The notes: a model not told the origin generated them from the letters alone. DNA of 26,779 nucleotides from a virus (IMGVR_UViG_3300010885_008855:1-26779); one strand, 5' to 3'; positions 1 to 26,779 are shown, numbered from the stretch's first letter. Numbers and translations are program-made.

Positions 1-516
1 CACCCCATAAAGTGCATAAGAACTATACTGGTTCCAAGTACCACCAGTAAATGTTATTGAAGTAATTGCGCTAGTGCTTCTCCATAAACCGCTTTGTAAA
101 GCAAGTTCTCCACCACCATTTATATCAGCACCGCTTAAATTTCTAAAAGTTTTATACTTGTTTGTATTTGCATAATCTAAAATATCCATAACCATTACTC
201 CTGGCCCTGAACTATAAACTACACCCGCATACATAATAGTTGTATTTGCTCCAGCGTTTGCTGTTGCAGAAGAACCATCACCTTTTAAATAGTGAATTGT
301 ATAATTTGTTGCTGTATCACCATTAACTTGAGCAGTAACTCCAAAGTTGGAACTTGTTACGCCAAATGCTCTAACCTGCAAATGTGTATAAGTGCTAGGA
401 ATGAATGAAAACGTTATGCTAGATACTCCGCCAGCACCAACAGTTGTCGTGGCAATAGAGTAAAAACTATTTAACCGCCCACTCTTAGCAGAATCTATAA
501 TTCCCAGTATTGGCAT
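1..516 (-). CDS. Partial virion/tail-type protein (C-terminus beyond the left edge)
   Basis: The first 172 codons of a minus-strand gene are visible; the stop lies outside the window. The protein starts MPILGIIDSAKSGRL and is rich in Ser, Thr, Gly and Tyr with short beta-strand patterns such as STYTHLQVRAF and SAITSITFTGGTW. It has no signal peptide or membrane segment. The start ATG overlaps the TAA of the preceding gene as TAATG, so translation is probably coupled. Starts of the form MPILGI-SG followed by a beta-rich body are common in tail or fibre proteins of actinobacterial phages; I recognise the style, not a named family. Its place at the end of the fibre block supports a receptor-binding or tail-tip role (inference). 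Confidence 0.75.
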   Translation of the reverse strand, partial: MPILGIIDSAKSGRLNSFYSIATTTVGAGGVSSITFSFIPSTYTHLQVRAFGVTSSNFGVTAQVNGDTATNYTIHYLKGDGSSATANAGANTTIMYAGVVYSSGPGVMVMDILDYANTNKYKTFRNLSGADINGGGELALQSGLWRSTSAITSITFTGGTWNQYSSYALYGV

Positions 517-1418
517 TAGGCAACGTCACCAACAATAGTAAATGTATTTGTTCCTGTGCAAATAACAGTTGATGCTGAATACTGTGCGCGTAGTTTAGGA
601 GCAGCGACAGTAGCACCTGTTGATGTAATAGTTACGCCAGAACCAGCGGCAAAAGTAACTTGACCTGCCCCGATTTGCTGAACGTTAATTTGTTGCCCTG
701 TGGTAAATACGCTTGGTGGGACAGTAACGGTTATGGCTGAAGCATTAGATGCTGTTACCAAAGCGTTTACGTCACCCGTTGCAAGAGTATAGGTTGTACC
801 TGTTTGAGCATTGACAGAAAGGGTTGTTGATGTTGGTGTTACCCAAGCAATACCAGTTGCTGTTGATGAAAGGTATTGACCGGAAGAACCAGTAGATCCG
901 CTTGCAGCAATTGTGCCCGTAATGGTTGGGCTAGAAATTGTTGGACCTGAAATGGTTGGACTTGCAATCGTTGGGCCAGTTGCAAAGACTAATGAGCCAG
1001 TTCCTGTCTCATCACTGACTGCCGCTAAAAGGTTAGCTGAGGTTGGGTTAGCAAGGAAGGTTGCCGCTGATGCGGTGATTCCATGAACTGCACCTGTGGC
1101 AGCAATGTGGGCTTGAGCCTCTGTCATATCCTGAGCAGTGATGACGTGACGAACTGCGGCACCTACAGCGTGAGCAACTGCTGTTCCTACGTTGGTGTTA
1201 CCACCGGCGTTAGCACGTGTAATTGTAAGAGTTAACCCCGATACGTTAGTAACAGTTACAAGTTCCTCAAGGGAGTTGTTGTAATCCAGCGCCACCACAA
1301 AGGGAGTAGATGGAAATCCAGTAACAGAACCAACGGCAACTGTTGTAGATGATGACGATATACCACTGGTAATGGTTGTATCCTGCGCAACGGCGCTGTA
1401 ATAACGATTGACTGCCAT
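516..1418 (-). CDS. Putative tail fibre / tail protein with N-terminal beta module
   Basis: A 300-residue Ser/Thr/Ala/Val-rich protein with no membrane segment. Residues about 12-95 form a beta module (TTITSGISSSSTTVAV, then EELVTVTNV, TITRANAGG and HAVGAAVRHVI) that resembles a module in the next upstream gene. Residues about 140-170 contain a repeated PTISGPTISSPTITG pattern, typical of the shaft of phage fibre proteins. The C-terminal 100 residues look like a small beta domain (TYTLATGDVN, ITVTVPPSVF, GQQINVQQIGAG), a pattern I associate with phage tail-tip and fibre ends. A Shine-Dalgarno AAGGAAAA sits five bases before ATG. Structural role is likely; the precise position in the particle is inference. 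Confidence 0.75.
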   Translation of the reverse strand: MAVNRYYSAVAQDTTITSGISSSSTTVAVGSVTGFPSTPFVVALDYNNSLEELVTVTNVSGLTLTITRANAGGNTNVGTAVAHAVGAAVRHVITAQDMTEAQAHIAATGAVHGITASAATFLANPTSANLLAAVSDETGTGSLVFATGPTIASPTISGPTISSPTITGTIAASGSTGSSGQYLSSTATGIAWVTPTSTTLSVNAQTGTTYTLATGDVNALVTASNASAITVTVPPSVFTTGQQINVQQIGAGQVTFAAGSGVTITSTGATVAAPKLRAQYSASTVICTGTNTFTIVGDVA

Positions 1419-1427
1419 GGGTTTTCC

Positions 1428-2321
1428 TTAGCTTGTATAGTGTGTACGAGGTGGGTATTGCTCTTGCAAGCGACGTACTTCCACAAGGAGACGTTGCTGG
1501 TACATCTGTTGTAAAACTCTGCCAATGTTGGCTGCTGAGCCAACTGGGTCATTACCTTGCTGGGCATCTGCTTCCGCAGTAGCCGCTGGGACACGACCAA
1601 GATCTAGGTACATTGCTGTACGGTAGGCAGCACCAAGGATGATTACTTCACGGGCTGAATCAGATAATCCTGTTATGCCTGCAAAATCATCGGTATCATA
1701 AACTAAAGTAGTTGGCTTCTTTGTGTAGGTAACCATGACTGTACGACCAGGAACAATACCTTCACGGATTGATAAGGTCTTACCGCTGCCCCATGTAGTT
1801 GGGTTAGCCATGCGATCTACACGGTAGTGGCGAACTGGTAACCATTCCTTAGAAGGACCAATGGTTTGCCATGAACAGCCAAGAATATCTACTGCTTCCT
1901 GTGGAAGAACGTAAGTAGTTACCGCTGCTTGGAAAGAAAAGGTTGTATAAAAAGTACCAAAGAGATCAGGATAAACGCCATCAATAGCAAGGTTGATATT
2001 GCGGCGAATCACTGATCGTGGGAAAGATGGTGTGATGGTGACACGAGTACCAGCACTGTGGGTAACAGCAGTAGTATCACGAAACCCTCTTCCATAAGAA
2101 GGAACAGTTGCCGTGTTGGTAGTACGATCAAATGAGTCAACCCAAATGAGTTCGTCATCAATCTCTACAAGACCACGGGTAAGGACTGTGCCATCGGCCA
2201 CAACAAATGTTGTAGCCGTTGACGACAAGGCTGAGGTTAAGTAGGTAGCCTGATCTTGTCGGTTGGTGTAACCGGTAAGGGCTAACTGGGTCTCATTGAT
2301 AACATCAATAAATTGGGTCAC
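1428..2321 (-). CDS. Putative neck/connector or tail structural protein (GTG start)
   Basis: A 297-residue protein. Residues about 27-97 are a beta module (TYLTSALSSTATTFVV, VEIDDELIWVDSF, PSYGRGFRDTTAVTHSAG). Residues 100-125 are helical (FPRSVIRRNINLAIDGVYPD), followed by a beta region, and the C-terminal 60 residues are a long helix (AREVIILGAAYRTAMYL to QMYQQRLLVEVRRLQEQY). Long C-terminal helices and this overall size occur in head-tail connector proteins, but I do not recognise a named family. The start is GTG, read as MTQFIDV, overlapping the TGA of the upstream gene as GTGA; AAGGAT lies seven bases before it, which decides the start. It sits far from the capsid gene, so a tail-associated role is equally possible. 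Confidence 0.75.
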   Translation of the reverse strand: MTQFIDVINETQLALTGYTNRQDQATYLTSALSSTATTFVVADGTVLTRGLVEIDDELIWVDSFDRTTNTATVPSYGRGFRDTTAVTHSAGTRVTITPSFPRSVIRRNINLAIDGVYPDLFGTFYTTFSFQAAVTTYVLPQEAVDILGCSWQTIGPSKEWLPVRHYRVDRMANPTTWGSGKTLSIREGIVPGRTVMVTYTKKPTTLVYDTDDFAGITGLSDSAREVIILGAAYRTAMYLDLGRVPAATAEADAQQGNDPVGSAANIGRVLQQMYQQRLLVEVRRLQEQYPPRTHYTS

Positions 2322-2599
2322 GATACGATCCTTGCCGCTGCTTCAGCTTCGCCTAAACCAAAGGTTCCAGCCAAGGCGTTAAGGATGCCAGGTGTATCCA
2401 AGGTCATGTTCCTACCGCTATTGCGGTAAGCGTAGATTTGATTAAGGGCATCAATACCACGTGATGCTCTTTTACCAGCCACGTTGAAATACCATTTTGT
2501 AGCAGCACCATTAAAATCATATTGTGGTACGCCATTAACAATGGTGCCCGCCAAACGGTTTAAATGATAGACTGTGCTTAGACCATCTCCTGATGCCAT
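2318..2599 (-). CDS. Small unknown virion-module protein, 93 aa
   Basis: The 93-residue product has a Tyr/Asn-rich N-terminal half (STVYHLNRLAGTIVNG, KWYFNVAGKRASRG) and an Ala/Gly-rich helical end (GILNALAGTFGLGEAEAAARI). There are no Cys residues and no membrane segment. A strong AGGAAGGA sits about eight bases before ATG, and the gene overlaps the following gene by four bases (GTGA). It is probably a small virion or assembly component, judged only by position inside the structural operon. Family not recognised. Confidence 0.7.
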   Translation of the reverse strand: MASGDGLSTVYHLNRLAGTIVNGVPQYDFNGAATKWYFNVAGKRASRGIDALNQIYAYRNSGRNMTLDTPGILNALAGTFGLGEAEAAARIVS

Positions 2600-2624
2600 A
2601 TCAAATCCTTCCTAAAACTAGTAG

Positions 2625-2741
2625 TTACTTAGAGCCGCCAACGCCTTCATATTCACCGTAAGGTGTCTTTGTTGGCTTGCCGGTTAGCTTGTCATTCAAC
2701 TTGCCAATTGCTGTTGCATTGCAACCACATTCTGCGCACAT
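2625..2741 (-). CDS. 38-aa zinc-knuckle micro-protein
   Basis: A 38-residue ORF starting MCAECGCNATAIGKL and ending EYEGVGGSK. The CxxCxC cluster at residues 2-7 suggests metal binding, although only three Cys are present and no fourth ligand is obvious. The ATG follows the stop of the upstream 60-residue gene after a single base (TAACATG), and the upstream coding end (AAGAAGGGTAAA) supplies an AAGG-type ribosome site. Micro-proteins of this look (MCxxCGC, then GKxTKTPYG) are found in structural operons of actinobacterial phages as far as I recall. Function unknown. Confidence 0.6.
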   Translation of the reverse strand: MCAECGCNATAIGKLNDKLTGKPTKTPYGEYEGVGGSK

Positions 2742-2742
2742 G

Positions 2743-2925
2743 TTATTTACCCTTCTTTGCTGGAAGAACTTTCTTCAAGTTCGGATTTGCTTTCTTTGCT
2801 GCTGGGCTTGCCTTGCGAGTTGCAGATGCGAGGATTGCACCAGCACGTTCCATTGGAATCCCTTGCTTCTTGGCAATTCCTGCTTGTGCTTTCGCAAAGC
2901 CCATACCTTTTTTTGCTGCTGCCAT
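2743..2925 (-). CDS. Lys/Ala-rich basic micro-protein, 60 aa
   Basis: A 60-residue, strongly basic protein (MAAAKKGMGFAKAQAGIA at the start, KKANPNLKKVLPAKKGK at the end) with Lys-Lys-Ala and Ala-Lys-Lys steps like histone H1 tails. There is no acidic counterweight and no Cys. It starts directly after the stop of the neighbouring 59-residue gene (TAAATG) and is followed after one base by the 38-residue gene. A nucleic-acid or scaffold-binding role inside the particle is plausible from charge (inference). It could equally be a small decoration or internal peptide. Confidence 0.7.
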   Translation of the reverse strand: MAAAKKGMGFAKAQAGIAKKQGIPMERAGAILASATRKASPAAKKANPNLKKVLPAKKGK

Positions 2926-3105
2926 TTACTTACCCTTTTTAATCTTTGCTACGAGGGCTTTGTCCATCTTCATATCAACCTTAGCTGATGGCTTCTTCTT
3001 ATCCATTGCAGCATCGGCCTTCTTAAAGGCTGCCTTCTGCGCTGGCTTTAATCCTTTAGTAACTTTTTTATCTTGTGCCTTGTCGGCCTTTTCGCTGTAT
3101 GCCAT
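2926..3105 (-). CDS. Lys-rich basic micro-protein, 59 aa
   Basis: A 59-residue protein, MAYSEKADKAQDKKVT to VAKIKKGK, with about 17 Lys. It resembles its 60-residue neighbour in composition and in the KKGK ending, so the two may be diverged duplicates. The ATG overlaps the TAA of the zinc-ribbon gene as TAATG, and its own TAA abuts the next ATG. A GTAGGAGTAGCATA stretch before the start provides a GGAG ribosome site. Helical, no Cys. A DNA-binding or packaged internal peptide is possible from charge alone; no family recognised. Confidence 0.7.
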   Translation of the reverse strand: MAYSEKADKAQDKKVTKGLKPAQKAAFKKADAAMDKKKPSAKVDMKMDKALVAKIKKGK

Positions 3106-3548
3106 TATGCTACTCCTACTTCTTTCATTACCTTGGCGGTTTTCTTGGTTATCTTTTCTGCTGCTGGCATAGCGCCAGCATCAAAAGCTGTACCTAGTTT
3201 GTCGCTTGCTTCCTTTGCTTCAGCGATTGCCTTCATGGTTGTGCCAGCAGGTTGAATACCCTGTGATCTAGCATCACGATAAGCGCTTAATTCTGCATCC
3301 CATTTTTTCTGAGACATTGTGCGTCTGCCATTGGCATCGCCGGTATTTAATTCTAGTGTGAGAACCTTGCAGCCAAAGCAACCATCAATATAAGTATCAT
3401 GCTGATTATGATCCGATGGTGTCTCATCATAAACTGGTGCTTTGTCAAACGTTTCCCCACATTCAGTGCAACCATATTGAGTTGGGATAGAATCGTATTT
3501 ATCGTTTACGCCCCATTGGGTTACCTTGCTTATGTGCTTGTGAGTCAT
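3105..3548 (-). CDS. Zinc-ribbon protein with basic C-terminal tail
   Basis: A 147-residue protein. Two Cys pairs, CTEC (about residues 27-30) and CFGC (about 57-60), with intervening HNQHD, form a zinc ribbon or HNH-like fold; no complete HNH active site is visible. Residues 75-147 are helical and end in a Lys/Ala tail (EKITKKTAKVMKEV), like the next two basic micro-proteins. The start lies 50 bases inside the 3' end of the glycosyltransferase gene, with AGGAAAG eight bases before it. Such zinc-ribbon proteins are frequent in actinobacteriophage structural operons. Function unknown; nucleic-acid contact is a guess. Confidence 0.75.
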   Translation of the reverse strand: MTHKHISKVTQWGVNDKYDSIPTQYGCTECGETFDKAPVYDETPSDHNQHDTYIDGCFGCKVLTLELNTGDANGRRTMSQKKWDAELSAYRDARSQGIQPAGTTMKAIAEAKEASDKLGTAFDAGAMPAAEKITKKTAKVMKEVGVA

Positions 3549-4587
3549 TCTTCACTTTCCTAAAGAAGTCTAAGTTGCGCTGGATGCGCTCTGTTTCAGG
3601 ACCATTGCCTGCGACGGCAGCAACTGCAAAAGTTATCGCTTCATCAATTCGCCTGATATTGTAAGAGGCGATACTGGCAAGGTCGTATGCTTTCCAATCC
3701 CATATAGCGGATTCGTAGCAGTAGTGTGTTGAACGAGTACGTTCCAAAACGTTAATAGAAGCATCTAAACACCTTTGCCAATTAGCTTTGCGATAGGCAT
3801 CTATTGCCACACCGTACCAAGGCTCGCCTTGGATGGGAAGAATCTGTACACCTCTGTCATACCAAGCAGTTGAATCCTGCTTTAGGTTATGAGCAGCCTC
3901 ACCTGCCCATCGGCAGACAGCGGCTTGCTCAACATCCCAACCACCGCACTCAAGTTGTTTCTCCGCTGCGCGGATAACATCTTCCCAGCGTTGGTAGAAA
4001 TAATATTCTCTGCACATGTAAGTCCACATGCGAGCATCTGTTGGATTTTCTTTTACAGCCAGTTCTAACAGATCGTTGTATAAACCTCTTGATTTGCTAT
4101 CATCTGGTATATGCTTGATGACAGCATTGCGTATGTCACAGTCTGTGGTTTCACCTTGACCGTACCAAAGTTGAACCTCATGGCAAGGATATTTCCATCG
4201 CCATCCAAAGCGGGAATGTAATCTATCTCGTTCCCACTTCTGACCAGTATCCATACTGATCCACCCAAGTTTGGCGCCTTGCTTCCAACCCTTGCGAACT
4301 TTGTCAAAGAACTTAGGTTCAGGAACTTCATCCATATCTAAGATCACGCAAACTTCTGCATCGGCAGGAACTAAAGCAAGTGCCGCATTGCGGGCATCAT
4401 CAAATCTAAACGGTTGAAAGTTTCCTTGATGTACTGAAACACCAAGTTCACGCAACCTATCTTGTGAACCATCTGTAGATCCGGTGTCTAAAACTACCCT
4501 GTAGTCTGCACCCTTTGTAGCTTCTGCCCATCGGTCAATATGCCTAATCTCATTTTTGCAAATGCAGTAGACTGCTATCTTGGGCAT
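3499..4587 (-). CDS. GT-A family 2-type glycosyltransferase with TPR-like C-terminus
   Basis: A 362-residue protein. Residues 1-90 are a classical GT2 nucleotide-sugar-binding domain: start MPKIAVYCICKNE, then LDTGSTDGS (33-41), FDDARNAAL (62-70) and the metal-binding DMD at 84-86 (ILDMDEVPEP). Residues about 165-340 are a chain of short helices with Trp/Tyr/Ala spacing (WTYMCREYYFYQRWED, WYGVAIDAYRKANWQRC) that looks like TPR repeats. Expected activity is transfer of a sugar from an NDP-sugar to a protein or glycan; the acceptor is unknown. It sits beside fibre genes, which suggests a virion protein. It has no Shine-Dalgarno; a TGGTATAAT box ends five bases before ATG, so it is probably leaderless. 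Confidence 0.88.
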   Translation of the reverse strand: MPKIAVYCICKNEIRHIDRWAEATKGADYRVVLDTGSTDGSQDRLRELGVSVHQGNFQPFRFDDARNAALALVPADAEVCVILDMDEVPEPKFFDKVRKGWKQGAKLGWISMDTGQKWERDRLHSRFGWRWKYPCHEVQLWYGQGETTDCDIRNAVIKHIPDDSKSRGLYNDLLELAVKENPTDARMWTYMCREYYFYQRWEDVIRAAEKQLECGGWDVEQAAVCRWAGEAAHNLKQDSTAWYDRGVQILPIQGEPWYGVAIDAYRKANWQRCLDASINVLERTRSTHYCYESAIWDWKAYDLASIASYNIRRIDEAITFAVAAVAGNGPETERIQRNLDFFRKVKNDSQAHKQGNPMGRKR

Positions 4588-4592
4588 ACTAA

Positions 4593-4601
4593 ATTATACC
4601 A
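4593..4601 (-). promoter_or_regulatory. Extended -10 promoter for a leaderless glycosyltransferase mRNA
   Basis: On the minus strand the sequence is TGGTATAAT, a perfect extended -10 (TGnTATAAT), ending five bases before the ATG at 4587. No recognisable -35 lies 17 bases upstream. At normal -10 to start distance, transcription would begin at or next to the A of ATG, and no ribosome site is present. Leaderless genes with TAnnnT close to the start codon are common in actinobacteria (known); the assignment here is inference. Confidence 0.55.
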
Positions 4602-4603
4602 CA

Positions 4604-4750
4604 TTAGTCAACTTGAGTCTGTGTTACCAATTCATAAGCCTGTTGCTTGCACACATTGCACATTGGGTTGACGATTGGATCAGCCTCGCTGCGAGTTTCG
4701 CTATAAGCATTGTTACAACAAGGTGAGATGTAATCGTATTTATAGACCAT
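4604..4750 (-). CDS. 48-aa zinc-ribbon micro-protein
   Basis: A 48-residue protein, MVYKYDYISPCCNNAY to VTQTQVD. It has CC at residues 11-12 and CNVC at 31-34, together a likely four-Cys zinc site. AAGGAG lies six bases before the ATG. It sits between the second glycine-rich fibre gene and the glycosyltransferase, and its stop is separated from the next start only by the extended -10 box. Small zinc-ribbon proteins of this type recur through the window. Function unknown. Confidence 0.65.
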   Translation of the reverse strand: MVYKYDYISPCCNNAYSETRSEADPIVNPMCNVCKQQAYELVTQTQVD

Positions 4751-4759
4751 TAGCACTCC

Positions 4760-5599
4760 TTAGTAGTAAAGATAAACAACGCCAGCGCCACCGCTTCCAG
4801 CAGTACCTAGTGTGGAAGCACCGCCTCCACCACCACCGCCTGAGCCACCATTACCGCCATTGTTAGCAGAAGCATTAGCGCCAACAGATGTGTAACCTGC
4901 CCCGCCACCGCCACCGCCAAAAGTTATTCCTGTTCCTGATGTACCAGTACCACCTGCGTAAAAATCTCCAGTACCACCAGCACCGCCTGTGCCTGTACCT
5001 GCTGTTCCTGCTGCTCCGCCACCGCCTGTGATTAGACCACGACCACCAGCAACTGCAGTTACAGTTCCAGTAATTGTTGCTGAACCACCACCACCACCAG
5101 ATGAAACGCCAGCACCAGAAGTAGTAGTTCCACCACCGCCTGCATAACCAATAGCATTACCCGCAGCCGCAGTTGCGCCAGTATATGAAATAGTTGAGTT
5201 GATTGATGAAGCAGTAGCCACGCCACCTGCGCCGCCACCACCATTGCCAGCAGTCAAACCACCTGCCCCGCCACCAGCCATCACCATTCCGTAAATTGAT
5301 GAACCGCCATTAGCACCAGCACCTGATGTTGAAGTACCAGTACCACCAGCACCAACAGTTACTGAAGTTGAAACATAAGTCCAACCTTGTGAATAACCAC
5401 CTGCTCCACCACCACCACCGCCACCAGTTGTTTGTGATGAACCTGCACCACCGCCACCAATTACGATTGCGTAGATTCGGTTTGTACCAGCAGGGATACC
5501 AGTAACAGAGAATGTTCCAGCAGTAGAAAAAGTTTGACGAAGTTGTAGCCCATAAGGAGAATCGGTAAATGATGAGTTGTTATAGATAGATACTGTCAT
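4760..5599 (-). CDS. Glycine-rich tail fibre/adhesin, copy B
   Basis: A 279-residue protein. Residues 1-50 (SPYGLQLRQT, GIPAGTNRIYAIVIGGGG) form a non-repetitive head; the rest is glycine-rich, with GGGGGG blocks alternating with short variable Ser/Thr/Ala/Tyr stretches. It ends GSGGAGVVYLYY. This is the glycine-rich fibre-tip domain style; the S16-type adhesin (gp38) is known to pack such runs as polyglycine-II helices with the variable loops contacting the receptor. Receptor recognition at the tail tip is therefore the likely role (inference). It is a paralogue of the adjacent upstream gene. TAGGAG is six bases before ATG. Confidence 0.8.
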   Translation of the reverse strand: MTVSIYNNSSFTDSPYGLQLRQTFSTAGTFSVTGIPAGTNRIYAIVIGGGGAGSSQTTGGGGGGGAGGYSQGWTYVSTSVTVGAGGTGTSTSGAGANGGSSIYGMVMAGGGAGGLTAGNGGGGAGGVATASSINSTISYTGATAAAGNAIGYAGGGGTTTSGAGVSSGGGGGSATITGTVTAVAGGRGLITGGGGAAGTAGTGTGGAGGTGDFYAGGTGTSGTGITFGGGGGGAGYTSVGANASANNGGNGGSGGGGGGGASTLGTAGSGGAGVVYLYY

Positions 5600-5608
5600 T
5601 GTTAGCTC

Positions 5609-6511
5609 CTAGTAGTAAAGGTAAAGAATTCCTGCGCCGCCTGCGCCCTGTGTAGCACCTGCTCCACCACCACCACCACCAAGACCACCAGCACCACCAA
5701 CTGTTCCTGATGCAGCATTTCCATTACCAGCAATTCCTGCACCGCCGCCACCTGCACCACTGCTACCTGAACCATTAGTTGTTGCCGTACCACCAGTAGT
5801 TATTGCACCAGTTAAAATATTTATGCCATTACCACCAACACCGCCAATATTAGATGTTGTGGAGTTTAATGCTCTACCACCACCGCCACCCACTAAACCT
5901 GAACCACCTGCGCCTGCTGTATTTGTTCCACTTCCAGCACCATTAGAAAATCCACCACCACCGCCTGATATGCCGTCACCACCAGCGCCGCCAGCAACTC
6001 CATTAGTTGAAGTGCCACCACCAGAGCCTGCTCCAGAACCTGAACCTGATTTTGCTGGAGCAGTTCCAACAGTACCTCCTGGAATACCCCAGTAATTTGT
6101 TGAACCTGCGCTATTAGAACCACCGCCACCACCAAGAACTGTAGTGGTATAACCACCACCACCAGCAATAACATTGCCGTAGCGTGTGTAACCGCCTGTA
6201 GAGCCAGCAACAGGAGCGCCAACAACACAAGTTGAATTTGCTAAAGTCCAACCCCAAGCAACTCCACCTGCTCCACCGCCATAAGCAGCAGTTCCTCCAG
6301 CAGCACCACCTGCACCAACTGCGATGGCGTAAACAAATGTAATACCAGCAGGGATTGTCACTGAAGTATCGCCAGCATTTTTAGTCTGTTGAAGTTGCAA
6401 TCCATAAGGCGCAATAGATGAAGTAAATCCATTGGGCGTAAATGTGTTAGATGAAGGTTGCCACGAATTGACTTGTGAACCTGATTCGCCTCTGCGTATT
6501 GGGTTTGACAT
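5609..6511 (-). CDS. Glycine-rich tail fibre/adhesin, copy A
   Basis: A 300-residue paralogue of the gene just downstream. Shared blocks are APYGLQLQQT, TIPAGITFVYAIAVGAGG at residues about 33-68, GWTLANSTCVVGA and the terminal GAGGAGILYLYY. It carries an extra N-terminal 30 residues (MSNPIRRGESGSQVNSWQPS), perhaps the attachment segment. The body is Gly-rich with GGGG runs separated by variable Ser/Thr/Asn loops, as expected for a polyglycine-type receptor-binding tip. The ATG overlaps the stop of the 119-residue gene (TAATG). Sequence identity with the copy is concentrated at both ends, the middle being free to diverge. Confidence 0.8.
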   Translation of the reverse strand: MSNPIRRGESGSQVNSWQPSSNTFTPNGFTSSIAPYGLQLQQTKNAGDTSVTIPAGITFVYAIAVGAGGAAGGTAAYGGGAGGVAWGWTLANSTCVVGAPVAGSTGGYTRYGNVIAGGGGYTTTVLGGGGGSNSAGSTNYWGIPGGTVGTAPAKSGSGSGAGSGGGTSTNGVAGGAGGDGISGGGGGFSNGAGSGTNTAGAGGSGLVGGGGGRALNSTTSNIGGVGGNGINILTGAITTGGTATTNGSGSSGAGGGGAGIAGNGNAASGTVGGAGGLGGGGGGAGATQGAGGAGILYLYY

Positions 6512-6870
6512 TACGCCACCCTATTTACATACCCGCTTATATTGACAACGGATGCAGTACCAGCGTAAGCATAAACAGTATTAGCAGCCGAACCTGTGCC
6601 TGTAAGAACAAGTCCGGGAACGATCAAAGTTAGACCTGAGTTAGCAGGAATAGTTTGTTGAATTTGATTGACAGTAGCAGTTCCACCGTATTGAATAGTA
6701 AGAACAACAGCAGCAGTTGAGGTGTTTGTTGCGTATAGCCAAATTTCATCAAATGTTGTTGAAGATGTACCAGTAGCGTGAATGGTTGTGCCAGTAGAGG
6801 CAGTCTGAGCTACAGCGATTGGTACGCCAGTTGTTGCGCCTGATAATGCTACTTTGCTATATGTTGCCAT
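6511..6870 (-). CDS. Small beta-rich virion protein, 119 aa
   Basis: A 119-residue Thr/Ala/Val-rich protein (MATYSKVALSGATTGVPI, TTFDEIWLYATNTS, VVNISGYVNRVA) predicted by pattern to be an all-beta sandwich, with no Cys and no membrane segment. It lies between the collagen-like and glycine-rich fibre genes. AGGAAAA precedes the ATG. Likely a small fibre-attachment or trimerisation component; the fold suggestion comes from alternating hydrophobic residues only. Family recognised only as a frequent neighbour of phage fibre genes. Confidence 0.7.
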   Translation of the reverse strand: MATYSKVALSGATTGVPIAVAQTASTGTTIHATGTSSTTFDEIWLYATNTSTAAVVLTIQYGGTATVNQIQQTIPANSGLTLIVPGLVLTGTGSAANTVYAYAGTASVVNISGYVNRVA

Positions 6871-6880
6871 TTATTTTTTC

Positions 6881-7776
<896 letters not shown>

Positions 7777-7777
<1 letters not shown>

Positions 7778-8124
7778 TAGTATACCACCGCTGCAACTAC
7801 TGTAAAGTTACCAGTCAAGATTGCGTATGTAACGCTGGCGTTAGTGTCAGTAATGTTGAGCTGATACTGGTATGTGCCAGGGGCTAGAGCCGCTGTCTCA
7901 GAAGCAGAAAGATGAAGGTTGATTCGTCCATAGGCAGAGTCAATAGTAATCTTGCCATTGGCTGTAGAAAGTTCAACGATGATAGCCGTGTCGGTTGCAT
8001 AACGCACCTGCATATCAGCAGTGTAGTTACTTAAGTTAACTGCTATTCCACCGATTTTCCATACTGGCTTAAGGTCAAAAGTTGTGCCCTGAATGATGGA
8101 GATATTATATCTACCTGGATTCAT
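7777..8124 (-). CDS. Ig-like/BppU-like small virion protein, 115 aa
   Basis: The start [25 protein letters not shown] and later blocks ([45 protein letters not shown]) match a widespread phage pattern: a beta domain with QGxxF, then NLxGYxAxMQVR, then LSxxxTAxLxxGxYxYxL. In other phages this occurs in baseplate or fibre-attachment proteins of the BppU N-terminal type. It probably joins fibres to the tail (inference from family resemblance). AAGGGGG precedes the ATG, and its TAA overlaps the collagen-like gene start. Confidence 0.75.
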
Positions 8125-8133
8125 GCTGCCCCC

Positions 8134-8391
8134 TTAAACCGTTGTAATGTAAGCGCTATAGCCACCATTGATTAAGATAGTTCTTTCAACAGCACTTATA
8201 AAATATTCGTGTCCACCTAGGTAGCAATAGGTTGCTGCCTGTGTCTCGTCTACTCCTGGTGTACGTTGGGAATAGATGGTTGTTCCATAAACTAAAATTG
8301 TATTTGAACGGGCAATTCTGTAGCGCCAGAACAGGCGACCAAATCCTGCTGGTCCTTCATCCACCGTAGGTGGTTTAAACAGATATGCCAT
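8134..8391 (-). CDS. Unknown virion-module protein, 85 aa
   Basis: An 85-residue protein (MAYLFKPPTVDEGPAGFGRLFWRYRI, ending LINGGYSAYITTV) with many Tyr, Phe and Arg and one Cys. No membrane segment. It is the first gene after the capsid gene and follows a hairpin; AAGGAG lies five bases before ATG, giving it a fresh ribosome site. Head-tail completion or capsid decoration are possibilities by position only; I do not recognise a family. Confidence 0.7.
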   Translation of the reverse strand: MAYLFKPPTVDEGPAGFGRLFWRYRIARSNTILVYGTTIYSQRTPGVDETQAATYCYLGGHEYFISAVERTILINGGYSAYITTV

Positions 8392-8412
8392 GATTCTCCT
8401 TGTTAGTGGGCA

Positions 8413-8443
8413 AAGCCCCCTTAGTATTTACCTAAGAGGGCTT
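8413..8443 (-). terminator. Hairpin downstream of the major capsid gene (partial terminator or processing site)
   Basis: Arms 8413-8424 and 8432-8443 pair over 12 positions with a seven-base loop. On the plus strand one pair is C-A, but on minus-strand RNA it becomes G-U, so the hairpin is better formed in the late transcript. Only a short TTT follows, then GCCCAC, so it is probably a leaky terminator or RNA-stabilising structure that lets capsid mRNA exceed tail mRNA (inference). Confidence 0.5.
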
Positions 8444-8463
8444 AGCCTTTACTTAACTAATAG

Positions 8464-9510
8464 TTAAGAGTTGTGGATTGAAGAAGAAGATTCAATACGT
8501 ACGAGGGAAGCGTCACGATAACGGTTCCATCCTAGTACGCCGTACCATCCGATTGGACGGAAACGCATCAACTTATCAACGATTGGTCCGAAGATCACAT
8601 GTGGCTCTTCAGCAACAGCTTCAGCAAGTGCTTGCTTACCAGCAACGAGTGTACGGAATACACGTACGCCACCTGTAGCATTTACATATGAAGATGTACC
8701 GAATGTACCTGATGCAGATCCTGAACCTGTACCGTCAGCAGCATTGAACAAACGTGGAGACTCTACGAACATAGCGCCTTCGTAAGTTCCGATTGTTCCT
8801 GGCCAGAACTCAGAAGAACCTGTCTCTGAGTACTTGTGGTCGTCACGCCATCCGCCTGAACCGGTTTCAGCACGAAGATCGTGTGAAACTTCTGGGTGGA
8901 TACCGCACCAGTAGTATTCCCCTTGACGAGGAACAGCCTTGTTAGCGCGGAGTTTAGCAACAGCTAAACGTACGTCACGTGAACGGATTACAGAGTCAGA
9001 ACCGATTGACTTCTGAGTTGTACCATTGGTGTATGTACCAGCAAATGTTGATACTGGTGAAGCAGATCCACCGGTAAGTTCAGCAATTACGTTTGGTCCA
9101 CCAACAAGGGTGTTAAGAACGATTGTATCAAGGCTGTCAGCCATGTTGAACGCGATGATGTCAGCAATTGCTGGATCAACGTCTGAGAGTGAGAACAACT
9201 CCAACTTACGTGTTGCAAGTGAAGCGTTACCATATTCGTTCAGAGCAACTGAAACAGTTGTTGTGTTGCCTAGGGCAACAGCATCTGGATCAACAGACTC
9301 TGAAAGTGTTGAAGTTACAGCTGACAGATCTGTGTAGATCTGGAACGCAACTGATGAACCAGGCATAGCCTGTTGTACTGGACGCTTATCTGCGACATCG
9401 CGAATAAGAGGTACAGCACGGAGAGCAAACTCTACGTAGCGGTCATAGGCTGTCTGTACTAGGGAAGTACCGAGGGAACCAGATGTGCTATCTGTATATG
9501 CGTTTGCCAT
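8464..9510 (-). CDS. Major capsid protein, N4-gp56-like HK97 fold
   Basis: A 348-residue protein. The N-terminus (SLVQTAYDRYVEFALRAVPLIRDVADKRP) is followed by blocks typical of the N4-gp56 capsid family: SSVAFQIYTDLS, TSTLSESVDPDAVAL, VSVALNEYGNASLATRKLEL, then IHPEVSHDLRAE, and near the end GPIVDKLMRFRPIGWYGVLGWNRY. Size and position directly after an acidic coiled-coil protein agree with a capsid subunit assembled on a scaffold. AAGGTG lies six bases before ATG. In the cell it forms the procapsid shell. Assignment to this capsid class rests on remembered motifs; HK97 fold is family knowledge. Confidence 0.88.
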   Translation of the reverse strand: MANAYTDSTSGSLGTSLVQTAYDRYVEFALRAVPLIRDVADKRPVQQAMPGSSVAFQIYTDLSAVTSTLSESVDPDAVALGNTTTVSVALNEYGNASLATRKLELFSLSDVDPAIADIIAFNMADSLDTIVLNTLVGGPNVIAELTGGSASPVSTFAGTYTNGTTQKSIGSDSVIRSRDVRLAVAKLRANKAVPRQGEYYWCGIHPEVSHDLRAETGSGGWRDDHKYSETGSSEFWPGTIGTYEGAMFVESPRLFNAADGTGSGSASGTFGTSSYVNATGGVRVFRTLVAGKQALAEAVAEEPHVIFGPIVDKLMRFRPIGWYGVLGWNRYRDASLVRIESSSSIHNS

Positions 9511-9553
9511 GTGTCACCTTCTTTCTATAAGGTTGTGTTAATGGATAGAAAAT

Positions 9554-10045
9554 CTATCGGCGACGTTGAGTAGGGTTTCCCGTAATTGCATTGAGTTCGT
9601 CTATTGACTTAGCCCCGTTAAGTTTTGCCATTAGATCGGCATCACGACTTGGGGTATCTGCATTTTGAGTAGCCGCGTTAATCCTCTGATAAGAGGCACG
9701 GTTTGCCTGTTCTTCTTCGCTAATAGGAGCAGCATCGCTCTCAGTCTTTGAGAAGCCAAATACATCAGCGTTCTCTTGGAGCCAAGCATCAATCTGCTCT
9801 GGCGTTGTAATGTCGCCAGGAATAAACTTGGCGACCTTATCTGGTACGCCTTTCGTTGCCAATACATCTTTGACTGAACGATTGCGAAGATCAGATTGAA
9901 TGTCAGCTAATTGCTTAGCCAATTCATTCTTCTCTTTCTCTGCTCGCTTTAATGCTTTACGGAGATTAGCGGGACCATTGGAGTCAGGTTGAACCTGCTC
10001 TTCTAGTTCCATATCGTCTTCGTCATCTTCATATTGGTTTGCCAT
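9554..10045 (-). CDS. Capsid scaffold protein
   Basis: A 163-residue, acidic protein from the internal start MANQYEDDEDD; residues 5-20 are almost all Asp/Glu, residues 30-60 form a coiled coil (LRKALKRAEKEKNELAKQ), and the rest is Gln/Asp/Ala-rich (ITTPEQIDAWLQENADVF). An acidic coiled-coil protein immediately upstream of the capsid gene is the classical scaffold arrangement. The start at 10045 is preferred over an in-frame ATG 39 bases upstream because AAGGGAG lies about seven bases before it. A small inverted repeat (GATAGA/TCTATC, 9544-9558) covers the stop codon. Confidence 0.82.
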   Translation of the reverse strand: MANQYEDDEDDMELEEQVQPDSNGPANLRKALKRAEKEKNELAKQLADIQSDLRNRSVKDVLATKGVPDKVAKFIPGDITTPEQIDAWLQENADVFGFSKTESDAAPISEEEQANRASYQRINAATQNADTPSRDADLMAKLNGAKSIDELNAITGNPTQRRR

Positions 10046-10169
10046 GTGGCACTCCCTTTCGTTTCGGTTAGTCGCAGGCCGCAATTCATCCCAGGGGAAG
10101 GATGGTTGGCTCCCACTGCCAGTCTTGAAATACTCATGCTGGGTGCTGGTCTACCCGCATGGAACCTAG

Positions 10170-11480
10170 TTACTGAACGCCTTGTTGGTTTGCTACTCCA
10201 AGGCTTTGACCTTGTTGGCTTGCTCCAGAAGATCCACCAAAGGTAGATGCTTCTTGAGTTTGCAAGCGCTTTATTCGGGCTTCAGCTTGTGCTTGTGTTT
10301 CACCAGGAGATGTTGTTCCTAGTTGTTGATTTAATAAACTTTGTTCAATTGTTCCTGCTGGTCCATAACCAGAGTAACGAGATGCGATTGATTGCATGCC
10401 TGGCAAGGCAGCGGCTACGTTTCCAAATGCTTGGGTAGCGGCTGCTTGGCTTATACCCATATTGCTGATTTGGTTTAAGGTATCAAGGCTTTGAGTTACG
10501 CCAGCACGAGCAGCGGCAGCACCAAACTTAACGGCATCTACTTGCTTCTGGATAACAGGAAGCGCTGCGGTTGGATCAAGCAAATGAGCCAAAGCATGGC
10601 TTTGATCTAATCCATAATAATTTTGCATCTGCTCTAGGTACAGAGGATCTGTGTTAATTAAAACATCTTTAGCCAAGTTAACGCGAGATTGAACTTCAGA
10701 TGGTGAAATGTCATTGGCAATAAGACTAGCCCATGAAGATTTATTGTCATAAAAACCAGCAGGTAATCCTGCTTGCTTTGCCAATGTAGCATAGGTATTC
10801 TCAGTTGCTAGGTATTCTGCTGGGGTAAGAGGGGCAAGGCCCTTGGCAATACGACCAGCGTTTCCAGCAAAACGAGCACGATAGGCAACAGCCAATGGGT
10901 CTTGGCTTGTTGGGTCTTGAGCAATTAAACTAATAGTATCTGCGCCATAACCTTTTTTAACAAGGGAGGCTAGTGATGAAGCAATATCTCCACCTAAACC
11001 ATAGGCATTAAATGTTGCAGTAAGATTTGCTGTTGCATCCGCTGCTTGTGTAGTTGCTACTGCGTTTGTAACTGCTCCAACACTACTTGTTTTATCGCCA
11101 TAGAGCCATGTATTAAATTCGGAAGCACTTACAGGTTTACCTTCAATATAATTTTGCCCAGTCTTAGATGTTCCTGAACGACCTTCGCTTGTATAATATT
11201 GGTCTGTTCCACCAGGTGCTGCTGATCCGCCACCTGATATACCTGAAACAAGACCACCAAGGGCAGTTGCTAACCCTGCTTCTGATTTCATAATTCCAGA
11301 TATAAGTGCATTGATCTGTGCTTGATTAGAAGAGGTTGTTGCTGGTTTTGCCGCTGGCTTAGCCGCCGGTGCTGTAGATAACCCAAGGGCAGCAGCAGAT
11401 GAAGATGACATCTTTGCTGGCGCAGCAGTTGTCTTAGGAGCAGCCGCTGGTTTAGGTGCTGGTGCTTTAGGTGTCGCCAT
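10170..11480 (-). CDS. Putative internal virion protein with Ala/Pro-rich N-terminus, 436 aa
   Basis: Residues 1-50 are a low-complexity Ala/Pro/Lys segment (MATPKAPAPKPAAAPKTT), residues 55-85 are Gly/Ala-rich helix (ALISGIMKSEAGLATALGG), residues 150-390 are helical with TPAEYLATENTYATLAKQ and MQNYYGLDQSHALAHL, and the end is Gln/Gly-rich (GGSSGASQQGQSLG). No enzyme motif, Cys or clear membrane segment. It starts at the TAA of the 310-residue gene (TAATG). Three long helical proteins between portal and scaffold recall the ejection-protein clusters of short-tailed phages (inference). Family not recognised. Confidence 0.78.
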   Translation of the reverse strand: MATPKAPAPKPAAAPKTTAAPAKMSSSSAAALGLSTAPAAKPAAKPATTSSNQAQINALISGIMKSEAGLATALGGLVSGISGGGSAAPGGTDQYYTSEGRSGTSKTGQNYIEGKPVSASEFNTWLYGDKTSSVGAVTNAVATTQAADATANLTATFNAYGLGGDIASSLASLVKKGYGADTISLIAQDPTSQDPLAVAYRARFAGNAGRIAKGLAPLTPAEYLATENTYATLAKQAGLPAGFYDNKSSWASLIANDISPSEVQSRVNLAKDVLINTDPLYLEQMQNYYGLDQSHALAHLLDPTAALPVIQKQVDAVKFGAAAARAGVTQSLDTLNQISNMGISQAAATQAFGNVAAALPGMQSIASRYSGYGPAGTIEQSLLNQQLGTTSPGETQAQAEARIKRLQTQEASTFGGSSGASQQGQSLGVANQQGVQ

Positions 11481-12412
11481 TACGAAGCCAATCCAAAGTT
11501 TTTAAGAACTTGTAGTCCTACATTGTCCAAGCTCTTGCGGGCATTTTGTGTATAGTTCCAACGTGGGTCATTACGCAGGGATGTTTCAAAGTCATATAAT
11601 GATTGGGTTGCTGGCTTACCATCAGCACCTTTGTAGTTTAATGCGTTCTTGATTGTGTTGTTGTATAGATCAATTCCACCAACTGGAAGTTCTAGGATGT
11701 TAGACATTGATTGGATATAAGGATCTGCCAATGTCTTAAGGCTAACGCCAGCCTTGATCTTATCAGCATATTGCGGATAAAGATTGGCTGCGCTTTCACG
11801 CATTTGATTAAGCACTTCATCTTGTGATACAGCATTACCAGCCACTTGCTCACCATATTGACGAGCTGTAGCATCTGTTAAAGGCAGTCCATGGTTACTA
11901 GCAAATTGCTTAAATGTTGTATAGTAAGTTCCCGCAGGACCTTCCGGCATACCAAGTTTATTTACTGGGGCTTTGCCTGAGAGTAGGTCAGCCTTTACTG
12001 AATCTTCAATAAAAGCATTAATGTCTTTTTTATTACGAGTTAATGTTCTTACACCAGTAGGTACACCATTGCTATAAGTTGATTCTACATATACTTTAGT
12101 TGCACCAGTTTTTGGATCTATGTATTGTGCCATCGCTTCAGGCACACGGGCACGTAGTTCTTCAGGTGTAGCATCACGCTTATAATACTTTTGATATATC
12201 TGATTGATGTTAGATTCAATAGTAAGAGCATCCGGAACGTTTGTGCTTTCTTGCACCTTGGTATAAGTACCTTGCTTCTTCTTAGCACCACTAGAGCCTG
12301 GGGTAAATTTAGCCACGGCAGCAGCAATTTGTTCTTTACTTAGTCCAGCACTAGAAAGTACGGAACCAAGATCAAAGGTGCTAGCAGGCTTTGGTGTTAT
12401 AGGTGTTGCCAT
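11480..12412 (-). CDS. Putative internal virion protein, 310 aa
   Basis: The N-terminus MATPITPKPASTFDLGSV parallels the MATPKAPAPKP start of the next gene, suggesting a shared packaging or docking segment. Residues 25-60 contain a Gly/Lys linker (FTPGSSGAKKKQGTY), and residues 65-300 are mostly helical with YYKRDATPEELRARVPEA, FIEDSVKADLLSG and NQMRESAANLYPQYAD. No catalytic motif. ATG overlaps the TAA of the 1544-residue gene. Probably part of the internal or ejection complex (inference from size, helix content and position). Confidence 0.78.
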   Translation of the reverse strand: MATPITPKPASTFDLGSVLSSAGLSKEQIAAAVAKFTPGSSGAKKKQGTYTKVQESTNVPDALTIESNINQIYQKYYKRDATPEELRARVPEAMAQYIDPKTGATKVYVESTYSNGVPTGVRTLTRNKKDINAFIEDSVKADLLSGKAPVNKLGMPEGPAGTYYTTFKQFASNHGLPLTDATARQYGEQVAGNAVSQDEVLNQMRESAANLYPQYADKIKAGVSLKTLADPYIQSMSNILELPVGGIDLYNNTIKNALNYKGADGKPATQSLYDFETSLRNDPRWNYTQNARKSLDNVGLQVLKNFGLAS

Positions 12413-15400
12413 TATTTAGCCGCCTTTGGTGTCGGTGTTAAGTACTTGTCGTATATCTGATCCTGTGTTAGGAATCTATTATAGATGTCCGAGAATCCAG
12501 TGTCTTTCTTTAATTGATCTACAACAATGTTGTAAGCAAAAACAAGGTCTTGATTGGCATTAGCAGTAAATGTATGAACATCACGTCTTGCCAATTCATT
12601 AGCCAATTGTTTTCTAATATCTAGATAAACTCCAACGTTTTTCCATGTTGAATTCTTATCAGCTATTTTCTTAAAGTTTTCATCTGTAACAATTTTGGTT
12701 AATCCTTGTACTACACGGTTAACCTTTGATCCATCTGTGTCTGTATAGTCATTATACCATGATGATGCTGTGCCATCTGGATTTTTAGATAACGCATCAA
12801 TGGTAACTTGCTTGGCAAACTTTAAATCTTCAGCGCCTGTGTCATTAACAGATTTAATATTTCTTTTTTGAAGTTCGGCATCAATCTTATCCATTACATT
12901 GCGGTATTGGATCCAACCCTTTTTAGCCTCATTTTTCTTCTGAGCATCAATCGGGCTTTGGCTACCAAGGAATGTATCTGGTCCAGCTGCACTGACTTTT
13001 GTATTATATAGCCAGTCGTATGAAGCCTGTGAAAAGTTATAGCCAGTAGGGTTATTAGCAACAAGACCTACAAGGGCAGGTTCAATTTTGTATAACTGGG
13101 ATACAAGATCTTTGTTTTGTTGAAGCACCTTGATTGCATCTGGGCTTGATTGAACGCCAGTCTTATTTTGTGAAAGACTATCGGCAAATTCAAAGAACTC
13201 CGGATGATCTCTTAGGAAGATAGCATCAGCATTACGTGGATCAGTACGCTTTAACTCACGGTACTTATCCATCCATAGGCGATATGGGCTATCAAACTTA
13301 GGAGAGAAAGGTAGAATAAGGTTAGCTGCAATACGCATATTGTAGTAATCGTCAGTCATCTTTTGAATTTTGTTTTCAAAATTTGCTGGTACTGGCTTGC
13401 CTTCGTTCTGCAATCTCTTGGCTTCAGTGTTCCAAATCAATTGATAGTTACGGGCATACTCAGGAGAAGATTGTCCGGCTACCTCTGTTTGAGCACGTTT
13501 TACCCAAGCAGGCATAAACCCAGTAAGCAAACCTCTGCTTGGCCCATAAGGCAAAGCCCATTTAAATGAAGCCTCAAGCGTTGGTTGACGCTTAACAATT
13601 TCAGAGATAGGTGTTGCTACATATGGTCCAACTGGAAAGACATCGTTGAATACGTTAGAAGTACCCTTGTTGTAAAGGGCATCCATGCCACCACCAAAAA
13701 TAACATCTAGTGATTTCTTTGGAATACCCATATTATCAAGAGCATTAAGACCCTTGCCAACAAAAGGAATATTCTTAATACCCTTTGGCATTTGAAGCCA
13801 AATGGTATCGTTAGAAGTTGCTTGACCTGCTGGAACTTCCTTACCATTTTGATCTGTTACTAGACCAGCACGGTTGGGTGAGTTCCAAATCATGTTTCCA
13901 CGATTGACAATGGCTGGATTAGCAACTGCCATTTTTAGCCAAGTTTTATAAGCATTTTCTTGCGCAGAAAAGAATGGGCTTACGTATTTCATAGCGGCAG
14001 CAAGATTACTGCGACGCTCAATATTAAACAGGATGCCCTTCATATCACGAATTGCTGTCTTGTGAGCAGCAGCCATGATGTCGGCTTGTTCCTTTGGTGT
14101 AACTCTATCCTTTTGAACAGGAGCACCTTTGATAGGTTGGAAATCTTCTCTGTTCTTAAGACCCTCTAGTACGTCAATACGACGTTTAACTTCATCACGG
14201 TATAGCTTGACGTATAGCGGATGACGTGCCCAAGCATCTTCAGGCATTGTTCCAAGAACATGGAATAGTCCATTGATTAACTTACGAGTTTTGATAAGGT
14301 CAACGTTATTAAGGTTATCCTCAAGCACATGGCCATGAATAACAGGTTGTGTTGTTGGATCTTTAAACGCTGAGCGTAGATCATTGGCAGTAATTTCACC
14401 TAGTTTACTACGCAGCCCAGATGTTTCTGGTAGGTAATGATCTAAAAATTGATTTGCTTTTGTAACATACTCAGCTGCATCATCGGATTTAAGTTCTAGG
14501 CGAGCACGTAGGTCACGGCCTTCAGGAGAGTTAACTAGCCAACGGGTGACGTCATCTAATCCTTCACCTGGCTTAAGAGCAACAATCTTTTTAATGACAG
14601 CAGAATTGCCAAATTGACGATTAAGGGTTTGCGCCCATTGGTCATGGTATCCAATGTCTTCTGGATAGACAGCGCCGATACCTTTGCTTGAAACATTCTT
14701 GCCAATAAGGTCGCTATTGCTGTCAACAATGCGCTCAAAAGAACGAGCAGATGAAGTCATGTTACGGAACATGGGTCCTAATTTGCCACCAAAAGCATCA
14801 TCAATTGTGTATACATTTCCATCTGAACTTGTGTATTCAAATGAACCGCTACCAATTCTTTGCTTTGGTAATGCACCTTTGTTCCTATTGAGAAGATCTA
14901 CATAGTGGTCATAGACCCCTTGCTTTTCAGCACGAAGCATCTCAAGAGTATTTACTTGGGTGAGAAGATTTGGGTTTTGAGGATCAAGAGATAACTTGGC
15001 TTTAGCCGCAGCAATCTGAGCATCAGATTCTTTTAATTCTTTTGTGACAACAGCACGGCTTATCTCTACATCTTTAAAGGTTCTTGTTCCACCCTCAAGG
15101 CTATAGTTGTCAATCAAACGATTGACGCTTGCCTTGGTATTGAACATGACATCTTTAAGTCCTGGTCCAAGATGTTGCAAACTAGCCAATGAGCCAACAG
15201 ATGAGGCAATACGTAGCTGAGAATCAAGACCGTTACGAAGGGTATATCCAAGACGAAGCAATGCTCCAGCCTTAAATAGATCCTGAGTAAGATCTGCATA
15301 ATGTACAAATGTATCAGCAGCACGACCAGCAACTACCTTGATGGGTCCAAGTGCTTGAAGAGATGTAGCATTACGCTTAAGTACTTTATTAAGCAAATCA

Positions 15401-17046
15401 AAGTCCATGATTGATGTGTGGTCCATGGTTTGAGATTCAAACTGTGGAACCTTAATGATGTCTCCACTTACTGGATCAATCATGTAACCACGATCTTTAA
15501 TTGACTTAAATGCTGATGTACGAGCACGCTTAAAATCGTTGTACATTTGGTCAGCCATATCAATATCAATACCATATTGTTGAGCCATGGCACGAGATAC
15601 TGTGCTTTCCATGTTCAAGATTACATTGGCTCTAGACTCAGGAGTATTTGCTGAGATGTACTTATCAAGTAATCCCTTTGCGCCTGTCTCATCAATAGCG
15701 CCAGTCTTGCTAGCGCGATCAAGAGTTGCCATGACTTCTTTATAAGAATCGGCATCGTTAAGATCAATTACACCGGCAGGGCGTTCACCAGCAGCCCATG
15801 AAACCTTTTGGTACATTCTGTGGAATGGTGTTGGCTGATATACCTCAACCTTGGCAGAACCTGGTGTCTTATCGTAATACTTTAGTGAACGAGAGTTGGC
15901 AACAAAGTCCTCAAGTGGTTGAGATAATGTTCCAGCAGTACGACGAAGTACTCCGCCACCCTGTCCTAATTCCATCATTTGTGCAAAACGTTGATCGTTT
16001 TGTGCTAAAGCTCTGTAGTTTTCTTCTGCTTGTGCAATTACATTTGCATCTTCATGCATAAATGGAAGCATGCCAGAACCATCTGGGGCAGCAAACAATT
16101 TAAATTGATCTGTAGCAGCTAGGTCGCCACGAGCAGCCTTAAGTGCATCTGACATATCAGCACGTTTTGCGGCTAGATCTATCATTGCATGTGGGTCACC
16201 AATAGCAGCACGCAGTACTGTGCCTACTTGCTCAGTATCTTTTGAATCACCAAGTAGGTGTGCTAGTAATCCTGGGTTACTAGATGAGCGAACCATTGGA
16301 TGGTTGATGGCATAAGTCTTATCGTTTTTAGCAAAGTCTTGAAGTACTGGTGTAAAGCGATTCTTAACACCATTTTGCGCTTGAGTAATATCTTCAGCAG
16401 CCTTGGATGCATCTTCGGCAGTCTTGATTGCACCTACGCCAAGTTCACTTGCCTTAAGTGCTTTTAATACCTTACTGCCACCCAAGGTTACGTCTAGCAT
16501 AAAGTCTTTGTAAACATCTAATGATCCACTTGTTACGCGACCAAATATGTTTTTCTTAAATGTTTCTTCGCGTTGAGCAGGATCATAAATATTAAAATTA
16601 TTATTAAAAATATGAGCGTATGGAGCATCTATTGCTTGACCTAATGAAATATCATTAGATCCATTCCATGCTTTTTTCCACATGTTTGGATCAAAAATAG
16701 ATGAAGGCGATTTAATGAAAGCATCTTCAACAAGATTATATGTTGTTGCTGGACGGTAAAGAAGATTCCTGTTAACTGCTTGAACTGTATTTAATGCAGA
16801 GTTAAGTCCAGGTACTTTACCAATGGCAGTAAATGTAGGGGCAATGTTGCCTTCTAAACGCTTTGTAGCGCTGTCTAGTGTGTTGGCAAAACCGTTCCAC
16901 TGTTCGTTGTCATTAAAAGCGGCTGTTCCAACATCCCATGCAAAACGAGGAACTGATGTTCCTAGTTGCCAGGCGTCTTTACCCGCTGTTTCAATAGCAC
17001 CACCGACTGCTTTAGCAGCATCACCAATTCTGTTCCATATACTCAA
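12412..17046 (-). CDS. Giant internal/ejection-type virion protein, 1544 aa (TTG start)
   Basis: A 1544-residue protein, the largest gene in the window. The N-terminus (DAAKAVGGAIETAGKDAWQL) is amphipathic helix; residues about 660-720 are coiled coil (AVVTKELKESDAQIAAAKAK, LEMLRAEKQGVYDHY); residues about 1015-1130 hold a conserved-looking block (KYVSPFFSAQENAYKTWLKM, PKGIKNIPFVGKGLNAL) followed by FPVGPYVATPISEIVKRQ; the C-terminal 200 residues are helical. I see no transglycosylase, protease or tape-measure signature. An internal protein that enters the host with the DNA is the best guess. Start is TTG overlapping the upstream TGA as TTGA, with AAGGGA six bases before it. Similar large proteins appear between portal and capsid in some actinobacterial phages. 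Confidence 0.85.
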   Translation of the reverse strand: MSIWNRIGDAAKAVGGAIETAGKDAWQLGTSVPRFAWDVGTAAFNDNEQWNGFANTLDSATKRLEGNIAPTFTAIGKVPGLNSALNTVQAVNRNLLYRPATTYNLVEDAFIKSPSSIFDPNMWKKAWNGSNDISLGQAIDAPYAHIFNNNFNIYDPAQREETFKKNIFGRVTSGSLDVYKDFMLDVTLGGSKVLKALKASELGVGAIKTAEDASKAAEDITQAQNGVKNRFTPVLQDFAKNDKTYAINHPMVRSSSNPGLLAHLLGDSKDTEQVGTVLRAAIGDPHAMIDLAAKRADMSDALKAARGDLAATDQFKLFAAPDGSGMLPFMHEDANVIAQAEENYRALAQNDQRFAQMMELGQGGGVLRRTAGTLSQPLEDFVANSRSLKYYDKTPGSAKVEVYQPTPFHRMYQKVSWAAGERPAGVIDLNDADSYKEVMATLDRASKTGAIDETGAKGLLDKYISANTPESRANVILNMESTVSRAMAQQYGIDIDMADQMYNDFKRARTSAFKSIKDRGYMIDPVSGDIIKVPQFESQTMDHTSIMDFDLLNKVLKRNATSLQALGPIKVVAGRAADTFVHYADLTQDLFKAGALLRLGYTLRNGLDSQLRIASSVGSLASLQHLGPGLKDVMFNTKASVNRLIDNYSLEGGTRTFKDVEISRAVVTKELKESDAQIAAAKAKLSLDPQNPNLLTQVNTLEMLRAEKQGVYDHYVDLLNRNKGALPKQRIGSGSFEYTSSDGNVYTIDDAFGGKLGPMFRNMTSSARSFERIVDSNSDLIGKNVSSKGIGAVYPEDIGYHDQWAQTLNRQFGNSAVIKKIVALKPGEGLDDVTRWLVNSPEGRDLRARLELKSDDAAEYVTKANQFLDHYLPETSGLRSKLGEITANDLRSAFKDPTTQPVIHGHVLEDNLNNVDLIKTRKLINGLFHVLGTMPEDAWARHPLYVKLYRDEVKRRIDVLEGLKNREDFQPIKGAPVQKDRVTPKEQADIMAAAHKTAIRDMKGILFNIERRSNLAAAMKYVSPFFSAQENAYKTWLKMAVANPAIVNRGNMIWNSPNRAGLVTDQNGKEVPAGQATSNDTIWLQMPKGIKNIPFVGKGLNALDNMGIPKKSLDVIFGGGMDALYNKGTSNVFNDVFPVGPYVATPISEIVKRQPTLEASFKWALPYGPSRGLLTGFMPAWVKRAQTEVAGQSSPEYARNYQLIWNTEAKRLQNEGKPVPANFENKIQKMTDDYYNMRIAANLILPFSPKFDSPYRLWMDKYRELKRTDPRNADAIFLRDHPEFFEFADSLSQNKTGVQSSPDAIKVLQQNKDLVSQLYKIEPALVGLVANNPTGYNFSQASYDWLYNTKVSAAGPDTFLGSQSPIDAQKKNEAKKGWIQYRNVMDKIDAELQKRNIKSVNDTGAEDLKFAKQVTIDALSKNPDGTASSWYNDYTDTDGSKVNRVVQGLTKIVTDENFKKIADKNSTWKNVGVYLDIRKQLANELARRDVHTFTANANQDLVFAYNIVVDQLKKDTGFSDIYNRFLTQDQIYDKYLTPTPKAAK

Positions 17047-17513
17047 AGCATATCCCTTAACTGGCGGATGACAGTTCTAGTTTCTGGTGATGTTTCTGAA
17101 CGACCAGCAATAAATGAAAGTGCTGGCATATACATCGCTAGGTTTGCACGAAAGTTGTCATCTGGTTGATTACTTAAACCAAGTGCTTCTGGTCCTGCTC
17201 CTGCGCCAATTGGGACACCTGTAGTTACTGGTTCTCCTGGGCGCTGCGTTGCGGCATGCAAAGGAATGACGGTACGGTTTTGTCCTGCTGCTGCAATATC
17301 CGCAGCTGGCAAAGGTTTTACTTCTGCTGTTTTAGCCATAGGTGCAGAGCTTTCAAGATTATTAAAATCTTGATTCTCACCATAGGCCATACCTGTCATT
17401 TTTCTTACTGCTTGCTTTGATGCTGGTCCGCCATCGGTGCGTTGGGACATAGCCCCTGGGCCTGATTGAACAGCTGGATTATTTGGAGCTTGATAGCCAC
17501 CTTTACCTGCCAT
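17043..17513 (-). CDS. Unknown virion-module protein, 156 aa
   Basis: A Pro/Gly/Ala-rich 156-residue protein (MAGKGGYQAPNNPAVQSGPG) that looks disordered for the first 110 residues, then ends in a helical stretch (DDNFRANLAMYMPALSFIA, SPETRTVIRQLRDML). The C-terminal helix could dock to the portal or capsid. AAGGAG precedes ATG, and its TGA is overlapped by the TTG start of the giant gene. Family not recognised; packaged structural role inferred from position. Confidence 0.72.
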   Translation of the reverse strand: MAGKGGYQAPNNPAVQSGPGAMSQRTDGGPASKQAVRKMTGMAYGENQDFNNLESSAPMAKTAEVKPLPAADIAAAGQNRTVIPLHAATQRPGEPVTTGVPIGAGAGPEALGLSNQPDDNFRANLAMYMPALSFIAGRSETSPETRTVIRQLRDML

Positions 17514-17515
17514 AA

Positions 17516-17737
17516 TCAGTCTCCTTCTTGTAAAGTCTCAATGGTTCGGGCTGCATACTCGTGGAATGACTTTTCATCTTCCACGAAACTTGCTTGTGTA
17601 TCTAACATTGCAGTTAGATTACTAAAAAAATTTGCTACAACTACTGCCATATTCATAGCAGCGTCGGAGAACAGAGCAAGCATGTCCCACTTCGTTATAC
17701 GAATAGGGGGACGCTCACCCTGTTCTTCATTGAACAA
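17516..17737 (-). CDS. Small helical protein, 73 aa (probable TTG start)
   Basis: A 73-residue protein with an acidic first third (FNEEQGERPPIRITKWD), a central hydrophobic or amphipathic helix (LALFSDAAMNMAVVVANFFSN) and an acidic end (EKSFHEYAARTIETLQEGD). The middle could be a membrane-touching helix but is interrupted by Asp and Asn. No in-frame ATG exists near the 5' end; TTG at 17737 with AGGAG eleven bases upstream is the best start, so the N-terminus is uncertain. Its neighbours are portal-linked small genes. Function unknown. Confidence 0.6.
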   Translation of the reverse strand: MFNEEQGERPPIRITKWDMLALFSDAAMNMAVVVANFFSNLTAMLDTQASFVEDEKSFHEYAARTIETLQEGD

Positions 17738-17740
17738 TGG

Positions 17741-17947
17741 TTACTTTGCTCCTGGGTTTGTTCCGCGTGTGCCAGAAGGCATCTTACTGTAAAGATGTGT
17801 TGAAGCATTAGGCTTCGCTGATCCAGCTTTTGGTTGGATCTTTGTCTTTTGTGTTACTACTTCAGATGAACTATGTCCACCTTGATTTGCTGGTGAAGGG
17901 ACCTTAGTTGTAAGGCTTGCCTTCATCATTGGGGCTACTTTTGCCAT
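17741..17947 (-). CDS. Small basic Ser/Pro-rich protein, 68 aa
   Basis: A 68-residue protein (MAKVAPMMKASLTTKVPSP to MPSGTRGTNPGAK), rich in Lys, Ser, Pro and Thr and probably unstructured. It directly follows the portal gene; AGGAG lies about nine bases before ATG, and the spacer from the portal stop is occupied by a hairpin. No Cys and no membrane segment. It could be an assembly or portal-associated factor; no family recognised. Confidence 0.65.
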   Translation of the reverse strand: MAKVAPMMKASLTTKVPSPANQGGHSSSEVVTQKTKIQPKAGSAKPNASTHLYSKMPSGTRGTNPGAK

Positions 17948-17972
17948 TTGTTTTTCTCCTATAGGAAGTTGT

Positions 17973-18000
17973 GAACACCAGGAACGTTAGACTGGTGTTC
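17973..18000 (-). repeat. Perfect inverted repeat with the portal stop codon in its loop
   Basis: Arms GAACACCAG (17973-17981) and CTGGTGTTC (17992-18000) are exact complements of nine bases around a ten-base loop. The portal TAA (17987-17989) lies inside the loop. No T-run follows on either strand, so it is not a standard terminator. It may modulate portal translation termination, mRNA decay or a protein binding site (inference). Confidence 0.6.
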
Positions 18001-19834
18001 TCCTGAGCACGCCTGCTGATAATGTAGGCTGACCAGAAGATGAAAGACCTGCAAGTAATGATTGCAGTGCGGGACGTCCGCCAGGTGCCATGCCCTGTTG
18101 ACCAGGTGCTACACCTTGTAGACGACCAGAAGCATTTAATCCTGGTGGTAATTGTTCCTGACCAGGTTGAGTAGGCTCCCCAGTAGGAACCTGACCTGGG
18201 GCTTGTGCCTCGCCAGCGGCTGCAACTTCTGGGGAAACTTCTGGTGCAGGTGCAGGAGCAAAAGCTGCCGCAACAACTGCTTCAATTTGTTCGCCCTTTT
18301 GGCGACCATCAATGATGGATGCCATAGCAGCCAATACCTTAGAAGGATCTTGTCCTTGCTCTACCATTGCTGGTAGTGCTTGTGCATAACCGGCGACTGC
18401 TTGCATAAGAGCATCGCGTAATTGTTCTACTTCTACTTTTTCTTCTTCCATGGTGACGTTCATTTCCCATGGCATCTGACGACGTAGGAAGTCACGAGAG
18501 ATTAACTTATCTCCACGTGCTTGTAATCCGAATACCAAGGCACGGTTTGGATCTAGTCCAGCCATCATGCCATAGGTAACATCACACCAGTAATCGCCTT
18601 GGATGGCATCTTTTGGTGTATAAGTGATTTCATAAGGAGCACCAGCATTAACGCCACGTACTTCCTTTGTAACATCACCGAATAATTTTTCATCCATCAT
18701 AAAACACATGCGCATTACATGACGGAATGTTTCAGCAAATACTGCTTGTGCTGTTTTGATCTGTGTATCAAATCCACCCATAAGGGCTTCAACGCCACGA
18801 CCTGTAACAATAGAACCTGATTGCTGACCAAGACGACCTTGTGGGTAACGTGAACCAACACGTAGTTCTTGATCTAGGCTTTGTGATTCTTGGAAGATTC
18901 CATTAGGAATATCAAGTGAAACACGGCGGATCTTTTCAGGGTTGGCTGAGCGGATAGTTGCATCAGGACCAATCTCAAGTACATTGACGTCAGAAGGTAA
19001 AGCAAACGGAGCCTGTACAGATTTCTGTGCTGCTTCTAGTTGCAATGTAGCAAAACGTGAGCGAGCAACTTGTACCCACATGATGTCATCAAACTGACCA
19101 CGTTGGTGCTCATCAGAGTCAACGCCAGGGCGAGTAGCAATAACAACTGGTAGTTCACCGAGCATGTTCTTAGCACGCTCAAGGATAAGATTCTTGCGCT
19201 CTGGGATAAAAAGAACTAGCTCGTTCTTATCTTGATAGCGGAATAGTTCTAGGCGACGCTCAGAGTTGCGGTTCTCATAAGGCCCACGGATCTCAGGCTC
19301 TAGCTCAGGGAAATCATTACATAGTTCACGTACACTCTTTTGGTAGCGACGTGTGTAGGAAATCAATTTGTTGAAACGGTCAAACTCAGGGTATGAGCCA
19401 ATGGGGTTATCAATGCGGATCATTGGGCGATTATTCTCATAATCAGGTTCAATGATAAAGGCGACCATTCCAAAGGTGATGTAGCGATCTGCGCCTGTGT
19501 ACATCTGTGTTTGAAGATTACAAGAGTCGCGGTAACCTGAAGCAATCATGGTGCGCTTATCAGCACGCTTACGAGCACGATCTGATACAGCATCTGTAGT
19601 ATCGCAGTTGAAGGCAGGTAGTGGAGCAATAACTTCTGCTACGTCACGGGCAGCAATGTCAATGAAGTTGGAGACCATTGGCTTTGGAAATTCGTCTGTA
19701 AATGCGCCAGGGAATACCTGTTGGATATTACCTTGACGGATAGACATAAGATCAGCCCAGCGGGCATCACGTTGACTATGGGCATCGCGTAACTTGCGTA
19801 CCTTGGTACCAAGTTCGTCAATATCTATTGCCAT
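17987..19834 (-). CDS. Portal protein
   Basis: A 615-residue protein from MAIDIDELGTKVRKL. Portal-type pattern: helical N-terminus (HSQRDARWADLMSIRQGN), FVDI-like helix (VSNFIDIAARDVAEVIAPLP), then DRARKRADKRTMIASGYRD, PIGSYPEFDRFNKLISYTRR and FVL-type beta blocks such as RNLILERAKNMLGELPVVIATRP; a long Gln/Glu-rich C-terminal stretch ends PGQQGMAPGGRPAL. It would form the dodecameric ring at the packaging vertex. Position right after the terminase supports this. An in-frame ATG 15 bases upstream (MGEPS) lacks a ribosome site, whereas GGGGGAA lies seven bases before 19834. The gene overlaps the terminase by 17 bases. I infer portal from size, order and motif style rather than a diagnostic residue. 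Confidence 0.85.
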   Translation of the reverse strand: MAIDIDELGTKVRKLRDAHSQRDARWADLMSIRQGNIQQVFPGAFTDEFPKPMVSNFIDIAARDVAEVIAPLPAFNCDTTDAVSDRARKRADKRTMIASGYRDSCNLQTQMYTGADRYITFGMVAFIIEPDYENNRPMIRIDNPIGSYPEFDRFNKLISYTRRYQKSVRELCNDFPELEPEIRGPYENRNSERRLELFRYQDKNELVLFIPERKNLILERAKNMLGELPVVIATRPGVDSDEHQRGQFDDIMWVQVARSRFATLQLEAAQKSVQAPFALPSDVNVLEIGPDATIRSANPEKIRRVSLDIPNGIFQESQSLDQELRVGSRYPQGRLGQQSGSIVTGRGVEALMGGFDTQIKTAQAVFAETFRHVMRMCFMMDEKLFGDVTKEVRGVNAGAPYEITYTPKDAIQGDYWCDVTYGMMAGLDPNRALVFGLQARGDKLISRDFLRRQMPWEMNVTMEEEKVEVEQLRDALMQAVAGYAQALPAMVEQGQDPSKVLAAMASIIDGRQKGEQIEAVVAAAFAPAPAPEVSPEVAAAGEAQAPGQVPTGEPTQPGQEQLPPGLNASGRLQGVAPGQQGMAPGGRPALQSLLAGLSSSGQPTLSAGVLRRTPV

Positions 19835-21737
19835 AGAAGGTTCCCCCATTAGATGCTAATTTTTCTTGAAGTCTTGCGTATTCTTCCAAATTGACTACCT
19901 TGCGTGAAGCAACTTGATGTCTTGTTGCAAACGGGTTTTTAACAAAGGAGCCGCCATAGGCTCCTGCTTGATTGATGTAATCCCGCATTTGCGTCTCTGC
20001 AAACCAGAGAGCCATTGGACCATCTTGCTTATTTTTTGTTCCTGCTGACCAAGTAATCAATTGCTCAATCAGTGACTTGATATGTTCATTGTCGGCACGA
20101 GGCAACTCCAAGAGGTTTGAACCTTTAATGTATTTGCCTTGGTTGTCCATCGTGCCGAATAGTGGGGCCATAGAGGCAACACCGAATTCAAGATCCATCT
20201 TGTTGCCACCGGTATAATGCTGCACAAGGCGGATGCCTCGCGTAGCAAGAAACTTATTGATCTGTTCGTCTTGGGTTAAGAAGAGCTGAAAGGCGTTCTT
20301 CTCAATGACCCATACCTTTGGGTTGTACTTTTCAGTCCAACTAAAGATTAGGTCGCGAATCATTTGTGGTGTAGGCGCTGGCATCCTAGATGCCTCTAGC
20401 AAGTAGCGCTTGCCCGTAATTCTATCTCCGGACATAATCACGGAGAAGGTATCACCTGACATGGCTGGGTCCATAGACGCAACGATGTACTGACTAGAAA
20501 GATTCTCAGGGTGACCTGGGGCACCTGGGATAATAGGACCGATAGATCTCATGCCACTGACAGCACCGCGTACACACTCAGGACTAAAGATTGCTGAGGA
20601 CTCAACGTCCTGCTGTTGGTAAACCATTGCCCAAGTCTTTGGGTCAATCAGACCACGACGGCGGCGTAAGTGCTCACCTGACCAGCGTGGGTATAAGCCA
20701 TTCTCATCTGGTGGTGTATCGTCAGCATCCCATGGGCGATCTGACTTAGGCCACAAGGTAACCCAATCCTTTGGATTATCTTTAAACTCAAGAACCGCTG
20801 GCATAGCCAAGTAAGTCCAAGGGGATCTGTTGTCAGGGTAACGTTCTGGGTTACGCATCTCGCGATAGAGATCCATAGGATCTACGCGGGTACCTACAAC
20901 TAAGATCTTTCCTGTGGGACCAACACGGGTAAGTACTTCTTGCTGAATCCAACGGATCTGCTTTTCGTACTCACCAGCGTTGGCTAGTGTCACGCAGTCG
21001 TCAAGGATGATTAGATCTGCACGTGCTCCATAGATCTGACCACCGATACCGAGTGCCTGAACGGTAGGGTCTTTTTCACCTGACTCGCGCTCAAGGTAGA
21101 TGGTGTCCGCTGACCACTTATCTGAGGTAGCTTTGAATCCTTCTACAGGAGCGTAGCGTCTTTGAAGTTCTGCCCATTGGGGTGAGGTAAGTCTTTGTTT
21201 AATAGCGTAAAGGAATTCTTTTGCCATTGCCTGAGTTTTGGAGACTAACTTGATTCTCACATTTGGGTCGATTACAATCCTATAGACCACATAGTCAATA
21301 GAGACCGTCATAGACTTAGCGTGTTCAGGCGGCATGTTCACCAGCACGTAATTCTTAAAGCCTTTTTCATAGGTCATGTTGCCATGGAGCCAGGCAGGCT
21401 CACCTTCTTCTAGAAGGCTTGTGATGTTTCTTTGGTGGTCAAAGGTCTGGGAGTTGAGATACTTCAGCCGGAAGTCCTCAAAAGATATATTCGCGTCATC
21501 ATCGCTGACTACGCCCTTTCGCTTCTGAATGACGCGAGAGAGATCAATAGCTTCTTTAAACTGTGGATCGCTAGAGCGATAGTACTCATAAGATTTTACT
21601 GACTTGCCGACTGCGCGGCAAGCATCCTCTACCGTGACCCCATCTTGAATGAGGGCGACCAAACGCTTTTTGGCATCTGGTGCGGACAAGGTGGCCTCTG
21701 GGGCCAGCTTGTAAGAGTTGGTAGATGGTTTAGCCAT
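19818..21737 (-). CDS. Terminase large subunit with N-terminal HTH domain
   Basis: A 639-residue packaging motor from MAKPSTNSYKLAPEA. Residues 26-70 form a helix-turn-helix (VTVEDACRAVGKSVKSYEYY, then FKEAIDLSRVIQ) like those of small terminase subunits. Residues 136-144 (PPEHAKSMT) are a Walker A variant lacking the canonical GxGKT form; LIILDD (242-247) is Walker B. The RNase H-like nuclease follows: SMDPAMSGD with Asp about 423, and VIEKNAF about 475. ATPase drives DNA into the procapsid; the nuclease cuts headful or site ends. Start 21737 is chosen because AAAGGAAAG precedes it; an in-frame ATG 63 bases upstream lacks one. It is the first gene of the leftward module. No separate small subunit gene is visible. 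Confidence 0.93.
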   Translation of the reverse strand: MAKPSTNSYKLAPEATLSAPDAKKRLVALIQDGVTVEDACRAVGKSVKSYEYYRSSDPQFKEAIDLSRVIQKRKGVVSDDDANISFEDFRLKYLNSQTFDHQRNITSLLEEGEPAWLHGNMTYEKGFKNYVLVNMPPEHAKSMTVSIDYVVYRIVIDPNVRIKLVSKTQAMAKEFLYAIKQRLTSPQWAELQRRYAPVEGFKATSDKWSADTIYLERESGEKDPTVQALGIGGQIYGARADLIILDDCVTLANAGEYEKQIRWIQQEVLTRVGPTGKILVVGTRVDPMDLYREMRNPERYPDNRSPWTYLAMPAVLEFKDNPKDWVTLWPKSDRPWDADDTPPDENGLYPRWSGEHLRRRRGLIDPKTWAMVYQQQDVESSAIFSPECVRGAVSGMRSIGPIIPGAPGHPENLSSQYIVASMDPAMSGDTFSVIMSGDRITGKRYLLEASRMPAPTPQMIRDLIFSWTEKYNPKVWVIEKNAFQLFLTQDEQINKFLATRGIRLVQHYTGGNKMDLEFGVASMAPLFGTMDNQGKYIKGSNLLELPRADNEHIKSLIEQLITWSAGTKNKQDGPMALWFAETQMRDYINQAGAYGGSFVKNPFATRHQVASRKVVNLEEYARLQEKLASNGGTFYGNRY

Positions 21738-21784
21738 TGGGGTAATCTTTCCTTTGGATAAGATAGTTCTATCCCACTGCGAAG

Positions 21785-21871
21785 CATTGCCTATGGGCAA
21801 TGTTGTGGGTAAGATTGGGGGCGCTTTATGCGCCCTACCCTATGGGGTAAAAGCAGGGCCACAAGCCCTGC
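21785..21871. repeat. Three closely spaced GC-rich hairpins upstream of terminase
   Basis: Hairpin 1: CATTGCC 21785-21791 with GGCAATG 21796-21802. Hairpin 2: GGGCGC 21819-21824 with GCGCCC 21830-21835. Hairpin 3: GCAGGGC 21853-21859 with GCCCTGC 21865-21871, loop CACAA. All stems are perfect. They lie in the probable 5' leader of the terminase transcript, so they could be regulatory leader structures, a terminase recognition (pac or cos-like) site, or an ncRNA. No direct evidence separates these. Confidence 0.55.
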
Positions 21872-21964
21872 GAAGGTTCGTCTCTTTGTCAACCTCGCTG
21901 TGAGGCTCGGTGTGCCAAGAGCCGAACGGGGCGGTGATTTATTTTATCCCCTATATATACTAAG

Positions 21965-21989
21965 GCGGGATAAGATCGGTTTATCCCGC
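21965..21989. repeat. Nine-base perfect inverted repeat, possible bidirectional operator
   Basis: GCGGGATAA (21965-21973) and TTATCCCGC (21981-21989) flank a seven-base loop. A further TTATCCC lies about 21944-21950, so GGGATAA can pair with either copy. There is no T-run, so a protein-binding operator or mutually exclusive RNA structure is more likely than a terminator (inference). Confidence 0.5.
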
Positions 21990-22116
21990 ATTGAGGTGTG
22001 TGATGTTAGTCACATAGTAACATAACCAGTATTTTACGCTTATATTTATAAAAAATATTTTGGTTGATAGTAGGGAGGGGGAGGGGCAAAAGTTAAAAAG
22101 GGGCGGGTCGTTGTCT

Positions 22117-22155
22117 AACCCTCTACCTTACCTTGAGGGTTTTAATTATTCTTTG
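22117..22155 (+). terminator. Weak rightward terminator-like hairpin
   Basis: AACCCTC (22117-22123) pairs with GAGGGTT (22135-22141) over seven bases with an 11-base loop, followed on the plus strand by TTAATTATTCTTT. It could stop any rightward read-through ahead of the early promoter. Short stem and imperfect U-tract keep confidence low. Confidence 0.35.
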
Positions 22156-22194
22156 CCGGTGGATAGATAAAAGATAACCCATATTTTTTAACCC

Positions 22195-22225
22195 GTTAAA
22201 CCGGTACTAATGCCGGCGGTTTAAC
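22195..22225. repeat. Eight-base inverted repeat in the intergenic region
   Basis: GTTAAACC (22195-22202) and GGTTTAAC (22218-22225) are exact complements around a 15-base centre that itself contains GCCGGC. No U-tract follows. Possible operator or origin-associated palindrome; nothing in the sequence decides between these. Confidence 0.45.
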
Positions 22226-22413
22226 CCTATACCGGGGCCTTAATTGGCCATTGATCCCCTTTTAAGATCGGTTTACGTTAGTGTGCGGTAGATAGTCAAC
22301 TATAGATTCAACCCCTAATCGGGCCATGCCCCGGGCCCCTAGCCATGCCAGGATCGGACTAGCTCCCCGGATCCCCTGGCGTAAAGTGTGACCCAATTCA
22401 CGGCGCGTCGCTA

Positions 22414-22443
22414 TTGACAAGCGTGATTCCCCGCGTGTATCTT
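22414..22443 (+). promoter_or_regulatory. Early promoter, TTGACA-N18-TATCTT
   Basis: A perfect -35 TTGACA (22414-22419) and -10 TATCTT (22438-22443) are 18 bases apart. The start codon of the first early gene is 44 bases downstream, giving a leader of roughly 37 bases that carries a small hairpin (ATCGG/CCGAT) and GGAAGGA. GCGTG is directly repeated within the spacer (22421-22425, 22433-22437). It is the first of three similar leader units. Confidence 0.65.
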
Positions 22444-22486
22444 TCACTTATCGGTAACAAGGCCGATATATTGGAAGGATAAAAGA

Positions 22487-22642
22487 ATGAGCAGAATGTC
22501 AATAAATACAGAACTTGATGGATACGATTATGATAATCAAGCATGGTACAAGAATGGTGTCTATGTCCGCTGCGGCCATCCCGATACCATGAATTGCGAA
22601 TGTTATGGCAAGATCCATGAAGGCCAGAAGGTGAGCGCATAA
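22487..22642 (+). CDS. 51-aa Cys/His micro-protein, first early gene
   Basis: MSRMSINTELDGYDYDNQAW, then YVRCGHPDTMNCECYG and IHEGQKVSA. Residues 29-39 form a CxH...CxC cluster (RCGH, NCECY) that could bind zinc. The CxCYGxxHEG ending is a pattern I recall from small actinobacteriophage proteins. GGAAGGA lies seven bases before ATG and a good promoter lies upstream, so this is very likely expressed early. One base separates it from the next gene. Function unknown; host-modulating roles are common for such genes. Confidence 0.7.
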   Translation: MSRMSINTELDGYDYDNQAWYKNGVYVRCGHPDTMNCECYGKIHEGQKVSA

Positions 22643-22643
22643 C

Positions 22644-22754
22644 ATGAGAATTTCAACTAAAGCTAAGTGCGTAGAATGTTCCCGTGTCTTTGATCTATTG
22701 AATGATCTAGACGCGGCAGAATGGGCCTATGGCCATGATTGCGAGGATATTTAA
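22644..22754 (+). CDS. 36-aa zinc-knuckle micro-protein
   Basis: MRISTKAKCVECSRVFDLLN, then DAAEWAYGHDCEDI. Cys9, Cys12, His31 and Cys33 give a CxxC...HxC zinc site. The pattern CxxC, F.LL, EW.YGHDCE is one I recall from many short actinobacteriophage proteins and from zinc ribbons attached to phage DNA enzymes. The upstream gene ends with AGAAGGTGAGCG, which offers AAGGTGAG as ribosome site. Its stop is one base from the next ATG. Possible nucleic-acid or protein adaptor. Confidence 0.7.
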   Translation: MRISTKAKCVECSRVFDLLNDLDAAEWAYGHDCEDI

Positions 22755-22755
22755 C

Positions 22756-23127
22756 ATGGCCCGCACTAAGGAGCAAAAGTCCGCTTTCATTCAAGAATTA
22801 AAGGCCGCCGCCGCGGCCCTAGAAGATCAAGGCCTAGAGATCCCGTTCCGCTTAGCGGGCCGATTCTCGCCTAATAATTGTCTGATGATCCTAAGCCAGG
22901 ACCCGGCGGCCACTAATTGCGCCGGTTTCCATGAGTGGCGCAAGGCCGGCAGAATCGTACGCAAGGGAAGCAAGGGAAGCGCTATCCTGGTACCGCTAGG
23001 CATATATACCGATGACGCCGGCAGTGAGCGCATGACGTTCACGTGGCGTTATGTCTTTGACGTACGCGATACTGATCCAATAGCTGAGGATAGTCCGACA
23101 CGCTTACGCGATCTCGCTAACGCTTAA
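22756..23127 (+). CDS. Stand-alone ArdC-like N-terminal (ssDNA-binding) domain protein
   Basis: A 123-residue protein from MARTKEQKSAF. Residues 36-80 match the ArdC N-terminal pattern: RFSPNNCLMILSQDP, ATNCAGFHEWRKAG, then RIVRKGSKGSAILVP; residues 97-107 (WRYVFDVRDTD) match its characteristic YVFDV-TD strand. In plasmid ArdC this ssDNA-binding domain precedes a metallopeptidase and protects incoming DNA from restriction; here the peptidase is absent and the protein ends just after the domain. An anti-restriction or ssDNA-handling role early in infection is likely (family inference). An in-frame ATG 27 bases upstream overlaps the preceding gene and lacks a ribosome site. Confidence 0.8.
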   Translation: MARTKEQKSAFIQELKAAAAALEDQGLEIPFRLAGRFSPNNCLMILSQDPAATNCAGFHEWRKAGRIVRKGSKGSAILVPLGIYTDDAGSERMTFTWRYVFDVRDTDPIAEDSPTRLRDLANA

Positions 23128-23129
23128 CT

Positions 23130-23208
23130 ATTGACTTATGCGCTAGGGCCGATTACCCTAGCGTATAGGCCGGTAGATAACCGGATAAGATCATGGAAGG
23201 ATCTAAGA
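23130..23208 (+). promoter_or_regulatory. Leader unit 2: TTGACT-N17-TACCCT with 12-bp hairpin and GGAAGGA
   Basis: ATTGACT begins three bases after the ArdC-like stop. TTGACT (23131-23136) and TACCCT (23154-23159) are 17 bases apart. Arms 23137-23148 and 23156-23167 form a 12-pair stem with one G-U, loop seven. A second small hairpin (CCGGT/ACCGG) precedes GGAAGGA, which lies seven bases before the next ATG. Promoter, attenuator or both; shared layout with units at 22413 and 24214. Confidence 0.6.
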
Positions 23209-23382
23209 ATGGCTAAGTCAATTAAGGTGCACCTAATTATGTCGGATCTTGCCGGCGTAGAATGGGTAAACGTAGAGACTACAGAAGCTAAGGCTAAGGC
23301 CCTAGTTAAGCAGTATCAGAAAGATAATCAAGCACTAGGCACGCCGGCACTACGCGCCACGTTTAAGCCGGTGGCGGCATGA
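23209..23382 (+). CDS. 57-aa basic unknown protein
   Basis: MAKSIKVHLIMSDLAGVEWV, then TTEAKAKALVKQYQKDNQ and ATFKPVAA. The likely fold is beta, then helix, then beta. GGAAGGA sits seven bases before this ATG; the longer reading frame beginning further upstream would run through leader unit 2 and has no ribosome site, so it is rejected. The stop overlaps the next start as ATGA. No Cys or membrane segment. The beta-helix-beta outline resembles the small paralogous proteins near the right edge, though sequence similarity is weak. Confidence 0.7.
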   Translation: MAKSIKVHLIMSDLAGVEWVNVETTEAKAKALVKQYQKDNQALGTPALRATFKPVAA

Positions 23383-23894
23383 GTGCGTTCATGGTAAACA
23401 CTGACACGCTAGACCTATTGGCCAGCGTGGCCACGCTATACGACACGCAACACACTACCTACGTATATCTAGAATCGGATCAAGCCGGGCCTACGCAAGG
23501 CCTAAACCTAGTAACCGGCACCTATGGCGAGCGTTACGTGGAGATACGCGGCGGGGATGAGGATAGTATCGTGCGCGAGCTTTGGCACGCTAATAAGGTA
23601 AGCCTAGAAGCGCGTTACGATGACCCTAACGGCCTTATCCATGATGACCTAGTCCAAGATACATGGCGGCCCGTCTATGACGTGCCACTGCCGGCGATCC
23701 TGGGAGCTATCGCGTGTTATGAGTACCAAGCATGCGAGAGTAATACCTGGCGCTATTCATTCGCTAAAGCCTATTGTGAAGCTATTAGGCGCAAGGTTTG
23801 CGGCCTAATATCCGATGGGCATTGGGAGTTTACCCTACCGGCTAACTATGTAAGGCCCGTGTCTCTTATGTCTATGATGAGGGACCCACGATGA
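23379..23894 (+). CDS. Actinobacterial/phage-type unknown protein, 171 aa
   Basis: A 171-residue soluble protein (MSAFMVNTDTLDLLASVATL; central VRELWHANKVSLEARYDDP; C-terminal LGAIACYEYQACESNTWRYS, then AKAYCEAIRRKV). The start MSAF-V-TLD and the CYEYQxCE-W motif recall a family of unnamed proteins common on actinobacterial plasmids and phages; no function is known to me. Four-base overlaps with both neighbours (ATGA, ATGAG) make it part of a coupled unit. No signal peptide. It is the strongest host-lineage marker in the early block, by recollection rather than search. Confidence 0.75.
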   Translation: MSAFMVNTDTLDLLASVATLYDTQHTTYVYLESDQAGPTQGLNLVTGTYGERYVEIRGGDEDSIVRELWHANKVSLEARYDDPNGLIHDDLVQDTWRPVYDVPLPAILGAIACYEYQACESNTWRYSFAKAYCEAIRRKVCGLISDGHWEFTLPANYVRPVSLMSMMRDPR

Positions 23895-24073
23895 GAAGCC
23901 GCGCCTATTACCGGACCCGGACACTAGTACGCGCCCTATTCTGGCTCACCCTAACCCTGCTCATAGTGGCAGGGATAGCGGGGCTTCTCTACCTTGTAGA
24001 TCATGTAAATTACATGGGCGCGGGTAAATGGTGCTTTCATAGCTTGATCGTATGCGATTTTGGGGGTAAGTAA
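23891..24073 (+). CDS. Small single-pass membrane protein, 60 aa
   Basis: MRSRAYYRTRTLVRALFW with five Arg, then a hydrophobic segment of about 22 residues (residues about 15-36, FWLTLTLLIVAGIAGLLYLV) and a short tail with two Cys (WCFHSLIVCDFGGK). The positive-inside rule places the Arg-rich N-terminus in the cytoplasm. Superinfection exclusion, membrane remodelling or a small holin are possible; no lysis enzyme lies next to it, so a holin is not favoured. Coupled upstream by ATGA and downstream by TAATG. Confidence 0.7.
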   Translation: MRSRAYYRTRTLVRALFWLTLTLLIVAGIAGLLYLVDHVNYMGAGKWCFHSLIVCDFGGK

Positions 24074-24210
24074 TGGATAAATGCCGATTTTGCGGGCTTC
24101 GTGGGCTTGTCCTGTCTACGATTAACGCGGATTTTGTCTGCGAACATTGTGGAGAGTGGCAGGATTTAATTCTTAACTCTACTTATTATCCGACAGGATA
24201 CAGGGGCTAG
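24073..24210 (+). CDS. 45-aa zinc-ribbon micro-protein
   Basis: MDKCRFCGLRGLVLSTINAD, then FVCEHCGEWQDLIL and YYPTGYRG. Cys4, Cys7, Cys23 and Cys26 give a complete CxxC...CxxC zinc ribbon. The ATG overlaps the TAA of the membrane protein gene (TAATG), with GGGGGTAAG before it. It is the last gene of the second leader unit, and its stop lies three bases before the ATTGACT of the third. Function unknown. Confidence 0.72.
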   Translation: MDKCRFCGLRGLVLSTINADFVCEHCGEWQDLILNSTYYPTGYRG

Positions 24211-24213
24211 GTT

Positions 24214-24295
24214 ATTGACTAGGGGAGAGGGTAGCTGTACCCTCTCTCTTAGCCTCTTACCTAAAGAGGAAAACTATCGGAAGGGAAACCGACAA
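24214..24295 (+). promoter_or_regulatory. Leader unit 3: TTGACT-N17-TACCCT with 11-bp hairpin and GGAAGG
   Basis: TTGACT (24215-24220) and TACCCT (24238-24243) are 17 bases apart, as in unit 2. Arms 24223-24233 and 24238-24248 form an 11-pair stem (one G-U) with loop GCTG. A second hairpin, CCTCTT/AAGAGG, precedes GGAAGG, which lies eleven bases before ATG. It introduces the third early cistron group and coincides with a sharp change in base composition. Confidence 0.6.
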
Positions 24296-24748
24296 ATGAA
24301 CGGCAAAGCAATCAAAACCGCTTTGAGCGGTATCACGCAGGAAACAATGACCAATGGCACAATGGGCGAATTATGGGACAACTTGCCCGACTTTATCCGT
24401 GGCACTGATTGGGTGGGTGAGATTGTAGATATGGCTTACACCGCCTCCGATTGGCTAACGGATGATAAAGAGTACACGGAGGACAAGGTTCAAGACCTAT
24501 CCAATGACCTAGCAAATGTTGAAGTACAGCATTACTACGCGACAATTAACAAGCGCGTTCAATCTCTTAGCCTTTGGGCATATCCTGAATTAGATGATGA
24601 AGTGGCAGAACTGTTCAATGGTGATGTTAACCCTTCACTAACGGACTTGAACTCTCACTACCTTTACTGCGCTATGCGCGGACTTGCTTATCAAGTCCTT
24701 ACCTATGCTTACAACAAGGCAGAGGAACTAGAGGAGGCGAACGCATAA
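24296..24748 (+). CDS. Acidic unknown protein, 150 aa
   Basis: A 150-residue helical, acidic protein from MNGKAIKTALSGITQETM; Trp-rich first third (ELWDNLPDFIRGTDWVGEIV), then TASDWLTDDKEYTEDKVQDL and a C-terminal helix (LAYQVLTYAYNKAEELEEAN). GGAAGGG lies about ten bases before this ATG; the longer upstream reading frame crosses leader unit 3 and is rejected. The stop overlaps the next ATG (TAATG). No family recognised. Acidic host-directed inhibitors or DNA mimics are common in early phage blocks, but that is only a possibility here. Confidence 0.7.
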   Translation: MNGKAIKTALSGITQETMTNGTMGELWDNLPDFIRGTDWVGEIVDMAYTASDWLTDDKEYTEDKVQDLSNDLANVEVQHYYATINKRVQSLSLWAYPELDDEVAELFNGDVNPSLTDLNSHYLYCAMRGLAYQVLTYAYNKAEELEEANA

Positions 24749-25041
24749 TGAACCTATTGGAGAAACTAACGGAAGCTGAAGCGATAGCGTGGGACACCTG
24801 CCACAAAATCTATATTCTTATGGACGAAGAAGAAGTAGAAAAGATGGTGGAATATGGCTATGAAGATGACATGGTAAAAGCTGGCGATCTAACGCCTAAT
24901 GAAATGCTAGAGATCATTAAAGATTGGTACGCCAATTCATGCGGGCTTAGATTTATTCAAGAAGTCTGGTCGGTTGAAGATGGTTTAGGGTCTGGCTTTA
25001 ATAATCTAATTGAACAAGGAGAGGAATGGGTGTACGCATAA
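24748..25041 (+). CDS. Acidic unknown protein, 97 aa
   Basis: MNLLEKLTEAEAIAWDTCHK, then IYILMDEEEVEKMVEYGYED and the second half DLTPNEMLEIIKDWYANSCG, ending GEEWVYA. Two Cys; strongly acidic; helical. The CHKIYxxMDEEEVxxMxEYGY pattern is one I recall from small actinobacteriophage genes of unknown function. It is coupled on both sides, TAATG upstream and TAATG or a longer overlap downstream. Cytoplasmic; partner unknown. Confidence 0.72.
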   Translation: MNLLEKLTEAEAIAWDTCHKIYILMDEEEVEKMVEYGYEDDMVKAGDLTPNEMLEIIKDWYANSCGLRFIQEVWSVEDGLGSGFNNLIEQGEEWVYA

Positions 25042-25487
25042 TGAGCACACTTGAAAAAATAGAGGTAGAGATCAGCAGTAATTGTAACTGTCGCTACTGC
25101 GACGCATGCGGATTAGGCGGGGAAGATGTAGCCTGCCCAGAGTGCGCTAATGAAACACGCTTCATGGAGTACTGCGACGGCGCATGCTATGAGTACAAGA
25201 TACAAGACCTAGAGGAATACCTTATTCCTGCTTACATGTCAGCCAATGGCGAGCCAGACTATCTACGGATAGAGGGTAAACGTATGGGATGGCAGGCAAG
25301 ATCGGGATACAAGGTAATCAAGGCTACACATAAGGAATTATGGGACAGCCTTACGCTCTCTGGCGATTGGACTCTCTGCTACGTGCTAGAGGGTAACTCA
25401 CTTACTGTTACACGCTACTCACACGACGAGCCTACGGGCGCAAGCTTTACTATCAAGCCAGACAAGGGAGAGGACATGGAAGAATGA
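25026..25487 (+). CDS. Cys-rich zinc-binding unknown protein, 153 aa
   Basis: A 153-residue protein. Residues about 20-60 hold many Cys (NCNCRYCDACG, VACPECANE, YCDGACYEYK), enough for two or three zinc sites. The rest is beta-rich with WQARSGYKVIKATHKELW, LSGDWTLCYVLEGNSLTVTR and a Lys/Glu tail. Two starts compete: ATG 25026 has AAGGAGAGG at ideal distance, while ATG 25041 makes the TAATG overlap usual in this block; I chose 25026 for its ribosome site. Function unknown. Confidence 0.7.
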   Translation: MGVRIMSTLEKIEVEISSNCNCRYCDACGLGGEDVACPECANETRFMEYCDGACYEYKIQDLEEYLIPAYMSANGEPDYLRIEGKRMGWQARSGYKVIKATHKELWDSLTLSGDWTLCYVLEGNSLTVTRYSHDEPTGASFTIKPDKGEDMEE

Positions 25488-25654
25488 GTGATTACAAGGA
25501 CTACAGAGTGTCAGTTACTTATGACGGGGGAATAAGTATCTCCGCCATAGATGAAGCAGAAGCGGAACAGATCGCCCGTGACATAATGCTAGAAGAAACT
25601 AATCCAGACATGGCTAAATACTTAACCTATACAGTAGAAAGGATAACAGAATGA
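25484..25654 (+). CDS. 56-aa small alpha/beta protein, paralogue family member 1
   Basis: MSDYKDYRVSVTYDGGISIS, then AIDEAEAEQIARDIMLEET and AKYLTYTVERITE. The pattern is a beta hairpin (YRVSVTYDGGISISA), an acidic helix (DEAEAEQIARDI) and a closing strand (YLTYTVERI). The same layout returns in the genes at 26367 and 26530. ATGA overlaps on both sides. The YxVxVxYxxxIxIxAxDExEAExxA pattern is common in short phage and plasmid proteins; function unknown. Confidence 0.68.
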   Translation: MSDYKDYRVSVTYDGGISISAIDEAEAEQIARDIMLEETNPDMAKYLTYTVERITE

Positions 25655-25872
25655 ACGAGATCAAGGTATTAGACGTAAGCTCTGAAGCAGTAGAAACAAA
25701 GTTTACTATTGAACTAGAGTATGAGGGAGAAAAGTACACAGTAAACCTTTATTCTTCTGACCATAACTCATACACGGAATGGTATAAGGGGTTTGAGGGT
25801 ATCTCATACCCTGATTGGGCTGAAGATCTAGACGTATGGGAACTATACAGCGAGAATGAGGGGAAAGAATGA
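25651..25872 (+). CDS. Acidic unknown protein, 73 aa
   Basis: MNEIKVLDVSSEAVETKFTI, then EYEGEKYTVNLYSSDHNSYT and a Trp/Tyr-rich acidic end (WYKGFEGISYPDWAEDLD). The likely fold is a three-stranded sheet followed by an acidic tail. Both ends overlap neighbouring genes by four bases (ATGA). No Cys. Net strongly negative, as with its neighbours; a protein-binding inhibitor is conceivable, but there is no motif to name. Confidence 0.7.
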   Translation: MNEIKVLDVSSEAVETKFTIELEYEGEKYTVNLYSSDHNSYTEWYKGFEGISYPDWAEDLDVWELYSENEGKE

Positions 25873-26033
25873 GCAGGGATAAAGAGCTGTTAATTTTAGA
25901 CGCCGCGCTGACCAGCCTCTTAGATAATTTCATGTATCAGCCAGAAGATTTTGCCGATCTGGACTTTACAGAAGCAGACATACGGGACATGATTGTCAAT
26001 TTATTTCATGTCCAGATGAGGGAGCGTGTCTAG
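25869..26033 (+). CDS. 54-aa acidic helical protein
   Basis: MSRDKELLILDAALTSLLDN, then FMYQPEDFADLDFTEADIRD and NLFHVQMRERV. Two to three amphipathic helices and a central acidic loop. The ATG overlaps the stop of the previous gene (ATGA), and its own TAG is overlapped by a GTG start (TAGTG). GGGGAAAG in the preceding coding end acts as ribosome site. Function unknown; family not recognised. Confidence 0.65.
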   Translation: MSRDKELLILDAALTSLLDNFMYQPEDFADLDFTEADIRDMIVNLFHVQMRERV

Positions 26034-26161
26034 TGGACGCTAACAAAACATGCCTAGAGTGTGGCTATAAATTAGATGACGGCTACACACCAGAAGAAAA
26101 TCTATGCGGAGCGTGCTACAACATAGAAAACAACATAGACCAAGAAGGGGCAATAGTATGA
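26033..26161 (+). CDS. 42-aa zinc-ribbon micro-protein (GTG start)
   Basis: Reads MDANKTCLECGYKLDDGYTP from GTG, then ENLCGACYNIENNID. Cys7, Cys10, Cys25 and Cys28 give a full CxxC...CxxC zinc ribbon. The GTG shares its first base with the TAG of the previous gene (TAGTG), with GAGGGAG in the preceding codons as ribosome site. The stop overlaps the next ATG by four bases. Likely an adaptor or nucleic-acid-binding micro-protein; function unknown. Confidence 0.65.
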   Translation: MDANKTCLECGYKLDDGYTPEENLCGACYNIENNIDQEGAIV

Positions 26162-26370
26162 ATGAGGGTAGACTCGCCTATTGGAAGGCTAAATCTAAGC
26201 TCTGTGAAAAATTATTCTATGAGCAATTACCGGACAAAGAAAAGCAAGATGAAGCAGTAGAAAATCTTGCCCGCTTTATCCACGCGAACAGAGAGATAGA
26301 TAGGCTCACCAATGGGGTGGACTTTGATTGGCTATACAACACTAACAAAACAGAAGGGGCAGGGCAATGA
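26158..26370 (+). CDS. 70-aa charged helical protein
   Basis: MNEGRLAYWKAKSKLCEKLF, then PDKEKQDEAVENLARFIHAN and NGVDFDWLYNTNKTEGAGQ. Mostly helical with mixed charge; one Cys. AAGAAGGGG in the preceding gene serves as ribosome site, and the ATGA overlap shows coupling. A longer in-frame ATG upstream runs across the zinc-ribbon gene and is not favoured. No family recognised. Confidence 0.67.
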   Translation: MNEGRLAYWKAKSKLCEKLFYEQLPDKEKQDEAVENLARFIHANREIDRLTNGVDFDWLYNTNKTEGAGQ

Positions 26371-26525
26371 AAGAATATATTATGACAGTATCTATTGAAT
26401 ACGGCACCAACATAGAAGCAGAGTCACAGGAAGAGGCTCGCGAAAAGGCACGCCTTTATATTGCCGAGTATTACGCGGGTTGGCTTTCTGATATGGCAGA
26501 TATAACAGTAGAGAATGAGGACTAA
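26367..26525 (+). CDS. 52-aa small alpha/beta protein, paralogue family member 2
   Basis: MKEYIMTVSIEYGTNIEAES, then QEEAREKARLYIAEYYAGWL and DITVENED. The strand pair (IMTVSIEYGTNIEAES), acidic-basic helix (QEEAREKARLY) and closing strand (ADITVEN) match the layout of the 56- and 60-residue genes. GGGGCAGGG precedes ATG; the start overlaps the previous stop (ATGA). Function unknown. Confidence 0.66.
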   Translation: MKEYIMTVSIEYGTNIEAESQEEAREKARLYIAEYYAGWLSDMADITVENED

Positions 26526-26529
26526 TTAA

Positions 26530-26712
26530 ATGAACGATTACAACGTACAATTTATGATGGACTACTTTGTCGTATCAACAGTAATTTCTGCTGATGATGA
26601 GGAGCAAGCGGAAAGATTAGCTGAAGCATGGCTAAGCGAGAATGGTTTAGAGATAAATAAGTTCAAGGTGCTAGACATAACAATAGAGAAGCAAGGAGAA
26701 TGGGCGGCATGA
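26530..26712 (+). CDS. 60-aa small alpha/beta protein, paralogue family member 3
   Basis: MNDYNVQFMMDYFVVSTVIS, then ADDEEQAERLAEAWLSENGL and KVLDITIEKQGEWAA. Strand pair (YNVQFMMDYFVVSTVISA), helix (DDEEQAERLAEAWL) and closing strand (KVLDITIEK) as in members 1 and 2, with ADDEEQAE aligning to AIDEAEAEQ of member 1. Only four bases separate it from member 2. Its stop overlaps the next ATG. Function unknown. Confidence 0.68.
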   Translation: MNDYNVQFMMDYFVVSTVISADDEEQAERLAEAWLSENGLEINKFKVLDITIEKQGEWAA

Positions 26713-26779
26713 CACAGACACTCACAGAAAAACTAGGAGAGCGAGCTACTGACGCGCTCCATGAAGCCATACGCATAGC
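26709..26779 (+). CDS. Partial gene running off the right edge
   Basis: The first 23 codons are visible: MTQTLTEKLGERATDALHEA and IRI, continuing past the edge. ATG overlaps the previous stop as ATGA, and the preceding GCAAGGAG is a good ribosome site, so the frame is credible. Helical and charged; too little to name a family. Confidence 0.55.
   Translation, partial: MTQTLTEKLGERATDALHEAIRI

Follow-up and report, generated by a model that had tools for sequence, protein, structure and literature searches.

Two leaders in the early region of an actinobacteriophage are probably transcript-boundary elements between early cistrons, with a predicted promoter and a predicted termination or processing signal in the same bases. 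As operon punctuation the finding is ordinary in kind. The nesting of a promoter in a covarying RNA stem is unusual in form. The window, meaning the whole stretch of DNA analysed (26,779 nucleotides, 26.8 kb), was an IMG/VR virus record with structural genes oriented leftward and short early genes oriented rightward from about 22.4 kb. Three early units were each introduced by a leader (Table 1). The original prediction had described these leaders from the sequence, and all of its coordinates, boxes and spacings were confirmed, including the distances of 74, 79 and 82 nt from ATTGAC to ATG, the TTGACT-N17-TACCCT arrangement of units 2 and 3, and the TTGACA-N18-TATCTT arrangement of unit 1, which lacks a large hairpin. 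The large hairpins of leaders 2 and 3 were also present, but their length had been given as 11-12 bp and was 14 and 15 bp when G-U pairs were counted.

Table 1. Features of the three early leaders and the flanking genes in the window. hp1, large stem; hp2, small hairpin.
Feature	Position	Strand	Description
Leader 1 predicted promoter (type A, head of early operon)	22414..22443	+	TTGACA 22414-22419, N18, TATCTT 22438-22443; no large stem
Leader 1 hp2	22449..22468	+	TATCGG/CCGATA; begins 6 nt past the -10 box, near the predicted transcript start
Leader 1 ribosome site GGAAGG	22473..22478	+	ATG at 22487
Unit 1 last gene	22756..23127	+	123 aa, ArdC N-terminal-like (Pfam ArdcN, E 7e-05); stop codon 23125-23127
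Leader 2 predicted promoter	23131..23159	+	TTGACT 23131-23136, N17, TACCCT 23154-23159; comparative support
Leader 2 hp1	23135..23169	+	14 bp with G-U (23135-23148 / 23156-23169), loop 7
Leader 2 hp2	23170..23184	+	CCGGT/ACCGG, abuts hp1
Leader 2 mini-hairpin	23188..23204	+	AGATC/GATCT, GGAAG in loop
Leader 2 ribosome site GGAAGG	23195..23200	+	ATG at 23209
Unit 2 first gene	23209..23382	+	57 aa, without assigned function
Unit 2 last gene	24073..24210	+	45 aa, weak zinc-ribbon similarity; stop codon 24208-24210
Leader 3 predicted promoter	24215..24243	+	TTGACT 24215-24220, N17, TACCCT 24238-24243; comparative support
Leader 3 hp1	24219..24252	+	15 bp with G-U (24219-24233 / 24238-24252), loop 4
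Leader 3 hp2	24253..24269	+	CCTCTT/AAGAGG, abuts hp1
Leader 3 ribosome site GGAAGG	24279..24284	+	ATG at 24296

The terminase and capsid proteins showed 43-60% identity to those of Streptomyces phages such as Immanuel3, and the records OX376640/1 were slightly closer. The latter correspond to phages E7 and F5, as the strain names in the records agree with the publication (PMC10202952). E7 and F5 were the first phages isolated on 'Ca. Planktophila', so relatives cultivated on its strain LanE-43 exist that make the element testable (PMC10202952). In OX376640.1 an hp1 element sits behind the capsid gene, at about 18771. No close relative of the window's phage was found among isolated phages at the DNA level, and the same scan of the distantly related Immanuel3 revealed no such early module. 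Related contigs were gathered via the terminase (80 contigs), and further ones via the early proteins. WhiB, which marks actinobacteria and their phages, was present in 20 of 24 related contigs. Together with the phage affinities, this indicates that the host is most likely a freshwater actinobacterium. A betaproteobacterium was also considered as host, since the sole terminase match in a bin carried that label; given the distribution of WhiB, this was read as misbinning.

All three leaders contained exactly the elements of a sigma-A/sigma-70 promoter, a -35 box TTGAC(A) and a -10 box TAnnnT separated by 16-18 nt, in agreement with the sigma-70-type promoters with a superimposed stem that had been proposed. 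Support for the promoters was comparative. In the whole window, the promoter pattern alone was not found beyond chance (5 matches vs 3.9 expected), and a generic sigma-70 scan gave no excess (8 vs 9.6 expected). Positions 3-5 of the -10 boxes match TATAAT poorly, which speaks against promoter function. The hp1 stems of leaders 2 and 3 both began at the C of TTGAC in the -35 box, 7 and 8 nt, respectively, beyond the preceding gene's stop codon. The hp1 of leader 2 included the end of the -35 box and bases 3-6 of the -10 box, and that of leader 3 the end of the -35 box and the entire -10 box. The RNA fold z was -5.0 for leader 2 and -5.2 for leader 3, values equalled by none of 200 shuffles. Leader 1 had a z of -3.1 originating from small hairpins only. 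A search of Rfam yielded no family matching the element.

Conservation of the element was determined in IMG/VR with a scan that was blind to the hairpin (TTGACT-N17-TAYCNT, then TGGAAGG). Among the distinct matches, 26 leaders had stem scores of 12-14 and the remainder scored 7 or less. The C of TTGAC was the first base in all 26 high-scoring stems. Bimodality was also seen in a wider set of 90 leaders anchored on the promoter, with 54 scoring at most 8, 36 scoring at least 11 and an empty gap between them. For the covariation analysis, 15 diverged leaders with identical geometry were aligned without gaps; this set was drawn from stem-bearing leaders, a bias that is small given the bimodal histogram. 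Across the 15-pair stem of these leaders, 97.3% of cells were paired compared with 74.8% after partner shuffling, and 48 two-sided compensatory changes were counted where 17.5 were expected. The covariation score was 0.63 and fell to 0.24 or less on sliding by 1-3 columns. Four pairs were invariant, among them those involving C5 of the -35 box and A2 and T6 of the -10 box. Positions 3-5 of the -10 box were variable, each changing along with its spacer partner. The stem was 100% paired in nine orthologous leaders from a single phage group, with swaps from C-G to G-C and among U-G, A-U and C-G. The proposed covariation check in related phages was therefore clearly passed, and the conservation of the leaders settles that the observation exceeds chance. 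It is real and more strongly supported than could be known from the window. Promoter and stem are thus two constraints met simultaneously. Bacterial operons usually have their start and stop signals side by side, whereas in these leaders the two appear to be superimposed base for base, both constraints being solved via compensated and G-U pairs.

The large stem was tied to the ends of genes. All 35 dereplicated stems started at -11 to +24 nt (median 7) relative to a stop codon, where stops counted if they closed a frame that was open for 30 codons or more. In promoter-bearing stems, TTGAC lay -4 to +8 nt from the stop. A promoter was present inside the stem in 10 of 21 dereplicated modules, and the other 11 were without a recognisable promoter; contig L229 carried three consecutive hp1 modules, all promoterless. 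Leaders with the same boxes and no large stem were mostly located farther from stop codons and commonly beside a divergent gene. Such type A leaders in relatives kept TTGACA-N17/18-TATCTT-like boxes, usually with the divergent gene upstream, and the arms of their hp2 varied, e.g. TATCAG/CTGATA and TATCGG/CCGATA. Some type A leaders were exceptions to the stop-codon distance, owing to small frames. With stems lacking promoters and type A promoters lacking stems, the two features are separable in both directions. A coordinated early regulon had also been suggested; leader 1, however, is of a different type and about half of the relatives' stems are promoterless, so the leaders are not united by shared promoter control.

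These observations are best accommodated by the following sequence of events. A polymerase arriving from the upstream gene would transcribe hp1, a hairpin of 13-17 bp a few bases past the stop codon. Folded in the upstream RNA, hp1 would end or cut the upstream message and shield its 3' end, most likely by partial termination without a U-tract, as reported for phage phiC31, or else by endonuclease processing. A host sigma-A-type promoter (TTGAC-N17-TAnnnT) would be nested in the same DNA. Transcription from it is predicted to start 6-8 nt past the -10 box, within the 3' arm of hp1, and this stem should hence fold only in RNA that enters from the upstream gene. The promoter-born message would lack hp1 and open at hp2, with the GGAAGG ribosome site next, and hp2 may guard or stabilise its new 5' end. 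At the head of the operon, where no gene reads in the same direction from close upstream, leader 1 would need no hp1, and it has none.

Part of the evidence does not fit this boundary function. Like a canonical Rho-independent terminator, hp1 is a GC-rich hairpin placed immediately behind a stop codon, but it differs in lacking the U-tract: the 9 nt after hp1 contained a mean of 2.2 T, and a terminator scan of the window flagged neither hp1 stem. Several relatives, forming one group, kept TTGACT and the stem and read AGCTGG at the -10 position, which a boundary element with a nested promoter does not predict. Genes that follow a promoterless hp1 can be expressed only by read-through. Any termination at hp1 must therefore be incomplete, or else the stem serves for processing. 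The strongest alternative, to which we give a clearly smaller though appreciable chance, takes up the latter: hp1 would be an RNase III-like site at which read-through RNA is cut, and the nested promoter would offer a second route to nearly the same 5' end. The stems of about 13-19 bp, mostly unbroken, many promoterless and placed between genes that require read-through, agree with such a site, and hp2 follows immediately, as expected of a 5' guard. For a bacterial RNase III substrate, however, the stems are short unless stacked on hp2.

For termination, the early region of phiC31 offers the closest parallel. Our measurements in several of its intergenic gaps gave hairpins of 14-19 bp with 2-4 G-U pairs, 3-26 nt past the stop codon. 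Behind some of them stood a recurring TTGCCGAC-type sequence, which we take to be the early promoter. Both are thus actinophage early regions with a strong post-stop RNA hairpin and no U-tract. They differ in that the presumed early promoter of phiC31 lies downstream of the hairpin, whereas the sigma-A-type promoter of the window lies inside the stem and hp2 follows directly. By this analogy, the logic of the window would be that of phiC31, the promoter having moved into the stem. The title of a 1995 study, cited in PMC5335608, describes phiC31 early-region terminators without poly-U tails. Termination by U-less hairpins in actinobacteria is disputed, with conflicting mycobacterial data (PMC5335608), and a computational survey favours hairpin clusters near stop codons (PMC8355165).

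The type of mismatch in the stems bears on the molecule in which they act. All family contigs were scanned for a strong stem followed by a ribosome site. This yielded 73 stems (34 dereplicated) with G-T scored as half a pair, 2 with A-C scored in that way and none with Watson-Crick pairs only. In a second run, at least one G-U pair was present in 35 of 35 dereplicated stems. In a repeat acting as double-stranded DNA, A-C departures are expected to be as frequent as G-T. The G-U bias with hardly any A-C indicates that the stem acts as coding-strand RNA, apparently transcribed from upstream, and not as a DNA operator. The original prediction had named an operator, that is, a site at which a phage regulator would bind the inverted repeat and repress or activate the nested promoter. 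The centre of symmetry between the -35 and -10 boxes suits such a site, as does a geometry equal to that of the ESAS elements described below, for which such an operator has been proposed. It is nevertheless strongly disfavoured and very improbable: co-regulated sites should share one recognition sequence, but leaders 2 and 3 have unlike arms, and arms vary freely from leader to leader even inside one genome; changes come in compensated pairs; the departures are G-U rather than A-C; and hp1 is found without a promoter.

The layout has a further parallel in ESAS/SAS. In cluster K mycobacteriophages (PMC3203893, PMC11373665) and cluster EF Microbacterium phages (PMC7302621), a SigA-like TTGACA-N17/18 likewise lies in an inverted repeat, the right arm has the -10 box, an unusually conserved ribosome-site element follows by the start codon, and non-structural genes are preceded. 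The arms of ESAS share one sequence per subcluster, whereas those of the window's family vary freely, covary and use G-U. No 17-bp inverted repeat with a shared arm consensus was found at the leaders. The 13-bp SAS sequence GGGATAGGAGCCC was likewise absent from the start codons, the ribosome site being GGAAGG in varied flanks. In 11 ESAS of TM4 and Adephagia, 14 A-C and 2 G-T mismatches were counted, an excess in keeping with the original authors' case against RNA hairpins formed by ESAS arms (PMC3203893).

An attenuator had also been suggested, and part of that idea held. It would be an RNA switch within the message of the leader itself, in which hp1, hp2 and a ribosome-site helix alternate, and would make use of three adjoining helices, one with GGAAG in its loop. 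With the predicted start in the 3' arm, the leader's own RNA cannot fold hp1, and no conserved competing pairing was seen. The part that stands is that RNA arriving from the upstream gene can fold the stem. A switch in the leader itself is as improbable as the operator.

Least probable of all is an extruded-DNA hairpin promoter read by a phage RNA polymerase, as at the early promoters of phage N4. Those consist of a short hairpin in template-strand DNA, with a 7 bp stem in the solved complex and a 3-base loop, recognised by the virion RNA polymerase (PMC4496689). There, too, the promoter coincides with a stem in which variable bases are tolerated (PMC4496689), but the window's family has stems of 13-17 bp (14-15 bp with loops of 4-7 in leaders 2 and 3) with RNA-type G-U pairs and sigma-A-type boxes, type A leaders carry the same boxes and dispense with the stem, G-T pairs would weaken a DNA hairpin and leave A-C mismatches on the template strand, no single-subunit RNA polymerase was found in 24 relatives (the search's control also gave no match), and an E. 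coli host promoter with a DNA hairpin between -35 and -10 was silent until gyrase was inhibited (PMC4496689).

A further helix may be present at the ribosome site. In many leaders a short helix held GGAAGG in its loop, with arms that differed from leader to leader (AGATC/GATCT, TATC/GATA, TACC/GGTA, GCC/GGC). The helix score was at least 9 in 37 of 85 GGAAGG leaders, compared with 16.2 when the flanks were reshuffled. GAAAGG leaders showed no helix enrichment in the same flexible-loop test. The signal weakened under strict dereplication (p = 0.14 on the mean at the strictest level), the flexible-loop test with a strict filter was weak (p = 0.08 on the mean), and a column-by-column test on a noisy set reached a z of only 2.5. 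The ribosome-site helix is therefore regarded as suggestive.

A wider proposal combines all three helices, and we put it forward as speculation that is rather unlikely to hold in full. hp1, hp2 and the ribosome-site helix would form an RNA punctuation cassette common to a large family of freshwater actinophages, in which hp1 ends the upstream message and the nested promoter starts a new one at hp2. G-U pairs would allow an RNA hairpin while weakening the DNA hairpin, and their obligatory presence would avoid a promoter-silencing DNA palindrome. ESAS/SAS would be a DNA-bound relative of this layout. Covariation offers a handle on the role of ESAS/SAS-type leaders in actinophages and on whether U-less hairpins end actinobacterial transcripts, and the element provides a means of recognising early gene boundaries in uncultured actinophages. 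As a separate observation, the SAS sequences GGGATAGGAGCCC and GGGAAAGGACCCC would likewise place the Shine-Dalgarno core in a loop closed by GGG/CCC.

The base of the large stem, the RNA hairpin that follows a stop codon in each module, was often CUAU with GUGG or GUAG as its partner, and this was seen in many relatives in modules with or without a promoter. The second and fourth pairs are U-G. Such a base is possibly a recognition motif for a protein or nuclease. Seven modules in related virus contigs retained TTGACT and the large stem and carried AGCTGG at the -10 position. Another variant was present in two contigs: here the large stem carried TTGACA in its loop and 3' arm, and a -10-like TAGCCT was located inside the small hairpin.

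A short helix with the GGAAGG ribosome site in its loop was detected in the window (23188-23204) and in many relatives. Its flanks varied and were complementary. The helix effect was absent for GAAAGG ribosome sites in the same comparison of relatives.

The major capsid gene of the window was also followed by a hairpin (8400-8450, minus strand). At the equivalent place, the cultivated 'Ca. Planktophila' phages E7 and F5 held a stem carrying TTGACT-N17-TAGCCT (OX376640.1, 18771).

Residues 31-84 in the N-terminal part of the terminase large subunit matched small terminase families, which suggests that the window terminase is a fused small and large subunit. The related contig L237 (CAIVXR010000185.1) encoded an 87% identical terminase and was assigned to a bin labelled beta proteobacterium; it is probably a misbinned actinophage contig.

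Coordinates of module variants in related virus contigs (L handles) and of further genes in the window
Feature	Location (strand)	Context
AGCTGG-type modules	L144:1306 (-), L162:6513, L185:7002, L216:1321, L233:909, L234:5073, L236:9280 (-)	
TTGACA-in-loop variant	L067 12922-12990 (-); L073 4319-4390 (-)	
Short protein resembling N-terminal domain of anti-restriction protein ArdC	window 22756-23127 (+)	first early unit
Terminase large subunit	window 19818-21800 (-)	
Glycosyltransferase family 2-like protein	window 3499-4587 (-)	among structural genes
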